A DNA stretch of 64,000 nucleotides. Origin: a virus. A program made the position numbers and the translations under genes. Within the stretch, counting starts at the first letter, position 1, and the number at the start of each line of letters is the position of its first letter. The notes below the pieces were generated by a model that saw only the letters and a program-made list of their open reading frames with translations, searched no databases and was not told the origin of the DNA. Where the stretch lies: the IMG/VR virus record IMGVR_UViG_3300036760_000150, positions 1-64,000 of that record, one strand, 5' to 3'. This document shows positions 1 through 64,000 of this stretch, in pieces.

Positions 1-234
1 CTGTAGAGCTGGCTGTAGAGCTGGCTGTCGAGCTGGCTGTCGAGCTGGCTGTAGAGCTGGCTGTCGAGCTGGCTGTCGAGCTGGCTGCGGAGCTGGCTGT
101 CGAGCTGGCTGCGGAGCTGGCTGTAGAGCTGGCTGTCGAGCTGGCTGTCGAGCTGGCTGTCGAGCTGGCTGTCGAGCTGGCTGTAGAGCTGGCTGCGGAG
201 CTGGCTGTAGAGCTGGCTGTCGAGCTGGCTGCGG
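1..234. repeat. 12-bp tandem repeat, about 19.5 copies visible
   Basis: Plus-strand unit is CTGNNNGAGCTGG-like: ctgtagagctgg, ctgtcgagctgg or ctgcggagctgg, varying only at the two or three bases after ctg. The array has 19 full copies plus a half copy and continues past the left edge. Read on the minus strand it is in frame with the gene starting at 461 and gives SQL followed by D, Y or R. There are no spacers, so it is not a CRISPR array. Confidence 0.95.
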
Positions 235-461
235 AATTTTGTATTTTTAATAAGATTACATGCGAGTTGGCATGCCATTGGAGAATTAAGGAAGATGATA
301 TACTTAGGCTTGTCGATATTAAGAATCTTCTCGTAGAAGAAATTTACGGCTTTCCTAGCTTTCTTCTTGTCAATTCTCTTTGTCCTGTATCCAACCTTTA
401 ACCATTTCTTTAAGTAGGCTGGAACTTTCTTTTCCTGAACCTTTGTCATTTTCTCGATCAT
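1..461 (-). CDS. Repeat protein resembling DUF6745 family, N-terminal part (cut by window edge)
   Basis: The reading frame opens at ATG 461 behind an AGGGAG ribosome-binding site and stays open to the window edge, so the C-terminus is missing. The first ~75 residues are a lysine-rich helical region with the stretch YIIFLNSPMACQLACNL. After that the protein is entirely four-residue repeats SQLD, SQLY or SQLR encoded by 12-bp units. This layout (short conserved head, then a 4-residue repeat block) is what I recall for DUF6745-type proteins in bacteria and phages, whose function is unknown. The family call is from memory. The open frame and the repeat are directly visible. A sigma70-like promoter lies at 485-513. 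Confidence 0.75.
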   Translation of the reverse strand, partial: MIEKMTKVQEKKVPAYLKKWLKVGYRTKRIDKKKARKAVNFFYEKILNIDKPKYIIFLNSPMACQLACNLIKNTKFRSQLDSQLYSQLRSQLYSQLDSQLDSQLDSQLDSQLYSQLRSQLDSQLRSQLDSQLDSQLYSQLDSQLDSQLYSQLY

Positions 462-484
462 AATCTTATCTCCCTAAAGGATAC

Positions 485-513
485 ATGTTAAGATAAAAAC
501 GATGTTGAGTCAA
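485..513 (-). promoter_or_regulatory. Sigma70-like promoter for the repeat-protein gene
   Basis: On the minus strand TTGACT (508-513), a 17-base spacer and TAACAT (485-490). Predicted transcription start is about 478, with the ribosome-binding site and ATG at 461 just downstream. Spacing is optimal and -35 matches 5 of 6 consensus bases. Confidence 0.6.
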
Positions 514-540
514 TTAATAGATCTATTTTGTTCATACGAA

Positions 541-771
541 CTATCTTGCTTTCAAATCTCTTAGTAGATACTTTGGCTTTTTCAACTGTCTGTTCATCAT
601 AGCCTCGAAGCGACACCTTGAACGATCGATCTTCTCTATCAGGTCAACTTGTTCTAGATCTAAGGTGTAGCCGTACTCGAACACGGCAGACAACAACGTG
701 TCCCAATCGGACTTCGCCAGCGAGATGTTGACTTTCATGCACCCTAGCGGTTCAGACCTTCGTCCCATCAT
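541..771 (-). CDS. Hypothetical protein, 76 aa
   Basis: A short, charged, probably helical protein of unknown function. Its start ATG at 771 overlaps the stop of the upstream gene (ATGA), typical of the coupled genes in this genome. An alternative start is the internal ATG at 738, preceded by AGGGTG. It ends about 27 bp upstream of the promoter of the repeat-protein gene. No family recognised. Confidence 0.65.
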   Translation of the reverse strand: MMGRRSEPLGCMKVNISLAKSDWDTLLSAVFEYGYTLDLEQVDLIEKIDRSRCRFEAMMNRQLKKPKYLLRDLKAR

Positions 772-1088
772 TTTTCAATCTTCTCCAGAGCACCCTTGAC
801 CGTTGCTATGAGACCTGCGAAGTCAACCATACCACTGTTGTTGGCCACATCTTCTGTGAGTCCAAACAAGACAGTCTCCAGGGCAGACTTCATAATCTTC
901 ACCGCTGGGTTTGTCGAGTCGGCCCAGGTGGCTCCATTACAGAAAGTGTTGCCGTGTGAACTTACTTGAATAGGTGTACTATAGTTTTTGTTCGAGTAGG
1001 CGGCTGCAGCCCTCTCAATCTCCGCACTGCGACTCTCACCTAACTTTTTATTAGGCCATTTTTGAATTTCAGTTAACGCCTTGCTCAT
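768..1088 (-). CDS. Hypothetical protein, 106 aa
   Basis: Unknown function. Starts with ATG 1088 six bases after a GGAGAG ribosome-binding site that lies in the end of the upstream gene. The protein looks soluble, with an alanine-rich patch near residues 26-31 and a C-terminal helix. It overlaps the next gene by four bases (ATGA), so the two are probably translated together. Confidence 0.65.
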   Translation of the reverse strand: MSKALTEIQKWPNKKLGESRSAEIERAAAAYSNKNYSTPIQVSSHGNTFCNGATWADSTNPAVKIMKSALETVLFGLTEDVANNSGMVDFAGLIATVKGALEKIEK

Positions 1089-1090
1089 CT

Positions 1091-1432
1091 CTAACTCTCC
1101 TGATCGTTCCTGTTGAAATCTTCTAAGTTTGCCCTACCTGGCTCGTCTCCGCCAAAACGTACCTCTACCCAGTCAAGCCAAACGCGCTTGGACTTCTGCT
1201 TACGCATCCATGACTTAAATTTTCCTCGCAGTTCATCGTGTCTTTCTGACGTTTCCCATCCTTCCTTGCTGCCGTCTGGGGCAACCAAGAACGATCGTTC
1301 ACCGTTGGTTGCCGCGTCAGTGACGTTGGTGACCATACCCTTGAAGAGTCTATAGGCTAGCTTATGCGCTCTCTTGATACTTTTCTCGTCCCAGCTAGAT
1401 ACTACGATCGCATGATGAGCAAAATAACCCAT
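1091..1432 (-). CDS. Hypothetical protein, 113 aa
   Basis: Begins at ATG 1432 after a strong GGAGGTGG site. The N-terminal third (MGYFAHHAIVVSSWDEKSIK) and a central FLVAPDGSKEGWETS segment recall a widespread small phage protein family of unknown function; this is recollection, not a search result. The middle is basic, with a tryptophan-rich strand pair. A terminator-like hairpin lies directly upstream, so its expression may depend on readthrough. Confidence 0.65.
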   Translation of the reverse strand: MGYFAHHAIVVSSWDEKSIKRAHKLAYRLFKGMVTNVTDAATNGERSFLVAPDGSKEGWETSERHDELRGKFKSWMRKQKSKRVWLDWVEVRFGGDEPGRANLEDFNRNDQES

Positions 1433-1443
1433 TTACCACCTCC

Positions 1444-1482
1444 AAAAAAGTCCGTCACGCCCACCATGGAAGGGCCACGGAC
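1444..1482 (-). terminator. Terminator-like hairpin with U-tract just before a ribosome-binding site
   Basis: On the minus strand GTCCGT (1477-1482) pairs with ACGGAC (1450-1455), with an inner CCC/GGG pairing, followed at once by TTTTTT (1444-1449). The GGAGG of the next gene comes directly after the T-run. It sits between the gene ending at 1513 and the one starting at 1432, so it could end transcripts from the 1798-1826 promoter or act as an attenuator. Confidence 0.5.
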
Positions 1483-1512
1483 ACTGGCCACTTCAGCGGT
1501 CAGCTCCACATA

Positions 1513-1758
1513 TCATTTACAGTAACAGTCTCCGGTTATAAATCCAACCCAGTCAAGGTCAGTTCCATACTTCTTCTGGCATTCTTCCTGGCAATGTTTC
1601 TCGTACCGCTCGCTGTTGTAAGATTGGTGTACCCTGGAACACCCCACGATCATCGCTATGCCCAAGGATACTACTAGTACACATAAGAAGGCCATAACTA
1701 CATGTAAGATCACAGAGATCAGGTATGGTACGCCGCCAGAGCCTTGTTTGTTGCGCAT
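1513..1758 (-). CDS. Small membrane protein or lipoprotein, 81 aa
   Basis: Start chosen at ATG 1758, seven bases after AAAGGAA; a GTG at 1776 is also in frame. A basic N-terminus leads into a hydrophobic segment of about 30 residues ending in IAMIVGCS, which fits a lipobox (IVG|C), so the mature protein could be lipid-anchored. The remaining ~45 residues are charged with four cysteines. Phage lipoproteins of this size include superinfection-exclusion proteins and outer-membrane spanins, but nothing here decides between them. Driven by the promoter at 1798-1826. Confidence 0.6.
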   Translation of the reverse strand: MRNKQGSGGVPYLISVILHVVMAFLCVLVVSLGIAMIVGCSRVHQSYNSERYEKHCQEECQKKYGTDLDWVGFITGDCYCK

Positions 1759-1797
1759 GTTCGTGTTCCTTTCCACTTAATCGTATACACTACCTGC

Positions 1798-1826
1798 AGT
1801 CTACGTGGGTATTAATCCCAAGTCAA
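1798..1826 (-). promoter_or_regulatory. Sigma70-like promoter, divergent from the tail operon
   Basis: Minus-strand TTGACT (1821-1826), 17-base spacer, TAGACT (1798-1803). The spacer contains the near-palindrome GGGATTAATACCC, a possible operator. It drives the small membrane protein leftward, while the tail operon begins to the right. Confidence 0.55.
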
Positions 1827-1864
1827 TACTTTTTATCATCAATCTTTACAACTACTTACGTCAC

Positions 1865-1889
1865 ACTCTTAATCTTCTACAGGTACCCC
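1865..1889 (+). promoter_or_regulatory. Putative late-promoter element, copy 1
   Basis: CTTAATCTT (1868-1876), six bases, GTACCCC (1883-1889), followed by a C-rich, G-poor leader up to the first tail gene at 1931. The same element is found at 12421 and 20126 in the same relation to a start codon. No good sigma70 -35 box precedes it, so a phage-specific promoter or processing signal is likelier. Confidence 0.5.
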
Positions 1890-1930
1890 ATCTACCCTGC
1901 CCTACCTAGCCCTCCTGGAGCAACCACATT

Positions 1931-2323
1931 ATGAAGCTACCTAGTTTCACATCTAGTGTCACCATAGACGTTGAGGGTGACATAACCCACAGCCGTTGGG
2001 TTGGCACGTTCGAGGTCAAGAGAGTCCTCACACACGGGGACAGGTTCAAGCTTGAGCAGTACTACAAAGAGTACCTGCCAGACGACTCCACCGTGCAGGA
2101 GATCATAAAGCTCAGGGCAGCCACCTTAGCCGAGCTTAGGACAAGGGTGGTGAAGGGTCCACCGTGGTGGGAAGCGTCCAACTACGGTGTAGACCTGGTG
2201 GACAAAGACCCCATGTACACCTTGCTTAAGGAATGTGAAGCTGCCACGAAGCGATGGCACGAGGAACTAGGCGAGATGGTCAAGGACAGACCTAAGGTAG
2301 AGGGCTCCGGTGCTTCGGGTTGA
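1931..2323 (+). CDS. Hypothetical tail-module protein, 130 aa (assembly-chaperone position)
   Basis: First gene of the late plus-strand operon, starting at ATG 1931 after GGAG. The protein is charged and soluble with no recognised domain. It and the next gene lie directly upstream of the tape-measure-like gene, where many tailed phages carry the two tail assembly chaperones. That role is inferred from position only. The two frames overlap by 14 bases, but the second has its own GTG start and ribosome-binding site, so a programmed frameshift is not needed. Confidence 0.7.
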   Translation: MKLPSFTSSVTIDVEGDITHSRWVGTFEVKRVLTHGDRFKLEQYYKEYLPDDSTVQEIIKLRAATLAELRTRVVKGPPWWEASNYGVDLVDKDPMYTLLKECEAATKRWHEELGEMVKDRPKVEGSGASG

Positions 2324-2771
2324 CCATATCGAGAAGCTGGCCGCGCACAACGCGGCCAACAACGACACCTTAGGCTCACTCCTAAGGAAGGCGTACAGGC
2401 ATCTCTCTAAGACGTACCACACGCCTCTACACATCGCAGAGAGGGACGTGCCGGAGTACGAAGCGCTACTAGTGTACTTCGAGGATCAGTTCGACGAGCT
2501 TGACGCCGTTGAACTTGCCGATCGTATAGCCCTCATGTACAAGAAGCCATCGCTTGAGCAGATCAACTCAGGCTATGTGCCATCTGAGTCTGGCGTATCA
2601 AACATCGTTGGCGACGAGGAGTGGGTGGCACATATGAACATAAAGTTAAGGCGCAAGGAAGAAGATGATCGTCAGGCTGACGAGATCAAGAAGGCCACAC
2701 AGGTCGTGGCAGAGGTCGACAAGGCCATAAGCCAGTTCAACGAGTCCATGAAGGCGACTAAGGAAGACTGA
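2310..2771 (+). CDS. Hypothetical tail-module protein, 153 aa (assembly-chaperone position)
   Basis: Starts at GTG 2310 inside the end of the previous gene, six bases after GAGG, so translation is probably coupled. It is helical and strongly charged, with a C-terminal coiled-coil-like stretch rich in K, E, D and A. It ends in a TGATG overlap with the tape-measure-like gene. Its place suggests a tail assembly chaperone, but no sequence motif confirms this. Confidence 0.7.
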   Translation: MLRVDHIEKLAAHNAANNDTLGSLLRKAYRHLSKTYHTPLHIAERDVPEYEALLVYFEDQFDELDAVELADRIALMYKKPSLEQINSGYVPSESGVSNIVGDEEWVAHMNIKLRRKEEDDRQADEIKKATQVVAEVDKAISQFNESMKATKED

Positions 2772-5050
2772 TGTTAGACGAGACCATAAAGCAGATAGTG
2801 CTCAAGTTCAAGGTCGACGACCAAGCCAACGTCAGCGAGATATCCAAGCATCTCAACAAGCTCAACGAGTCGATGCAGAAGTCCATCCCTACCAAAGAGG
2901 CCAGCGAGTTCCTGAAGATATCAGAGAAGATCGGCGGTGAGTTCCAGAAGGTCGCCCAGAGCATGAACAACATGCGCATGGTGCAGCTCAAAGGTGACCT
3001 AAGAGACATCAACACCCAGATGGGTGAGCTGCAGCGACAGCTTCACCAGGTGGATCAACAGGTCAAATCCTCAGCGCTTGGTGGCGACAGAGAAGCCTAC
3101 ATGTCTGCGTCTACCCAAAGAGACCAGCTCATGGGCCAGATGGCCACCTTGGGTGGTCGTCAGCAGGCCGTGAGCGGTGCAGTCGGCGGTGGTGGCGGTT
3201 TCATGTCCAGGAACGCAGGTCGCGTCATCGCTGGCGCACAGACCGTGTCGGCAGTCGGCGGCATGTACGGTGGGTACGAGGCCTTAGAAGGTTACAAGAC
3301 GCAGGCCCTCATAGAGAACAAACTCTCACGCATAGAGTCCTACGCCTCAGACCTAAGGCGAGCCCAGGAGAACACATACGGCGGCAACGTCCTAAGGGCC
3401 TACTACGACGCACGCTTCTCAGACATGGCCACACGTATGGCAGTTGCCAACGTCACTGGTCAACGTCGAGAGATGTTCGGCCAGACAGTAGGAGCTGAGG
3501 CCAGGGTTGGTGGTGCCGCTGTCGAAGGTGCCATGACCGGTGGGCTGCAAGGTCTACCTGGAGGTGCCACAGGCATGGCGGTTGGTGCTGTCGCTGGTGG
3601 CGTGGGTGCTGCTGGCAACCAAGCTCTGTCAGCCGAGCGACTTAGGTTTCAGCTGTCTCAGTTCGACCAGTCCCGCAGGGCCGAGGTCATGGACAAGCGC
3701 CGTGAGTACCTAGACAGGTTGGCTGCGTCCGCACCAGACAGGGTCATGATGGAGTACATGTTCAACCAAGCTCCGTCGCGTGCTAGGATTGAGTCCACCA
3801 TGGGCTTCGGAGGTAACGTCCTGCCAGGCTTGTACGGTCAAGCCTTAGGTACCGGTGTCGCAGGCAGGGAGGATGTCAACTCAGCATTGATGTCCACCCG
3901 TGGTCGCATGAGCACCACCGAGCAACTCACAGGTATAGAGGCCGCAGTCGGCGGCATGGGCAAGCGAGTCGGTGTAGGTACCCTCCAAGAACGCCAAGGC
4001 TTGGCAGCTGGCATACAACGAAACGTGCCTAGGATAGGCGGTGCCCAGCTTGAGTCCAGCATGTCACAGATTCAGTCAACCTTCGAGCCTGGCATGCAGG
4101 TAGGTTTCGAGGCAGGCGTCAGAGGTCAGATGAGCCAGACCATAATGCCTGTCAACCCGATGACGATGGCTGGCAGGGCGGCTGGCGCCTTAGGTGCAGC
4201 ACAAGCCACAGGCGTCTCAGGTCAGATGGCTCAGGAAGGTTTTCAGCGTGCACTTGAGATGGGTGAGCCCATGGCGCAAGGCGGCACCCTTGAGAACCAG
4301 ATCATGAGGTCGTCCATACGAGGTGCCATACTAGGTGCTGGCGCTACAGGAGGCATGGCTGTCGCTACGGAAAATCTTATATCACAGATGGGCTTTGAGG
4401 AGATAGAGGCCTTGCCAAACAACCCTCAGCTACTTAAGGCACTAGGGCTAAACCGAAGTGCTGCGAGACAGATAGTCCAGCGTGCAAAGCGAGCAAAGAT
4501 AGACACACTCCGAATGGCTGGCGTACCAGAGGACACATTAAGACGATTAGGTGCTGGCAAAGCCACACAGGTCGACAGGATGCGAGTCGGACTGATAGAG
4601 ACAGGTGGTCGTCGCGAGAACATATCTGCCTTAGCTGGCAGAGGAGCGTTGGTAGAGCAACGTGTCTCAGGTACCACAGGTAAACTAGGCGGCAGAGGTC
4701 CAGGAGCTGAAACAGACAACATGGGCATATCCCGAGCAGCTGGCGAAGGTCAAGCTGCCCTGGAGCAGTCCATCAGCATGATCCAGCAGGAGTCTGGTGG
4801 TGCCATAGGTGGTGCCGCTGTCAGCCAGATGCGTGAGAACCTGTCCACCGTCGAGGGCAAGCGAGCCGTGACAGCTGGCTTGATCACTGGTCAGCAGCAA
4901 GGCATGATGTCTGACGCGGCTGGCGCCAAAGAGAACGTCGCACAAGACCTAAAAGGATCACTCAAGGAACTATCGGCTGCCATACGCAGCGCTGCCTCTG
5001 AGATAAGGCAGTCGTTCGGGTCGTCTGGCAAAGTCGTTCACACTAGGTAA
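2771..5050 (+). CDS. Tape-measure-like tail protein, 759 aa
   Basis: The N-terminal ~110 residues are heptad-like and charged (coiled coil). They are followed by a long Gly/Ala/Met-rich section with hydrophobic patches near residues 135-175 and 240-275, then alternating helical and glycine-rich segments and a serine-rich C-terminus. This composition is typical of tape measure proteins, which set tail length and help DNA cross the membrane. At 759 residues it is modest for a large contractile tail, so a minor baseplate-hub role is an alternative. The next gene encodes the hub-like protein, which supports a tail-core function. Confidence 0.6.
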   Translation: MLDETIKQIVLKFKVDDQANVSEISKHLNKLNESMQKSIPTKEASEFLKISEKIGGEFQKVAQSMNNMRMVQLKGDLRDINTQMGELQRQLHQVDQQVKSSALGGDREAYMSASTQRDQLMGQMATLGGRQQAVSGAVGGGGGFMSRNAGRVIAGAQTVSAVGGMYGGYEALEGYKTQALIENKLSRIESYASDLRRAQENTYGGNVLRAYYDARFSDMATRMAVANVTGQRREMFGQTVGAEARVGGAAVEGAMTGGLQGLPGGATGMAVGAVAGGVGAAGNQALSAERLRFQLSQFDQSRRAEVMDKRREYLDRLAASAPDRVMMEYMFNQAPSRARIESTMGFGGNVLPGLYGQALGTGVAGREDVNSALMSTRGRMSTTEQLTGIEAAVGGMGKRVGVGTLQERQGLAAGIQRNVPRIGGAQLESSMSQIQSTFEPGMQVGFEAGVRGQMSQTIMPVNPMTMAGRAAGALGAAQATGVSGQMAQEGFQRALEMGEPMAQGGTLENQIMRSSIRGAILGAGATGGMAVATENLISQMGFEEIEALPNNPQLLKALGLNRSAARQIVQRAKRAKIDTLRMAGVPEDTLRRLGAGKATQVDRMRVGLIETGGRRENISALAGRGALVEQRVSGTTGKLGGRGPGAETDNMGISRAAGEGQAALEQSISMIQQESGGAIGGAAVSQMRENLSTVEGKRAVTAGLITGQQQGMMSDAAGAKENVAQDLKGSLKELSAAIRSAASEIRQSFGSSGKVVHTR

Positions 5051-5053
5051 GAT

Positions 5054-6931
5054 ATGGCCTTAGAAGAAGACCACTACGCATACCACCTAAGACCGAACTC
5101 GGTGGACAGTCACCAAGCACAGCCTTGGGCGCTGATCCTTATCATACATTTCATGCAGCCTAACACACTAGACCTACCATCAGCCGACTTCGCCTTCAAA
5201 CCTCTGAGCGAGAAGCAGGGTGGCAGTGGGTCTAGCCTGTTCAGCGACGACAACGCGGTCAAGTACCAGAAGATCCTCATACGCTCAGACATACTTGAGG
5301 CCACGGTTCAGAGCAACAAAGGCAGCATAATAGGCTCGGCCACAGTCACTTTGGTACCAGGTCAGTATGAGTACGACAACGTCGTCACAGCTGGCGACCA
5401 CGCGTTCATATGGATGGGCAACGACATATCCAGGATGAGCGAGGTGGTGACTGCCTTAGGCAACGGCACCAAGGCTAACGGCTTCTTAAGTGGACTTAAG
5501 TTCTACGGTCGTGTGGAGTCTGTTAGAAAACTACTAGACCAAGACGACAATGGTGTCAAGAGCATAAGGTTCAACCTCAACTTCAAGAGCTTCTCAGAGC
5601 TTAACTCGCAGGTGTACTTCAACCCGTACCTCAGGAACTCCAACCCAGACCCGTACGCCTTCTACGCGCAGCTGTCGCAGAGTTACTCGGAGATGTTCAG
5701 CAAGGACAAGATCGTAAAACCTCAGAACGCGATAAAGTTCCTACTAAACGTGTTCCTCGGCAAGGGTCCAGACACAAAAGCCAAAGGTACCAACGAGGTG
5801 CCAAGAAGCCCGACCAACGCGTTCATGGTGCCTAAGGCGGTAGGCGAGGTGCTAGGTCAGCTTCAGCCTAGTAAGGGAGCTAGGTTGACGTACGTCGACG
5901 TGCTCAACACCTTGATAGGCATGCAGAGGTACACGACCACGGAGCAGCAGTTCGAGGATAAACAGTACGAGGGTTTCGTCCCTGTCATATCTGAGGAGAC
6001 CATCTCCACCAGGCAGAGGGAGTGCCCAGACGAACTTAAAGGAGCCTTTCCAGCACTGCCAGACCTGTTCAACAACACCGCCCTGTCTTCCATACTGAGT
6101 AGCCTCCTTAACTCAGCGTTGAACGAGATGTACTTCACGTTGAGGTGCGACGAGGAAGGTAACATACTTCCTACACTTGTGGCCAGGCAGATACCGTTCA
6201 CCACCGACAGGTTCCACAGCGCCTTCCCACAGTCAGATGCCACCAGCTTCCTTGAGCTTCCTAGGTGGGTCGTAGACAAAGGTCTGAGGATAGGCGAGTA
6301 CAACATAGGGACGAGTGACGTGGCTCGGGTCAACTTCGTGCAGTTCTTCGGGACTCTGTTCAACTCAGCCATATCAGCCACACAGTCCATGGCAGCGCAG
6401 TCCTCCAACAAGAGCTTCAAGGAAGACACCCTGGACATCCTAAGGAGCGGTGGCAGAAACATGATCGTCACATCCAACGTGCTCATAGACCAGCAGTCAG
6501 GCTCGATAGTGCCTGAGAAGGTAGCTGAGTACGCCACGCTGGTGGCCGACTGGTACATGAACGGTCACCTAAAGTTGACAGGCTCGATGACCCTCCCAGG
6601 AGTGCCTGAGCCGATATGCGTGGGAGACAACCTTGAGCACGACAGCAAGGTGTTTCACATCGAAGGACTCACCCACAGGTACATGGTGGCTGGCAGCAAC
6701 AAGTCGTTCAACACGTCGTTGACACTGGTCAACGGCTTAAGAGATGATGGCACGTACTCGTACACTGGGTCTCAGTCTATAGCAGACCAGAACGAGCAGT
6801 ACGGATCTTCAGACGAGAAGAACGCCAACACTGCAGACTTCAGGGAGGCTTCAAACATCAAGGAAGCTGTCGACTCGATACTGAATAGCATACCGATACA
6901 AGCGGTGAAAGATAAGCTGGGGATAGTCTGA
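5054..6931 (+). CDS. Baseplate hub-like protein, 625 aa
   Basis: Lies directly upstream of, and overlaps (TGATG) with, the central spike gene, the arrangement of T4 gp27-gp5 and P2 D-V. The protein is rich in beta structure, with FYGRVESVRKLLDQ-type strands around residues 150-165 and a helical middle. The closing section IEGLTHRYMVAGSNKSFN near residues 535-553 resembles the late part of hub domains. I see no lysozyme domain. The hub call rests mainly on size, position and fold-like features; homology would need profile searching. Confidence 0.6.
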   Translation: MALEEDHYAYHLRPNSVDSHQAQPWALILIIHFMQPNTLDLPSADFAFKPLSEKQGGSGSSLFSDDNAVKYQKILIRSDILEATVQSNKGSIIGSATVTLVPGQYEYDNVVTAGDHAFIWMGNDISRMSEVVTALGNGTKANGFLSGLKFYGRVESVRKLLDQDDNGVKSIRFNLNFKSFSELNSQVYFNPYLRNSNPDPYAFYAQLSQSYSEMFSKDKIVKPQNAIKFLLNVFLGKGPDTKAKGTNEVPRSPTNAFMVPKAVGEVLGQLQPSKGARLTYVDVLNTLIGMQRYTTTEQQFEDKQYEGFVPVISEETISTRQRECPDELKGAFPALPDLFNNTALSSILSSLLNSALNEMYFTLRCDEEGNILPTLVARQIPFTTDRFHSAFPQSDATSFLELPRWVVDKGLRIGEYNIGTSDVARVNFVQFFGTLFNSAISATQSMAAQSSNKSFKEDTLDILRSGGRNMIVTSNVLIDQQSGSIVPEKVAEYATLVADWYMNGHLKLTGSMTLPGVPEPICVGDNLEHDSKVFHIEGLTHRYMVAGSNKSFNTSLTLVNGLRDDGTYSYTGSQSIADQNEQYGSSDEKNANTADFREASNIKEAVDSILNSIPIQAVKDKLGIV

Positions 6932-8043
6932 TGCAGTTCGACGGAAGTGTGGTACCATCCAACCTAGGTGCAGGCCAGCCAGCCGACGCGTCAGCATACA
7001 GGACCGCGAGCTTCTCGCTCAAGGAAGGTGTCGTCACAGACATCATATACCCAGACCAGTCTGACAACCTCTCCAAGCGCGACATCGAGTACAACATCGC
7101 GGTGGTCGAGTACCTACCACAGGTCGGTGCCAACCTTCAACTCTACAGGAACTGCAGAGTGGCAAACCTCTTCGGCACGACGAACAACTCGCTCAACTTC
7201 ACGTTGCAACCTTCCACTGACAAGATGTCCAACATAGGCGACAAGGTCGGACAAGACGTGTTCAAGGATGGTGCCAGAGTCATCGTGTTATGCATAGGTG
7301 GCGTGTCGCAGGCTGGCTACTGCGTCATAGTCGGTGGACTAAGGCACGGCGACGACAAGGTGTACAGCTCTAAAGATGGTCAGTTCCACGACTTCAACTT
7401 CAACGGCGTTCAGCAGCTCATCAACAAGGACGGCGAGTACGTCGTAAACTTCAACAGCCCGATAGACCAAGACGGCAAGCAGTCTAAACCTAAGGCAGCT
7501 GGCACGCAGGTCAAGATAGACAAGGAAGGTAGAGTCAGCATCTCTGACAACGAGGGGCAGGTCGTCAAGGTGGATCGAGTCGCCAAGAAGGTCGAGATCA
7601 CGAATGGATTCGAGACCTTCACCATGGACAAAGCCAACAAGCTGATATCCATGAACTCAAGTGGAGACGTCAAGGAGACAGCTTCCAAATCAGTATCTGT
7701 TAACTCCGGCTCAGACACAAAGATAGACGCTGGTGGTCAGGTCAGCATGAAGTCTGGTGGTCAGACTCTTATAGACGCTGGCGGCACCATGGACATGAAG
7801 TCTGGCGGTCAGTGGAGACTGCAGGCCAGCGGCAACGTCATCGTGACAGCTGGCGGCGAGGTGTCTGTGGTTGGCGCTTCAGGTCCGGTCATCAAGTCAG
7901 CAGGACCTTTGACCTTGGTTGGCCAAGGTGCCGTTCCGGCAGCAGCAGTCGGAATAAGTCAGTGTTTTGGACTTGGTAATTTAGGGGCACCAGTTTTGTC
8001 TACCATCATAACGGGAAGTTCAACCGTCTTTATAGGTGCTTAA
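6931..8043 (+). CDS. Central baseplate spike (gp5/gpV-like), 370 aa
   Basis: An N-terminal OB-like domain (about residues 1-135, including VIVLCIGGVSQAGYCVIVGG) is followed by regular short beta repeats of the type SVNSGSDTKIDAGG / SMKSGGQTLIDAGG from about residue 235 to 310. These are the triple-stranded beta-helix of phage membrane-puncturing spikes. The C-terminus is hydrophobic and glycine-rich. No lysozyme insert is present. It sits in the hub-spike pair. Base composition becomes A/T-richer in the last ~120 bases, which may mark an exchanged tip. Confidence 0.8.
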   Translation: MQFDGSVVPSNLGAGQPADASAYRTASFSLKEGVVTDIIYPDQSDNLSKRDIEYNIAVVEYLPQVGANLQLYRNCRVANLFGTTNNSLNFTLQPSTDKMSNIGDKVGQDVFKDGARVIVLCIGGVSQAGYCVIVGGLRHGDDKVYSSKDGQFHDFNFNGVQQLINKDGEYVVNFNSPIDQDGKQSKPKAAGTQVKIDKEGRVSISDNEGQVVKVDRVAKKVEITNGFETFTMDKANKLISMNSSGDVKETASKSVSVNSGSDTKIDAGGQVSMKSGGQTLIDAGGTMDMKSGGQWRLQASGNVIVTAGGEVSVVGASGPVIKSAGPLTLVGQGAVPAAAVGISQCFGLGNLGAPVLSTIITGSSTVFIGA

Positions 8044-8045
8044 AT

Positions 8046-8213
8046 ATGAAACCATATAACTTCAGAAAATCTAGCGAATACCAGATGAGTGCTGACGTTA
8101 AAGCTGATAAGAAGACTAATCGTTCGTTCAAGCGGTCAGAACGTCAGAGTGTCAAACGCACCATAAGAAAGATCACAGGTCCGTTGACGTCTAAGCTACA
8201 GAAAGAAAAGTAA
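8046..8213 (+). CDS. Small basic protein, 55 aa
   Basis: ATG 8046 follows the spike stop by two bases, and its stop shares an A with the next start (TAATG at 8211-8215). The product is strongly basic (K/R-rich) and begins MKPYNFRKSSEYQM. Tight packing on both sides and an intact frame in a late operon support a real gene. Function unknown; a virion-assembly factor or nucleic-acid-binding peptide are both possible. Confidence 0.65.
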   Translation: MKPYNFRKSSEYQMSADVKADKKTNRSFKRSERQSVKRTIRKITGPLTSKLQKEK

Positions 8214-9709
8214 TGCCCATAACTTTCAGTGCAGCAGACAGGAAGGCGATCACGCGTAGGCAGGTTAACATACTTGCCGAGAACAACGCGTTCGACCAGA
8301 CCACAACCGCGTTGGCTGCACAGAAAGCTAAGTTACTTGAGGTGGACAACAGCAACTCCATCTTCTACGACTTCTACGACACACAAGCCAGAGCTTACGA
8401 GGACGAGGCTAGGTACATGGATGGACAGGTCTCTTCTGAGTATACACCCACCAACCTAGACGACGCTGGTCAGTTCGGTGTAGGTGGTCCGTTCTTCCCA
8501 AACACGACGCCTAACGTCTACATAAGATCCATACCGTTGATACAAGACGGACTCAACACGAACAACAAGGTGAGGGGACGTTTTCACACGACATCGACAG
8601 ACTCTGCCTACGAACTTAACATCTTGTCCAACACGGACTCGTCGTTCATAGGGCTTGAGCAGCTTGTAAACTTCTTGGCGACAGGCGTAACCGGTGCGAC
8701 ACCAGCTGTTAGTAACATCACGTCGTTCTCCGGTGACCAGTTGGTAGTGACCAGCACTACAAACTTCTTGGCTGGTGAGTACATATACGTGGGCACATCA
8801 GGCAGTAGCGGTATATACAAGATCTTGTCTGTGGATAACGCAACCTACATGACTGTCGAGGATGTGGTGCCAGCGGCTGTGCAGCCCACGTCTGGAACTG
8901 CAGACAACACGGTGGTCGGGTTCAACGCTACCGAGAGGCAGACGTTGGTGTCTACCACGTGGCAGGAGATCCTCACCAACCTTGCCAGCTACATAGCGTC
9001 TAGGGTATCTAGCTGGGAAGGAAAAGTTGACTCACAGGTAATCTCGCTCGGTATTCAGAACGACGACCGAACCACGCAGGCTACTGAGAACGCTGCAGCG
9101 CTGGCCGATGTGACCAACACGAAGTCTGTCATAGACACATGGCAGGCACTCTCGAACACAGGCGTAGGTGGCAAGTACACGTCTGCAGGGTTGAGCCCTG
9201 TGTCCACCGAGGTAAACGCTAGGCAGTCTTTCATACCTACAAGGATAACACAGATCGAGACGGCTCTAGGAGACAACTCGTCTGATGCTTTGTCGCAGAG
9301 CGGTGACACCTTCACAGCTGTGGACCTGACCAACAGCTACTACCGTCGGTACGTGTGGATCAATATAAGGATCAACAGGACTAGCGGCAGCCTCAGACGG
9401 TTCTACGCGTCCGACCAGTCGTCCAGCAAGGTAGCCGAACTTAAGGCAGACAACCTCGCCGTGAAGGCGCAGTACGACTCGTACTTCACCACAGTCTCTG
9501 TTGAGTTCGTTGATGGGTCAGACATCATATACGTCACGACCACGTCAGGGTTCTCTGTGAGCGACTCTGTAAAGGTGCTCAGTGAGACGCAAGCTGAGCT
9601 GCCAGCCACCGTGGAAGACATACTAGACGTCAAAACTCTAAGGTTGTCGATGCCAGTGCCTGTGACGTACCAAGCTTCTGATGTGATGCGAATGTTCAAG
9701 CAACTGTGA
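8213..9709 (+). CDS. Virion structural protein, probably baseplate, 498 aa
   Basis: A Ser/Thr-rich, beta-prone protein with a helical N-terminus (residues 1-70). An internal FLAGEYIYVGTSGSSGIYKI module near residue 183 resembles small beta domains in the other baseplate genes here, and a similar one, TTTSGFSVSDSVKVLS, lies near residue 445. It is placed between the spike and the LysM/gp25 fusion. I do not recognise a named family; structural assignment comes from context and composition. Confidence 0.65.
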   Translation: MPITFSAADRKAITRRQVNILAENNAFDQTTTALAAQKAKLLEVDNSNSIFYDFYDTQARAYEDEARYMDGQVSSEYTPTNLDDAGQFGVGGPFFPNTTPNVYIRSIPLIQDGLNTNNKVRGRFHTTSTDSAYELNILSNTDSSFIGLEQLVNFLATGVTGATPAVSNITSFSGDQLVVTSTTNFLAGEYIYVGTSGSSGIYKILSVDNATYMTVEDVVPAAVQPTSGTADNTVVGFNATERQTLVSTTWQEILTNLASYIASRVSSWEGKVDSQVISLGIQNDDRTTQATENAAALADVTNTKSVIDTWQALSNTGVGGKYTSAGLSPVSTEVNARQSFIPTRITQIETALGDNSSDALSQSGDTFTAVDLTNSYYRRYVWINIRINRTSGSLRRFYASDQSSSKVAELKADNLAVKAQYDSYFTTVSVEFVDGSDIIYVTTTSGFSVSDSVKVLSETQAELPATVEDILDVKTLRLSMPVPVTYQASDVMRMFKQL

Positions 9710-9760
9710 TGCGTAGATTATAGTTACCAATCTCCGCATGTACGGTTCAACATACTCCTT

Positions 9761-9785
9761 AGATCACAAGTCCTTGTTGTGGTCT
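9761..9785 (+). other. RNA hairpin in a 97-bp gap
   Basis: AGATCACAA (9761-9769) and TTGTGGTCT (9777-9785) form a 9-bp stem with one G-U pair and a 7-base loop. There is no T-run, so it is not a standard terminator; it may be a processing or stability element. The AAAAGGAA ribosome-binding site of the next gene follows. The same gap holds AATCTCCGCATGTACGG at 9729, a weak match to the late element. Confidence 0.45.
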
Positions 9786-9806
9786 GAGACTTAAAAGGAA
9801 CTTACC

Positions 9807-12395
9807 ATGGCCAACAACTTCTTCGGCAACTTCAACCTCAACTTCCCACCGCAGCTAGGTGACCTGTTCAAGCCTGCCCAGCAGCTTGGTCCTCAGGGTA
9901 TCGAGCTTACCACCGAGAAGCCAGGTCCGGCATCCAACGCCGACCCCAACATAGCGGTAAACGACAGCAACCAGTCTGGCCTGGACATGAACACAGCCAG
10001 CTCTCCGAGAGACTTCGGTGTCTTCCGTGGGATCAACGACCTCATCAACAACTCGCTCATGCAGCGCGGCAACGGTTGGTTCGAGTACCAGGCCACCAGG
10101 TGGTCTAAGAACTTCTACTACCGCTTCGTCATATTCGAGGTGTCGACATCTGGCATGTCTGGTGCCCCTAGCTACACGCCAGTTGCTTCTTTCAAGCTGC
10201 CGATAAACCCGCAGAACATACAGATAACAACACCTTTCGCCTCCAAGCTGACGGTCACAAGCGACGGCATCTATGAGGAGCACAATGGCATCCCTATAAA
10301 AGAGATATCTATCAGTGGCACCACGGGTGTCCTGCCAAACAGGAAGGCGGTCGGTCAGGCGGACGGGCAGCTGTCTCCGTTCGGTCAACTAGCGTCTGCT
10401 GTCGCACCCAACACGGTGAGGGCGATCAGCCAGACCGTGTCGTCGGTGCAGAACCTTATAAGCTCCTTCGACAGCGTGCTCAACAACACGCAGGGGTCAG
10501 GGCAGAACACCAGTGAGGCTATACTCACCGGGTACGGACAGTTTCACCTGATGAGGTTGTTCCTTGAGGGCTACGCAGCGCTGAAGATATCGAAGGGTGG
10601 CAACAAGTACAGGTTAGCACTACACATGCCTAAGGACAACATAACATACCTGATAAAACCTGGTCAGTTCACTATGTCCAAGAGTATCGACAGCCCGATG
10701 GAGTACAGGTACGCCTTCAGCGCGACCGCATGGGGAACGATACAGAACTTCGGCAGCAAGGCACGTGAGTCGCAGGGTCTCAACCAGTTCAACATACTCA
10801 AAGGTAAAGTGTTGGACGTGTTGCTAAACACAAGAAGGACGCTGTCTCAGTTCAGGAACACGTTGCAGGCTGTCAAGTCCGACTACGCTCAAACTGTGGC
10901 TGGTCCACTAAACCTAGCCATCCTGGCGCTGAAAGACATCGGCGGCGTCGGCAAGACGATGGTCGACTACGGTGGAGAGCTTGGCAGCTTCGTCAAGAGT
11001 GTCAGTCCTACAATCATAATAGATGTCGATCGCTTCCCGAGCATACCAGCATCCACCAAACAGAAGGTCAAGGGAGCAAAGGACGACCTGTTGTCTACCA
11101 AGAACAGCTCAGACAGACAGACGTTGCAGCCTGTTGTCGGAGGTTCCAGTGGGACAGTTGGCAACTCAGTGTCTTTCTCTCAGGACCAGGGTGTCAACGT
11201 CGACTCGGCCACCTTGTTCGAGGTGATGGACTCTGTGAATGTGTCTGCGATACCTCTCACAAGCGGTCAGCTGCAGGTGGTCAACCAGTTCGACGAGCAG
11301 GCAAGACTTATTCGCCGCAAAGACTACGAGATACTTATCGGTAACCTAGACAAGCTTCAGCAAGCTATCGAGGCCACCGAGATGGACGAGTCCAAGTTCG
11401 ACATCGACTACGCCTTGAACGACTCAAAGATACACCTGTTCTCCCTCATAGCTGACAACTCCTACGACGATCAGTTCACAGTGAAGTCGCTACAGTTCTG
11501 GAAGGTGAAAGCCAACGCGTCTGGTATGACGTTCCAAGACTCCTCGTCCAAGTTCTCCGTGCCTTTCCCACTAAGCGGTACGCTTGAGTGGATCGCTCAG
11601 ACATACCTAGGTGATCCTACCAGGTGGATAGAGATAGCAGCACTCAACAACCTCCAAGCTCCGTACGTGGACGAGGATGGTTTTGAGAGATCCTTCCTAT
11701 CCAACGGCAGTGAGAACCAGTTCAACGTATCCAGTGTTGAGAACTTGTTCGTAGGTCAAGCCGTGCTGATCTCAAGCGATAGTCAGTTCCCTTCTGCACG
11801 TAAGATATTGATAATAAAAGAGATATCACCAAACAACTTCCTCATACAGGTGGACGGTGAGGACAACTTGTCTGACTTCACCGCAGCAGAGAACGCCAAG
11901 ATGAAGGCGTACCTACCTTACACCACCAACAGTGCCAAGCGCATCTACATACCAAGTCCACAGACGTCTCTTGTGCCTGAGGAATCGACCAGACCAATCA
12001 GCTCCATACCGGACAGCGACCTGGTTCGGTTCGCGAAGGTGGACTTGTTGTTGACACAAGACGGTGACCTATCATTGTCAAGCGATGGGTTCGCCAACCT
12101 AGCTTTCGGTGCGAACAACCTGGTGCAGGCCGCCAGACTTAAACTAGTCTCAACGCTCAGCTCTGTGTTAGGTCACCCTGAGTACGGAAACCCGTTCGAG
12201 GTGGGTGAGGTCACAGCCAACATAACACCGTCTAAGGTTAAGGAGCAGCTCAACTCGGCGTTCGAGAGCGACCCTAGGTTCCTAGGCATAGACCAGTTCA
12301 GGCTTGAGATCAACAACGGCACAGCCAAGCTAGACCTGACCACGAACCTGACGTTCGGCAACTCTGTGTTGCCTCTAAGTTTTAATTTAAATTAA
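9807..12395 (+). CDS. Baseplate wedge fusion: LysM-like plus gp25/GpW-like domains, 862 aa
   Basis: The N-terminal half holds a FKLPINPQNIQITTPFASKL segment (~residues 130-150) that I associate with baseplate proteins of other large phages. Residues ~589-615 (LEWIAQTYLGDPTRWIEIA) are LysM/gp53-like. Residues ~744-862 match the T4 gp25 / P2 W fold: a run with D.D L, a helix ending VLGHPEYGNPF, then SKVKEQLNSAFESDPRF and paired strands. In T4 gp53 and gp25 are separate wedge proteins, gp25 starting sheath polymerisation; here they appear fused. It precedes the gp6-like gene. Confidence 0.72.
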   Translation: MANNFFGNFNLNFPPQLGDLFKPAQQLGPQGIELTTEKPGPASNADPNIAVNDSNQSGLDMNTASSPRDFGVFRGINDLINNSLMQRGNGWFEYQATRWSKNFYYRFVIFEVSTSGMSGAPSYTPVASFKLPINPQNIQITTPFASKLTVTSDGIYEEHNGIPIKEISISGTTGVLPNRKAVGQADGQLSPFGQLASAVAPNTVRAISQTVSSVQNLISSFDSVLNNTQGSGQNTSEAILTGYGQFHLMRLFLEGYAALKISKGGNKYRLALHMPKDNITYLIKPGQFTMSKSIDSPMEYRYAFSATAWGTIQNFGSKARESQGLNQFNILKGKVLDVLLNTRRTLSQFRNTLQAVKSDYAQTVAGPLNLAILALKDIGGVGKTMVDYGGELGSFVKSVSPTIIIDVDRFPSIPASTKQKVKGAKDDLLSTKNSSDRQTLQPVVGGSSGTVGNSVSFSQDQGVNVDSATLFEVMDSVNVSAIPLTSGQLQVVNQFDEQARLIRRKDYEILIGNLDKLQQAIEATEMDESKFDIDYALNDSKIHLFSLIADNSYDDQFTVKSLQFWKVKANASGMTFQDSSSKFSVPFPLSGTLEWIAQTYLGDPTRWIEIAALNNLQAPYVDEDGFERSFLSNGSENQFNVSSVENLFVGQAVLISSDSQFPSARKILIIKEISPNNFLIQVDGEDNLSDFTAAENAKMKAYLPYTTNSAKRIYIPSPQTSLVPEESTRPISSIPDSDLVRFAKVDLLLTQDGDLSLSSDGFANLAFGANNLVQAARLKLVSTLSSVLGHPEYGNPFEVGEVTANITPSKVKEQLNSAFESDPRFLGIDQFRLEINNGTAKLDLTTNLTFGNSVLPLSFNLN

Positions 12396-12420
12396 CAATA
12401 ACAACTAGTTAGATGAGAAA

Positions 12421-12440
12421 CTTAATCTTACATGTACCCC
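12421..12440 (+). promoter_or_regulatory. Putative late-promoter element, copy 2
   Basis: CTTAATCTT (12421-12429), four bases, GTACCCC (12434-12440), then a C-rich leader TCCATCAACCCACGTCC. The start codon is 66 bases downstream of the element. Compare copies at 1868 and 20126. Confidence 0.5.
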
Positions 12441-12486
12441 TCCATCAACCCACGTCCTGTGCGGCCTTAGTTTTAAGAGAGTAGAT

Positions 12487-15400
12487 ATGGCGTTAACCCC
12501 AGTAGCTCGGTCATTCCAACAGATCCGCAACGAGATGATGAACGTCGTCGTGGCAGAGACCGGCATCAACGACACCAACGTCGGCAGTGCGATCCGCAGC
12601 ATAGTAGAGTCAGCTGCCATGTCAGATTTCAAGAGTCAGTCCAGCATCATAGCTGTCTTGAACTCGCAGGACATTGACCGCGCCACAGGCTCTGACCTAG
12701 ACAAGATCGGTAAGGCTGCAGGCGTCGACAGGCCGCAGGCTAAGTCGTCTAGTGGTCTGGTGACCATAGGGTCGTCTAGCTTCACCAAGATATCAACCAA
12801 AGTGTACGCTGGCACAGCAGCCCCTCCTGCAGGGTCCAACACCATCAACATCTCGGACGGGTCTAGGTTCCCGAATACCGGGTCTATCTACATCGGTCGT
12901 GGCACATCGAACCTCGAAGGTCCGATACCTTACTCGTCTGTGTCTCAGGTCGGAAACTACTTCCAGCTGACGTTGTCGTCACCAACCACGAAGAACCACA
13001 ACATATCAGAGTCTGTGATACTAGCCCAAGGCGGCAACAGGGTGGTGTCTGCTGGAGCTGTCGTCCAGACGAAAGCTAACGACACCAACCCATCTGTCAA
13101 GTTCACGGTGATCAACAACGTGACTGTGCCAGACGGTGAGGAGTCAGTAAGCGGAGTGCCTGTGGCAGCGACACAACCTGGTACTGTTGGCAACGTGGCT
13201 GCCAACTCCGTGGTTGAGTTCGCCTCTACATCTTTCCCAGCGGCGTTCGTCACCAACCCTACAGCGTTCATATCTGGCAGAGATCAACTTTCAGACCGTG
13301 ACTACCGCGACCTGATCAAGAAGAGTGCACAGAACAAGACCAAGGGTACTCCACAGGCTATCGAGAGTGCGTCTATCGGCGTGATAAGCACCGACGACAA
13401 CAAGACAGTCACATCAGCTAAGGTAAGACCTTCACCCAACCGTGAGGAACCTGCCATCCTGTTCCTAGACGATGGGACCGCGTATCAACCTCTCATCTTC
13501 GGACAAGGCTTCGAGCCGGTAGTAGACAACGCAGCTGGCTCAGAGAAGTTCCTGCAGCTACAACATGAGGATATCACAAGGGCGACGTTGATCTCGACGT
13601 TCAGCACACCTTTCGCGTTGACTGCAGATATGACCTTGGCTGTGAAGGTCGGTGGTGTGTTGTCTGAGCACATATTCCAGAGCACTGACTTCGCCACACA
13701 GCTGGCCGCTGACACATTTGAGGTTGTCAACTCCATAAACCAGAACACAAGCTTGTTGTTCTCAGCCAGAGCCCTAGCCAACAGTCAGAGGGTCGCGATA
13801 TTCGCGAAGTCGTTCAAGAACGAAGATGTCAAAGTTGTACCACCTTCGATCGGCACCAACGCCAACGACTTCATAGGGTTGTCAACCAACCTAACCTACA
13901 GTTTAAGGTTGTACAAAAACGATGAGCTTCTGTACAAAGACGGTGTCATCCCTACCGCGTTAAGCATAGAGCAGGCTGACTGGAACGCGATAGCGTTCGT
14001 TAACGGTGCTACTCTTCAGTTCGCTGTGGATGGTACACCAACACAGACCGTTACATTCCTCGACGCAGACTTCGTGCCGTTCGGTTACACCACAGTGTCA
14101 GCTGGTAACAGCCTTGAGTCTTTCGTGTCGATAATAAACTCAAAGGCTGCTGGATTAACTGCCACAGTTCTTGGTAACCAGATCAAGGTGGTGTCCAACA
14201 AAGACAACAACGACTCAGCGTCTCTTGAGGTTGTTGGTGGAACCTTGGTCACTTCTGGAAACATGTTCGACGCAGCCTTCTCCCAAGGACAGAGCAGCGA
14301 CTACGCACTCAACCGTGCCACAGGTCAGGTCGAGCTGTCAAATGTGTTGTCTGCTGGTGATATCCTAACAGCTGGGTCGCGCAACACACGTGGTTTTGTC
14401 GACTCAGGCTCGTTCAGCACCAACGCAGTGTCTTTTGTCACAACTGTAAACGACCCTACACCTAAGTTGTACTTCGTAGTTGATGCTCCTGCAGAGAGAG
14501 TGTCTGCTGGTGTAACAACTGGGTCAGGTATAACTGTAACCAACCCAAGCAGCACCAACTGGGTGTACACATCCTCAGTAGGGTCTGCTTTCACTAACGT
14601 CCTACCTGGTGACTGGGCTCTGATCGTCAGCAAGAACATCCCTGACAGCAGCAACAACAAAGGTTTCTGGAGGGTGACAGCCTCCACGGCTAGCAGCTTC
14701 ACCGTCCAGAAGGTTGCTGGCACAGCAACAGCTTACGTTGCTGCCAGCAACGACGACATCATATTCATAAGGTCTGACGCTGGTATACAACAAGTCAACT
14801 TAGGAACTGGTACACAGACCCTCGGCGCCGTCGCAGCCAACATAACATCTGCGTTGGTCGGTGGGTTCGCCATCGTGCAGAGCGCCAAGAAGGTCAGGGT
14901 GTTCACCAACACCTTCGCTTCTAGTGGTTCTATGTTCATGGCTGGTATGAACGACCCGGCAAAGGTTCTTGAGTTCACCGTAGCATCGTTTGACCTAAGC
15001 GATGTAAGTCACACAGCGTTCGTCGAGTCTGACAACTCAGAGTTGACGATACCTGACTTCCTACATGACTACGTCACAGCCAACAACAGTGTGCTGCCAC
15101 CTCCAGTTATCGACAGGACTTTGACCACAAACGCCACCTTGTCTACATACATACCTCCTAACAGGGTGCTGTCTTTCTTGGATGCCTACTCAAGGGTGTG
15201 CAACAACGAAGATCTTTACTCGATGATAGCCTCGATATCTGGGACCACAGTTGTGATACGTGGCAACAACAGGATGAGAGACATCATAACCAACGATAGG
15301 TACTTCACGGCATCATCGTTCAACTTCAGCGGTGAAGACAACCTGGTCGTGATCATCGACAAGGATGCTGTCAACAAATCGCTCAACATCCAGATGTACA

Positions 15401-18057
15401 GGAACGGCACGGTCAGCAGTCAGACCCCTCCGACGTTGAGCACGTTCACCGCGTACGACACAGATCTAAGTGTTACCGGCAACTGGCCTCAGTCCTTTGG
15501 CGACAACTTCGACTTCGAGGACTTCAAGGTCTTGTTCAAGTCACGTCAGATACTAGACCCGTCTGGCGCCAACAACGCTATGCTGCTCAGGCATGTGAAG
15601 TACGGGTCTACGGGTGACCAGTACAGAGTGGGTCTGTTCTACCCAGTAACACCAAGCTCTGGTATGTCACACACCATCAGCGTGGGAGAGCTGACCAAGG
15701 TAAAGGTTGCCTTAGCCTCAGACGTGTCCAAGGTAGGTTCGTGGGCTGCAGGTTCTCAGTTCAACGTGACTAACCCAGTCGGTAACACGTACAGGTACAG
15801 CCACAACGGTACAGGTCCTGCTCCGAACTTCACAACAGCCCTACCATCACCTATAGTTCCTGGAGACATCGTCACTGTATCATCTAGCTCACCGTTCTCA
15901 ATCGGGAACGAGGGTACCTTCCGAGTCACAGCCGTCACATCACTGTACTTCGAGGTTACAAATGCATCTGGTGTAGTCGAGTCTAACATACAGCTGAACA
16001 ACGTCAACGACTTCCTGTTCTACGCGTTGGATGCCACCTTCAACACAGCAAACGCGATAGCCGAGTACGTGAACTCCAACATGCCTGATCATCTTTTTGT
16101 CTCACAGCTTGAGTCAGGGGTTGGTGTCGCCACCACATCTACGTTTGAAGACACTGCCAGTGAGTACGTGTCGTTGGTTGACGGTGAGAACTGGTTGTCG
16201 TCCAGCAACATAGGCACCACATCCACACCGTTGAACCAGTTCGTACTTAAGGTACCAAGGCAGCTTGCTGACTCTGTGTCTCCTCCGTACAGCATCGTAG
16301 GTGAGATGTTCAGGGTAGTTCCCACGATGGCTGACCATGTATCTCGTTTCCTAAACAGGTTCGCTGTCACAGGGTTGTCTTCTCTAGCTAACTTGAACAC
16401 ATCAAGTAGAGCTGGCAAAGTACAGGTCTACAGCAACCTGTTCGGTAGCAACGGTGCTGTCCAAGTAGGTGGTGGCACAGCTAACAAGATAGATGCTGCT
16501 GCACAGAGCAGTGGGAACATAGTAGACACTACGTTCACGAAGTTCAACATCAACACATCTGACAGCCTAGGCATCATGGCGGGACAATGGGTCAAGGTGA
16601 CCAACACCAACGTGCAAGCCAAGTCAGTGGTGTTCGGCTCATCTTCACAGCTACAGATCACACCAAACAGTCCTACAACTGGGTTCTCTCAGGTCGACAT
16701 AGCAAACACGTCCTACAGCATAGTTGCTCTCACTGGCGCTGTTCGTCTAAGCAACGTCGTCACGATCACAACTACAACACCTCACTCATTCTCGGTGGAT
16801 CAGACTGTCACGATAGCTAGCGTCACAAACGCATCGTTCAACGGAACATTCCTGGTGACATCTACTCCTACCACCACCACGTTTACCTACTCACAGGTTG
16901 CCGCAAACGCCACCTCTGGAGGTGGTACAGCAACAGGGCCGTTTGGTCTTGGGACGTTCCAGGTACCTAGGTCTCACAGTGGTGATGCCACAACTGAGGT
17001 CAGGTTCGAGCGACAGGCGCAGTTCGTGTGTCTCAGCTGGACAGGTACAGGCACCGCACCCAACTTCCTAGGTGGTGGCGTAAGAGAGGGTGACTGGGTG
17101 GTCGTCGGTGGATCGTCCATCGACGTGCTGAACCAAGGTACATTCAAGGTGGTCAAGTTGTTCGGCTCCAACACACTGTACATAGAGAACAACAACGCAG
17201 TGAAAGAGAACGTGGTGTTGAGCGCAAGCTCAGACTTGAGGTTCTACAGCTACGACAGCGTCATGCCTGGCGACGAGTTCGTAGTGTCCGGTGATGCCTT
17301 AGGTTCATCAAACAACGGCAGCTTCACGGTTGTCAGCAGCACTTCGCCATCTATACCGTTCCCAACACCTAACACTATATACGTGGTCGGCATCATGACT
17401 GCGTTCGGCCCTGCCTCCCTAGGCACTGGTGCAAGCGAGGTTAAGGTGAACGAAGATGTACCTCTAACTCTGTACAAGAGGATCGCCAACGTCGCTGTAG
17501 ACCCTAACGACCCAGCAGACTTCAACGTGGTTGTGGAGACTACAGAGCTTGGTGCAAAGATCAACACAGACGCTGGCTCGTTCATCAGCCTGGTGAGTCG
17601 TCTAGACTTCAACACCATGGTCAACGTTGGAGAAGACTCGTACAAGTTCTACGGCGGTTTGATCCACGCTACAGGTGTTGTCATAAGAGGTTCTCAGTCA
17701 GACCCTATCACCTACCCTGGTGTAGCTGCTACCGGATCGTACATAGAGATCGACGCAGCCCTCCCTAAGAGGATAAGGTTGTCGATCGTCATAAGGAACA
17801 TAACAGGTACACCGTTCACGGTGCTGAAGACTAGGGTGCAGAACGTCGTGTCTGCCTACGTCAACTCACTAGGTGTCAACCAGTCAGTTGTGTTCTCTCA
17901 GATAGTGTCTGTGGCCAACTCGGTCGACGGTGTGCAGGCAGTTGCCATATCGTCACCTCTGTACGACGCAACACATGACCTGATAACAGTCCAACCAAAT
18001 GAAAAACCAGTTATAGTCGACGTAAATGCCGACATCATCGTGAGCTTACCTACCTAA
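12487..18057 (+). CDS. Giant baseplate wedge protein, J/gp6-like, 1856 aa
   Basis: The N-terminus (helical, ending DLDKIGKAAGVDRP) and the PGTVGNVAANSVVEF motif near residue 232 are hallmarks of Baseplate_J proteins. The last ~150 residues (LKTRVQNVVSAYVNSLGVN, then VSVANSVDGVQAVAISSP) match the J C-terminus. Usual J/gp6 proteins are about 300-650 residues. Here more than 1000 extra residues of repeated small beta domains lie between, including an FCCH-like module at ~1419-1485 and PGDxxxV...NxGTFxV repeats. They may decorate the wedge or bind receptors. Starts at ATG 12487 after AGAGAG. Confidence 0.8.
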   Translation: MALTPVARSFQQIRNEMMNVVVAETGINDTNVGSAIRSIVESAAMSDFKSQSSIIAVLNSQDIDRATGSDLDKIGKAAGVDRPQAKSSSGLVTIGSSSFTKISTKVYAGTAAPPAGSNTINISDGSRFPNTGSIYIGRGTSNLEGPIPYSSVSQVGNYFQLTLSSPTTKNHNISESVILAQGGNRVVSAGAVVQTKANDTNPSVKFTVINNVTVPDGEESVSGVPVAATQPGTVGNVAANSVVEFASTSFPAAFVTNPTAFISGRDQLSDRDYRDLIKKSAQNKTKGTPQAIESASIGVISTDDNKTVTSAKVRPSPNREEPAILFLDDGTAYQPLIFGQGFEPVVDNAAGSEKFLQLQHEDITRATLISTFSTPFALTADMTLAVKVGGVLSEHIFQSTDFATQLAADTFEVVNSINQNTSLLFSARALANSQRVAIFAKSFKNEDVKVVPPSIGTNANDFIGLSTNLTYSLRLYKNDELLYKDGVIPTALSIEQADWNAIAFVNGATLQFAVDGTPTQTVTFLDADFVPFGYTTVSAGNSLESFVSIINSKAAGLTATVLGNQIKVVSNKDNNDSASLEVVGGTLVTSGNMFDAAFSQGQSSDYALNRATGQVELSNVLSAGDILTAGSRNTRGFVDSGSFSTNAVSFVTTVNDPTPKLYFVVDAPAERVSAGVTTGSGITVTNPSSTNWVYTSSVGSAFTNVLPGDWALIVSKNIPDSSNNKGFWRVTASTASSFTVQKVAGTATAYVAASNDDIIFIRSDAGIQQVNLGTGTQTLGAVAANITSALVGGFAIVQSAKKVRVFTNTFASSGSMFMAGMNDPAKVLEFTVASFDLSDVSHTAFVESDNSELTIPDFLHDYVTANNSVLPPPVIDRTLTTNATLSTYIPPNRVLSFLDAYSRVCNNEDLYSMIASISGTTVVIRGNNRMRDIITNDRYFTASSFNFSGEDNLVVIIDKDAVNKSLNIQMYRNGTVSSQTPPTLSTFTAYDTDLSVTGNWPQSFGDNFDFEDFKVLFKSRQILDPSGANNAMLLRHVKYGSTGDQYRVGLFYPVTPSSGMSHTISVGELTKVKVALASDVSKVGSWAAGSQFNVTNPVGNTYRYSHNGTGPAPNFTTALPSPIVPGDIVTVSSSSPFSIGNEGTFRVTAVTSLYFEVTNASGVVESNIQLNNVNDFLFYALDATFNTANAIAEYVNSNMPDHLFVSQLESGVGVATTSTFEDTASEYVSLVDGENWLSSSNIGTTSTPLNQFVLKVPRQLADSVSPPYSIVGEMFRVVPTMADHVSRFLNRFAVTGLSSLANLNTSSRAGKVQVYSNLFGSNGAVQVGGGTANKIDAAAQSSGNIVDTTFTKFNINTSDSLGIMAGQWVKVTNTNVQAKSVVFGSSSQLQITPNSPTTGFSQVDIANTSYSIVALTGAVRLSNVVTITTTTPHSFSVDQTVTIASVTNASFNGTFLVTSTPTTTTFTYSQVAANATSGGGTATGPFGLGTFQVPRSHSGDATTEVRFERQAQFVCLSWTGTGTAPNFLGGGVREGDWVVVGGSSIDVLNQGTFKVVKLFGSNTLYIENNNAVKENVVLSASSDLRFYSYDSVMPGDEFVVSGDALGSSNNGSFTVVSSTSPSIPFPTPNTIYVVGIMTAFGPASLGTGASEVKVNEDVPLTLYKRIANVAVDPNDPADFNVVVETTELGAKINTDAGSFISLVSRLDFNTMVNVGEDSYKFYGGLIHATGVVIRGSQSDPITYPGVAATGSYIEIDAALPKRIRLSIVIRNITGTPFTVLKTRVQNVVSAYVNSLGVNQSVVFSQIVSVANSVDGVQAVAISSPLYDATHDLITVQPNEKPVIVDVNADIIVSLPT

Positions 18058-18065
18058 GGTGAATG

Positions 18066-19655
18066 ATGGCTAACCTGACACAAGAGCAGATACTTAGACG
18101 GTTCCTCAACCCTGCCATAAAAGGTAAGTTCGTCACCGCCGTCCTAAGGAGCATAGCCACTGGCGACGAGTTCAACGCCCAGAACGTGTTGGCCGTCAAG
18201 GACCAGGTGTTCATGGCTACCGCCACAGGCACTTACCTGGACAAACTCCTGTCTCAGATCGGTATAGTAAGGCCTTCTCAGACTGGCATCGACGACGACA
18301 CACTCCGTGACCTCGCCATCGCACAGACCAACACCAAGCTGGTCACCAACATATTCCTACAGGTCCTTGAGGCGTTCTACGGCAAAGATGCTGTTTCTTC
18401 AAACATGCTCAGCTCTGTAGCTGAGACGTACGCCTTAGAAGACGGGATGCAGCTTGTGGTGGAGGTGGATGACAACCCTAAGTTGTTGACCGTCACATTC
18501 CATGCTGCAGACTTCTCAAGCATAGCGGCAGCAAAAGCTATCGAAGTTGCAAACGTCATCTCGCGAGCATCTATCAACCAAGGTTACACATTGACGTCTG
18601 ACGAGTTCCTAGACAACATAACCGGCGACAAGTACGTCCAGCTGCTGTCAGGCACACGTGGCCCCAAGTCATCTATAAGAGTTCGAGGTGGTGAAGCTCA
18701 GAATATACTTCGCTTCTCGACCATACTACCCACCACCCAAGATGTAGGAACCCAGTTCACGATGTCCATCTCGGGCGGCAACGTAAGGTTCACGTGGACT
18801 TCAGGTGCAGACCCTGGCATAGGTATCGTCGAGGTTGACGACTACGTCAACATATTCGGGTCAGGTTTTGACCCAAACAACAGGGGAACATTTCCTATTC
18901 GGGTCATACAGAGTGGTGCAGTTGGCAACTCATACTTCGAGGTGGAGAACCCGAACTTCACAGCCCAATCTCCGGTGACCCTAGGCACAGTCGACGACGT
19001 CTTGTTCTTCGACCCTACCAGGGTCACATTAAACAACCTTGTCAGGAAGGCGTCTGTGTACGAGGTCAACCCGTACGAGATCGTTGTACTTCTGCCGGTC
19101 ACAACCAAGATAGTAAAACGTCAGCTTATCGGGTCAGCACACCTCAACCCATCTGTGGTGGGAAGCATCTTTCCAGGACCTTACCTCTACAGTCCTAGGT
19201 CAGGGTTTGGCATATCAGGCATGCAGACCAACCTGACCCAAGACATACTAGCTGGTCAGGTGTACAGCGTGGTGAACGTGCAGGACTCGTCTAGGTTCCC
19301 AGACTCAGAAGGCCACCTCGTGTTCGAGTACGGGTACGACCAGCAGGAAGGTCCTGTCAGGTACTTCGGCAGGTCGTCAAGCTCAAGCCTGCTCTTAGAT
19401 CCATCTTACAAGTTCAAGAAGGACCACGACCAGAACACGCAGGTCAACTTAGTGAACAGTGTGGCGCCGATCAAGGTAAGTCAGGACGGTAGTGACTACC
19501 CTCTGTACCTCACAGACAGTATAGTAGGTCGGATCGAGGCTGAGAACATGATAAGGACGCTCACGGCCTCCGGCGTGTTCTTGAACGTCATAGTAGTAGT
19601 TCCTGATGGAACTGGGTTGAATGATGTTAATTTTGTCTATGGAGTCACAGAATGA
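18066..19655 (+). CDS. Baseplate wedge protein, 529 aa
   Basis: Two adjacent ATGs (18063, 18066) follow AAGGTG; the second has better spacing. The helical N-terminus (MANLTQEQILRRFLNPA) and segments such as GTYLDKLLSQIGIVRPSQ recall J-type wedge proteins, suggesting a gp7/gpI-like partner of the giant wedge protein upstream. A VQDSSRFPDSEGHL...EGPVRYF module near residue 405 is also present in the J-like protein near residue 120. A PNNRGTFPIRV...YFEVEN module near residue 275 recurs there as well. It ends with an ATGA overlap to the next gene. Confidence 0.65.
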   Translation: MANLTQEQILRRFLNPAIKGKFVTAVLRSIATGDEFNAQNVLAVKDQVFMATATGTYLDKLLSQIGIVRPSQTGIDDDTLRDLAIAQTNTKLVTNIFLQVLEAFYGKDAVSSNMLSSVAETYALEDGMQLVVEVDDNPKLLTVTFHAADFSSIAAAKAIEVANVISRASINQGYTLTSDEFLDNITGDKYVQLLSGTRGPKSSIRVRGGEAQNILRFSTILPTTQDVGTQFTMSISGGNVRFTWTSGADPGIGIVEVDDYVNIFGSGFDPNNRGTFPIRVIQSGAVGNSYFEVENPNFTAQSPVTLGTVDDVLFFDPTRVTLNNLVRKASVYEVNPYEIVVLLPVTTKIVKRQLIGSAHLNPSVVGSIFPGPYLYSPRSGFGISGMQTNLTQDILAGQVYSVVNVQDSSRFPDSEGHLVFEYGYDQQEGPVRYFGRSSSSSLLLDPSYKFKKDHDQNTQVNLVNSVAPIKVSQDGSDYPLYLTDSIVGRIEAENMIRTLTASGVFLNVIVVVPDGTGLNDVNFVYGVTE

Positions 19656-20089
19656 GCGGCGATATACTCCATGGAGCTGGTGTCATAGTAAAAGTCAACA
19701 AAGGGGTGATAGGTTTCGCCACCGGTATCACATACAGTCGTGACCAAGGTATCAAACCTATATACGAGGTGGACAACCCGTTCCCAGCTGAGATCACGCC
19801 AACCAGGTACCTGGTGGCTGGTGCCCTAGCTGGTTTCAGGCTCAGCAACAGTGGAGGGCTTGACGGCCAAGGTGTCATGGACCTGTCCAACGTGGCTAAC
19901 TTCTTCACGCAGAAGTACGTGACACTTGAGATAGTGGACAGGAAGACTAACCTGCCGTTGTTCTACGTAAATCGATGTTTGTTCGACAAAGACTCCTGGC
20001 GCACCGAGGTGAAGCAGATAGTGACGTTCACCGTCAACTTCCTGGGCATATGGGCCAGCAACGAGATCTCGACAGACTCGGCTGGGTAA
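19652..20089 (+). CDS. Tail-tube-like protein, 145 aa
   Basis: A compact beta-rich protein. GVIVKVNKGVIGFATGITYS, then IKPIYEVDNPFPAEITPTRY and the paired strands VTLEIVDRKTNLPLFYVNRC follow the pattern of the XkdM/gp19-type tail tube fold, in which a tube monomer begins with a positional-reference loop. Its place among baseplate genes suggests a tube-initiator (gp48/gp54-like) rather than the main tube, whose gene would sit beside the sheath outside this window. Fold assignment is by eye. Confidence 0.6.
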   Translation: MSGDILHGAGVIVKVNKGVIGFATGITYSRDQGIKPIYEVDNPFPAEITPTRYLVAGALAGFRLSNSGGLDGQGVMDLSNVANFFTQKYVTLEIVDRKTNLPLFYVNRCLFDKDSWRTEVKQIVTFTVNFLGIWASNEISTDSAG

Positions 20090-20122
20090 AAATATATGAA
20101 TAAAATCAAACACATGAGTCAT

Positions 20123-20144
20123 ACTCTTAATCTTATACGTACCC
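20123..20144 (+). promoter_or_regulatory. Putative late-promoter element, copy 3
   Basis: ACTCTTAATCTT with core at 20126-20134, four bases, GTACCC (20139-20144), then the C-rich leader TCCTCAGCCCACCTCCCTC. Start codon 58 bases downstream. It shares the 12-mer ACTCTTAATCTT with copy 1. Confidence 0.5.
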
Positions 20145-20183
20145 TCCTCAGCCCACCTCCCTCGTTCATTATATGGAAAAACG

Positions 20184-20489
20184 ATGAAGAAACACGATCT
20201 TAAGAGAGAAATTGATAAGCTTAGAAAGCATGTCAGCACACTTAGGGCCAAGTTGGCAATTTTGAGGTCTTCTCAGCCAGTATTTACACCATCGATATTC
20301 AATGCGCCAACTGCTTGTTTGCATGAATATCCAAATCATCAATTTGGTATACATTCTACATGCATCAAGTGTGGCGTTCCAATGTTGTATACGCTTGCTA
20401 AAGCGATCAGCGAAGATAGCACTTATAACGCCACAACAGTCAGTCATCCTAACATAGACTTGATCAACAACGCCTGTGGAGCTGTCTGA
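20184..20489 (+). CDS. Small zinc-finger/coiled-coil protein, 101 aa
   Basis: The N-terminal 30 residues are a K/L/R-rich heptad region (MKKHDLKREIDKLRKHVSTL). Residues ~45-65 contain CLHEYPNHQFGIHSTCIKCG, a probable zinc site built from one C, the H residues and CxxC. The DNA is A/T-richer than the neighbouring tail genes and the protein is not structural in character, so this looks like an accessory (moron-type) insertion behind its own late element. It joins the next gene by TGATG. Function unknown. Confidence 0.6.
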   Translation: MKKHDLKREIDKLRKHVSTLRAKLAILRSSQPVFTPSIFNAPTACLHEYPNHQFGIHSTCIKCGVPMLYTLAKAISEDSTYNATTVSHPNIDLINNACGAV

Positions 20490-23400
20490 TGAGCGTAAAG
20501 CGGAGATTTAATTTTTTAGGTCAAGCCAGAGTCGATTTACCACACATGATAATGGTGGAAGACTCCATCCTCTTCGATTGGAAGTCCTTGTGGAACATGT
20601 TCACAGGCGACACCCCATACGTGCTCAGTGGCTTCACACTTGCCACACCTTGGAGTGCGGGCAGCCCTGCCAACTCCTTGCAGGTTGTCGTCGACAACGC
20701 AGCAGTTGTCATACCCACAGATGCAAATGGTAGCTACCTAGTTGTACCTTCTGGCACGCCGAACGAGCAGTTAAACTCGGCCAACAACAAGGTAACTGGA
20801 AGTTTCACCCCTAGCACGATCAACTACGTAGCTATCAAGTTCAACAGAAATGCTGATAGTGGGACCAACGACCTAGTAGCTTTCTGGGACGAAGACGCGA
20901 AGGTAGAGTTCACAAAGACTGTACCACTCGGTTTGATATTAAACTACCAGTTCGTGGTCAACACCACTGGTTTCGGCACAAACTCCCCTATCTGTAAGGT
21001 ACAGACAGATGCCTTCAACAACATCGTAGAGATCACCAACAGCAAGCAGGGTTTGTTTAGGCTTGGCAGTGGTGGATCAACACCTGACCCAAACCACGAG
21101 TGGTCGTACACCACCGCCACCGAGAACCCTCTCACAGCCACCTCATCGTCAAGTGATCCTTTTGTTGGTGGTGACTGGGATATAACTAGGTTCAAGGAGT
21201 GGATGGACGCGGTCATGACCGCGATCAAGCAGATCAGGAACTCCGCTTACTGGTACCTGTCAGGGTCATCTCTTACGCCTGGCGTCAACTTGCCAGACCT
21301 GTTCTTCGATGCTGCAGCATCTGTCATCACAGGTGAAGGGTCTTTCTCTAGCGACCTAGCCACATCTGGTCAGCTGTCGTGGACATCTGACGTGTACATA
21401 AGAGCCATCATAGGCCCTCAGTACTTCAGGCTGCTTCAGTCGTCTAGCCCAGCTCTGCTGACAGACGAGCAGGTAGCGTACATAGAGTTACAGAGAAACA
21501 TAGTACTTCAGTCTGGGGCAAACTTCACGTTCACCAACGGCTCCCCCACAGTCACCTGCTCGGTCACCATAACAGACGCGTTGATCGTAGCTGGCAACTG
21601 GATCAAAGCCAACGTCGATGGATCTCAGTACTGGGCCTTGATACTGTCTGTTGCTGGCAGCACCGTCACTTTGACAGACAACTACGCAGGCCCGAACTCT
21701 ATAGATAAGGCCGTCGGAGCAGTGCGAGACTACTCTGTCCAGGTCAATGACCCAGTAGATGTCACCAACTCAAGCAACACCTTCTGGATCGCCAAACGAG
21801 ACGATCTCGCTCCTGCGCCTGCAACCATAACAGCAGCTGACAGGGTAAGCAACATAGTGACCATAACCACGTCGTCCCCACATGGGTTGTCGGCTGGCAT
21901 GATGGTCATAGTGTCTGGTGTCACCGACTCTTCTTTCGACGGTACGTTCGAGATCAAAGACACACCGTTGATCACGACCTTCAGGTACGACCAGACAGGT
22001 GCTGATGCATCTAGCTCTGGTGGAACTGCGACAAAAGGTGCAGTCATATACCTCAGAAGTCTGGCAGAGCTGGAGCAAGGTGAGAGTAGATCCATAGACG
22101 ACAACACCACCCAGAACATCATCGACTACATAGGTGCTCAAGCAGAGGAAGACAGTACTCCTCTGTACTCAACTGCGTTCGGTTCATACACAGCCAACAG
22201 GTACCTGGTAGACGCTGAGAATCTCACTAAGGGTGAGAAGAGACTTGACATAGCTCTAGGCGAGTCGGTCGACAGGTCAAACCAGGATAGAAACATCAAA
22301 CTGATAAAAGGCGGCACCTGGAGCTTCAACGGTGGCACAGACACGTTGACCTGGTCTGAGGATGCATACATACAGGTTCCTGGGCAAGACAACAACAGGA
22401 ACACTATAGTCGCAGGGTCAGTTGTACTGGCCGACGACGAGGTCGCATACGTTGAGATCCATAGAGACGCTGGTATAGCTGACAACCTAACCGTCAATGT
22501 TGCCAACATCGACTCAGTCGTTATGACGGATAACCTAGTCATCTTCGCTAGAAGGTTCGTGACGTCTAACTTGGTGGCGCAACAACCTGTAGACAACGCT
22601 GGCCAAGCTTTAAACGCAACGACAACTCAAGCGTGGGCCAACCCATTTGTCGTGGCAAGTCCTACCACGATCACAGACGTAGAGTTCAGACTCTTAAGAA
22701 CAGGGTCGCCTTCTGGTAACATCACAGTCGGCATACAAGGAGACAGTGCTGGTGACCCAGACGGTGTGTACATAGTCTCGACAACCATACTTGCAAGCAG
22801 CGTTACATTATCACCTGGTGAGAGCACATATCATATCACTACACCGACACCAGTCGTAGCTGGCACATACCACCTGGTGGCCACATCGGATGCTACCTAT
22901 AAGGCGTCTTACACAGTCTTCAACTCCATATCTATAAAACATGATGTGTCAACCGTCACTCCTCCTCTTGAAGAGAGATTCAACGGTACGTCGTGGTTCG
23001 ATCAGCCTGCAGGCGCCTTGTACTTCATCATACTACAAGATGGTGTAGACGAAGTTCTTGTTGGATCTCACTCGTTCAGACTCATAGATGGCGAGTCTAA
23101 AGAGCTTGATGCTGGTCTCTCAGTAGAGAACAGAGCGTACATAGGTATCGCAGATGAGTCAGACAACGACCCCAACTACACATCATCATCAACAGGGTCT
23201 CTTGCTCTTCCTAACTACAACACCACCAACGGTGAGAGTCTAACTACCAGGGCTGCTAAGCTTACTGCTATGTTGGCAGATATCAGGCAAGACCTGAACA
23301 TAGATTTCGACCCTGGCACTGTAGTGTGGACTGGGACCAACGTCACTGTAACTGGTGCACAGCTGTCGATACCGGGTACGACTGTTGGAGCTGCTCCAGT

Positions 23401-23578
23401 CTCTGTCAACACCTTTGGACCTGCAGCTCTTGCCACCAACAGCTGTCTGTACGTAGATATCAGCAGGACATCTGGTTCTGCCCTGACCTTAGCCTCTTCC
23501 ACATTGTCAGCCTTGACACCTTCACAGCAACGACTTGTGTTAGTGAAGAATATCGGTGGAAGTTTACTGGTAAGATGA
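20489..23578 (+). CDS. Long tail-fibre or fibre-adaptor protein, 1029 aa
   Basis: Beta-rich, Ser/Thr/Asn-rich, no catalytic motif. It contains repeated modules of the form L.W..D.YI....I...L.D.E.AYVEI.R near residues 290-335, 610-660 and 950-1025. A domain at ~449-517 (IVTITTSSPHGLSAG...SFDGTFEI...FRYDQTGAD) recurs in the J-like protein; I associate this type with FCCH-like domains in phage proteins. A RFKEWMDAVMTAIKQIRNSA helix near residue 245 may trimerise. Its place after the tube-like gene and before two more fibres suggests a baseplate-attached proximal fibre. Confidence 0.65.
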   Translation: MSVKRRFNFLGQARVDLPHMIMVEDSILFDWKSLWNMFTGDTPYVLSGFTLATPWSAGSPANSLQVVVDNAAVVIPTDANGSYLVVPSGTPNEQLNSANNKVTGSFTPSTINYVAIKFNRNADSGTNDLVAFWDEDAKVEFTKTVPLGLILNYQFVVNTTGFGTNSPICKVQTDAFNNIVEITNSKQGLFRLGSGGSTPDPNHEWSYTTATENPLTATSSSSDPFVGGDWDITRFKEWMDAVMTAIKQIRNSAYWYLSGSSLTPGVNLPDLFFDAAASVITGEGSFSSDLATSGQLSWTSDVYIRAIIGPQYFRLLQSSSPALLTDEQVAYIELQRNIVLQSGANFTFTNGSPTVTCSVTITDALIVAGNWIKANVDGSQYWALILSVAGSTVTLTDNYAGPNSIDKAVGAVRDYSVQVNDPVDVTNSSNTFWIAKRDDLAPAPATITAADRVSNIVTITTSSPHGLSAGMMVIVSGVTDSSFDGTFEIKDTPLITTFRYDQTGADASSSGGTATKGAVIYLRSLAELEQGESRSIDDNTTQNIIDYIGAQAEEDSTPLYSTAFGSYTANRYLVDAENLTKGEKRLDIALGESVDRSNQDRNIKLIKGGTWSFNGGTDTLTWSEDAYIQVPGQDNNRNTIVAGSVVLADDEVAYVEIHRDAGIADNLTVNVANIDSVVMTDNLVIFARRFVTSNLVAQQPVDNAGQALNATTTQAWANPFVVASPTTITDVEFRLLRTGSPSGNITVGIQGDSAGDPDGVYIVSTTILASSVTLSPGESTYHITTPTPVVAGTYHLVATSDATYKASYTVFNSISIKHDVSTVTPPLEERFNGTSWFDQPAGALYFIILQDGVDEVLVGSHSFRLIDGESKELDAGLSVENRAYIGIADESDNDPNYTSSSTGSLALPNYNTTNGESLTTRAAKLTAMLADIRQDLNIDFDPGTVVWTGTNVTVTGAQLSIPGTTVGAAPVSVNTFGPAALATNSCLYVDISRTSGSALTLASSTLSALTPSQQRLVLVKNIGGSLLVR

Positions 23579-23579
23579 C

Positions 23580-26060
23580 ATGAAGAAGATACTGTCTAGT
23601 TCAATAGTAAAGAACCCAACAGATCTGCAGAAAGGTGCCGCCACCCATCATGTGGAGGACCGGTCTGCATACCTACGGTCTAACTCGGTTGTCACATGGT
23701 CTGGCACACAGCTGTCCTTCACCACTGACATCGTGCTGGAGATCATCAACACATTGTCTGGAACTACAAGTACACACACGATACTAACTGCCAACAGCCC
23801 TATATCTCTGAACAACAACGAGAGTCTGTGGGTGTCCATAGATAGAACGCAGACTAGCGAGAACTTGACCCCCAAGTTATCAGATACAGATCCTATACCT
23901 GCACAGAGTGATGCTAACGGATCTGTCTTCATACTTGCCAAACGTATCGACGTGTCAGGTATAGGTTACCTACATCTGCCATTCTCCAAGCAGGTCTTGA
24001 ACCAAGGACAGGCTGTAAGGTTAGGGGCAAGTGGGTCTAGCAGCGGCACAAGCGATGGCATAAATCTTGTTCCTTTAGATTCTAATTTTCAACCAAACAA
24101 GACGACCAACTCAGACGCTGAGATAAGTGTAGGAGATTGGGCTGCATATGCTGACGCTGCAGCCACTTTCCCTGTAGACATGACTGGAGGATCGCCAAAT
24201 ACTACAATTGTAAGGTCAACTTCGTCACCTCTAAATGGTGCAGCACACTTTTTGATGACTATTAACTCAGGAGCATCAAGACAGGGAGAAGGCGTAAGTT
24301 GTGTCATCAATATTCCTAGAGCCTACCGAGGTAGGATGCTGGCGTTTACGTTTCCATTCCAGGCAACAGGCACGTTGGTTGAAGATGATTTTCGACTGTT
24401 CGCTTATGACATTACGAACTCAGTAGTCATTACGCCTTTCAGCGCCAACAAAATCCTGGGAGCTGAAGGTATGGCGTTGGCCTTGTTCCCTGTTGCCACC
24501 AACACGGCTTCTGTGCGTGTCGGCATACACATAGCAAGGACATCAACGGCAGCTGCCACCATACTGTTCGATGATGTGGTCGTGAGTCCACACATACCTG
24601 TTGTCGGTGTAGCAGGTAGTGATCTAATCGCTTATACGCCTACCTTTGCTAACTTAGGCACCACAAGCAACGTAGCTTTCTGGTGGCGCAGAGATGGCGA
24701 CATGATGGAGATCTTTGGTTACCTCACTGTTGGTACCACAGCAGCGACGCAAGCAAGTTTCACATTACCAACAGGATTCTCGCTGGAGTCAGCGAAGATA
24801 TCTCCAACCAATGCGGTCAACAACGCTGGGCCAGTGTGGGGTGACTGGTACCTGAACGGCAACAACGACCACAATGGTGCCATAGTGTCGGCGACTGGTA
24901 CCAGCACAAGTGTTTTGTACTTTGGATTTGTACCTTCTGCTGCAGGCTTGAACCCTCAGAATGGTACTGTCATAGCAACCAGTGGCAACTCAATAGGCTT
25001 GAAAGCTAAGGTGCCCATATCAGGTTGGTCGTCCAACGTGACGATGAGTCAGAGTTCCACATTCTTCATATCTAATGCTATAGCTAGTGGTACTCGTGTT
25101 ACGACGGCGCCTACAATATTGGGTGAATACCGAACTACCATTAAAAATAACGCTGCTACTACTACGGCAGATAACGCACCGGCTGCTTCACCGTCAACCT
25201 CAGACGGCATGCGTATATATTCTACAAGTGGTAGCGGTGCTGGTACATCTGGTCAAACAAATAGATGGGATATTTTTGTAGGTAAAAATAAAAACGTATT
25301 CTTTCAATTTTACAGTGGTACCGATAAAACTGGAGAAATCGATACTGATTATTTTAGTGATTCTGCTAGTGGAGACGAAGCTGGTCTATATTCTATATAC
25401 GATCCTGTTACTGGTATTGCATCTGTATATTTACCAATACTTAGTTCCGCAGCCAATAGATCTGTTGGTAGATCGTATTCAGGGATCGTAGCTTCTGGTG
25501 GATCAGCCTCAGATTGTTACTTCGACATCAAGGTATCTGAGAATGCTCTAGCGGTGCAGCAACAACAAATATTTGGATCTATTATAGGTTCCTCGTATTC
25601 CCAAGTTCAGGGTCCAGTAGCACTAACTACTGGAATACCTACCGATAATACTATTCCTCAAAGCGGTGAAGGAAACGAAATCTTGACGGCATCTTACACA
25701 CCTAAGATGATTGGTAGTAAACTGATCATTACGGCGTCCGCAACCGGATCAGAAGATACAAATGTGACGAACAACTTTGTTATGGCTCTATTCAAAGACT
25801 CAGATGCAGATGCTCTAGCTGCCGATGCTTATCCTAGGACTGGCAACGGATCAGGTCTGGATGGTGGAAGAGTTCATGTCTCATACGAGCATACGGTCAG
25901 CTCGTTCTCTACCATAACATTTAAGATCAGAGTTGGCGGCGGCGGGTCTGGCGCGAAGGCTGCCACATTAAACGTGATTTATGATAACTCGGCAACCTCA
26001 TTTAACCTAGGTAGCACCATAACTTCATGGCTTAGGGTAGAAGAGATAGCACAAGTTTAG
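23580..26060 (+). CDS. Tail-fibre protein, 826 aa
   Basis: ATG 23580 follows the previous stop by one base. The N-terminal ~130 residues resemble the repeated adaptor module of the preceding protein (W.G..L.F..D..., ...N.ESLWVSIDRT, then FILAKRID). The rest is Ser/Thr/Gly-rich beta structure. Base composition changes along the gene: G/C-rich ends are broken by A/T-rich blocks near 24060-24450 and 25090-25480 with different codon choice, suggesting recombined receptor-binding segments. The C-terminus ends in strands, with no recognised chaperone domain. Confidence 0.65.
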   Translation: MKKILSSSIVKNPTDLQKGAATHHVEDRSAYLRSNSVVTWSGTQLSFTTDIVLEIINTLSGTTSTHTILTANSPISLNNNESLWVSIDRTQTSENLTPKLSDTDPIPAQSDANGSVFILAKRIDVSGIGYLHLPFSKQVLNQGQAVRLGASGSSSGTSDGINLVPLDSNFQPNKTTNSDAEISVGDWAAYADAAATFPVDMTGGSPNTTIVRSTSSPLNGAAHFLMTINSGASRQGEGVSCVINIPRAYRGRMLAFTFPFQATGTLVEDDFRLFAYDITNSVVITPFSANKILGAEGMALALFPVATNTASVRVGIHIARTSTAAATILFDDVVVSPHIPVVGVAGSDLIAYTPTFANLGTTSNVAFWWRRDGDMMEIFGYLTVGTTAATQASFTLPTGFSLESAKISPTNAVNNAGPVWGDWYLNGNNDHNGAIVSATGTSTSVLYFGFVPSAAGLNPQNGTVIATSGNSIGLKAKVPISGWSSNVTMSQSSTFFISNAIASGTRVTTAPTILGEYRTTIKNNAATTTADNAPAASPSTSDGMRIYSTSGSGAGTSGQTNRWDIFVGKNKNVFFQFYSGTDKTGEIDTDYFSDSASGDEAGLYSIYDPVTGIASVYLPILSSAANRSVGRSYSGIVASGGSASDCYFDIKVSENALAVQQQQIFGSIIGSSYSQVQGPVALTTGIPTDNTIPQSGEGNEILTASYTPKMIGSKLIITASATGSEDTNVTNNFVMALFKDSDADALAADAYPRTGNGSGLDGGRVHVSYEHTVSSFSTITFKIRVGGGGSGAKAATLNVIYDNSATSFNLGSTITSWLRVEEIAQV

Positions 26061-26099
26061 ACAAAAAAAGTATTTTAACAAGGGGATATGAGGTAGTAC

Positions 26100-28466
26100 A
26101 TGAAACTAACAAATAGAACTCACAAAGGTCTATCGGTCATCGAGGGGTCGGAGGAGATGATCTCGGTCATCGACAAGAAGGTAGACTCTGACGGGTCGGT
26201 GCCAATGGAGGCCAACCAAGACATGGGTGGCTTCAAGGTCACCAACATGGCTACACCCACCCAACCTGGCGATGCAGCCACCAAAGCTTACGTCGATGCA
26301 GAAGGTTTCCCAGAGACACTGACTGTCTACGTTAGGAAGGATGGCAGTCCAGACGGTAACGGTACTCGTAACCAGCCGTTCGACACCGTCACAGCCGGTA
26401 TACAGAAAGCAATCGACGACGGCGTGACGCCTGACAACCCTATGTTACTCAGGCTTGGTGCTGGTGGTTGGTTTGAAGACACTATACTGAACATCCCTGC
26501 AGGGTTGAGCGTGACTGGCGAAGGAGCAGAACTCACTGCTATAGGCCATGAGACGAACGGTGACCCAATCATCTTGTCTTATGGGTCTAACACAATAGGT
26601 GTAGAGTTCGCACAACAGTTTGAGGACATGACGTTCGGTGACGGCATAGAGATCGACCGTGATCCTGGACTTGCTTACCCAGAATTTGCTAGGTTCACCT
26701 TCATGAGCTGTAATATCTTAGGCAGCAGTGTGAACGCCACAGGATCAGGTCTTGGTGAAGAGCAAATACGTATAACCAACTGTCACTGCAACACTGTAAG
26801 TGTTAACGGGATGTCTCTGACACTCAGAACTAGCCGCATGTTGAACGTAAACTTGTCAGACATCGGTGTGGATGGTCAGACGCAGGTGATCCATCTTGTA
26901 CACAACAACAGGGGTCAATTTTGCAACCTGTTCGACGACTCTCTAGCCATCCTGAACAACAACAGGTTCACTAGGATCAGACTGGATGGACCAGATTGTG
27001 GTATGGATATAGATTTGGCATCTACTCCAGCATTTCCTAGTAATTTTCAATTTATAAATGGTGCTACTTCAGCTCAAATGAATAGAACAAATATTCCTAA
27101 AGGAATGAATGTTACGTTAGTTGATGGAGCAAATTGGGCAAACGCTCCCCTTAATTTAGAAGAACAACTTCAAAAATATGAAAACATGCTTGTGAAGTTA
27201 GCTTGGAATGGAGGTATTCCAGACGTTGGAGGTGACGTCGAGGGTATGACAACCCAAACTAGTGGTAATCCAATAGCTCCAACTGGCGGTTTGTTATATC
27301 AAACTGGTGCTCTTGAAGGAATTTCCAGTGGATTTCTTCAAACTGGCTCTATTAAACACGTCACGGGTGACGTAGGCAGCAGCATCGATGATTCGGTGTC
27401 TGGACATATCATCCTCAAGACTGGAAAAAATAACGGGAATGGTGGCAGAAGCGGTGGTATATATCTTCGATTAGGTGACAGTTCTACCGCTGAGTTGAGC
27501 GAACCAGACTTTGGCTGGCTACAATTCATAAATAATGATGCTAATCAGCAAGATCGAGGTATTTATATTGAGGGTAATGAAGTTACTCTGAACGGTATTT
27601 CTGGTAGACGCGGTGTTGGGTTATTTGCAAGTGTCGCAGATTATGAATCACCCCCATCTGATACAATTTTATTAAAGGCTAGTGCTGGCATAAAAATGAC
27701 AGGTGCTATGTCCCAAGGATTCCGTGTTATAGCGTCTGGTTTATACTCTCATGCAGAAGGTTTTTCTGATAACGTGGGAGTTCGCGGTGTTGCTTCTGGT
27801 GATTATTCTCACTCGGAAGGTGTAGACTGTAACTCTGATGGACAAGCTTCCCATTCTGAAGGTCTCAACACTTCATCTACAGGACAAGCTTCGCATTCTG
27901 AAGGTAAAAATACAGAAGCAAGTAACGTGGCTGCTCATGTTGAGGGTGAAGAAACTACTGCAAGTGGACATGCATCGCATGCAGAAGGAACAAGTGGAGA
28001 AGCTAGTGGTTATGCTTCACACTCGGAAGGAACAGATTGTACAGCTGCTGGAACGGCCTCTCATGCTGCTGGTACCGGTACTATTGCTAATGGTGATTAT
28101 CAAACAGTCGTTGGTCAATTTAACGTAGCAGTTGGAACTCCTACGTCTCCAGTCGCTACTGACGAAATTAATTCAGTTGGTAACGGGGCAAACAACGGTA
28201 GTAGAAATACAGCTTGGGCAATCTTAAGAGATGGCCGAATGAAATACCAACATTGTGGATTAGCTAGTTTGGTATTGGGTGCAGTTACGGTAGCATCATC
28301 AGTTGTTACGGCTTCTAGTAGAATTTTCTTATCGGTGCAGGATATTAGTGCCACTCCTGGTTTTGTCAGTATAGCGAATATTGTCCCTGGAGTAAGTTTT
28401 GACATCATCAGTTCCGTCGGCACAGATGATAGCGATGTGGCCTGGATGTTGGTGGAATCCTTTTAA
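26100..28466 (+). CDS. Tail-fibre/tailspike protein with beta-helix and YadA-like head repeats, 788 aa
   Basis: Starts at ATG 26100 after GAGGT. Residues ~30-75 carry ANQDMGGFKVTNMATPTQPG, common in phage fibres at the start of the shaft. Residues ~78-115 (VYVRKDGSPDGNGTRNQPFD) begin a pectate-lyase-like beta-helix. From ~545 to 665 the protein has repeated GxxSHSEG/ASHAEG units like the left-handed head of trimeric autotransporter adhesins. The last ~100 residues probably form the tip. DNA turns abruptly A/T-rich near 27010, pointing to a swapped receptor-binding half. Confidence 0.75.
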   Translation: MKLTNRTHKGLSVIEGSEEMISVIDKKVDSDGSVPMEANQDMGGFKVTNMATPTQPGDAATKAYVDAEGFPETLTVYVRKDGSPDGNGTRNQPFDTVTAGIQKAIDDGVTPDNPMLLRLGAGGWFEDTILNIPAGLSVTGEGAELTAIGHETNGDPIILSYGSNTIGVEFAQQFEDMTFGDGIEIDRDPGLAYPEFARFTFMSCNILGSSVNATGSGLGEEQIRITNCHCNTVSVNGMSLTLRTSRMLNVNLSDIGVDGQTQVIHLVHNNRGQFCNLFDDSLAILNNNRFTRIRLDGPDCGMDIDLASTPAFPSNFQFINGATSAQMNRTNIPKGMNVTLVDGANWANAPLNLEEQLQKYENMLVKLAWNGGIPDVGGDVEGMTTQTSGNPIAPTGGLLYQTGALEGISSGFLQTGSIKHVTGDVGSSIDDSVSGHIILKTGKNNGNGGRSGGIYLRLGDSSTAELSEPDFGWLQFINNDANQQDRGIYIEGNEVTLNGISGRRGVGLFASVADYESPPSDTILLKASAGIKMTGAMSQGFRVIASGLYSHAEGFSDNVGVRGVASGDYSHSEGVDCNSDGQASHSEGLNTSSTGQASHSEGKNTEASNVAAHVEGEETTASGHASHAEGTSGEASGYASHSEGTDCTAAGTASHAAGTGTIANGDYQTVVGQFNVAVGTPTSPVATDEINSVGNGANNGSRNTAWAILRDGRMKYQHCGLASLVLGAVTVASSVVTASSRIFLSVQDISATPGFVSIANIVPGVSFDIISSVGTDDSDVAWMLVESF
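27735..28095 (+). repeat. YadA-head-type protein repeats within the fibre
   Basis: About eight imperfect units of some 14-18 residues, each centred on SH(S/A)EG, for example GLYSHAEGFSDN, GDYSHSEGVDC, GQASHSEGLNT and GYASHSEGTDC. At the DNA level they are diverged, so the repeat is maintained as protein structure, not as recent duplication. Confidence 0.8.
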
Positions 28467-28476
28467 GGAGTAAGTT

Positions 28477-28674
28477 ATGAGTATGGTTGGTAAATACAAG
28501 ACTAAAGCTGTGGTGATCTGCAGCTCAAACGCTGAGAACAAGAAGGCCTTGATACGCAGCTCCATGAGTTCCATCGGTGAGTCTGCGGTGATAAAGGATA
28601 TCACCGACCCTGCAGACCCAAACAACGGCAAGTGCGTGGCGATCGTCGAGGATCACGGACCAGACAGCGAATGA
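28477..28674 (+). CDS. Hypothetical protein, 65 aa
   Basis: ATG 28477 follows the fibre gene by 10 bases with AAGGAG just upstream, and the stop overlaps the next start (ATGA). Composition returns to the G/C-rich style of the late genes. The sequence VVICSSNAENKKALIRSSM suggests a small alpha/beta protein. No family recognised. Lying between a fibre and the peptidase, it could be a fibre-assembly helper, but nothing proves it. Confidence 0.6.
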   Translation: MSMVGKYKTKAVVICSSNAENKKALIRSSMSSIGESAVIKDITDPADPNNGKCVAIVEDHGPDSE

Positions 28675-29120
28675 TCTCCATGGACGAGATCCTCAAAGGT
28701 AGGGCTAGGTTGGAAGACCTGCCCAAAGATGTGCAGGACAACCTTGCTGCACTCTTGTCTCGCATCAACAAGGTGAGACAGGCCTACGGCAAGCCTATGA
28801 AGGTCAACGACGGCCTTCGCAGACCTGAGGATCAGCCCAAGAACTCCGCCACCAAGTCTAAGCACCTCATAGGTGCTGCCATCGACATCGATGACGACGA
28901 CTCGTTGTTCATGTGGAACTGGGTGAAAGACAACCTACAGCTTATGAAGGATGTAGGTTTGTGGCTCGAAGATCCAAGATGGACTCACGGTTCAGTGGGT
29001 ACTTGGGTACACTTTCAAATTTTGCCGCCGACATCTGGTAAACGCATATTTGTACCTTCAATGACACCTGCCTCAGCCCCAGATATCTGGGATGGGAAGT
29101 ACGACCACAAGTACGACTGA
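28671..29120 (+). CDS. M15-family peptidase (endolysin-type, VanY/L-Ala-D-Glu endopeptidase fold), 149 aa
   Basis: Zinc ligands are visible as H65 and D72 in SKHLIGAAIDID and H114 in WVHFQ, the standard HxxxxxxD...H arrangement of M15 enzymes. These cut peptide bonds in peptidoglycan stem peptides. Start chosen at ATG 28671, overlapping the previous stop (ATGA); a longer frame exists but would run inside the upstream gene. No signal peptide or binding domain, so it needs a holin or acts from the virion. As last gene of the tail operon it could be the endolysin or a tail-associated lysin. Confidence 0.8.
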   Translation: MISMDEILKGRARLEDLPKDVQDNLAALLSRINKVRQAYGKPMKVNDGLRRPEDQPKNSATKSKHLIGAAIDIDDDDSLFMWNWVKDNLQLMKDVGLWLEDPRWTHGSVGTWVHFQILPPTSGKRIFVPSMTPASAPDIWDGKYDHKYD

Positions 29121-29345
29121 TCAAAATCTATTCATCAAACGTAAATATTCGGTAAGTGAGATGAAGGTTTTCTTAACATTCTTAACTCCGCCATTACTGC
29201 CAGACCGCATGAAATGAACCACCACAAATCCATTATGTTCTTCAGGATGCCTCTCTGGAATAGAGTATGGGGCACTATATGATACCAGCATTGGATCAAC
29301 TACATGTGTGGCACCGTATATGTCCGTTATGAAAACTTTCCTCAT
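29121..29345 (-). CDS. Hypothetical protein, 74 aa
   Basis: Last gene of the long minus-strand region; its stop abuts the stop of the M15 gene with no gap, so the two operons converge without a visible terminator. Starts at ATG 29345. A small alpha/beta protein beginning MRKVFITDIYGATHVV. No family recognised. Confidence 0.6.
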   Translation of the reverse strand: MRKVFITDIYGATHVVDPMLVSYSAPYSIPERHPEEHNGFVVVHFMRSGSNGGVKNVKKTFISLTEYLRLMNRF

Positions 29346-29417
29346 GGCAGTTTAACCTGTATAGCCAAAAACAAGATGATAGATAGTATCAAAGACATCC
29401 AAAGTAGCGTCTGTCGA

Positions 29418-29906
29418 CTATTTGGCATCTTCTTCTTTTGTTCCAACTTCTACCATTGTAACACCTTGAATATGGTCGTACTCGTGCAGTATGCATCGTG
29501 CGGTTATGTGATCGAAATGCCTATCCTCGTGCCTTTGTAGATGATGATCGTAGTATGTGATCCATATCTTCTCGGCACGTCTAACCCGACATTTAACCTC
29601 TTGATCTTTGAAGCTGAGACACCCCTCGGTCATAGTAATCTCACCCTGCGTATTGGTGATGATGGGGTTGATCATGGCAGTTCTTATGCCACCTTTGTAG
29701 CTTGTGGTGTCTATCACGAACACTCTCAACAAAGAATTTATTTGATTGGCAGATAGCCCTATGCCGCCACTCTTTAACATGGTGTAGAACATGTTGTCGA
29801 TAAGCGTCTGTAAGTCGGGAGACTGAAGATCTGCGACTGCCTCAGCTCTGGTATTGAGGATCTTGTCAGGGTACTGTAGGATAGGCAGGACCTCAGGATC
29901 TTTCAC
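29418..29906 (-). CDS. def: Peptide deformylase, 162 aa
   Basis: All three catalytic motifs are intact: GIGLSANQ (residues 48-55), EGCLSF (94-99, metal ligand C96) and HEYDH (141-145, ligands H141 and H145, catalytic E142). The enzyme removes the formyl group from nascent proteins. Phage versions occur in cyanophages and other large phages, where they are thought to help mature particular proteins during infection. Start is GTG 29906 with no clear ribosome-binding site. It follows the 282-aa gene by five bases. Confidence 0.93.
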   Translation of the reverse strand: MKDPEVLPILQYPDKILNTRAEAVADLQSPDLQTLIDNMFYTMLKSGGIGLSANQINSLLRVFVIDTTSYKGGIRTAMINPIITNTQGEITMTEGCLSFKDQEVKCRVRRAEKIWITYYDHHLQRHEDRHFDHITARCILHEYDHIQGVTMVEVGTKEEDAK

Positions 29907-29911
29907 AAGGA

Positions 29912-30760
29912 TCAGTTTTTACTTTGAGATCCGTTGTAACTACCTTGTGCATCGTTATTTTTCAACGATACGTCTCCTTCAACCACACGCTCTAAGACTG
30001 ACACACGTGTCATAAGTTCACCGACAACTTCTTTATAGACCTTTAACGCTTGGGTAACCTGTGCATGATTTGCACGCAACTCTTCTCTAATACTATCGTT
30101 CATGTTGTGAAGATTTTTGTTTACCGCAGCACGAGCTTGATTCTGTGCATGTAACACATGAACATCCTTAGCCAACTGTGAACGTAAACCTTGAACTTCA
30201 TCTAGTACAGTCTTTTTTAATGTTTTGATATCGTCGAAGATGCGCTCGAACACAGGCAAAGATTCAGAGGTGGGCGCTGTGCTGTTGCTGTGTACTGTCG
30301 TCTCAAGAGTTGACGGTATAGATTTATCATTAGTAGAGGAATCTTTGACGATTGGCGAGTTAGCTGCGATAGACTTCTTGAGAAACTGCAGGACTTCTGC
30401 AGGTAAGAATTTGTACAGGCCAGCTGATGGCCTAACAAACGCCAACTGACCGTTGCTCTTCATCCTGTAGATAACATTCTTGATGTTATCTTTGTTATAT
30501 GTGCCACTTATTGTTGGATTTTTCAACAAGAAATCTACTAGATCTTTAGCATCCAAGAACAACGGAGATTCTTTCACGTACTTAACCACTGCAGCGACAT
30601 TGACCACGTCGCTGTCATGCCGTGTCTGAGAACCGCTTATATTTCTGATCTCATCAGGGGTCAAGCCAACGATGTCGACAACTTCGCCCAATTGAGCTAT
30701 CGTTGAGTTAAAGAAAGATTCAAGTTTACCTTTAGATATGTTACGTTTAGCACGTGTCAT
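29912..30760 (-). CDS. Hypothetical protein with winged-helix-like and coiled-coil regions, 282 aa
   Basis: Residues ~55-120 (VVNVAAVVKYVKESPLFLDA...FVRPSAGLYKF) read like a winged-helix fold with a terminal beta-wing. A Ser/Thr-rich linker follows (~135-170) and then a long coiled coil (~175-265). A regulator or DNA-binding scaffold is possible, but no family was recognised. ATG 30760 follows AAGGAG, and a strong sigma70-like promoter lies directly upstream. Confidence 0.6.
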   Translation of the reverse strand: MTRAKRNISKGKLESFFNSTIAQLGEVVDIVGLTPDEIRNISGSQTRHDSDVVNVAAVVKYVKESPLFLDAKDLVDFLLKNPTISGTYNKDNIKNVIYRMKSNGQLAFVRPSAGLYKFLPAEVLQFLKKSIAANSPIVKDSSTNDKSIPSTLETTVHSNSTAPTSESLPVFERIFDDIKTLKKTVLDEVQGLRSQLAKDVHVLHAQNQARAAVNKNLHNMNDSIREELRANHAQVTQALKVYKEVVGELMTRVSVLERVVEGDVSLKNNDAQGSYNGSQSKN

Positions 30761-30788
30761 TGAGATCTCCTTGGTTAGTTTAAATGTT

Positions 30789-30817
30789 ATGATACTTTAT
30801 AAAGTCTATCAAATCAA
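30789..30817 (-). promoter_or_regulatory. Sigma70-like promoter for the coiled-coil gene and peptide deformylase
   Basis: Minus-strand TTGATT (30812-30817), 17-base spacer, TATCAT (30789-30794); predicted start about 30782. It lies in a 66-bp gap, one of the few real gaps in the minus-strand array. Confidence 0.6.
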
Positions 30818-30826
30818 CTTGAAAAG

Positions 30827-31000
30827 TTATCTCTTGTCCTTGTATCGTGGCTTACGATTGCCATGTCTTGCTTGACGTTTGGCGTTCTCTCCCTTGTTGG
30901 GTGGACATATCGAGCAACGAAGCTTTTTTCTGTTGAGTTTGTTAACAACTGACGGATTTGACTCTTCTTGGATCTTACCCTTGCCTTTGGTACCCTTCAT
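30827..31000 (-). CDS. Small basic CxxC protein, 57 aa
   Basis: ATG 31000 lies inside the WEPED codons of the upstream gene, and those same codons (GGGAGCCTGAGG) provide its ribosome-binding site. The product is very basic and has one CSIC pair, with a C-terminal RKPRYKDKR tail. Possibly a nucleic-acid- or protein-binding mini-protein. It overlaps the upstream gene by 26 bases in another frame. Confidence 0.6.
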   Translation of the reverse strand: MKGTKGKGKIQEESNPSVVNKLNRKKLRCSICPPNKGENAKRQARHGNRKPRYKDKR

Positions 31001-31163
31001 CCTCAGGCTCCCATGAGTAGTAGTATATATGATGTCCAGGAGGTTTCATCCCGGCTTTTTCTACAGCCTTAAGAACATTCTTGGCTTCTTCAAACCAATG
31101 TCTGGTAGGATCAGAAGCTGCTATAGCCTCTTCGATAGTCTTAAGCATCTCACTTCTCTTCAT
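30975..31163 (-). CDS. MKRSEM/WEPED family small protein, paralogue A, 62 aa
   Basis: Begins MKRSEMLKTIEEAI, continues as a helix to the conserved AGMKPP motif (~residues 37-42), and ends YYYSWEPEDEG plus a short tail. Two relatives lie within 1 kb (31562-31816 and 31803-32090). I recall this family as widespread in phages and of unknown function. ATG 31163 follows AAGGAGTAGG and overlaps the upstream stop (ATGA). Confidence 0.75.
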   Translation of the reverse strand: MKRSEMLKTIEEAIAASDPTRHWFEEAKNVLKAVEKAGMKPPGHHIYYYSWEPEDEGYQRQG

Positions 31164-31402
31164 GACCTACTCCTTCGCACTTCACGGGCAAGTCTCAATA
31201 GCCTAGATTGACCAGATACGATGTCGCGAGAGTACGTGGTCTTGCTGTACAGGCCTTCAGCCTTCATCTGTTTAGCTAACTCGTAACGTCTATCGATCTC
31301 GTTGTTGCTAAGCGGATCACAGTAGATGCCTTCCCACAGATGCTGATGCGCAAGAAGCCACGTGATGACTTTATCTTTATTGAAGATCCTGACTTTGGTC
31401 AT
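31160..31402 (-). CDS. Hypothetical protein, 80 aa
   Basis: A helical, basic protein (MTKVRIFNKDKVITWLLAHQ) with an arginine-rich C-terminus. It is locked between neighbours by ATGA overlaps at both ends, so it is surely translated as part of the cluster. No family recognised; the middle part NNEIDRRYELAKQMKAEG suggests a small helix bundle, perhaps a regulator. Confidence 0.65.
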   Translation of the reverse strand: MTKVRIFNKDKVITWLLAHQHLWEGIYCDPLSNNEIDRRYELAKQMKAEGLYSKTTYSRDIVSGQSRLLRLAREVRRSRS

Positions 31403-31572
31403 ATAGTATCTCTCCCGTTCGTGTCGACTTTACCGCAATACGAGCTAAACCAAAACAAAAGATTACATCTAAGACATTTGATGTAGGTTGTCACATCGCT
31501 TGAGTTATAGTAATCTTCACTGACCACGTAGTTGTGCGTACTACTGCTACAACGCGGACATTCATAGCCCAT
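31399..31572 (-). CDS. Zinc-ribbon mini-protein, 57 aa
   Basis: Two CxxC pairs (CPRC near residue 5 and CLRC near residue 33) form a probable zinc ribbon. Start chosen at ATG 31572, which arises inside the WEPED codons of the upstream gene; the longer frame would run on inside that gene. The 11-base overlap and start position repeat the arrangement seen at 31000. Likely nucleic-acid- or protein-binding. Confidence 0.7.
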   Translation of the reverse strand: MGYECPRCSSSTHNYVVSEDYYNSSDVTTYIKCLRCNLLFWFSSYCGKVDTNGRDTI

Positions 31573-31816
31573 CTTCAGGTTCCCATCTATTTTCGTATGT
31601 CTTGTCGTACTTAGAAGTATGACCATCGATATAGCGCTCTGAAGAAACACATATTTTAGGAGGTGATATACCTAATCTTTCCATCATGCCGAGTATGGCG
31701 TTCATGTGAAACATCGCCTGCTCTTTGAAGTGGTCGTCTACAGGTGTTCCTTCCTTTTTAACTGTCTCGGTTACACAATACTCAATCATATTGTTGACCA
31801 TCTCACTTCGTTTCAT
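31562..31816 (-). CDS. MKRSEM/WEPED family small protein, paralogue B, 84 aa
   Basis: Starts MKRSEMVNNMIEYC at ATG 31816 and has LGISPP (residues 48-53) where its relatives have GMKPP. It ends NRWEPEDGL. The start lies inside the end of the third paralogue. A longer in-frame start exists but would be buried in that gene and would lose the family N-terminus. Function unknown. Confidence 0.75.
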   Translation of the reverse strand: MKRSEMVNNMIEYCVTETVKKEGTPVDDHFKEQAMFHMNAILGMMERLGISPPKICVSSERYIDGHTSKYDKTYENRWEPEDGL

Positions 31817-32090
31817 GTTTTTGTGCCTCTTCTCTGTATTTTTTCCGACGCAGTCTGGCTGCCTGTACTTTTTCATCTTTTAACAAATCTTCGTCCCATT
31901 GGTTGAATGTGTAGCCAGCATAGTAAACTGATATAATGGCCTGACGATCCTCTTCGGACACTGATGGTGGTTTCATCCCCAGAAATTCTATATGGTTAAG
32001 CAACGACTCTGCTTGACCTCTGTGTTCTGGGTTTTCACTTTTACCATGCAACCAATGTAATATACCATCGATCATGTCACTTCGTTTCAT
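31803..32090 (-). CDS. MKRSEM/WEPED family small protein, paralogue C, 95 aa
   Basis: Starts MKRSDMIDGIL at ATG 32090, six bases after GGAGG; an ATG six bases earlier is too close to that site. GMKPP is kept (residues ~45-49) and the terminal motif is reduced to NQWDED, followed by a basic helical extension of about 25 residues that its relatives lack. Oldest or most diverged of the three copies. Confidence 0.75.
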   Translation of the reverse strand: MKRSDMIDGILHWLHGKSENPEHRGQAESLLNHIEFLGMKPPSVSEEDRQAIISVYYAGYTFNQWDEDLLKDEKVQAARLRRKKYREEAQKHETK

Positions 32091-32217
32091 CCCCATCCTC
32101 CACCAGTCTGATAGACTCTCTTCGCGACCTTGCGCGGGCATCCAAGTACATCTTCTTGATCGACATGACAACAGAAATGGTCAACGTCACCGTCATGGTG
32201 ACCAGGAAGATCATCAT
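32077..32217 (-). CDS. Single-pass membrane micro-protein, 46 aa
   Basis: MMIFLVTMTVTLTISVVM forms one transmembrane helix, followed by a short basic and acidic cytoplasmic tail. ATG 32217 follows GAGGTAGGC; the stop lies inside the first codons of the MKRSDM gene, so the genes overlap by 14 bases. Could be a holin-like or accessory membrane peptide; no family evidence. Confidence 0.55.
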   Translation of the reverse strand: MMIFLVTMTVTLTISVVMSIKKMYLDARARSRRESIRLVEDGDETK

Positions 32218-32234
32218 GCCTACCTCAAAAACAC

Positions 32235-32333
32235 TCACAACCTAGACACCTTCATGATGACCATGCTGAGGATGATGTACGGTGCGAAGTTGATGTAGAA
32301 CGGACAGAACAGATAAGGGATCAACCGTCTCAC
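32235..32333 (-). CDS. Membrane micro-protein, 32 aa
   Basis: Starts at GTG 32333, overlapping the upstream stop (GTGA), with AGAGAGG six bases before. The sequence is almost wholly hydrophobic (RRLIPYLFCPFYINFAPYII). Its very small size lowers certainty, but the start signals are as good as those of its neighbours. Confidence 0.45.
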   Translation of the reverse strand: MRRLIPYLFCPFYINFAPYIILSMVIMKVSRL

Positions 32334-32692
32334 TTCACACCTCTCTTAAAAATACCCTTCTTGACTAGCTCACACCAGTAGCTGTGTCCCCAGTTGCGGT
32401 TCTTATGACCGCCACAGTCACACCCACCAGTTTTTATGACACGACAGTCTGTGCTCCACTTTGCATCTACATGGTACACCAAGACCTGCGACTGAAGCAA
32501 GGAGGATATGGCGTCTTTGTCCATGGGCTCTAACTTGTAGGTGGAGCGTGGTTTGTCCGGTACGAACTCCTCGTTGTTCTTCTTCATGATGATCATGTAC
32601 TCATCCTCCAGCAACTCCTGCCTGTACCTGAAGACTTTCTCGGTTGTCAGCCACCAGTTCTGCAGGAACTCGTCCGCCTCAGTTTTTGTCAC
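32330..32692 (-). CDS. Hypothetical protein with Cys/His cluster, 120 aa
   Basis: Start chosen at GTG 32692, whose GTGA overlaps the stop of the upstream gene; a GTG at 32755 would overlap it by 67 bases. The C-terminal third contains CRVIKTGGCDCGGHKNRNWG and a later SYWCELV, suggesting a small metal site. The N-terminal part is helical and acidic. No family recognised. Confidence 0.6.
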   Translation of the reverse strand: MTKTEADEFLQNWWLTTEKVFRYRQELLEDEYMIIMKKNNEEFVPDKPRSTYKLEPMDKDAISSLLQSQVLVYHVDAKWSTDCRVIKTGGCDCGGHKNRNWGHSYWCELVKKGIFKRGVK

Positions 32693-32958
32693 ATCTTTTC
32701 CCAGTTGCCATAGCGCCAACAGGCGACGTCTTTGTGGTTTGTCAGGCGGTACCACGGTTCGTCGTCACGGATAAGCACTGTGTTCCTGTTGAACTGCCTG
32801 GTGTTGTAGCCTATGAAGATGCTCCACACGTACTGCAAGTTGACCCATTCGCCGTGCACGGCAGTGCCAACTTTAGTCCTCTTAGTCACCTCTGTAATAA
32901 GCAACGCAACATCCATGAACCTCTCATGTTTTATGATATCACCTTCATTCACTACCAT
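32689..32958 (-). CDS. Hypothetical protein, 89 aa
   Basis: Start chosen at ATG 32958 (MVVNEGDIIKHERF), overlapping the UDG-like gene by 14 bases; the longer frame would run deeper into it. Aromatic-rich and probably beta-structured (GEWVNLQYVWSIFIGYNTRQ). Unknown function. Coupled to the next gene by GTGA. Confidence 0.6.
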   Translation of the reverse strand: MVVNEGDIIKHERFMDVALLITEVTKRTKVGTAVHGEWVNLQYVWSIFIGYNTRQFNRNTVLIRDDEPWYRLTNHKDVACWRYGNWEKM

Positions 32959-33346
32959 GGACGTACTCCTTGCAGTCGTTAAGCTTATCATCCACGTACT
33001 CATGGTTGTTCAGCTTGTAGTTGAGCCCTGAGGGATGGGGCATGAGGAAATGGTCTATGCCTGCCATAGCCAACGCGTTGGCAGCTGTCATCCCCAACGC
33101 TATCACCTTGTCTGGGCAGACGCTGTGGTACTTACGCTTGAGCCCCATGACAGATCTCCTTATCTGCTCGGAGTTCAACGGTGCGTTGCCCTCAGTGAAG
33201 TCGTCATGCACGTTGGCCATGAACACCTTCACGTCACCTAGATGTTCAACCCACTGCTTCAGCACAGTCAACGATCTGGTTCCCACGAAAGGGGTTGTGG
33301 TGACAGACTTAACAGATGGGTTAGAACCTACAACTAGAACCTTCAT
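32945..33346 (-). CDS. Uracil-DNA-glycosylase-fold protein, 133 aa
   Basis: VLVVGSNPS (residues 3-11) and MPHPSGLNY (102-110) match the two signature motifs of the UDG superfamily (water-activating loop and HPS loop), and VIALGMTAAN lies between as in the family core. At 133 residues it is shorter than classical UDGs but similar to compact phage members. It may excise damaged bases or only bind DNA. The motif-A residue order (SNPS, no GQDP/GExP) argues against classical family-1 activity. Confidence 0.7.
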   Translation of the reverse strand: MKVLVVGSNPSVKSVTTTPFVGTRSLTVLKQWVEHLGDVKVFMANVHDDFTEGNAPLNSEQIRRSVMGLKRKYHSVCPDKVIALGMTAANALAMAGIDHFLMPHPSGLNYKLNNHEYVDDKLNDCKEYVHGSE

Positions 33347-33348
33347 CT

Positions 33349-33549
33349 TTACGACGACATCCTAACGCGTACTGCTAGGTCGCTCATGTGGTCTACCCAG
33401 TCGTAGAACACGAACCCTTTAGACTCCCATGTCACAGGTTCGCCGTACACCTTGCAGTACGTCAGGTGGTCGTGGTAGAAGAACATGTTGCCTGTTGTAT
33501 CCCTGTCAACTGCGATGGTTGCACCGTTGTAGGTAGACATGTCGAACAT
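33349..33549 (-). CDS. Hypothetical protein, 66 aa
   Basis: Start chosen at ATG 33549, forming TGATG with the upstream stop. The sequence is rich in aromatic and aspartate residues and looks beta-stranded (NMFFYHDHLTYCKVYGEPVT). No family recognised. Confidence 0.6.
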   Translation of the reverse strand: MFDMSTYNGATIAVDRDTTGNMFFYHDHLTYCKVYGEPVTWESKGFVFYDWVDHMSDLAVRVRMSS

Positions 33550-33875
33550 CACTTCAGCTTACCTTCCATGTAGGCTTCGACACCGCTGTCGCAGAACGAG
33601 CCGAACAGCTCCTCTTTGTTCTCGATGACTGCAGGGCCGAACATGCCAGCCATGGTGAAGGCAGCACCGTTGACACAACCGTCACGGAACGCAGATCGCT
33701 TGAGACTGTTATACCCTATCTCGCCGCCAAACAACGCACCTAGAGCCAGTGTTGCAAGGGCAACCTTCTTTGTACCTTTGCTCATCTTAGCAGACGACAG
33801 ACGCTTGAGGGTTTTCCGAGCAGACTTCTTCGAGCTACTCAACAACTTGGACAACTTCTTCTTCAACTTACCCAT
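33549..33875 (-). CDS. Small protein with basic N-terminus and hydrophobic segment, 108 aa
   Basis: About 37 residues packed with Lys, Ser and Arg precede a glycine-rich hydrophobic stretch (VALATLALGALFGGEIGY), and a second hydrophobic patch lies at ~70-85 (GAAFTMAGMFGPAVI). It may insert in membranes or bind nucleic acid through the basic arm. ATG 33875 follows AGGAG. It lies next to the membrane-anchored subtilase gene. Confidence 0.6.
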   Translation of the reverse strand: MGKLKKKLSKLLSSSKKSARKTLKRLSSAKMSKGTKKVALATLALGALFGGEIGYNSLKRSAFRDGCVNGAAFTMAGMFGPAVIENKEELFGSFCDSGVEAYMEGKLK

Positions 33876-33901
33876 CTGATTCTCCTTTCAAGAGATCTAG
33901 G

Positions 33902-34663
33902 TTACCTATGCCTGTCACGGCATAGGTTCAAAATAATGTTGTTGGTGACCTTCGCAGTCGCCTGTGATGCACCAGAGATTCGTCCTTCGTTGTCGTATGG
34001 CAGCGTCGACAACACGTTAGATCCTATCTCAAATAGGACATCTTTGCCCCAACTGCTGTAAGACGACCTCTTCCCATCCTCGTCCAACGACCCTACCTTG
34101 ATTATGTGTTCAAGATCGTAGGATGCTGGGTAGAAAGGTGTCTTATCTATGTTATGCTGCTCGTTACCTACTGACGCTACCACGAATGCTCCGTTGGCGG
34201 TCAGCGCCTTCATGGCGCTGTACTCGTCCTGTAAGTACTCATCTCCGCCTGCTGATATGTTGACTAAAGTGACCTTTAGTATCAAAGCTTTCTGTATACA
34301 TTCTGTCATATGATGTTGGTTCTCATCACCTGAGTTCAACGAGTCGAAGAACTTACACGGTATAAATTCAACTTCACTGCACGCATCTCTTAGGATGATG
34401 CCAGCGACATGTGTGCCGTGGTTGTGGTAGTCCATGTAGTCGATGTTCTTGTAGCGTGACGGTATGTACCTACTCAACTTCTTGTTGTTGTAGTCTACGC
34501 CTGTGTCGATCGCCATCACCTTTATAGGTCTGTCATTGACCTTCGAGGTGTTCGATGCATCTTCTGACGCGTACACAGACACGTACATGGCAACCGCTAT
34601 GCACACTGCGATGGCTGCCAAGACGATATTCAACAATGCTACTGCTTTCAGGAACCTCAACAT
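33902..34663 (-). CDS. Membrane-anchored subtilisin-like serine protease (S8), 253 aa
   Basis: The catalytic triad is visible: D53 (AIDTGVD), H82 (HGTHVAG) and S233 (SGASQATAKV), with oxyanion residue N167 (SVGNEQ). Residues 1-31 form an uncleaved signal anchor with a hydrophobic core of about 22 residues, so the protease domain should face the periplasm or cell surface. There is no propeptide and the domain is small for the family. S8 proteases are uncommon in phages. Possible roles are cleaving surface proteins of the host or competing phages, or maturing virion proteins. A promoter-like sequence ends at its ATG. Confidence 0.88.
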   Translation of the reverse strand: MLRFLKAVALLNIVLAAIAVCIAVAMYVSVYASEDASNTSKVNDRPIKVMAIDTGVDYNNKKLSRYIPSRYKNIDYMDYHNHGTHVAGIILRDACSEVEFIPCKFFDSLNSGDENQHHMTECIQKALILKVTLVNISAGGDEYLQDEYSAMKALTANGAFVVASVGNEQHNIDKTPFYPASYDLEHIIKVGSLDEDGKRSSYSSWGKDVLFEIGSNVLSTLPYDNEGRISGASQATAKVTNNIILNLCRDRHR

Positions 34664-34669
34664 ACCATC

Positions 34670-34698
34670 AGGTTATCACTGTTTAGGGTGTTAGTCAA
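34670..34698 (-). promoter_or_regulatory. Sigma70-like promoter giving a near-leaderless subtilase message
   Basis: Minus-strand TTGACT (34693-34698), 17-base spacer, TAACCT (34670-34675). The expected start falls at about 34663, the first base of the subtilase ATG, and no ribosome-binding site is visible. Either the message is leaderless or this match is fortuitous. Confidence 0.4.
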
Positions 34699-34727
34699 AT
34701 CTTGTGCGTGATATGTATACCGATCAG

Positions 34728-34949
34728 TCAAAAATGTGACCTATGCCCTGGTGGAAGACCACATATATCGCAGAACATGCGGTTTGTACTATCGTATTTC
34801 CAATTATGCGGGGGACAAACAGCATTCATCTTTCTCTTGGCATCCTCAGCCACCTGGTGAGCTATGTACTGCCACACGCCAACCGCCAGAAGCGTCATGG
34901 TGACGAAGATGATCAACGGTACTAGGTCTGGCGTGGCGACAGGACCCAT
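34728..34949 (-). CDS. Membrane protein with C-terminal zinc ribbon, 73 aa
   Basis: One transmembrane helix (VPLIIFVTMTLLAVGVWQYI) is followed by a cytoplasmic zinc-ribbon-like tail: CPPHNW near residue 45 and CDICG near residue 60. Start ATG 34949 after AAGGTG. It lies directly upstream of the subtilase gene in transcription order, separated by a 64-bp promoter gap. Confidence 0.65.
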   Translation of the reverse strand: MGPVATPDLVPLIIFVTMTLLAVGVWQYIAHQVAEDAKRKMNAVCPPHNWKYDSTNRMFCDICGLPPGHRSHF

Positions 34950-35507
34950 CTACACCTTCACTGAGCCTTGGATGTCATTACTCTCGATCGCCGCCTTGTT
35001 ACGGTTCAAGATCACTTGTAGGGTGGAGCTGTGTCGCCTACGCCTTGATGATCGCCCGGTCGAACGTTTTCGTTCACCAGCCTTGATGCGTTTCTCACGC
35101 TGCAGGACGGCCAGGTTCTTAGCCTCAGCCAAAAGGGCTCGGTAGTTCACGTTGCTAGAAGCTGGTTGCAACACGTTGCCGTCCTTGTCCTTCTTCTCAG
35201 GAACTTGCACCGTGCAGACTGCTACTAGGGCGTCGTACTCGTCTTTGCCGACCTGAGCCTCTGCCTGAGCGAGCATCTCCTTGAACTTCGCAGAGCGCTT
35301 CCTGTTGTCGGTCATCAACTTCTTGACGAAGTTGCCCATGGCTTGCTGTTGACCAACCATCTGACGTCGAGATTTGCGGTTAGGCTTAGGAACAGGAAGT
35401 GGCGTATTTTGCTCTGATACGGTACTTGTGTCGACAGTCTCTTTCGGGGTAGTTGTCCCTGTCTCAGGAACTGATGGGGGTGTGGTATCTGTCGCGTCGT
35501 TCGTCAT
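34950..35507 (-). CDS. Hypothetical protein, disordered acidic N-terminus and basic C-terminus, 185 aa
   Basis: The first ~40 residues are Thr/Pro/Glu-rich and likely disordered. The middle is helical with the motif RKSRRQMVGQQQAMGNF. The C-terminal part is strongly basic (RKRSTGRSSRRRRHSSTLQV), suggesting RNA or DNA binding. ATG 35507 follows GGAGAC. No family recognised. Confidence 0.6.
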   Translation of the reverse strand: MTNDATDTTPPSVPETGTTTPKETVDTSTVSEQNTPLPVPKPNRKSRRQMVGQQQAMGNFVKKLMTDNRKRSAKFKEMLAQAEAQVGKDEYDALVAVCTVQVPEKKDKDGNVLQPASSNVNYRALLAEAKNLAVLQREKRIKAGERKRSTGRSSRRRRHSSTLQVILNRNKAAIESNDIQGSVKV

Positions 35508-35704
35508 GTCTTGTCTCCTATAGATTCTTCAAGTATAGATCTTTGAGATGTTCTCTCTCCACCATCTGTAATCACAGCCAACGTCTCATCTATATGATGT
35601 ATGACACCGTCAACTAAAGAGTACCCCATTTCTTCTAGATTATCTCGCACAAATGTCAATGTTTCTACTGCTATATCGAGTTGTTGAGAAGTAGTAAGGC
35701 TCAT
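35504..35704 (-). CDS. Hypothetical protein, 66 aa
   Basis: A small acidic helical protein (SQQLDIAVETLTFVRDNLEEMG) locked between neighbours by ATGA overlaps on both sides. The DNA is A/T-richer than its flanks. No family recognised. Confidence 0.6.
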   Translation of the reverse strand: MSLTTSQQLDIAVETLTFVRDNLEEMGYSLVDGVIHHIDETLAVITDGGERTSQRSILEESIGDKT

Positions 35705-36399
35705 GGTTCATCCTTATCCTTGAAATACTCAGTGAAACCGCCTTCTAACAGGGCCTCACAGGCGCTGTCAAAGTATGCCATCCTTGCAACTGAACACTTA
35801 AACTGCCAGTCGTCGCCCGTGTACTTGTTCATCCATACGCCATCCTGGAAACTCTTGTGTACACCAAGTCGCTCATCGTCTTTGTAGAAGTACCGATTCT
35901 TCGACTCTTCCTGCATCATGGCTTCAAACGCTGCCTCCTCCTCAGGAGTTGGCTGTGGCGTTTCTACAGAAGGGGCTTGAGATTGTAGGAAGCTAACGAC
36001 GGCGGCCATCTCTGGGTTGCGGAACAGATGTTTGATGTAGGGTCTGACCTCACCGTAGTTGTGCCTGTTCAAGCGCAGGTGCTCCTCGTAACCCTCGTTG
36101 GTGAAGAACCAGTTGCGGTCGACCCACTCGTACTTCACTTCGTAATGTTCTAGGTCATGAACAGCCTCGCCGACCTTCTCGTCGTCGTAGCCGTTCTGTT
36201 TCAAAGCTTCTACGAACTCTTCTTCAGACTTGAAAGATCTATGCTCTAACCAGTTGTTAGCGTAGAACCTTAGTTCATCTCCGCCACCATCTGCGGTTGG
36301 AACTTCTACCTTCTCTTGTAGAGCGATCATGTACGGCTGTGCAGTGGCACAGTTATCTTGTGACAGCATGCGTTGTCTGATCTCAGACGGTGTGAACAT
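35701..36399 (-). CDS. Hypothetical acidic protein, 232 aa
   Basis: Acidic and rich in aromatic residues (EHYEVKYEWVDRNWFF, KNRYFYKDDE), with a proline-rich linker near residue 150. It overlaps the BCS1-like gene by 17 bases and is translated after it, so it may be a partner or substrate of that ATPase. No family recognised. Confidence 0.6.
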   Translation of the reverse strand: MFTPSEIRQRMLSQDNCATAQPYMIALQEKVEVPTADGGGDELRFYANNWLEHRSFKSEEEFVEALKQNGYDDEKVGEAVHDLEHYEVKYEWVDRNWFFTNEGYEEHLRLNRHNYGEVRPYIKHLFRNPEMAAVVSFLQSQAPSVETPQPTPEEEAAFEAMMQEESKNRYFYKDDERLGVHKSFQDGVWMNKYTGDDWQFKCSVARMAYFDSACEALLEGGFTEYFKDKDEP

Positions 36400-37729
36400 C
36401 TTGTCTCCTTTGTTGAAGCTCGTTCAGCTCTACGCAGAATTTTCTAATAACTGCGTCAGCATCGTGACGGTTCTCTAGAACTACTCCTTGAACCTCTGCA
36501 GCTGTGAACTTACCTCGCAGCTTGATGTCCGGCCATCTAGTTCTGTCAGGGTACAACTTCCTCATCATCGACAAGAAGGTGGCCTCATCAAGGTAACCTA
36601 GTTCTACAACTATGTCAACTCGACCTTTACGTAGTAGTGCTGGGTCCAACACTGAGAGGTCGTTGGTGGTCATCACAAGCACCCTGCCGTCGCCGCTGTT
36701 GACCCCATCTATGGCATTCAGCAGGCCGCTGAGACTTAGGAATATGAACGTGGAGTTGGTCGGTGTGACGGGTGTGGTCGGAGTTGCAGGAGACTGATTG
36801 ATCTCAAGCCTAGCCTCCTCAGCCTTCACCACAGTCAGCCTAGGCTCGCCTAACCCACATGCGTCTATATCCTCGATGAGCACCAGAGCATCTTCACCGG
36901 CACTGCTCATAGCCTCTTCTAGTGTCTTGTCTGTCATGCTGCTGACGTTCATGGTGTAGAGGTGTCGTCCAAGGTAGTCGCACAACGCCCTCACCATCGA
37001 CGTCTTGCCTGTGCCTGGAGGCCCATGGAGCAGTATGCAAAAATGGTAGGGTATACCGTTGATTTTGTAGAACTCCTTGTCAGCCTTGAACGTGTGTATG
37101 CCGTCTAGTATCTGTGACTTAACCTTCTCAGGCAGGAACACGCTGTCCATCCGTCTTATAGGCTGGGAGTACGAGTAAGACCAGGATTTGTCGCACCAAC
37201 GGTATACCTTGGTGTCAGTCTTGGTCTCCTGCCTTGCCACCAGCTCCTGCACCATGGACCTTATCGAAGACTGGCTCCTGCCCATGGTAGATATCGTTAT
37301 CTTCTCTTTGACGTCACTCCCGATAGACTGAGGCATCTCCTCCCTGTTCATGAGAAACGGCTTACCTCTCCTCCAGAAGTAATGGTTGCCGTATCCTGCG
37401 CTTATAGTGACCTCGCCGTGACCCCAGCTGCCGTTCTGAGCCTTGAGCGTCCTGCTCTTCTTTCCCCAACCCTTATCGTCGTACCACTTGATAAGGTGGA
37501 CGAACAGTTCATCTCTGTTGTGCACCGTTAAGGTTACCGTGAACTGCTTCACGAAGAAGTCTTTGATTGCCTTGGGCAGAGAGCGTAGGACGAACGTGAC
37601 GACACCGAGCGCCCACATGCCTACAACCCCACCTACGACAGGGTTGCTCTTGGTGAACTCGGTGAACTGTCTGGCAAGGTCGTTGCCAGTTGAGATGACG
37701 TCAGTTATGCTGCTGATCCCTATGAACAT
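36383..37729 (-). CDS. BCS1-like AAA+ ATPase with membrane anchor, 448 aa
   Basis: An N-terminal transmembrane helix (~residues 31-50) leads into a BCS1_N-like region (~60-200). The AAA+ core follows: Walker A GPPGTGKT (~236-243), Walker B ALVLIEDID (~281-289), sensor VLVMTTN (~350-356) and arginine finger RKGRVD (~367-372). Mitochondrial BCS1 moves folded proteins across a membrane; bacterial and phage forms are little studied and some lie in conflict islands. Start taken at ATG 37729 (TGATG with the upstream stop, AAAGG six bases before); TTG 37732 is also in frame. A Pro/Thr linker (~314-325) interrupts the core. Confidence 0.85.
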   Translation of the reverse strand: MFIGISSITDVISTGNDLARQFTEFTKSNPVVGGVVGMWALGVVTFVLRSLPKAIKDFFVKQFTVTLTVHNRDELFVHLIKWYDDKGWGKKSRTLKAQNGSWGHGEVTISAGYGNHYFWRRGKPFLMNREEMPQSIGSDVKEKITISTMGRSQSSIRSMVQELVARQETKTDTKVYRWCDKSWSYSYSQPIRRMDSVFLPEKVKSQILDGIHTFKADKEFYKINGIPYHFCILLHGPPGTGKTSMVRALCDYLGRHLYTMNVSSMTDKTLEEAMSSAGEDALVLIEDIDACGLGEPRLTVVKAEEARLEINQSPATPTTPVTPTNSTFIFLSLSGLLNAIDGVNSGDGRVLVMTTNDLSVLDPALLRKGRVDIVVELGYLDEATFLSMMRKLYPDRTRWPDIKLRGKFTAAEVQGVVLENRHDADAVIRKFCVELNELQQRRQDVHTV

Positions 37730-38079
37730 CAAGTACCTTTTGTTTTTTTACGACTTCTCTCTCGCTCGATCTGCCGACCTACAGCGATTCCATCTTTTAT
37801 CAACTCTATGGCTCCGAGGACGATGGGCTTCTTGTCGGCCTCGAAGAACGTGTCTATGATATCATGCACCATCTTAGAGTCCATGTCTATTGGCAAGTTG
37901 TCGATTCGGACTAGTCTGTAAGGTTCATGTCCACCAGGCCACTCCTTAAGCTCGACGATGCCTGGGCAGTCTTGTTTGACTACGGTGCCGATGAAGCCAG
38001 TTAACATGCCTGAGCCGCCACGACCGTTGACCCTTATGACTTTCTGGCCTTTCCTGAACTCGTACTTCTTCTTGCTCAT
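37729..38079 (-). CDS. Hypothetical protein with SH3-like N-terminus, 116 aa
   Basis: The first ~60 residues (FRKGQKVIRVNGRG...TGFIGTVVKQ...YRLVRIDNLP) read as a small beta-barrel of the SH3/KOW type. The rest is helical, ending in a basic tail. It directly precedes the BCS1-like gene (TGATG), so it may work with it. Confidence 0.6.
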   Translation of the reverse strand: MSKKKYEFRKGQKVIRVNGRGGSGMLTGFIGTVVKQDCPGIVELKEWPGGHEPYRLVRIDNLPIDMDSKMVHDIIDTFFEADKKPIVLGAIELIKDGIAVGRQIERERSRKKTKGT

Positions 38080-38363
38080 TTAACCACAGCTCCTAGTGCT
38101 ACTAGGAAGGCTCGTGCTCGTTTTCCAGCAACATTATTGTCTGGATCATGAACATCATTTGGATTTTGGCTATCCTTAGGGATGTATTCTACGTCAGAAA
38201 CTGTGATTAACGATCTATCGTGCTCAGCATCTAGCCAACTATCTTTGTCACCATAAAACTCAGCCATATTCTTAGCCTCCAGGAGAAGTTTTCGGAGGGC
38301 TTCGTCTTTGTAAATTATAGTCTGAGCATAGCCGGATGCTCCTCCTAATCCATCTTTTCCCAT
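38076..38363 (-). CDS. Hypothetical protein, 95 aa
   Basis: Starts at ATG 38363 inside the end of the upstream zinc-finger gene. Contains DAEHDRSLITVSDVEYIPKD and a C-terminal helix. Codon choice (more TTT, ATT, GAA) differs from the replication genes, as in the next four genes. No family recognised. Confidence 0.6.
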   Translation of the reverse strand: MGKDGLGGASGYAQTIIYKDEALRKLLLEAKNMAEFYGDKDSWLDAEHDRSLITVSDVEYIPKDSQNPNDVHDPDNNVAGKRARAFLVALGAVVK

Positions 38364-38545
38364 AATCTCATTTCTGCTTTATACATTTTCTTAATGCGCT
38401 TGATCTCGGCAAGGGCTTTGCGGGCTTCCAGGAGAAGGGCTTTCAGTTCCAGTGCGTAACAGTCTTTACTGCACCATTGCATTGCAGAAGGTCCCCTGTC
38501 GGGCATTGGTTTTTTACAAACAGAACACAGCACTCTGTCAGTCAT
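38345..38545 (-). CDS. Small zinc-finger protein, 66 aa
   Basis: CSVC near residue 7 and WCSKDC near residue 24 give a C2-C2-type zinc site, followed by a basic helical tail (LLLEARKALAEIKRIKKM). Starts at ATG 38545 (ATGA overlap). Probably a nucleic-acid- or protein-binding adaptor. Confidence 0.65.
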   Translation of the reverse strand: MTDRVLCSVCKKPMPDRGPSAMQWCSKDCYALELKALLLEARKALAEIKRIKKMYKAEMRLWEKMD

Positions 38546-38808
38546 GGGACAGTCCCGTAAAAGGCGTTTTCAAAAGCGAGCGCTGCCTTATATGGAGTTT
38601 CTCCAAAACCACAGCATCCCTCCTGGATATTATCGCCAAATAAACAACACCAAGAGTCACCCTCTTTATAAAGTTTTGCGCCAACGCAGAAAGCCGCGAG
38701 AGACCTAAGAGACTCTCTATTTTGTAAACAGCTCATTGCGTTCCAAAAAGAATTAAAAGCGCCTTGGTTCGCATTGACAAAGGCGGTATCAAAATCAGGT
38801 TCAGTCAT
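38542..38808 (-). CDS. Hypothetical Cys-rich protein, 88 aa
   Basis: Start taken at ATG 38808 (MTEPDFDTAF), overlapping the upstream stop by eight bases; an ATG at 38826 is also in frame. The segment SWCCLFGDNIQEGCCGFG is cysteine-rich, and GETPYKAALAFENAFYG resembles the ending of many small phage proteins of unknown role. Confidence 0.6.
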   Translation of the reverse strand: MTEPDFDTAFVNANQGAFNSFWNAMSCLQNRESLRSLAAFCVGAKLYKEGDSWCCLFGDNIQEGCCGFGETPYKAALAFENAFYGTVP

Positions 38809-39001
38809 TGGCAGTCCACGTAACATGGCATTCTAAGTCTTTAGGCTCAGGCCCCAAATCATTTTTCAATTCAATCAACTTTTCATCCCCGCGAATTCTA
38901 ATGTTGTCTGGATTAGCGAAGCAACCCCATGAGATATTCCATTTCGGATTGTCTTTGCTCTTAAAAGAGAACATTGCTTTTCGTTCCATAGAGAAAATCA
39001 T
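38801..39001 (-). CDS. Hypothetical protein, 66 aa
   Basis: Starts at ATG 39001 in an ATGA overlap. Mixed charge, likely alpha/beta (WNISWGCFANPDNIRIRGDE). Part of the tightly overlapped small-gene block 38076-39147. No family recognised. Confidence 0.55.
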   Translation of the reverse strand: MIFSMERKAMFSFKSKDNPKWNISWGCFANPDNIRIRGDEKLIELKNDLGPEPKDLECHVTWTAND

Positions 39002-39147
39002 TTCTCCTCCTTCTTATTCAGAGCGGCGCGGGCCTTGGCGAGGATCTTATCAAAATGTTGATTAAGTACATTCGCAAGCCAGCACCTGCGTCTGATCTTC
39101 TTTCCTTTGTCCAGATGTTTGTTGAGAGTTTTGGCAGTCAGTTTCAT
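38998..39147 (-). CDS. Small basic protein, 49 aa
   Basis: ATG 39147 forms TGATG with the ClpP stop, and the stop forms ATGA with the next gene, with GAGGTG upstream. The product is highly basic (MKLTAKTLNKHLDKGKKIRR). Overlaps at both ends support it despite its size. Function unknown. Confidence 0.6.
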   Translation of the reverse strand: MKLTAKTLNKHLDKGKKIRRRCWLANVLNQHFDKILAKARAALNKKEEK

Positions 39148-39749
39148 CACCTCACCTCATCTACTAGACCATACTTCAGAGCTTGGTCTGAGTCAAGGAA
39201 TATATCGTGACTGAACATCTTCTTGAACTTCTCGTAGGAGAGTTTCATCTTCTTCTCTGCCGGTATCCTATCCCAGTAGATTCGATACATCTTGTCGAGG
39301 ATCTTCTCCTCGTGTTTGCCTCGGTTCACGAAGCTGATGGAGTCGGCAGTACCAGACGATGTGCCTGGGTGGATAAGCATCTCGCATTCGGTGGTGGCGA
39401 TCCTTGTCTTGCAAGCTTGCAGGATGACGGAGCCCATGCTGGAGCAATCTCCGTAGATGATACCTACGACGTTGTTTCGACTAAGTCGGATAGCGCTGAA
39501 GACGGCCATGCCGTCGACCCACACACCACCTGGTGTGCTTATGTGCAGGTACACGAGACCATCGGTCTTGTTGAGGAAGTCTAGACTTTGGATGGTCATC
39601 TTGGCGCTCTTGGAGTCGATATCATCGAACAGGTATATTACACGCCTTTCCAGGTCCACGTTGGTGTCCTGGATGGTCTCCACCAAGTCTGCCTGAGATT
39701 TGACTGTCTTACTTCTTACGCTTCTGTGCGACACCTTTGTCGACGACAT
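39147..39749 (-). CDS. ClpP-like serine protease, 200 aa
   Basis: Nucleophile S104 in GDCSSMGS, H127 in MLIHPGT and D182 in SHDIFLDSDQA align with the ClpP triad, and STPGGVW (71-77) matches the oxyanion-side motif. Length is close to bacterial ClpP. It is not next to portal or capsid genes, so it is more likely a regulatory protease than the head protease; a capsid role cannot be excluded. A AAA+ ATPase gene lies 0.4 kb upstream in the same operon and could be its unfoldase. Confidence 0.88.
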   Translation of the reverse strand: MSSTKVSHRSVRSKTVKSQADLVETIQDTNVDLERRVIYLFDDIDSKSAKMTIQSLDFLNKTDGLVYLHISTPGGVWVDGMAVFSAIRLSRNNVVGIIYGDCSSMGSVILQACKTRIATTECEMLIHPGTSSGTADSISFVNRGKHEEKILDKMYRIYWDRIPAEKKMKLSYEKFKKMFSHDIFLDSDQALKYGLVDEVR

Positions 39750-39945
39750 ACACCTGTCCTCCCTGAACGCAGACCTGAGTCACAAGGCGATCCTTGAAGC
39801 TAACGATGTACGTGGAGTGCTCTACCACACCAGGGTTCACCCTGGCGAACTCCTGCGTGACCATGATGATCCTAGACATACTTGCACCGTTGTGCTTGTA
39901 CATGAGCTGTGGCGAGAACTTATGATCAGTGGACTGTGAGTTCAT
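39709..39945 (-). CDS. Hypothetical protein, 78 aa
   Basis: Beta-prone (RIIMVTQEF, TYIVSFKDRLVTQV) with a basic KRKK end. ATG 39945 follows GGAGGTG. Its last 41 bases overlap the start of the ClpP-like gene, so the two are probably coupled. No family recognised. Confidence 0.6.
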   Translation of the reverse strand: MNSQSTDHKFSPQLMYKHNGASMSRIIMVTQEFARVNPGVVEHSTYIVSFKDRLVTQVCVQGGQVYVVDKGVAQKRKK

Positions 39946-40165
39946 CTGGCACCTCCTTAAGGTTACCTGTGGTTCCTTCCCAGTACTGGTCCATGTTCTC
40001 TACCATACTACCACGAACTGCGAAACTAGCAAGAGATAAGTACATAGCGTAGTTCGTCATTGATCTCACTAGCTTAGTTATGTCATCCCCGAACACTACC
40101 TGTTCATGGCTGTTGCCCAACGGGTCTTGGAAGACTATGGTGGCAGCGAACAGGTCGGTCGTCAT
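39926..40165 (-). CDS. Hypothetical protein, 79 aa
   Basis: Begins MTTDLFAATIVFQDPLG, with a helix in the middle. Joined to the AAA+ gene by ATGA and overlapping the next gene by 20 bases. It lies between the ATPase and the ClpP-like protease and could be an adaptor. No family recognised. Confidence 0.6.
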   Translation of the reverse strand: MTTDLFAATIVFQDPLGNSHEQVVFGDDITKLVRSMTNYAMYLSLASFAVRGSMVENMDQYWEGTTGNLKEVPDELTVH

Positions 40166-41142
40166 CCGTTTATGCCCATGGAACGACGTTTCTGGTACTC
40201 GTCTTTGACCAACTTCTTGTGGGCGCCGATCTCGTCGATCACGGCCATGATAGTCTGGTTGGTCAGTAGGCTGCGAAGGACTATCTCCTTGAGATGGGCT
40301 ATGCTGAAGTCTGACGTCTTGGACTTTATGTAGTCGGTCTCGTCGACGGTTAGAGGGCGCCTAGCTATGAACTCCACCAAGTTGACACGCTCTTGGTCGT
40401 TGGGATGACCCATCTCGACCATCTTGTCGAACCTACCAGGACGATCTGCAAGGGCCTCAAGTAGGTTGTGTGGTGCGTTGGTGGTGGCGATCATGAATGT
40501 AGGGTACTTGAAGGTGATGTCTACGCCGTCCAGCAAGTTTAGCAGGCCAGATGTGACCTCTTTGTGGTGTGAGTACGACGACTCTCCACCACCTATGTCC
40601 TCCATGACCAATATCATGCGCGTGATGGCAGTGTCGTAGTTAGCCTTGAAGTTCAACAGGTTGTACACAGACTCAGGTTTGACCTGCGATGTGTTCCAGA
40701 TGATAACTGTGGTGCCAGGGTCTTCTTTACAGAGTTGTGCACTCACTTTACTAAGCGAAGAAGTTTTGCCCGTGCCAGGAGGACCCCAAAGTAACACAGC
40801 CCGTTTCTTCTGAACGCCGAGGTCGTCGTAAATCTTGAGGTTGCCGAAGAACTGCTCGGCCTCACGGATGATGTTAGATGTGTTGGTTATGCTCTCCAAC
40901 AAGTTCTCGGCGCGGAGATCGATTGGTCTTAACTCCAATTCACCGCCCATGCTGACCAATGAGTTGACGCCAGGTTTTACATCAAGTTTGTCGTTGTCCA
41001 CCTTCTCTGTGTACTTGAATTGAACTATGCCCTCAGGGAAGGTGAGGAGAAGATCAGACTCACTTATAAACTTCTTTGTACCATTGAGCAACTCTTGTGT
41101 CGTGGCTGTGTTTATTACGTCGAACCTGTTGTCTTCTTCCAT
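40162..41142 (-). CDS. AAA+ ATPase (FtsH/Cdc48-like core), 326 aa
   Basis: Walker A GPPGTGKT (120-127), Walker B ILVMED (177-182), sensor 1 MIATTN (217-222) and arginine finger RPGRFD (234-239) are all intact. An N-terminal ~90-residue domain may bind substrate. There is no transmembrane helix or zinc-protease domain, so it is not FtsH itself. I see no clear IGF-type ClpP-docking loop. Its operon with a ClpP-like protease suggests an unfoldase, a hypothesis only. Confidence 0.85.
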   Translation of the reverse strand: MEEDNRFDVINTATTQELLNGTKKFISESDLLLTFPEGIVQFKYTEKVDNDKLDVKPGVNSLVSMGGELELRPIDLRAENLLESITNTSNIIREAEQFFGNLKIYDDLGVQKKRAVLLWGPPGTGKTSSLSKVSAQLCKEDPGTTVIIWNTSQVKPESVYNLLNFKANYDTAITRMILVMEDIGGGESSYSHHKEVTSGLLNLLDGVDITFKYPTFMIATTNAPHNLLEALADRPGRFDKMVEMGHPNDQERVNLVEFIARRPLTVDETDYIKSKTSDFSIAHLKEIVLRSLLTNQTIMAVIDEIGAHKKLVKDEYQKRRSMGING

Positions 41143-41173
41143 GACTACTCTCTTTCTTTTGCAGACGTTTTAC

Positions 41174-41422
41174 TCATGAATCATCCCTCTTCTTGATCTC
41201 GTAACCAGACGACAACAACCTTGATATGACAGCTGTAGCCCATGCCTGCTCTGGTGACATGTACTTCCTACCTCTTCCAGAAGGGTTGGACAATGCCACG
41301 TTGTTGTTCTCGATCGCATCAGATTTAAGTGTACCTTGAAGCCCCTTGTTCATCAAGTCTTCAACCACTTGTTTGATGCCTTCTATCTGATCATCTGTGA
41401 GAAACTTCTGTTTACGTGGCAT
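41174..41422 (-). CDS. Hypothetical protein, 82 aa
   Basis: A charged helical protein (TDDQIEGIKQVVEDLMNKGL) with a basic GRGRKYMS stretch. Starts at ATG 41422, next to the stop of the following upstream gene. No family recognised. Confidence 0.6.
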   Translation of the reverse strand: MPRKQKFLTDDQIEGIKQVVEDLMNKGLQGTLKSDAIENNNVALSNPSGRGRKYMSPEQAWATAVISRLLSSGYEIKKRDDS

Positions 41423-41614
41423 CTATCTTTTCCTAAAGAAATTGAGAAGATCCATGAAGGTGCCGTTTCTGAACTCTATCAGATCAAACATACGCCATTG
41501 GCGTTTCTTGTTGACTCTTATCTGACCATCGTCGACAAATGACTTCCCAGCAGCAGTAAAATCAGACTGCTTGTTGACGTGGTCGCTCTTTCGCTGAGTC
41601 TTTCGCTGAGTCAT
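41423..41614 (-). CDS. Hypothetical basic protein, 63 aa
   Basis: The N-terminus repeats TQRKTQRKS, then a soluble middle and a C-terminal RMFDLIEFRNGTFMDLLNFF helix. Strong positive charge suggests nucleic-acid binding. No family recognised. Confidence 0.55.
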   Translation of the reverse strand: MTQRKTQRKSDHVNKQSDFTAAGKSFVDDGQIRVNKKRQWRMFDLIEFRNGTFMDLLNFFRKR

Positions 41615-41617
41615 ATG

Positions 41618-41827
41618 TCAACCACAACAGTCTTCATCATCACATTCATCGTCCTTGTATAACTTATCTCTGATGATACCTTTTATGTCGTATAACTGAT
41701 GACACTCGAAATCATGTGGCCATCTACTGCCATGAGGCAACCAGGACTTATGAACTTTACCACCCATTAGACGTATGTTATCGTCCTCATACGAGGATGC
41801 ACCAGAGCTGTGAACGAACTCACGCAT
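41618..41827 (-). CDS. Hypothetical protein, 69 aa
   Basis: Contains several His and Trp residues (HKSWLPHGSRWPHDFECHQ) and a very acidic cysteine-bearing end (DDECDDEDCC), a possible metal-binding tail. Follows the gene ending at 41830 by two bases. No family recognised. Confidence 0.6.
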   Translation of the reverse strand: MREFVHSSGASSYEDDNIRLMGGKVHKSWLPHGSRWPHDFECHQLYDIKGIIRDKLYKDDECDDEDCCG

Positions 41828-41829
41828 CC

Positions 41830-42261
41830 TTAGAACTCAAGGCCAACAGACAGACCGAACGTCTTGTCTGTGTTGCCAAAGGCGCCTGCGAAGATGGGGC
41901 CAAGCACACGCCTCTCAACTGTGGCACCGTAAACAGGCCCCAGTATGCCCTGTGTTGTAGTGAGCTGTGTGCTTACCTTCCACTGAGGCTTCTCGTTGGA
42001 TACGATCTTAGAGGTATCTCTGCGAGATTCCTTATCTCTAGTCTCAGTACTTCTGTCCTCGATGATCGTCTCCTTCTCTTTGGTGCCGTCGGGCCTTGTG
42101 ACCTCCTTGATGACGGTGCGTACGTCGTGTTTCACAACCTCGACCTCCTTGACACGTTCCTCGATCTTAACTTCCACTCTAGCAGGTTGGAAGTACCTGC
42201 CGGTGGCATACCCCAAACCACTTACAACAAGTACGGCCACGATCCAATGTTTAGTCTCCAT
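41830..42261 (-). CDS. Membrane-anchored coiled-coil protein, 143 aa
   Basis: An N-terminal transmembrane helix (HWIVAVLVVSGLGYATGRYF) is followed by an extended charged coiled coil (VEVKIEERVKEVEVVKHD) and a C-terminal beta-like section (GPIFAGAFGNTDKTFGLSVG). The layout recalls inner-membrane spanin-like or envelope-spanning phage proteins, but there is no partner lipoprotein next to it. ATG 42261 lies in the end of the upstream gene. Confidence 0.6.
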   Translation of the reverse strand: METKHWIVAVLVVSGLGYATGRYFQPARVEVKIEERVKEVEVVKHDVRTVIKEVTRPDGTKEKETIIEDRSTETRDKESRRDTSKIVSNEKPQWKVSTQLTTTQGILGPVYGATVERRVLGPIFAGAFGNTDKTFGLSVGLEF

Positions 42262-42457
42262 CCTTAACCTCCAGGAACTTCCTTATGTAACGCATGAAAA
42301 GTATAGCTTTGTCGTCAGCCAAGAAACGAGCGTGTCCTATGTCATCTATCGGTACTGGAAAGACGAGCCCGCTGTCAGACTCGTAGTACAGTCTGTTGTC
42401 TTGGTAGTAGACGAACTTAACTCGACCTTTGATATGTGGCTTCACGTCTGCAGTCAT
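42251..42457 (-). CDS. Hypothetical protein, 68 aa
   Basis: Start chosen at ATG 42457, whose ATGA overlaps the helicase stop; an ATG nine bases earlier is also in frame. A small beta-sheet protein (GRVKFVYYQDNRLYYESDSG) ending in a helix. No family recognised. Confidence 0.6.
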   Translation of the reverse strand: MTADVKPHIKGRVKFVYYQDNRLYYESDSGLVFPVPIDDIGHARFLADDKAILFMRYIRKFLEVKDGD

Positions 42458-45060
42458 CTTGACCATCCATTAAAAGCACCAGATTTAGCATCCTCTAACA
42501 CCTTGGCGTCGTTCTCCATAGACTTGATGAATGCATCGACATCCTCAGACTTCTTGACGTCGCTTGACTCATCAAGGTATCCGATCAGATGGCCTACTGG
42601 TCTGCATCTACTACCGAACTTATCGAACATGTTAGAGTCACCATGGGTTAGACCTGCACCGTAGTCTGTTCTTGTGTGTATAGTTTGGTGCGTTATGTTG
42701 TCTCGTGATTTTATCACAGTGAGATGCAGAATCTCAAGTCTCTTGTCGTTGTTTGAGCGGTTAAGCGAGAGCATGTTTGCTATGTTCTGGCCGATGCCGT
42801 AGGACTCAGAGATAGAGTCTATGTCCAGGTACATATCACCTTCTGATGCTGACCTGTTAGCCTTGTACCCCTCTCTGTTTGTCTGAGCTGCCACAAGGCA
42901 GTGGGTCTTGAGTTCGCTGGCCAGCATGTTGAACGCATCGTAGATGTACGCCAACTCAACGCGAGATGTAACCTGTTGCTTAGACAACACCCTACTCTTG
43001 AGCTTGGCAGGGTAGTCATCTATGATGAGGTCGTAACCCTTACCAGTCTTAAGGCGTAGCTCTGAGTCTCGTTTCCTGATCTCTGCTACGACGTCTTCCA
43101 CATACATCTCCAAAGCCTTAGAGTAGTGTATGTAAGTCATGTGATCTTCGATGTACTTGCTGACCTCGTCTAGTATCTTTGCTGTGCCACTTGCAGACAT
43201 GGTGAGCAACTCCCTCTTGTTCATACCCATCATAGAGGCGAGTATAGTGCGACGTATCGATGTAGGTTTACCTTCATGAGTGATTAGAAGTACCTTTTTC
43301 CCTTGATATATTGCATGCCTAGCTATGGTAAGCATCAACGTTGTGTTATGTGTGACTGTAAAATCTCCCAGCAAAAAGAGATGATCACCGCCTAATTCAA
43401 ATCCATAATATTTTCCTTTTCCAACAAAATCAACCGAGAAGCCGCATGTTAATGGATTTTTCTTAGCATCTGATTTGTTTCGCTTGCGCTTAATGCGTAG
43501 TGGTAAGCAAGATACTGCTCCAGCAATAGTTAGTCTAAAGTAATTACCGGTAAAACCTATGGATTTAATAGTTTTAATTACATTTTTCATCGTTACTTTG
43601 AACCCCAAACTTCTAGCTAAAAATGCCACATTGTCGGCCAATATCTTTGATTTTTGTACGAAGTCGATGATTCCATTTGATATATATCCATCTGTATCTA
43701 TTAAACCGGCTAGAAGTTGTAGCCTCTGTTCTGTTGAACCAGTCAGGTATTGATGTGGTATGTGCTTGTTGTTTATAAGACCAAGGCCTCTTAGGGCTGT
43801 AAGAAATGGGTTGCCATGATGATTGTTAGATATGGCATACATTTTTGCCCTGCCACTGTTAGTGTTATTATTAATTGTAACATGACATCCTATCTCATCA
43901 GCATACGACGAAATTGCCTCTACAACTTCATTGTCCATAGTTGTAAATCTTGCCGAGTCACTATTACCATCACCAAGCCATAAACCTAATATGTACGGTG
44001 GTATTTCCAACCTTTTTTCTTTAAAATCAATAGCAGTTCTCCACATTCTACTACATCGTTTGAAATCACTACATTTTTGTAGATACTCATTCAATGATAT
44101 GTTCAATATATCGCCTTTCTTACGATAACCATTATTGTAACCTGCCTTTAAGCTCAGTACATGTACATCGTTGCATATCCAACTGATGCCACCAGCATTG
44201 GGCGTTATTTTATATAATGGTCCATAGCCAATTGTTGTACCAAGTACCAATCTTGGTTTCGAGTCTGGCCCCATTAATTGATCGCCCACGACAACATCTT
44301 GTACATTTTTTACAGTACCATCAAACATTAGTACCGGAGTATCTTTTCCTAAGCATTTTCCAGTGTTAGTCGGGGCCAAGATGGCGGTTGCCTCCCCTTT
44401 GAACATGCCACCCTTTATTATCTTGTCTTTCTTACCGTCACGCTCGATCTCTACGATGTTCCCCCCAAGTGCTCCGTCTAGCACAGAGCTGCCTGTGGAG
44501 ATGGCATTCTCCATGTCCTTGGCCTCATCTGCAAGCCAAAGCTCTGGGTTGATGAACCTGATCACCATGGCGTCATCTTCAAATGTAGCCTTCTCTATCT
44601 CCTGCAGACGCTCTTTGGTCTTGACGTAAGCGTCGTCGAACCCCTTGACCTTGAACAGGTTAGCTGCCCCCTGGATAGACTCCTTGAACAAAGATATGCG
44701 GATGAATCCTGTGAGGTAACGTCTCAAAGTTTCTAGATTGAATTTATGAGTACTCATCAAGCAGTTGGCAACTGTTGTCAAGTACTTCTCACGCTCAGTT
44801 AATGTGTGTTCAAGGAAGAACGGCTCACCCATAAGCTCGTCGACCGACTGTATGTATCGATGATGATGATCGTAGAACTTACATAGCTGGTCAAACACGG
44901 TGGCGACCAACGGGTCATAGGTGAACCACCCTGGTTTGATCTGCTCTTGACATTTCAAGAAGAAGAGTGACTCTCGTAGACACCAGCCTACTATAGCTTC
45001 TTGCTGTGTCTGCGAGAATGGCAGCACTGATATGTGGTCTTGTGCGTTTAAGGTCTTCAA
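42454..45060 (-). CDS. Replicative DNA helicase (DnaB/gp41-like) with intein, 868 aa precursor
   Basis: The extein parts total 531 residues, near the usual length. The helicase core has Walker A APTNTGK|TTLML, split by an intein exactly after the lysine, then KVLLITHEG, the Walker B DLIIDDYPA and CLVAAQTNREG, as in RecA-fold hexameric helicases that open the fork. Start is TTG 45060, overlapping the primase stop (TTGA) with AGGA upstream; no ATG is available nearby. Without splicing the ATP site is broken, so helicase activity depends on protein splicing. It is next to primase and recombinase genes. Confidence 0.9.
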   Translation of the reverse strand: MKTLNAQDHISVLPFSQTQQEAIVGWCLRESLFFLKCQEQIKPGWFTYDPLVATVFDQLCKFYDHHHRYIQSVDELMGEPFFLEHTLTEREKYLTTVANCLMSTHKFNLETLRRYLTGFIRISLFKESIQGAANLFKVKGFDDAYVKTKERLQEIEKATFEDDAMVIRFINPELWLADEAKDMENAISTGSSVLDGALGGNIVEIERDGKKDKIIKGGMFKGEATAILAPTNTGKCLGKDTPVLMFDGTVKNVQDVVVGDQLMGPDSKPRLVLGTTIGYGPLYKITPNAGGISWICNDVHVLSLKAGYNNGYRKKGDILNISLNEYLQKCSDFKRCSRMWRTAIDFKEKRLEIPPYILGLWLGDGNSDSARFTTMDNEVVEAISSYADEIGCHVTINNNTNSGRAKMYAISNNHHGNPFLTALRGLGLINNKHIPHQYLTGSTEQRLQLLAGLIDTDGYISNGIIDFVQKSKILADNVAFLARSLGFKVTMKNVIKTIKSIGFTGNYFRLTIAGAVSCLPLRIKRKRNKSDAKKNPLTCGFSVDFVGKGKYYGFELGGDHLFLLGDFTVTHNTTLMLTIARHAIYQGKKVLLITHEGKPTSIRRTILASMMGMNKRELLTMSASGTAKILDEVSKYIEDHMTYIHYSKALEMYVEDVVAEIRKRDSELRLKTGKGYDLIIDDYPAKLKSRVLSKQQVTSRVELAYIYDAFNMLASELKTHCLVAAQTNREGYKANRSASEGDMYLDIDSISESYGIGQNIANMLSLNRSNNDKRLEILHLTVIKSRDNITHQTIHTRTDYGAGLTHGDSNMFDKFGSRCRPVGHLIGYLDESSDVKKSEDVDAFIKSMENDAKVLEDAKSGAFNGWSR
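43345..44355 (-). mobile_element. Intein with LAGLIDADG homing endonuclease in helicase Walker A
   Basis: Precursor residues C236-N572 (337 aa). It begins CLGKDTPVLMFDG (block A), ends GDFTVTHN (block G), and the +1 residue is Thr. The endonuclease motifs LGLWLGDG (~358-365) and LLAGLIDTDGYI (~449-460) both keep their acidic residue, so it is probably active. The DNA is clearly A/T-richer than the flanking helicase sequence, a sign of transfer. Confidence 0.93.
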
Positions 45061-46052
45061 AGTCTTGTCCTGATGCTTGTCTTAGACTCCACGTGAACTA
45101 TCAACTCGTCACCTGTTATCAGCTGAGCCGACCTGAAGGCCACCTCACACTCCTCGTATGTGCAGTCTCCGAAGTCGTCTCTGTGTGATGGTATCTCTAC
45201 CATGAAACATCGCATAGATCTTCTCATAGGATCTACAGCAAGGTCTACCAACGATCTTACCTTGTCGTAAGCATCTCGGTCAAGTGCAAGGTACAAGTCT
45301 TTCACTCCAGTGTCTCGAAGAAGCTCGATCTGCCTCTTGCTCACCTCTTTGCCCATAGACGCTACGAAACCTCCAACGTTCTCGAACTTCAATGCAGAGA
45401 TCGGACCTTCAGCCAGCACGGCGTGGCCCGACCCAACTATGTTGTTGTGGAACATCAGCGTGTGCTCTTTCCAGTTACCAGGCATGTTGTACATCCTGTA
45501 CTGCTTATCGACCTTGTCTATCGCTCTGCCTTGCCATCCGTACAAGATGTTGTTCATAACGACCGGGAACACAACCCTTCTCATCATAGGTGAGTACAAA
45601 AAGCCGTACTTAATCATCATCTGACGAGTGACACCTCGTGACTCAAGGTACTTCGCTCCTTCTACTGCTTCTGGATCGTATATAGTGATGAAGTCAAGAG
45701 GTATGTCATCGCCGCTGGCAGGCTTGGCTGTGGATTCTTTGACCTTCTCGACATCAAACGACACTGGTATGTTATCTCCAGACTCTATCTTGGGCACCAC
45801 GTCGTAGATGGCTTCAGAGACCATGGATGTTGGTAGGCCGGATATGATGGAGAGTGCGTAAACTGGGTTACCACTCTTTGGGCAACGCTCAGAGTCACCT
45901 TTGAAACAGATCGTGCGACCTTCTGCTTTCTCTATGTAGAGTTTCTTCTTGCCGCCGCATGCTGGACAGTCGAATATGTAGCTGCGGTGGTTCTCACCCT
46001 GTGGTGATATGCCATGGTTGGATAAGAATATCGCGATAGACTGCTCTATCAT
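45057..46052 (-). CDS. DNA primase (TOPRIM, zinc-binding), 331 aa
   Basis: A zinc motif is built from C29, C32, C49 and C57 (FDCPACGG, RTICF, RCPKSG). The TOPRIM core has AVLAEGPISA (E215) and YLALDRDAYD (D258, D260), with a WQGRAID motif near 173. It makes RNA primers for lagging-strand synthesis, in the T7/T4-type class. It overlaps the helicase start (TTGA) and the recombinase stop (ATGA), so the three are co-translated. Confidence 0.88.
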   Translation of the reverse strand: MIEQSIAIFLSNHGISPQGENHRSYIFDCPACGGKKKLYIEKAEGRTICFKGDSERCPKSGNPVYALSIISGLPTSMVSEAIYDVVPKIESGDNIPVSFDVEKVKESTAKPASGDDIPLDFITIYDPEAVEGAKYLESRGVTRQMMIKYGFLYSPMMRRVVFPVVMNNILYGWQGRAIDKVDKQYRMYNMPGNWKEHTLMFHNNIVGSGHAVLAEGPISALKFENVGGFVASMGKEVSKRQIELLRDTGVKDLYLALDRDAYDKVRSLVDLAVDPMRRSMRCFMVEIPSHRDDFGDCTYEECEVAFRSAQLITGDELIVHVESKTSIRTRL

Positions 46053-47104
46053 GAGATATCATTTTCTTGGATCTTCTTTACAAGTGAAGCTTGAAGGTCT
46101 ATATCTTCCTTCAGTGCTACTGCGAAGTTCTCTACTCCTTGCCATTTTTTATCGTTGTATTTAACCCATGCGCCTGCCGTCTCGATTATCCCCATGTTTA
46201 CCGCAAGTGTGGCTATCTCTTTATGTGGGTTGATCAACCCATCAGTATAGGATAGATCAATCTCTACTGCTCTGTTTTGAGGGCCGTTTGATGCTTCTTC
46301 CATCTTAACTCGGATCGTATGGCCAGTTTGTATAGGTCTGCCAGATCCGTCCAGCTTGTCACTGTCAAATGTCTTTGAGTCCTTACCGTTAACTTTCTCA
46401 ACCAACATCCAGTTCTCGATGAAGTGTTTGATACCTTTACCACCAGGGACATTGTACTGGATGAACTTTTGCGTATTAGCGTTCATGTTATCTCGTATAT
46501 GTTGGCAAGCTATCAAACCGATGTTGTACTTACGAAGTACAGGTAAGATCTCCTTGAACCCCTTTGGAAGGTAGGCTGCTGCATCGCCCATCTGGTTATC
46601 GGTGGTCAACTCAGCGTTAGCTTCTTTTGGGTACTTGATGCCAGCCAATGAGTCTATTATTATCAACTTGATAGGGTTGCCTACCTCAGGGTCATCTGTC
46701 TTCCTAAGTTTCATCTCATCTTGCACCATGGCTTGGACGTCTTTTCCTATGAAATCAAAGATCTCCTCAGGTTTGTTGGTCATGTAGTACTGCATCCTGG
46801 TTGGGTCGATACCAAAAGCTTTTGCCCAATGCTCTTGAGACTCAGGCCTGAACTCTGTGTCGAACTTAAGGACGATCGCCTCAGGGTCTAACTGATGTAG
46901 ACGCCCGGCAAACGCAAGACTGACCAACGACTTACCAGACTTAGGAGGACCGTACAAGAGCATGGAGTGACCAGCCTTGAGGCCAGCTTTCTTGCCGAAC
47001 AGGTAGTTGATACCAGGGCTACTTGTCTGTAGTATGGTATCTTTCTGCACGAAGTTCTTGATGTGTCCGTCATGTTTGAGCAAACGTTTCATCAGGTCTG
47101 ACAT
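46049..47104 (-). CDS. UvsX/RecA-like recombinase, 351 aa
   Basis: Walker A GPPKSGKS (52-59), the Walker B IKLIIIDSLAG (~143-153) and a GLIACQHIRDNM segment (~205-216) place it in the RecA/UvsX/Sak4-like family, which pairs homologous strands during recombination-dependent replication. Length is a little below T4 UvsX (391). It sits between primase and SSB as in other phage replication operons. Confidence 0.85.
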   Translation of the reverse strand: MSDLMKRLLKHDGHIKNFVQKDTILQTSSPGINYLFGKKAGLKAGHSMLLYGPPKSGKSLVSLAFAGRLHQLDPEAIVLKFDTEFRPESQEHWAKAFGIDPTRMQYYMTNKPEEIFDFIGKDVQAMVQDEMKLRKTDDPEVGNPIKLIIIDSLAGIKYPKEANAELTTDNQMGDAAAYLPKGFKEILPVLRKYNIGLIACQHIRDNMNANTQKFIQYNVPGGKGIKHFIENWMLVEKVNGKDSKTFDSDKLDGSGRPIQTGHTIRVKMEEASNGPQNRAVEIDLSYTDGLINPHKEIATLAVNMGIIETAGAWVKYNDKKWQGVENFAVALKEDIDLQASLVKKIQENDIS

Positions 47105-47116
47105 CGTCTATTCTCC

Positions 47117-47641
47117 TTACTTGTAACCTACCGGTGGACGAATGTCAGGTATCCTGGATTGCACGTCACTGATCTTCTTGACACTCTGGTACGCCCACTC
47201 GAACGCCTCTAGTTTGTTATTCAACAACGTCAAACAGGCGTCAATGGCGTGAACTCGTTGTTGAGCATTCATGACATCAGGGTCTAAGGCGAGGATCGCC
47301 TCCCTGATGTCGACGGAAGACTTGCTGATTCGTTTCTCGGCCAGTATCCTCTCGACCTTGTCTAACAAGACGACAGCCTTTGCCTCGTTCAACGACATCT
47401 TAGCCTCGGCAAGTTCAAGTTGTATAGATGCTACCATCTTGCCAAGTTGGATGAAACCTAAGTTGAAATCCGTTACAAGGTCTGGCATACTTGCTGGGTT
47501 AGCTATTCTGATTTCCTCGATACGACGTTCTACCTTGTATATCATAGTCATGTTCAAAGAAATAGGCGCCAATCCTTGGCGCCCTCGGGGGATCAGGAGG
47601 TATGGGGTACCTCCGTTGTCGCTTGGGTTGTCCATGGTCAT
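47117..47641 (-). CDS. Hypothetical helical protein, 174 aa
   Basis: Mostly alpha-helical, with the coiled-coil-like segment SIQLELAEAKMSLNEAKAVV (~79-98). Lies between SSB and the recombinase with an ATGA overlap, where a recombination mediator (UvsY-like) or helicase loader might be expected. No motif confirms either. Confidence 0.6.
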   Translation of the reverse strand: MTMDNPSDNGGTPYLLIPRGRQGLAPISLNMTMIYKVERRIEEIRIANPASMPDLVTDFNLGFIQLGKMVASIQLELAEAKMSLNEAKAVVLLDKVERILAEKRISKSSVDIREAILALDPDVMNAQQRVHAIDACLTLLNNKLEAFEWAYQSVKKISDVQSRIPDIRPPVGYK

Positions 47642-48687
47642 CCTTTAAGAAAACTGTCGATTATCTCCTGAGAGGTTAGTAGCCTACTCTGAGGTGGTAC
47701 AGGTGTGGTAGGTGCCTGCGTTGTGGCAGCTGCTGGTGTAGTCGGAGCTGAAACTGTCGTGCTCTGCGTCGTAGTGGTGGTACTAGCAGTTGTCGCCGTT
47801 GCAGTAAGGCCAGTGGTTATACCAGCCATCTTCAAGGCTTCTGTGGTAGCAGCATCGATCGCTGAGTCATCATCTTCAGGACTATCTTCGACATCGTTGA
47901 CTGGGTTAGAGAACAGACGTTGTATGGTCGACTCGTCGCCTTTGGCTATCAATGCGATGTCTTCAAGAGAGAATGTCCTGAACAACATCGTGAGATCCTT
48001 AGCATCTTTCTCGATGCGACCAAGGTCATCGGCTGTTAGGTTGGATGTGATGTACTCCATCTTAGGAGTCCCCGTCTGACTGTCACGTGTGGTGATCGTA
48101 GCAGGGTCTACTGAGAATGTTGTGTCACGGTTCTTACCAGCCTTCCTGAAGTCAAGGAACAGACCGTTGGTGATACCGAAGGCGTTGTACCCGAACTCAT
48201 CTTTGAGCCTCTTGCGTGCAGCCTCAAGAGCAAGCCATTGTTTATGACCGATCTTCAAGACCTCTACAGTCTTCTCTCTCGTCATGACATTCATGTAGTA
48301 CTTCTTATCTGTGGACAAGTCTTTGAGTTTAGTCTCAAGAGCAAGGAGAGCGGCCTGGTGGCCAGGGCTGTTAGCGGCCCTCAAAGCTTCAACAGCGTTC
48401 TCCATAGCTTTCATCTTGTCACACATGGAGCATGCCTGAGTGATCACCTTCTTGCCGTTCTCAAACTTAGAAGCCTGTCCGCATGGAACCGGGATGTTCT
48501 TACCACTTTTAGACTTGGCAAATCCGTAGTGCACAACCCAGTACTGAGCTATCTTGTTCTGTTCAGCAAGTGATCCGAAAGGAGGTAGTACTCGGTACAC
48601 GTTACTTTGCTCTGGCTTCACGTAGTTGATCTTCGTCTTGATAAATTTTTGCCCTACTTTGTCTGGGTCGAAGTCTTTGAAACTCAC
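47638..48687 (-). CDS. Single-stranded DNA-binding protein, gp32-like, 349 aa
   Basis: The N-terminal domain has a YRVLPPFGS strand and a QACSMCDKM cysteine pair with a further PCGQ cysteine, consistent with the zinc-bearing core of gp32-type proteins. After an acidic patch (~265-275) comes an unusual Thr/Ala/Pro-rich linker (~285-333) and a short C-terminal tip LLTSQEIIDSFLKG, the likely partner-docking peptide. Starts at GTG 48687 (GTGA overlap) after AGAGGT. Confidence 0.72.
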   Translation of the reverse strand: MSFKDFDPDKVGQKFIKTKINYVKPEQSNVYRVLPPFGSLAEQNKIAQYWVVHYGFAKSKSGKNIPVPCGQASKFENGKKVITQACSMCDKMKAMENAVEALRAANSPGHQAALLALETKLKDLSTDKKYYMNVMTREKTVEVLKIGHKQWLALEAARKRLKDEFGYNAFGITNGLFLDFRKAGKNRDTTFSVDPATITTRDSQTGTPKMEYITSNLTADDLGRIEKDAKDLTMLFRTFSLEDIALIAKGDESTIQRLFSNPVNDVEDSPEDDDSAIDAATTEALKMAGITTGLTATATTASTTTTTQSTTVSAPTTPAAATTQAPTTPVPPQSRLLTSQEIIDSFLKG

Positions 48688-49448
48688 TGGTCACCTCTTT
48701 TGCTAAAAGCTTTCTTCAGATTTGTGTTCAACTCTTTGTCTGTAGTATCCTCTGTAACCAGGATCGCGTCAAGTCCAGAACCTTCTGTACCTATCAGTAC
48801 AGCAGTTCCGTTTAAACGTTCTCCAAGAGAGTACATCAAACCTTCCACGTTACTTTCAGGAACGTTGGTGACCAAGAAGTTGATCTTGTCGAACGCAGTG
48901 TTAGATCTGGCACCTTCAAACATCTCGTGTCTGAGTAAGATACTCTTGAGTTCGCCTTCGTATGTAGTCTCCATCCAGTCATTTAGTTTGTTAACTGCTG
49001 CGGCACGATCGACCACCTGGCCAAACTCTGTAGCAGAGACGGCCATAGACTCCATAGCTTGCACGTTAACCTTCTGTGCAAACAGATCTGTGATCAGGTT
49101 GTTGACCTGGTACTGGAAGTGTGTGTCGAACACGAACGGTTTAGAGTCATCTTTGAAGATGGTGTTTATGATCTGCTTCTCAAATGCGAGGAAGTCTAAG
49201 GTCACCACGTCTTTCATGGTAGCTAAGGCATCCAACTTCTTGGTGACGTCGTCTCTGACTATGATGACTCTGGAGTTCGACAAGATGGCCTCAACAAGTT
49301 GAGGTTCCATGATGTCCAGCCTCTGCTTGGCGCTGTTCTTGGCGCCTTGGGCAGTATAACGGACAGATGAAGATACTATCGCATCGATGTCGGTAGCTGC
49401 GATAGCCTTAAGTTGGTTGATATGTCCTCTTAGCTCTTCTATGTTCAT
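48684..49448 (-). CDS. Hypothetical protein in replication operon, 254 aa
   Basis: Alpha-helical protein with HINQLKAIAATDIDAIVSSS at the start and a possible alpha/beta end (GTAVLIGTEGSGLDAILVTE). It is locked between the gene at 49445 and SSB by four-base overlaps, so it is probably a replication or recombination accessory factor. No family recognised. Confidence 0.6.
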   Translation of the reverse strand: MNIEELRGHINQLKAIAATDIDAIVSSSVRYTAQGAKNSAKQRLDIMEPQLVEAILSNSRVIIVRDDVTKKLDALATMKDVVTLDFLAFEKQIINTIFKDDSKPFVFDTHFQYQVNNLITDLFAQKVNVQAMESMAVSATEFGQVVDRAAAVNKLNDWMETTYEGELKSILLRHEMFEGARSNTAFDKINFLVTNVPESNVEGLMYSLGERLNGTAVLIGTEGSGLDAILVTEDTTDKELNTNLKKAFSKRGDQ

Positions 49449-49762
49449 GCTGTCTCCTTGTTACTTTCATCGTCTGTTGTAGCGGGAGGTTTGATATCGT
49501 TGTCGCTGAGGGCGGCTTTATAGCCAGCCTCAAAGGCGTCACGAGGTGTACGTTCAGCCCAACGGCGCTTCTCTCCAAGGTAGTTGTCGAACGCACGGGC
49601 TACAGGACGCTGCATAGATGTTAGTTTAGCGTACTTGTCGTACTCATCAGCGCTTATCTTCTTCAGCGCCTTGTCAAACATCTCTTTGGCGACCTCGTTC
49701 ATGTTCTCTCGTTCAGCCTGAGCTTCTTCACTTGTGTATAAGTTACCGTTTCTCGTGTCCAT
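49445..49762 (-). CDS. Hypothetical protein, 105 aa
   Basis: Acidic and helical, beginning MDTRNGNLYTSEEAQAEREN. A middle section, WAERTPRDAFEAGYKAALSD, is like the C-terminal part of many small phage proteins of unknown function. Follows the polymerase gene by 13 bases. Confidence 0.6.
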   Translation of the reverse strand: MDTRNGNLYTSEEAQAERENMNEVAKEMFDKALKKISADEYDKYAKLTSMQRPVARAFDNYLGEKRRWAERTPRDAFEAGYKAALSDNDIKPPATTDDESNKETA

Positions 49763-49775
49763 CAGATCTCCCTCG

Positions 49776-52700
49776 TCAAGATATGCATATGACCTTCTTA
49801 GCTATAAGGTCACCGTCTTTCTTTTTCTGCAACACAAACAAGCATATACTACCTTTGATGTCTTTGTCAATGCCGTGGTGATCCTTCTTGTAGTCTGGGA
49901 ACTTCACGATGCCGTACACCTTAGGACCGATCTCTGCAGTTATCTTCATCATGGTCTTCTGTGTTGTGACAGACTTGTCTGAGGCAGACAGCCCGTTGTA
50001 CCTATGTTCCTTAGTTGTGTTTACATATCCAACTACAGCGAAGATATGTTTGTCTGTCCACCCACCACGATCTGACATGATAGACTGCTCTAGGAACCTG
50101 TGGTTGATGTATATCTTGCCGTCGATGTACCTATCTGAGTCTCTGTACTTGTAGAGTCCAGGCACTGTCCTGTCAGCCTCGATCAACTTCTCAGCAAGAA
50201 GTTTGTTGAGCGATAGGTTGTAGATGTCCTCGTTGTACACCTTGAACACGCTCTTCTTCATAAGGTATGCCTGGATGCTACTCATAGACAACAGCCAGCT
50301 TGGGGCCTCGTCTGGTGTCTTCTTACCTGCCAAAGCTGCCTTCTTGAACTCGTACTCTCTTATCTTATCGAAATGGTTAAAATTACTAGGGAACAATGAG
50401 TTCATAGCGTCCGCAAGTATGAGTTGATGCACGATGTCTTTTCGCATGATACGCCTGTCAACACGAGATAGGAAGTCGTCAAGGCTCTTGAACGGCCTCT
50501 TGGTCATCGCCTCGTTGACGCTGACCTCGCCTACGCCGTCGATCAGACCGAGTGGCGCTCTGACCTTCTCAACCCCATCGACGTTGACGATCTCAAAACG
50601 AGACCCAGATATGTTTATGTCAGGTAACAACACAAAGGACGACACATGAGGCCAGTACTTCTGTAGGTCTTCCTTGCTGGCGTTCGTCAAGACTGTGGTC
50701 CACCACTCAAGAGGGTAGTGCATCTTTAGGTACATACAGGCGTAGGCTACGTAGGCGTAGCTTGTAGCATGCGACTGGTTGAACGAGTAGCGAGCAGACG
50801 CCATGATCTGGTCGACCAACAGCTTGACCTGCCCCTCAGACCAGCCTTTGGCCAGACAACGTTGTTTTAGTATCTTAGTTGACTCGGCCAACACTTTGGC
50901 ATCTTTCTTACCGATACCACGTCGAACAGTCTCAGCCTCTTCGGCAGTGTACCCAGCTATGTCTTGGTAAATACGAATCGACTGCTCTTGGAACACGCAG
51001 GTTCCATACGTATCCTGTAGTATGGGCGCCATGTCAGGGTGTACATACTTTATCGGTTCACCTTTGGCTCTTGCCACATATACATCTGCAAGGGTTCGAC
51101 CGTCCATGTCAAGGGCATCCAACGTGCCTGGCCGAGCCAGAGCTGTGATGGCTGCCAGACCGTCTAAGTTTACAGGTTTGATCGACATCAGGAACGGTCG
51201 CACTACATCTGTGTCGAACTGGAACACAGTCTCAGTCTCACCGCGATGGAACAGCTTGTAAACTTCCTCTTCTTGTGGTAGGTTCCATGGGTCTATAGTT
51301 ACCCCTCTCCTGTTGTTTATCAGTCTCAGACAGCCTTGTATGTCACGCAGTGTGTTGAGACCAAGGAAGTCGTACTTGATCAAACCAGCCTTCTCTACTG
51401 ATTTAGGTGTGAAACCAGTGACCTTAACCGGCCCAACTTGTGTGATAGGTATGTAATCTTGAACAGGTTTATCTGCTATGACATAGCCACAATTATGAAC
51501 CAAAACACCATTGATCCTACCTGTAGAATATATTGGTTCGTTGAAATCATATACCTCCCGTAAACCTATGGAAAGTATTTTTTTATAAACAACAGGTTTA
51601 TAAAGTGGAGTTTTTCTGATATATTTTTTTGATCTATCTATAACAGATATTTGTTTCATTCTATTTTGTTTATAGTTTTGTATAAAAGAAATATGTTCAG
51701 AAAATTTAACAATCTCTTCTGGTGTACATATATTTAAACATATACTAGTTGTTGATTGATAATCTCCGTTGTTCCATTTTATAGATTTAGGTTGTTCAAT
51801 AGTACATCTAATTTTTATTCCAACAGCAGACAGCCATACAGCTATGTCGGATATAAGATCTAATTTAGATAATTTAATACCAACAACACGCCTAGTAGAT
51901 AATACAAAGCCGTTGGCACTCCATAGGCCAGACATAAATGAATCTTGAGCTTTTTTATTAAGTAACCAAAACCTACATGGTAATCTATTTTTAATAAAAC
52001 CCCAATTTTTAAGAAATGGCCATATACCAAAATGTACTTTATCAACACGATGGTCTTGCCAACTCTTACATAATATAGAATTACAAAAAGAGATAATTTT
52101 ATCTTTAGCTGCGTTATCTTTGTCTGGCGTAAAGCAAAGTGTAACTTGGCCGTTTTTATGTATCCATCCATCTCTTAAGAGCCATCCTACAGCGAATGCC
52201 TCATCATGGTTAACTACATCATCGCCATAATATTTATCTATCTGTTGATAATTAGCGAGCCTGTTAACCACATGTTGAGCTTCTACAGAAGAACCATCAG
52301 TCATCATATATCTATGATCTGGTGTGGTTACCACATTAACACCATTAGATAACACAACTCGTATGCAATCCTTAATCCCGGTTGACCATTTAGTGATCGG
52401 ATTTCCCTTTAAATTATCAGCCACACACAACATCTTAATACCATCGTTAGTTTCAACTAACATGTTAGCATCTATACAGGGATGCTGAGACTTCTGTCTG
52501 TTTATACCCAACATCTCCTGCGTCATCTCCCAGATCTTTGGTTTCTTCTGTATGTACTCTTTGAACTTCTCGTGGGTCTCTACCAACCCCTTGTGGTAGA
52601 CACCGTCGTCATCGGTGTGACCAAACACGAAGTCGTACTCAGGCAAGTTGTTTATGTTCTTGGGTATCATCTTGCAGATGGCCTCGGTCTCCTTGGAGAC

Positions 52701-54230
52701 ACTACCGATTATAGATCTCTCAGCGTCTTTCAGCGATGACTTGATCTTGAGCTGGATATCAACTGATATACGACAGATCCTGTCGCCGTACTTGGCCTCA
52801 AGGTACTGTATGACTCTGTCTCTGTCTTCTGTTGGCAAGTCAAGGTCGGCGTCAGGGAGAGTTTTGGCTTTGATACGACCAAGTGTAAGAAAGCGTTCAA
52901 AAGACAAGTTATGCTTTAGAGGGTTGACTGCGCTGACACCTATGACGTACAGCAGCAAAGATCCGCCCGCAGAACCCCGCACGTTCAACAAGATGTTGTT
53001 GTCTCGACAGTGCTCGGCTATCTCTTCAAGGGTGAAGAAGTACGGTATCAAGTTGATGGTGCCGTTGTTGGCCAGCACTGATATCTCGTACTTCAACCTG
53101 GTGACCATGTCTGGGTCTTGCCAGTTCATCCGACCGTGGCGTTGTATGATATCAACCAACTTCTTCATGAAGTTTTCAGGTACGCTGTCTAGGACCCATC
53201 TATCCTTGTTTGTAGTCATCTTGAAGTTATCGAACAGTGAGGCGAACTTGTAGGAGTTGTCGACCCAACCTTCCACAGTCTTGTCGTCCACACCCAAGGT
53301 GTGAGTAAGAGTCTCAGCTGCCTCGTCAGTGGTCATGATGTGTAGCGACTCATGGAATCGCCAGTTCTCCATACCGTTTCCAAGACGAGCATCTTGGATG
53401 AGTTTCTGCTCTTGGGTAGCGAAGTGTGAGTCTAGCGATATGATCACCGGGTCGTTGTATTTCTGTGCGAAGTACAACGAAAGTTGGTTAGACGTCTTCT
53501 GTATGTCACCTTCAGGAGCTAGGTCTGAACAGCCTATCTCTTCAAATCTACCAGGCTCGATGATAAGCTTGGTCTTGTTGTCTATCTTTGCCTTCTTCCA
53601 GTTGTGTGTGATCCTGTGTGGGAACACCTCTACGAAGAAGCTGTCGGCGCCAGCGATCTCTCTGATGATACAGTAAGCCTTCTCAGCCAAATCTGTGCGT
53701 ATGTGAACCTTATCTCTCAGCGGATCAAGCCATTTGTGCACAGATGAGATTAGACATCCACTGCACACTGTGATATGCCCCGCTGCGCCTCTCAACTCCT
53801 CAAGTGTGCAGATTGGTTTACGTTCACCCCACTTGACGATCGCTCTTGACTCCATGATGGGAGTCAGTCGACAGAAGTACTGGTAGGCCCACTCGTCTTT
53901 GAAGTGCACGGTCAGATGTGTGTAGTGCTTCTTAATCTCAGCGTCAAGTTGATCATTAGTCTTACCAGTCTTCGCCGAAATCATGGCACCAAGCTCTTCT
54001 TTGAAGAAAGGCTCTACGTAAAGCTCTATGCCGACGATAGGTTTGACGCCATGTTTCTGGGCTGAGTCGTACAGCTCGATCGCACTGTTCATGTTGCCAT
54101 GCTCTGTTATAGAGACATGGGTGGCACCAAGCTCTTTGTTGCGTTTGACTATCTGATCTATAGTCGCTGCGCCATCTAAGCTATGGTGGGAGTGTACATG
54201 TGGTCCTATAAGTTGTCTAAATTTTGGCAT
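49776..54230 (-). CDS. dnaE-like: DNA polymerase III alpha (DnaE-type) with intein, 1484 aa precursor
   Basis: An N-terminal PHP domain (HVHSHHSLDG at ~11-20, TEHGNM at ~42-47) is followed by the polymerase palm acids in LPDADLDLP (~458-466) and KYDFLGL (~952-958) and the fingers region FQEQSIRIYQDIAGYT. The extein is about 1155 residues, normal for DnaE. The intein splits the conserved SQHP|CGYVIADKP segment. Phages usually carry PolA- or PolB-type enzymes, so a DnaE-type phage polymerase is uncommon. Start chosen at ATG 54230 (MPKFRQL); an upstream GTG 54239 is in frame. The start lies inside the HNH gene. Confidence 0.93.
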   Translation of the reverse strand: MPKFRQLIGPHVHSHHSLDGAATIDQIVKRNKELGATHVSITEHGNMNSAIELYDSAQKHGVKPIVGIELYVEPFFKEELGAMISAKTGKTNDQLDAEIKKHYTHLTVHFKDEWAYQYFCRLTPIMESRAIVKWGERKPICTLEELRGAAGHITVCSGCLISSVHKWLDPLRDKVHIRTDLAEKAYCIIREIAGADSFFVEVFPHRITHNWKKAKIDNKTKLIIEPGRFEEIGCSDLAPEGDIQKTSNQLSLYFAQKYNDPVIISLDSHFATQEQKLIQDARLGNGMENWRFHESLHIMTTDEAAETLTHTLGVDDKTVEGWVDNSYKFASLFDNFKMTTNKDRWVLDSVPENFMKKLVDIIQRHGRMNWQDPDMVTRLKYEISVLANNGTINLIPYFFTLEEIAEHCRDNNILLNVRGSAGGSLLLYVIGVSAVNPLKHNLSFERFLTLGRIKAKTLPDADLDLPTEDRDRVIQYLEAKYGDRICRISVDIQLKIKSSLKDAERSIIGSVSKETEAICKMIPKNINNLPEYDFVFGHTDDDGVYHKGLVETHEKFKEYIQKKPKIWEMTQEMLGINRQKSQHPCIDANMLVETNDGIKMLCVADNLKGNPITKWSTGIKDCIRVVLSNGVNVVTTPDHRYMMTDGSSVEAQHVVNRLANYQQIDKYYGDDVVNHDEAFAVGWLLRDGWIHKNGQVTLCFTPDKDNAAKDKIISFCNSILCKSWQDHRVDKVHFGIWPFLKNWGFIKNRLPCRFWLLNKKAQDSFMSGLWSANGFVLSTRRVVGIKLSKLDLISDIAVWLSAVGIKIRCTIEQPKSIKWNNGDYQSTTSICLNICTPEEIVKFSEHISFIQNYKQNRMKQISVIDRSKKYIRKTPLYKPVVYKKILSIGLREVYDFNEPIYSTGRINGVLVHNCGYVIADKPVQDYIPITQVGPVKVTGFTPKSVEKAGLIKYDFLGLNTLRDIQGCLRLINNRRGVTIDPWNLPQEEEVYKLFHRGETETVFQFDTDVVRPFLMSIKPVNLDGLAAITALARPGTLDALDMDGRTLADVYVARAKGEPIKYVHPDMAPILQDTYGTCVFQEQSIRIYQDIAGYTAEEAETVRRGIGKKDAKVLAESTKILKQRCLAKGWSEGQVKLLVDQIMASARYSFNQSHATSYAYVAYACMYLKMHYPLEWWTTVLTNASKEDLQKYWPHVSSFVLLPDINISGSRFEIVNVDGVEKVRAPLGLIDGVGEVSVNEAMTKRPFKSLDDFLSRVDRRIMRKDIVHQLILADAMNSLFPSNFNHFDKIREYEFKKAALAGKKTPDEAPSWLLSMSSIQAYLMKKSVFKVYNEDIYNLSLNKLLAEKLIEADRTVPGLYKYRDSDRYIDGKIYINHRFLEQSIMSDRGGWTDKHIFAVVGYVNTTKEHRYNGLSASDKSVTTQKTMMKITAEIGPKVYGIVKFPDYKKDHHGIDKDIKGSICLFVLQKKKDGDLIAKKVICIS
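51492..52478 (-). mobile_element. Intein with degenerate LAGLIDADG domain in DNA polymerase
   Basis: Precursor residues C585-N913 (329 aa). Starts CIDANMLVETNDG, has the TTPDHRYM block-B histidine, ends INGVLVHN, with +1 Cys. Endonuclease motif 1 (AVGWLLRDGWI) keeps its Asp, but motif 2 reads MSGLWSANGF, with Asn where the catalytic Asp should be. Splicing residues look intact, so splicing should work while DNA cutting may be lost. Strongly A/T-rich relative to the extein. Confidence 0.93.
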
Positions 54231-54954
54231 AATTATCACTTTTTTTCAAATTATCATACCACCATAATGGTTGTAAATTAGTATAATGACATGCTTGCAA
54301 ATATTGTTCATGATCTGTTAAATCAAAGGCAGCTAGTGGTTTAATATGATCTATATGCCATCCTTTGCGACCATAATTTTCCCAAGTCATTCCAGATTGA
54401 AATTTGGACATCAAATGCGACAACAACGCTGGCAAAGAACATCCTAAGCTTTTAATGGTATGCCCATTTTTAATTTTACCACGTATAACCATAGAAATTC
54501 TTGTTCTTAAATTAAATTTGATCTTTTTTACAGGGTCTAGTCGTGCCCGTCTGTGAGCTAGTAAAATTTTTTGAGCATTTTTCACTCTATATTTTTTGTC
54601 ATATTCTCGCTTCTGCTCTTTATGTGCTCTCGTATACTCACTTCTTAGTTTTTTCAAATGATCAACGTGCACAACCTGGTACCATTTATCATACTCTCGT
54701 TTTTCATCAACACGAGAACGATGATATGCCTTGCGTTCATCTGCATGTTTTAAACGATAACGTTTTTCATTTTCTTTTCTTCGTAAACGTCTGGCCTCAG
54801 GCGTCATTGGAATACGCTGAAGCGGCCCACGATTTGCTAAATACCAGTTTCGTTTGTAACACCTGTTGCACAAAAATCCATCTTTATAGCGCTTCCACCA
54901 TAAAGTATTATCAGATGCACATTGCAGACATTTTCTTAGTGATATCACACCCAT
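54217..54954 (-). CDS. Free-standing HNH homing endonuclease, 245 aa
   Basis: N-terminal zinc-like motif (CLQC near residue 9, CNRC near 29), a long basic helical region with repeated EKREYDKWY / QKREYDKKY units, and a C-terminal HNH domain: WHIDHIKPLAAFDL (~199-212) and YTNLQPLWWYDNLKKSDN (~223-240). The DNA is markedly A/T-rich. Its last 14 bases overlap the polymerase start, so it appears to have landed exactly at the polymerase gene's 5' end. It may target that locus in competing phages. Confidence 0.9.
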   Translation of the reverse strand: MGVISLRKCLQCASDNTLWWKRYKDGFLCNRCYKRNWYLANRGPLQRIPMTPEARRLRRKENEKRYRLKHADERKAYHRSRVDEKREYDKWYQVVHVDHLKKLRSEYTRAHKEQKREYDKKYRVKNAQKILLAHRRARLDPVKKIKFNLRTRISMVIRGKIKNGHTIKSLGCSLPALLSHLMSKFQSGMTWENYGRKGWHIDHIKPLAAFDLTDHEQYLQACHYTNLQPLWWYDNLKKSDNYAKI

Positions 54955-54980
54955 ATGTTATGGTAACATATTAAAAACAA

Positions 54981-55193
54981 CTAATCAACACCAAGGGCGT
55001 CTCTTAGAGTGGCCACCGCAGACTTATAACATTCTTTCACCTCATCCACAGACATCAACAGGAGATGTGCTATGACGGAGTCAGGAACACCACGGTCGTT
55101 GGACTTCATGAACAAGTCCAAGCTGTTCTTGTACCTCTTAGAGTTTATGTAGTCGTGATCAGAGTGGATCTTGTCTTCTGAGTCAACCTTCAT
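54981..55193 (-). CDS. Hypothetical protein, 70 aa
   Basis: Begins with an acidic stretch and has a C-terminal helical pair (GVPDSVIAHLLLMSVDEVKE) that could be a helix-turn-helix, reminiscent of sigma-region-4 folds, though too short to be sure. Overlaps the upstream gene by four bases. No family recognised. Confidence 0.55.
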   Translation of the reverse strand: MKVDSEDKIHSDHDYINSKRYKNSLDLFMKSNDRGVPDSVIAHLLLMSVDEVKECYKSAVATLRDALGVD

Positions 55194-55582
55194 AGTTTCT
55201 TCTTACCTTGGTCAAATATCAACACATCAGCTCCATCTATACGTCTCTTGAAGTCTGAGATCTTCTTTGTTATGTTGTCGATCTCTGTATGCTTCTCCTT
55301 GATTATAGACTCGATCTTATCTATGGCCTGCCTCTTCTTCTCGATCAGCTGGCCGATCTTCTCGTACTCAACTTTAGCCTGAGCGTACTCTCTTATAGAG
55401 ATGACAGGGTACACTTTACTGGACACATTTATGGCCTCGTATAGCTCTTGTTTCATCGCCTCGACCACAGAGAGTTCGTTTAGTTCTTCCTTTATACCAG
55501 ACCGGAAGACCTCGACAGCAGCTTGGATCTGATCCAGTTGCTGCAGTAACACCTTGTATATCACACTGACATCTTCGCTCAT
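55190..55582 (-). CDS. Coiled-coil protein, 130 aa
   Basis: Start chosen at ATG 55582, overlapping the upstream stop (ATGA). Almost entirely heptad-like (KIESIIKEKHTEIDNITKKI), with a possible beta hairpin RRIDGADVLIFDQG at the end. Probably a scaffold or oligomeric accessory protein. No family recognised. Confidence 0.6.
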   Translation of the reverse strand: MSEDVSVIYKVLLQQLDQIQAAVEVFRSGIKEELNELSVVEAMKQELYEAINVSSKVYPVISIREYAQAKVEYEKIGQLIEKKRQAIDKIESIIKEKHTEIDNITKKISDFKRRIDGADVLIFDQGKKKL

Positions 55583-55893
55583 TCTTTCACTATCGTCCTG
55601 CTGGCACACCCACCACATATCTTAACACGTATTGGCTTGTCTACTTGGAACATGTTGATCCAAGAGATCTCATCGCTGCCACAGTTAGAACAACGAGCTA
55701 CCTTGTCGTTGTCCCTACCTTTAGCTTCTTCGACTGGGACATCTTGGTAGGTGGGTTTTGATCCGAGCTGCTTCTCAAGGTATCGAACATAACGAAGTAA
55801 GCTTACAACCTGCTTCTTGCTCTCCCTGAGTTTACCTCTAAGGTTCTCATCTGGGTCGCCGCCTCTTGATGAGGCTCTACCCTTTTTACTCAT
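55579..55893 (-). CDS. Zinc-ribbon protein, 104 aa
   Basis: Start chosen at ATG 55893 (MSKKGRASSRGG), just inside the end of the metallophosphoesterase gene region. A central helix precedes two cysteine pairs, CSNC (~70) and CGGC (~96), forming a zinc ribbon. A DNA- or RNA-binding accessory role is likely. No named family. Confidence 0.65.
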   Translation of the reverse strand: MSKKGRASSRGGDPDENLRGKLRESKKQVVSLLRYVRYLEKQLGSKPTYQDVPVEEAKGRDNDKVARCSNCGSDEISWINMFQVDKPIRVKICGGCASRTIVKE

Positions 55894-55894
55894 G

Positions 55895-57022
55895 TTACTT
55901 CTTCTTGCCGAATCTCTTACCGTTGAAAGTGAAGGTACCATCTATGATGATCGGCACATATCGTGTGTAGTTTCCGTCTATAGTGAACTCAAAGATTCCT
56001 AACGCATGAGACCAGTTGTTAGGTTTCCCTTTCAAGAACTTGGCCTGCAGCGTCCTGAGACATCCTAGACTCATCGACTCATGGGTGCCTTTAACAGAAA
56101 CACCAGAATATCCTTGAATATCGTGGAGATGGCCATAATAAATGTTGACTCCGAAGATGTCTAGATGTTTCTTCGCATGATGGGTGCCAGTGTAGTAACC
56201 ATGGATGAAGTGTGCGTTACCAAGTCGTAATATCTCATTCAAAGGGATAACTCTGTAGCCAAGATCTTTCAGTCCTAGTAGATCTTGTATCTTCAGGTTA
56301 CATCCAATATCCTCTAACTTGTACATGAACTCGGGCACCTTGGCCGTCAAGAGTTGGTTAAGCCAATCTTCATGGTTTCCAATTATGAAACGTTTGTATA
56401 CACATTGAGGACCGGCTGCCTTGTCGATACGTGCAAGTAGCTTCTTTGCTGATTTGACATCGTCTACGAACACGCGTGGTTTTCCGTCTACAGACGGCCA
56501 AGGAGACACGGGTTCCATCTCCATGAAATCTCCTAGGTTGATCAAACCATGTGGTTTGTACCAGTGTAAGAACTCACACACAGATTGTATCGCATCTTCA
56601 TCATGGTCAGGTGTATGTGTGTCTGGCTCAACCACGATCCTTAAGACCTCGTCATCTTTAAGTTTTGCCAACTTGAAGATCTCACGCATAGGAGTCTCGT
56701 GCACCGTGAAGTTGTCCAACTTAGGAGTAAGAAGTTTTAGCTTACCGCTACTTTTCGAGTGTGCTCCGATGCTTCGTGGAAGAACTGTGGTCTGGGAGGT
56801 GGTTGGTGCGGGGAACAGGGCATCTCTCTGTCCTGTGAACCCACCTAACTTTCTTATCTGCCATTCAGGTACTTTGTCACCGACCACACTCCAAAACTGA
56901 GCAGGTGTGACATCATACGGTGCAACATCGTACTGTTCGGCGGCATCTGTGATGCCTTTCTTTATAACAGTTATGATGTTGTTTGACTTACGCTTGTGGG
57001 CTTTCTTGGTTTGTTGAGTCAT
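55895..57022 (-). CDS. Calcineurin-like metallophosphoesterase, 375 aa
   Basis: Metal-site motifs are present in order: PDTHTPDHD (~133-141), LGDFME (~163-168), IGNHEDW (~214-220), IHGYYTGTHH (~266-275) and YGHLHD (~286-291). A helix-turn-helix-like N-terminus (~38-66, TPAQFWSVVGDKV...IRKLGG) could bind DNA. Start chosen at ATG 57022 after GAGGAAAC; the longer frame would lie within the upstream gene. It may be a nuclease or phosphatase. The site differs from typical Mre11/gp47 signatures, so I would not call it the Rad50 partner. Confidence 0.8.
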   Translation of the reverse strand: MTQQTKKAHKRKSNNIITVIKKGITDAAEQYDVAPYDVTPAQFWSVVGDKVPEWQIRKLGGFTGQRDALFPAPTTSQTTVLPRSIGAHSKSSGKLKLLTPKLDNFTVHETPMREIFKLAKLKDDEVLRIVVEPDTHTPDHDEDAIQSVCEFLHWYKPHGLINLGDFMEMEPVSPWPSVDGKPRVFVDDVKSAKKLLARIDKAAGPQCVYKRFIIGNHEDWLNQLLTAKVPEFMYKLEDIGCNLKIQDLLGLKDLGYRVIPLNEILRLGNAHFIHGYYTGTHHAKKHLDIFGVNIYYGHLHDIQGYSGVSVKGTHESMSLGCLRTLQAKFLKGKPNNWSHALGIFEFTIDGNYTRYVPIIIDGTFTFNGKRFGKKK

Positions 57023-57551
57023 CTTTAGTTTCCTCGTTAGTTTTTCTAGCGTAGTTGTACACACCCTCGACCTTGAATCCTGCAACTTCATCCCCAACCT
57101 TCTTGCCGATCAGACTTTCCTGAATTTCTTCAGGAAAGGCGAAGACAGGTTGTGAGCCAAATGCCACATCAGTGTTGGAGTACGCGATCAAGTTGTTTTT
57201 GTCGTCGACAGCGTTCAGCGCAACAAGTTGGCCTTTGTCGACGGCTGTCTGCAAAGACTTCTTGATGTTGGCCATCTCTGTAGAAGAGATGAAGTTTGCC
57301 ACGTTGTCTGACGTCACCGGCTTGCCTTCCTCTGCAAGTTTGTACGCAGCGAGGAGTTGTTTACGTATGTCTATCTGCACATAAGTGAGCTTGTTGAGTT
57401 TAGATATCAACTCATCCAGCACATCTGTCATCCTGATGATCGCCATCTGGTTACCTTTAGAGATGGCATAAGCTTCGTCTATCTTGTCTTTGTACGAGAG
57501 TGGATTCTCAGGTGGTTGTTCTTTTGTGGGAGTTGGGCTAGATTCGCTCAT
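56988..57551 (-). CDS. Hypothetical protein, 187 aa
   Basis: Disordered Pro/Glu-rich start, then a helical region (~20-75) and a small beta domain near the end (SLIGKKVGDEVAGFKVEGVY). The phrase IGKKVGDEV is reminiscent of GreA/FKBP-type C-terminal domains, but the match is short. It overlaps both neighbours. Confidence 0.55.
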   Translation of the reverse strand: MSESSPTPTKEQPPENPLSYKDKIDEAYAISKGNQMAIIRMTDVLDELISKLNKLTYVQIDIRKQLLAAYKLAEEGKPVTSDNVANFISSTEMANIKKSLQTAVDKGQLVALNAVDDKNNLIAYSNTDVAFGSQPVFAFPEEIQESLIGKKVGDEVAGFKVEGVYNYARKTNEETKDDSTNQESPQA

Positions 57552-58344
57552 TTGGATCTCCTCCTTCTATCTGATCTGAAAGCGTTACCACGGACTGTTG
57601 ACCACCAACAGCTTGGTTTACAAGTGAAGTTATGTTAAGTCCTAGGTCAGCTGCGTTTCCAACAGACCTGTTGGACTGCGAGATGATAGGTGCTGCACCA
57701 AGGTTAGGCGAGTAGTTAGGCGGCACAGCATACCCTGCTGCAGTTCGCACGTTACCCTTAGGCGTTTTAGAGCCAGGAGCGATGTGTAATTTATCGTTCT
57801 CGCCTGTAGACTGTTTTACTTTTTTCCCAGTTTTCTTTGTTGTGGATGTAGTAGAAGTATTTTGAATTGCTGCACCTTGTATGATAGGTTTAGGTGCTGA
57901 CATACTTTTCACCTCAGGGATGGGTGTGTTTATAGCCTCAGAACCAACAGTTTGGATGACAGGACGTTTGATCTCGCTGGCAAGCGTCGACATATCTCGT
58001 CTGAGAACTTTAGCCGCAAGAGCCTTCAACGCAAGCACTTCGCTGTCATCAAATGGTAGGTCAACAGGCTTAGTGGCTACCACAACGGAGGGTTGTTCTA
58101 TGCCGAGCAACGCGTTGATCCGTTCAACCGCAAACCGTTTGAACTCTCTGTTGGCTTGTGTAACTGAATCAGCACTACCAGACTCTGCAGAGAAAACATC
58201 AGTCTTCACTATCGCCAGGTACAAGTTCGCCAGCTCGATACGACGTATCGACTCCTCAAGCGTCTTTGTGTTCTCGTCGCCGACCTCTTTCTCCTCTATA
58301 TCGTCTAGTACCTCATCAAGCTCATCGATCTCATCACGGTTCAT
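57538..58344 (-). CDS. Hypothetical acidic/low-complexity protein, 268 aa
   Basis: A very acidic N-terminus (DEIDELDEVLDDIEEKE), a helical middle to ~125, then a Ser/Thr/Pro-rich, probably disordered second half with KKTGKKVKQ. ATG 58344 follows GGAGG. Could be a scaffold or inhibitor; no family recognised. Confidence 0.6.
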   Translation of the reverse strand: MNRDEIDELDEVLDDIEEKEVGDENTKTLEESIRRIELANLYLAIVKTDVFSAESGSADSVTQANREFKRFAVERINALLGIEQPSVVVATKPVDLPFDDSEVLALKALAAKVLRRDMSTLASEIKRPVIQTVGSEAINTPIPEVKSMSAPKPIIQGAAIQNTSTTSTTKKTGKKVKQSTGENDKLHIAPGSKTPKGNVRTAAGYAVPPNYSPNLGAAPIISQSNRSVGNAADLGLNITSLVNQAVGGQQSVVTLSDQIEGGDPNERI

Positions 58345-58403
58345 AACTCATCCTCCATGGTCATCGTACAACCACTCAAGTTCACTGTCAACGTCGTGTG
58401 CAT
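58341..58403 (-). CDS. Possible 20-aa leader peptide
   Basis: ATG 58403 forms TGATG with the resolvase stop and its own stop forms ATGA with the next gene, exactly bridging a gap of 58 bases. Too short to show coding character; it may only re-initiate ribosomes for the downstream gene, which has its own GGAGG inside this frame. Confidence 0.25.
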   Translation of the reverse strand: MHTTLTVNLSGCTMTMEDEL

Positions 58404-58996
58404 CACTGTGTGATCTTCTTGGCGCGTTTGCGCTCTTTCTTTGGCTTGACACGAGGCACCAAGCCTTTCGTGTCTATCAGGTAAAAAACACCGTGTAAGA
58501 TGGCGTCTAGTATGTCGTAGCCCTCATCTGTGGTTGTAGAGGCACGATCTATCTCAGCCCTTATGAAGCGTTTAGCCCTGATGTCCCATGGGTACTCAAG
58601 TAACCACTCTGCAGTGGATCGTTTGTCTGAGCCACCCCATGTGTCTCCTATGACGCCACGCCTAGCTTCGCTTACCCCTTGCCACACCACTTTGGCCCAC
58701 GTCTCTGCCTTGATTGCGCCGATCAGCTCTGTGAGGCTCTGCTTGGAGAACCCCATACCCCATGGCTTCTCACTGACGACCTCTTCAGGCTGTTCTAAGG
58801 CTATGATAGTCGCAGCTGCATGTGCCATGTACATGGTCTTCTTGGTTGAGTCCCACTCAGAAGGGGTCTCGATGACGTGTGCCAGGAAAAGGCTAAGACA
58901 ATGTGTTTTACCTGTAACAGGTACGTCTACGCTGTTCAACGTTATGCCAGCAACACCGAATTTCTTGCCAGCTGGGTCAAGCGATATGATCCTCAA
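58403..58996 (-). CDS. RuvC-like Holliday-junction resolvase (RNase H fold), 197 aa
   Basis: Acidic residues lie where RuvC-type nucleases place them: D7 (ISLDPAGKKFGVAG), E76 (VVSEKPWG), and D161/D164 (DEGYDILDAILHG). A basic KPKKERKRAKK tail likely contacts DNA. It would resolve branched DNA made by recombination-dependent replication before packaging, in the role of T4 gp49. Starts at TTG 58996, overlapping the upstream stop (TTGA), six bases after AGAGGT. Confidence 0.8.
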   Translation of the reverse strand: MRIISLDPAGKKFGVAGITLNSVDVPVTGKTHCLSLFLAHVIETPSEWDSTKKTMYMAHAAATIIALEQPEEVVSEKPWGMGFSKQSLTELIGAIKAETWAKVVWQGVSEARRGVIGDTWGGSDKRSTAEWLLEYPWDIRAKRFIRAEIDRASTTTDEGYDILDAILHGVFYLIDTKGLVPRVKPKKERKRAKKITQ

Positions 58997-59871
58997 TTGC
59001 GGACCTCTAGTATGTATCGGTTGATGAAAGACATCACCTTGTAGTATGCGTCTGTCATGTCCTGGTACTTCTTCCAGATAGTCATGTCGCGGTCAAACTC
59101 TTCTGAGGTGACATCGACGAATTTGGCGTTATCGATGGCTTGCATGATATACGATGATGGGTAGTAGATACCGTCACCGTTACCGTATATCTTAGACGGT
59201 GGCATGTAGCGGGACACGATACCTACAACTTCACCGTAGCTGTTAAGAACTGGAGATCCAGAGAAGCCGGGGCCTATGTTGACTGTGGCCATGAGTACAG
59301 GAGACAACGATGTGATAGGGTACTTGTCCTTGGACAAGCATATGAAGTTCTCGATAGATAAACGTCTGGGTGGTTTCTCTTTGCAGCTAACAAAACCAGC
59401 GTAGTCGATCATGCTGTCTGAGCCGTACATCTTTCCGATCGTAACCATGCCAAAGTCACTTCTCCCAAGGAAGCCAAACACTGTCACTGGTTGTTGAAGG
59501 TAAGTTGGGTACATCGACAAGTTCAGCCCCAGATGAGGGTTGACAGTTTTCATTATACATACATCAGATTGTTTGGTGACCGACACCTCTGTTATCACAT
59601 CGTAGTCTCTATCGTACAACACGGAGGGACCGTTCACAGTTTTGATGTAAGCTGTGCCGTCTCCAGATAGGCTGGCACATACATGGTTGTTTGTAACAAG
59701 GTAGGTACTTCCTTTGTAGTTCAGTGCGAAGGTGGTGGCCACCATGTACGGCATCTCGTTTGCGTCCATTTTATAGACTTTGTAGATAGACTGCTGCGAT
59801 CGGTTGAAATCTATGTCAGCATTGGCTGACGCTCCAAAGAGTAGCAGTACAGATACTAAGATTGAGATCAC
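58993..59871 (-). CDS. Secreted trypsin-like serine protease, 292 aa
   Basis: A cleavable signal peptide is evident (ISILVSVLLLFGASANA, cleavage near residue 18). Triad residues are H63 (TNNHVC), D103 (SDVCIMK) and S204 (GPGFSGSPVLN), as in S1/HtrA-type proteases; no PDZ domain follows. The enzyme should act in the periplasm or outside the cell. A signal-bearing trypsin-like protease in a phage DNA-metabolism operon is unusual. It may degrade envelope proteins or block superinfection. Starts at GTG 59871 (GTGA overlap). Confidence 0.87.
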   Translation of the reverse strand: MISILVSVLLLFGASANADIDFNRSQQSIYKVYKMDANEMPYMVATTFALNYKGSTYLVTNNHVCASLSGDGTAYIKTVNGPSVLYDRDYDVITEVSVTKQSDVCIMKTVNPHLGLNLSMYPTYLQQPVTVFGFLGRSDFGMVTIGKMYGSDSMIDYAGFVSCKEKPPRRLSIENFICLSKDKYPITSLSPVLMATVNIGPGFSGSPVLNSYGEVVGIVSRYMPPSKIYGNGDGIYYPSSYIMQAIDNAKFVDVTSEEFDRDMTIWKKYQDMTDAYYKVMSFINRYILEVRN

Positions 59872-60155
59872 AGTTTACCGCGCTCTTCCAAGAGTACAAG
59901 CAGAAACTGTATCTTGAATTTGATGGGGTTTATCAAGTCCTTGTACCCGTCCCTTAACGCCTTGAGGTCGGCGGCGAGGGATGAGATCTTGGGGTCTTCT
60001 TTCTTCTTGAGTTTCAGGTCTTCGAGTTCCTTACTCATGCTGACCACCATGTCCTTGATCTGTCCATCTTGCATCGACAACGAAGTCTCAACAAACTCCG
60101 CATCTATCTTACCGGCCAACTTATCCCTCTTCTTCTCAAGGTCTGTTGTGTCCAT
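59868..60155 (-). CDS. Hypothetical charged helical protein, 95 aa
   Basis: Rich in Lys, Asp and Leu with heptad character, and a C-terminal hydrophobic helix (IKFKIQFLLVLLEERG). ATG 60155 follows AGGAGG. Could oligomerise. No family recognised. Confidence 0.6.
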   Translation of the reverse strand: MDTTDLEKKRDKLAGKIDAEFVETSLSMQDGQIKDMVVSMSKELEDLKLKKKEDPKISSLAADLKALRDGYKDLINPIKFKIQFLLVLLEERGKL

Positions 60156-60167
60156 CTTAAAGCCTCC

Positions 60168-60545
60168 TCAGCTCGATCTTATAGACCATATAACTTCAAT
60201 ATCTCTTACATTTCTGTCTATGTCAACGGTAGACAGCATGCATCTAGATAGTCTTATGTGTGACTTGATGAAGGGTGACGTGAAACGACGCATGTACATC
60301 TCTAACATATCTAAGGTCATCCTTGAGTAGTGAATTATGTCGTTTTTGAAGTTGAGGGCGTACTCACTGAGGTCATCCTTGTTAAGGAACGCACGCAACA
60401 TGTATAGTCCTTCGTGGATTGGATCTTCCACCACCAACACCCTGTTGGTCTTATCCTTGAGTTCTTTGATAGGGATATATAACGTTGCATGGTCGAGATG
60501 CTCCCAAAGGGCCATTGTGGTGTCAAGTCTGTTAGACCTCTGCAT
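60168..60545 (-). CDS. Hypothetical protein, 125 aa
   Basis: The start is uncertain: ATG 60545 has GGGGTGG about 11 bases before it and overlaps the Rad50-like gene by 14 bases; ATGs at 60563 and 60515 are also in frame. An alpha/beta protein with RVLVVEDPIHEGLYMLRAFL in the middle and a beta end. Sits just after the Rad50-like ATPase, but has no nuclease motif. Confidence 0.55.
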   Translation of the reverse strand: MQRSNRLDTTMALWEHLDHATLYIPIKELKDKTNRVLVVEDPIHEGLYMLRAFLNKDDLSEYALNFKNDIIHYSRMTLDMLEMYMRRFTSPFIKSHIRLSRCMLSTVDIDRNVRDIEVIWSIRSS

Positions 60546-62382
60546 TGATGGTTGCCACCCCATTCTGTTTAATGACGATCAGACGACTGTCGACAGCTGC
60601 GTTGAACTCAGAGGCATGGTCCACCAACAAGTACGTCTTGTCTGCACTTTTGAACTTAAAGAACTCGAGCAAGGCCTCTTTGCTGTTGTAGTCTATGGCG
60701 TCAAAAGGTTCATCCAAGAACTTATACCCTACGTACACACCAAGTCGTCTGCTAAGTATAGTATCTAACGCCTCATCGACTGCGATGCTGAGACTTCGTT
60801 GTTCGCCACCAGAAAGAGATCCTAAACTTACTTGATCTTGACCGTCCTTTATCTCACATGTGATCTCTTTGCTTATGTTACCAGTGCTCTTCACCATCTT
60901 ATCTGGTTTAAATGTAACATATAGATGACGTATGTTGGGGATCATCTGTATGTTTTTGTTAACTTCGTAGTTCATCTCGTCGAGTACTCGATCGAAGATG
61001 TGGCCTATGAAGCCACCACGTGAGAGTACCTTCTCGGCGTAAGATAAGATCTCAACGTCGTCCACAACAAACGACAACCTGCCTTCTAACGCATCTAGCT
61101 CGCTAAGGTATTTGTTGACCTGGCTCTTGGCAGCCTCCAAGTTTTTTGCCACACTGTCGATGTATTGTTGAGCAGACGACAACGCAGATGACATGGCATT
61201 GCTGTTCATGAGAAGTTGAGATCTTCTCTCGTTAAGTACCCTCACCTCTTTGTCGACACTCTGGCTTTGTATCTCTACAAGTATGTGTGACTTTTGGTTG
61301 AGAAGGACGGACGTATCAGGTAGAACTTGTAGATCTTGCAGTTTCACATACAGTTGGTTAGCCTCAACCGTCAAGGAGGAGATCTGTCCATCGACATCTT
61401 GTGCCAGTTTGGCTGTATCTTGGTTATGTATCTCCTGCTTACAGGCATAGCAGATGTTCTTTGCCACATATGACTGCCTGTTCTTAAGATCTTGCATCTG
61501 AGACGCAATCAGCTTTATCTTCGACTCTGTTTTGATCTTATCCGACCTCTTTGAGTCAACTGATGATATCTCAAGATCTATCTGTTTAACTCGATTCAAC
61601 AGGTCGTATGGTGCAGGGCGACTTTTGACCGCAGCGATCTCCGAGTCTACTTGTTGAACATCTTCTTTTATCTTCTGGATAACAATCTTGTACTCATCAA
61701 TTGATGCTTTCTTGGTTGAAAACTCTTGGCTGGAGATATCTTTGAGCATACTATCTACACGCACCTGTGATTGCTCTGCGTTTTCTTTTAAGAACAGGAT
61801 GCGGGATGATAAAGTTTTCATCTCATCGGTAGCTTTTGATGATTTTGCTTTGATAGACTCCTGAGCTTTCTCTAGGGATGATAAATTCAAGAATACGCCC
61901 AAAAACTCCTTTTTCTCAGAGTCTTTCATGCGCAGGAATCCGCCGTACGACCCCTGTTCTCTGTATGTCAGGTACATGAAATGTTCAGGAGACAGCCCCA
62001 TCAAGTTGACGATCTTTTCTTGAACGTCATCTGCCTTGCCGTCAATCATTGCACCGTCAAACTGTGCTGTTAACTTACCTCCTATAGTGCGATCAACGAC
62101 AAGCTCCTTTCCATTAACATCTAGCACCGCAGACAGTGAGGTGGGCTTATCAGAGTTATGTCGGTTCTTTGAGTCTTTTGTTGTCAATCCTACCGATGAA
62201 GCTCCAAACAGGGCTACCTTATCGGAAAGTATGAGGGAGGTTTTTCCTGAACCATTGGACCCTCCATTATCTTTGTTCTGACCAACAACAGTACATACAG
62301 CGTTGGTAGGTACAAGGAAAGATTGGTTGACACCTATGTCTCTGAAGTTTGAGATGTTAACCTGTTTTAATGATATTCTCAT
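60532..62382 (-). CDS. SbcC/Rad50-like ATPase (gp46-type recombination protein), 616 aa
   Basis: Walker A GGSNGSGKTS (40-49), a zinc-hook CYAC (311-314) set in the middle of a long coiled coil (~165-430), ABC signature SLSGGEQ (522-528) and Walker B YKFLDEPFDAID (553-564). With a partner nuclease such proteins process DNA ends for recombination. The coiled coil is short, as in T4 gp46 (560 aa). No gp47-like nuclease is adjacent; the metallophosphoesterase 3.5 kb downstream is a weak candidate. Confidence 0.9.
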   Translation of the reverse strand: MRISLKQVNISNFRDIGVNQSFLVPTNAVCTVVGQNKDNGGSNGSGKTSLILSDKVALFGASSVGLTTKDSKNRHNSDKPTSLSAVLDVNGKELVVDRTIGGKLTAQFDGAMIDGKADDVQEKIVNLMGLSPEHFMYLTYREQGSYGGFLRMKDSEKKEFLGVFLNLSSLEKAQESIKAKSSKATDEMKTLSSRILFLKENAEQSQVRVDSMLKDISSQEFSTKKASIDEYKIVIQKIKEDVQQVDSEIAAVKSRPAPYDLLNRVKQIDLEISSVDSKRSDKIKTESKIKLIASQMQDLKNRQSYVAKNICYACKQEIHNQDTAKLAQDVDGQISSLTVEANQLYVKLQDLQVLPDTSVLLNQKSHILVEIQSQSVDKEVRVLNERRSQLLMNSNAMSSALSSAQQYIDSVAKNLEAAKSQVNKYLSELDALEGRLSFVVDDVEILSYAEKVLSRGGFIGHIFDRVLDEMNYEVNKNIQMIPNIRHLYVTFKPDKMVKSTGNISKEITCEIKDGQDQVSLGSLSGGEQRSLSIAVDEALDTILSRRLGVYVGYKFLDEPFDAIDYNSKEALLEFFKFKSADKTYLLVDHASEFNAAVDSRLIVIKQNGVATINAEV

Positions 62383-62384
62383 TC

Positions 62385-62660
62385 CTACTTCTTCTCCGTT
62401 GGGTCGTCTCGTTTTTCTATCAGCTCAAGGAGTTTATCACCACGCTCTTTTAGTTTGTTGGTGATGTCCTTGCGTAACTCAACCTTGCGAGCCATATTTC
62501 CGTTGTCAACAACCTCTATGCTGTTTGTAGAGACATCTGGCAGCTGTCTCTCCATGACGCCGCCGCAGTAACAAACCAGGTGTCCTACCTGGTCTTTGGC
62601 CTGTTTGTAGATCTTCTTCATCACATTGTTGCAGAGGTTGCATTTGTATACAGTCATCAT
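62385..62660 (-). CDS. Zinc-ribbon protein, FmdB-like, 91 aa
   Basis: CNLC near residue 7 and CYCGG near 30, followed by VMERQLPDVS, match the zinc-ribbon of FmdB-type small regulators. The C-terminal half is a charged helix. ATG 62660 is seven bases after GGAGAG. Lies between GroEL-like and Rad50-like genes; role unknown. Confidence 0.65.
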   Translation of the reverse strand: MMTVYKCNLCNNVMKKIYKQAKDQVGHLVCYCGGVMERQLPDVSTNSIEVVDNGNMARKVELRKDITNKLKERGDKLLELIEKRDDPTEKK

Positions 62661-62679
62661 GACTTAGCTCTCCATCACA

Positions 62680-62704
62680 ATTCTAACTGATGAGTTGTTA
62701 GAAT
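62680..62704 (-). other. Perfect 8-bp inverted repeat across the GroEL stop codon
   Basis: ATTCTAAC (62680-62687) and GTTAGAAT (62697-62704) flank a 9-base loop. The chaperonin stop codon is inside one arm. No T-run follows, so it is more likely an RNA-processing or stability hairpin than a terminator. Confidence 0.45.
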
Positions 62705-64000
62705 CTTGGTTCCCACTTATCCCACTCCTGCTCTCTGTCAGCTTGCGATAGGGTGCGCTGTGTGGAGTGGTAGTCTGCTGCTTCCTCTGAGTCTAGTGTA
62801 GAATCTCTTTGAAACACCACTATACCAGACAGCCCCATCAACATCTTCGCAACAGAGAGGCTGTTCTTTATAGCGTACAGTACCGCCGAGGCCGAGTCAA
62901 TGACACCGATCTCGATAGCGTCTCCGAACTTATGATTTAAAGCATCGTACGTGTAGAAGAGGGCGGTCGATGTCTGCTCTTTCTTTAGCAACCTATCAAG
63001 CCAACTGCGACGGTTGAACATCATATTCTGCCAGATCTCTAATACCTCACCGATATTCTGTCCACCATTCGTCAAGATGCGCCTGAATGGCTCCACAAGA
63101 GACTTACCCATGATGTACTTGACTGCGTCTGATAGGGCTGGGTTGTTGTGTATCTGACTAGCTAAAGTGTTGAGCGTCTTGGCGCACCCAGGCAGGACAC
63201 CGTCTTTTATAGCACCCTTTATAGCACATACGGCATCTTCTACCCTATGACGCTTCTCCTTGAGTTCAGCCTCAGAGCTGCCATACACCTTGAGCCTGGC
63301 GATGCCACCAGTTAGTATAGACATACGCTCTTTCATCATCTCGGCGTCGTACACACTCTCTGCCTGTTTGGCTTGCTGCTCAAGCTCCTCAACCCGTGGT
63401 ATCAACAGGCCTTCATCTGGGGTACCGATGATCAGACTTTTGTAACGACTATATTCAAACGTCTTCATGCTGTCTATGCCGAGGTCTTTTATCTCAGCTC
63501 CAGGAAGAGGCTTACTGAGAGGGTCGAACACAGATGCTCCAGTGAACGATGATACGTCTAAGAGGAAGTGGTACGGGCTGTTTGCCTGATGAGTCATAGG
63601 GGTGATCACAGGTATCACGTTGATGGTGTTTGGAGCTTTGAAGTTTGACGCCAATGTGGCAACGACGCTCTCAGAGAAGGCGTGAGCGATCAAAACTATG
63701 TTAGGCGACATAGCGTCTTTATCGTGTTGTTGAGCGTCAGATGCATTACCGATCTTATCGAACAAAGGCAACAGTGAGTTTATATCTGTGATCTTCCCGT
63801 TGTACAGAATAAACTTTGGCTTGTCTAGCATCGTCCTGTAATTCGACCTGTCGTTGATGAACTCCTCAAGGAAACGTCCGCAACTGTCTTCAAACCCTCT
63901 TGCGATAGGGAAACCGTCCACTTTCTCAACTCCGAAGCCTCCCATACCAGATGACTCTGCGATCGTAACCTGACCATTTGTGCCTACTAGACCAAAACAC
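62698..64000 (-). CDS. groEL-like: GroEL/Cpn60-like chaperonin (5' part beyond window)
   Basis: The visible C-terminal ~434 residues align with the chaperonin from the apical domain on. VGTNGQVTIAESSGMGGF corresponds to the GroEL VGKEGVITVEDG region, and ERMSILTGGIARLKVYGSSE followed by KRHRVEDAVCAIKGAIKDG is the highly conserved GroEL intermediate/equatorial stretch. The ending lacks the GGM-type tail (it ends EQEWDKWEPRF). Phage chaperonins are known from Pseudomonas phage EL and a few other large phages and fold phage proteins, in EL without a co-chaperonin. The frame is open to the right edge. Confidence 0.92.
   Translation of the reverse strand, partial: CFGLVGTNGQVTIAESSGMGGFGVEKVDGFPIARGFEDSCGRFLEEFINDRSNYRTMLDKPKFILYNGKITDINSLLPLFDKIGNASDAQQHDKDAMSPNIVLIAHAFSESVVATLASNFKAPNTINVIPVITPMTHQANSPYHFLLDVSSFTGASVFDPLSKPLPGAEIKDLGIDSMKTFEYSRYKSLIIGTPDEGLLIPRVEELEQQAKQAESVYDAEMMKERMSILTGGIARLKVYGSSEAELKEKRHRVEDAVCAIKGAIKDGVLPGCAKTLNTLASQIHNNPALSDAVKYIMGKSLVEPFRRILTNGGQNIGEVLEIWQNMMFNRRSWLDRLLKKEQTSTALFYTYDALNHKFGDAIEIGVIDSASAVLYAIKNSLSVAKMLMGLSGIVVFQRDSTLDSEEAADYHSTQRTLSQADREQEWDKWEPRF

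Follow-up and report, generated by a model that had tools for sequence, protein, structure and literature searches.

The analyzed window comprises 64,000 nucleotides (positions 1 to 64,000) of the IMG/VR record IMGVR_UViG_3300036760_000150, a large phage genome of 146,673 bases with genes of its own for DNA polymerase III alpha, a RecA-like protein and a DnaB-like helicase. No close relatives of the window DNA were found among named phages, and searches with single proteins recovered no related loci. On the minus strand, the window carries an intein-bearing DnaB-type helicase gene, the intein being recognized by its Hint domain and LAGLIDADG homing endonuclease (42454-45060), a phage peptide deformylase gene with a strong Pfam match (29418-29906), and a gene for a 253-aa protein (33902-34663) whose DTG, HGTHVAG and GASQAT motifs suggest a small subtilisin-type protease. 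The plus strand encodes a 788-aa probable tail protein (26100-28466) with ASHSEG/ASHAEG repeats of approximately 14 residues, units that seem to resemble trimeric adhesin head repeats.

The locus under study lies on the minus strand and contains three paralogues starting with MKRSE or MKRSD (copies 1, 2 and 3), interleaved with other small genes (Table 1). From the small ORF before copy 3 to nested gene 1, successive overlaps measured 14, 14, 11, 4, 4 and 26 nt; the nested starts correspond to the 11-nt (gene 2) and 26-nt (gene 1) values, and the other joints to 14, 14, 4 and 4 nt. The TGA of the small ORF sits within the AGTGA of copy 3's MKRSD start, giving the first 14-nt overlap, and the TGA of nested gene 2 overlaps the start of the 80-aa gene within ATGA (31402-31399). 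A fourth family copy was detected in the same record outside the window (G000:C1:86247-86492, plus strand; locus L031:1501-1749), with the tail QWDPEAEDKQDA and a GTG/ATG frame overlapping its stop.

Table 1. Features of the MKRSE/D gene chain, in window coordinates and in order of transcription.
Feature	Position	Strand	Description
Small ORF before copy 3	32077..32238	-	At most 53 aa, start codon uncertain; ends DGDETK-stop
Copy 3, MKRSE family	31803..32090	-	95 aa; long C-terminal segment with WDED; ends HETK-stop
Joint ATGAAACGAAGTGA	31803..31816	-	14 nt; copy 3 end (HETK-stop) and copy 2 start (MKRSE)
Copy 2, MKRSE family	31562..31816	-	84 aa; ends WEPEDGL
WEPED codons of copy 2, TGGGAACCTGAAGAT	31571..31585	-	Shine-Dalgarno-like GGGAA and ATG at 31572
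Nested downstream gene 2	31399..31572	-	57 aa; open frame; two CxxC pairs, zinc-ribbon-like
80-aa gene MTKVRIF...	31160..31402	-	4-nt overlap with preceding gene, 4-nt overlap with copy 1
Copy 1, MKRSE family	30975..31163	-	62 aa; ends WEPEDEGYQRQG
WEPED codons of copy 1, TGGGAGCCTGAGGAT	30999..31013	-	Shine-Dalgarno-like GGGAG and ATG at 31000
Nested downstream gene 1	30827..31000	-	57-aa basic protein; open frame; CSICPPNKGEN

A preliminary description of the window, based on its letters and open reading frames, had stated that two of the three paralogues end in WEPED, that these codons form a Shine-Dalgarno (SD)-like sequence, and that an ATG at the second base of the Asp codon opens a 57-residue CxxC frame. 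WEPED is indeed present in copies 1 and 2, but it is followed by EGYQRQG in the former and by GL in the latter. The remaining details were recovered in both copies: SD-like codons (TGG GAG CCT GAG GAT in copy 1, TGG GAA CCT GAA GAT in copy 2), the ATG within the Asp codon (31000 and 31572), and the 57-codon CxxC frames (31000-30827 and 31572-31399). Anti-SD energies were -6.5 for the GGGAG of copy 1 and -4.2 for the GGGAA of copy 2, both located 7 nt before the ATG. Copy 3, described as having lost both motif and nested gene, departs from that account on both points, as WDED lies within its longer C-terminal segment (a type also found in loci L098 and L118) and its last 14 nt are shared with the start of copy 2, in the same style.

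In order to collect relatives, IMG/VR was scanned with a pattern containing only M-K-x-S-[D/E] and, at the right distance, GMxPP in any codons, which left the tail, the Ser codon and the following gene unconstrained. The scan yielded 88 distinct member proteins, which together with the four copies from the window's record make up the 92 members considered here. A Trp was present after GMxPP in 92/92 members, residue 2 of the tail motif was E or D in 88/92, and residue 4 was E in 89/92, the general architecture being MKRSEM, then a helical stretch up to GMxPP, and from there a variable stretch, modelled as a beta-hairpin, up to W[E/D]xE. AlphaFold2, run on the alignment, predicted with confidence a small fold with two helices leading to a beta-hairpin and the Trp directly after it (pLDDT 90 for copy 2). 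Searches of the 92 members against Pfam, PHROGs, NCBIfam and PADLOC returned only isolated single-member matches (E 0.001 or weaker), a PDB sequence search gave no match, and neither did a fold search with the family model at E <= 0.001. No convincing member was obtained by tblastn against 50,697 phage records with these short and divergent queries, and therefore no cultured example of the family was found; weak matches to amidoligase, VP1 and similar proteins were judged to be due to chance, and two genome-contig matches (L136 and L137) were rejected, as they contain no family gene. Overall, the family is widespread in uncultivated viruses, multi-copy and absent from the family libraries searched, and it appears to be a previously undescribed family of small phage proteins.

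Family members were also present in two Bacteroidota MAGs, a host clue limited by the unsafe binning of viral contigs. One contig binned with a Bacteroidales MAG (CAIWIS010000237.1; loci L139 and L140) contains three family members in two arrays and is probably viral DNA. Bacteroidota often do not use SD sequences (PMC6728339); the genes on the family's contigs do show them upstream.

Members were considered coupled when a frame 40 or more codons long (or running off the contig end) began 11-19 nt after the first base of the Trp codon, which was the case for 60/92 members (55 after removal of redundancy); about a third of the members had no start at this position. The start offsets from W among the 55 non-redundant coupled members were strongly concentrated (+13 in 34, +11 in nine, +14 in seven, other values in five), so that W+11/13/14 marked the start of the next gene in 50/55. 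The sequence GGGAR was located 5-8 nt ahead of the nested start, and the anti-SD energy at nested starts was -6.5, compared to -1.6 at other ATGs of the same genes (p = 1e-29). An SD sequence thus lies inside the upstream gene at the proper distance, as in coupled overlapping pairs; in E. coli, an intragenic SD is often needed for termination-reinitiation at such pairs (Huber et al. 2019, PMC6728339). At WEPEDE-stop sites the Asp codon was GAT in ten cases and GAC in none, small numbers that are in line with a nested ATG. A frameshift fusing the two frames was set aside, as no slippery heptamer was seen. A protein without MKRSE encoded on a GC-rich contig also ends in WEPEDE (L010:6449-6469, plus strand), with a 52-codon membrane-like frame opening at the same +13 ATG; this possible independent case was left out of all counts.

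Recognizable families among the downstream proteins included Endonuclease VII, Clp/head-maturation protease, DEAD helicase, metallophosphoesterase, NTP transferase, DUF7448 and DUF2283, and the nested starts therefore belong to real genes. A 183-aa downstream gene common to loci L004, L005, L009 and L071 changes mainly at third codon positions, and does so from the nested start on. L071 has a WEPES tail, and its downstream gene starts with GTG where the others have ATG; motif residue 5 thus follows the start codon and not the reverse. In the window, two 57-codon frames are by themselves weak evidence for genes, the chance of one being open being approximately 6.5% each ((61/64)^57). All the small genes of the window, both nested frames included, scored between genes and spurious ORFs in codon usage. 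Nested gene 1 matched gp300 of Sphingomonas phage PAU (57 aa) at 47% over 30 aa, and the two are likely homologues; the codon usage of nested gene 2 was not gene-like, homologue searches with it found none, and what speaks for it is its position and overlap alone. Both frames were accepted as genes because relatives show nested starts of recognized gene families, and because a next frame overlapped the gene end in 71/86 members, against 408/818 other genes of the same contigs (p = 2.7e-9).

The Glu codon after Trp was GAG in 34/47 coupled members, compared to 27% at the remaining Glu positions of these proteins (p = 2.5e-9) and, a weaker contrast, to 5/14 long-tailed members without a nested start (p = 0.02). 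Since the GAG bias occurred only where a start follows, the RNA-level constraint on this codon appears to be real. Similarly, Asp or Asn at motif position 5 was tied to a nested ATG (33/55 vs. 6/32, p = 3e-4). The long-tailed uncoupled members (n = 18), defined by a frame extending at least 12 residues beyond the Trp with no gene starting there, kept W[E/D] in 18/18 cases, which indicates that W[E/D]xE is also a protein motif. Both lines of evidence point to a motif that acts as protein and as RNA at once. In addition, 21 nt of WEPEDE adaptor DNA were found in L012 (1565-1585, minus strand) before a zinc-ribbon gene homologous to that of G001; the upstream gene of L012 reads this adaptor in another frame, and its end, RKKVGA-stop, falls inside it.

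A comparable arrangement was observed at the 5' end. In most members MKRSE is written ATGAARMGNAGTGA. Both other frames meet a TGA there, and an upstream gene in either of them therefore ends with a 4- or a 14-nt overlap. Overlaps of 14 nt were found in 35/83 members and of 4 nt in 30/83, compared to 3.2% and 14.5% of control genes, respectively (n = 818). The Ser4 codon was AGT in 60/83 members, while AGT represented 61/250 (24%) elsewhere in the same proteins (p = 1e-14). In the tandem of L073 the WEPEDETK-stop of one member overlaps the MKRSE of the next, as also occurs in L096 and L103, and in such arrays the end of one member and the beginning of its successor are written in a single DNA stretch. 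In a tandem array of G001 (C1:62200-66419, minus strand), family genes alternate with small genes of other kinds, two related zinc-ribbon genes among them, and the joints are 8-nt and 14-nt overlaps.

The arrangement at the two gene ends could reflect ordinary packing, with W[E/D]xE needed for folding or binding and tightly packing phages using whatever GGGAR and ATG its codons happen to give, an explanation to which we assign somewhat less than an even chance. TGG GAR always spells GGGAR, W[E/D]xE persists in the 18 long-tailed members that lack a nested start, and half of the control genes overlap the next frame too. Packing does not, however, account for a GAG bias restricted to sites followed by a start, for the dependence of D/N at position 5 on the nested start, for overlaps at both gene ends far above those of controls, or for adaptor DNA preceding a downstream gene under another upstream frame, as in L012. 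Part of the pattern is nevertheless attributable to ordinary compaction, because overlapping starts are common in phages (50% of controls) and a -8 spacing is a known favoured one (PMC12548453).

Comparison between members revealed a marked mosaic structure, in which homology breaks at MKRSE, GMxPP and WExE. The ends of long similar DNA segments fell at the ATG, at GMxPP or at W/stop in 38/40 cases (35% expected); the pairs compared are not independent, so the p-value of this test overstates the case, yet the picture is clear. The gene of L069 resembles that of L087 in its N part (97%) and that of L129 in its C part (100%), L002 and L011 have an identical C part with differing N parts, and the difference between L074 and L090 is confined to the stretch between GMxPP and W. 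Such breaks point to module shuffling. Fast divergence of the C part under selection, instead of module exchange, would fit several pairs with moderate N-part identity and none in the C part; it is nonetheless improbable, given the existence of opposite pairs (C part 95-100% identical, N part 14-40%), of N parts 91-97% identical joined to unrelated C parts, and of the pair L074/L090, which differs only in the middle.

The preliminary description had proposed that the motif is conserved for its RNA function. The recurrence of ribosome-binding site and start in dozens of viral contigs, with the accompanying GAG bias, upholds a role at this level; conservation as RNA only is contradicted by the retention of W[E/D] in all 18 long-tailed members without a start. 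A pure RNA or DNA element, in which the WEPED peptide would have no protein role and be kept just as the ribosome-binding site of the next gene, would agree with the codon bias, the fixed start offsets and the L012 adaptor, where the DNA is retained without the peptide. It is very unlikely, as W is present in 92/92 members although an equally good SD would result from GAG preceded by an Arg, Gly or Lys codon, and it is largely refuted by uncoupled members that keep the motif (e.g., L070, L082, L086 and L125); L070, which carries WEPED with no following frame, is the very case named beforehand as decisive against the proposal. Also proposed was a pairing of each family member with a zinc mini-protein. 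A functional two-protein module of this kind, made of a family protein and the zinc-finger mini-protein that it overlaps, is hardly credible. Both window partners and partners in G001, L006 and L140 have CxxC, but only 11/55 downstream partners contain it, 8/55 are themselves family members, and the 60 downstream proteins fall into 44 unrelated clusters, a diversity that argues against one fixed partner. As a whole, the preliminary description was partly supported: its observations were mostly right and its interpretation half right.

The nested starts, SD sequences, codon bias, overlaps and segment boundaries, evident in the sequences themselves, are best read as a shuffling, translationally coupled cassette family, in which the 3' end of a gene doubles as the initiation region of the next one; we regard this reading as likely. 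TGG GAR would supply a GGGAR SD sequence, and an out-of-frame start codon would lie 5-8 nt beyond it, within the last codons or overlapping the stop. Ribosomes ending, or near ending, the family gene would meet GGGAR and the start and initiate the next gene, and upstream genes in either of the other frames would terminate inside MKRSE through ATGAARMGNAGTGA. Translation of the next cistron is thus probably coupled to that of the family gene, through either termination-reinitiation or local initiation. Ribosomal coupling has good support from these features, and recombination is what we infer from the mosaicism, with members swapping their N-terminal and C-terminal parts, as well as their neighbours, at the three conserved blocks. 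More tentatively, and with considerable doubt, the family might represent a phage gene-assembly kit, its blocks being at once protein motif, two-frame stop acceptor (MKRSE), recombination joint (GMxPP) and donor of ribosome-binding site and start (WExE); if so, phages could insert, swap and stack small genes, each still being expressed. Phage mosaicism and gene overlap are usually discussed as separate subjects, and one small-protein family seems to tie them together, in that the same short stretches seem to keep neighbours translated, end the preceding gene and mark the points of segment exchange. For gene calling in these phages, a W[E/D]xE end would predict exactly where the next gene starts, also for short genes that annotation may miss.

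Gp300 of phage PAU shares with nested gene 1 its length of 57 aa and the motif RCxxCPPNKGxN, but no family gene precedes it and a 46-nt gap lies upstream. According to the boundary-sequence model of lambdoid phage mosaicism, unrelated neighbours are exchanged at short conserved stretches located at gene borders. The family is similar in having such stretches with unrelated neighbours exchanged, and different in that one joint (GMxPP) is inside the gene and the stretches are conserved blocks of a single family; homeologous recombination by lambda Red has been the subject of separate work (PMC2327257). In cluster K mycobacteriophages, a short SD-bearing sequence (GGGATAGGAGCCC) is repeated before unrelated gene starts (SAS/ESAS; PMC3203893), just as the family element precedes the starts of genes from 44 downstream clusters. 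SAS, however, was not described as the coding end of a protein family (PMC3203893), whereas the family element (TGGGARCCNGARGATG) is the conserved C-terminus of a gene, protein-coding and overlapping the start, and is not a non-coding element matching the SAS consensus. The closest mechanistic parallel is given by termination-reinitiation pairs (PMC6728339; reviewed in PMC12548453), which have in common with the family the stop/start overlap, the SD within the upstream gene and the short negative spacing. Those pairs involve specific genes, while in the family the same SD and start, embedded in coding sequence, serve dozens of unrelated genes, and the other gene end also takes upstream stops in two frames.
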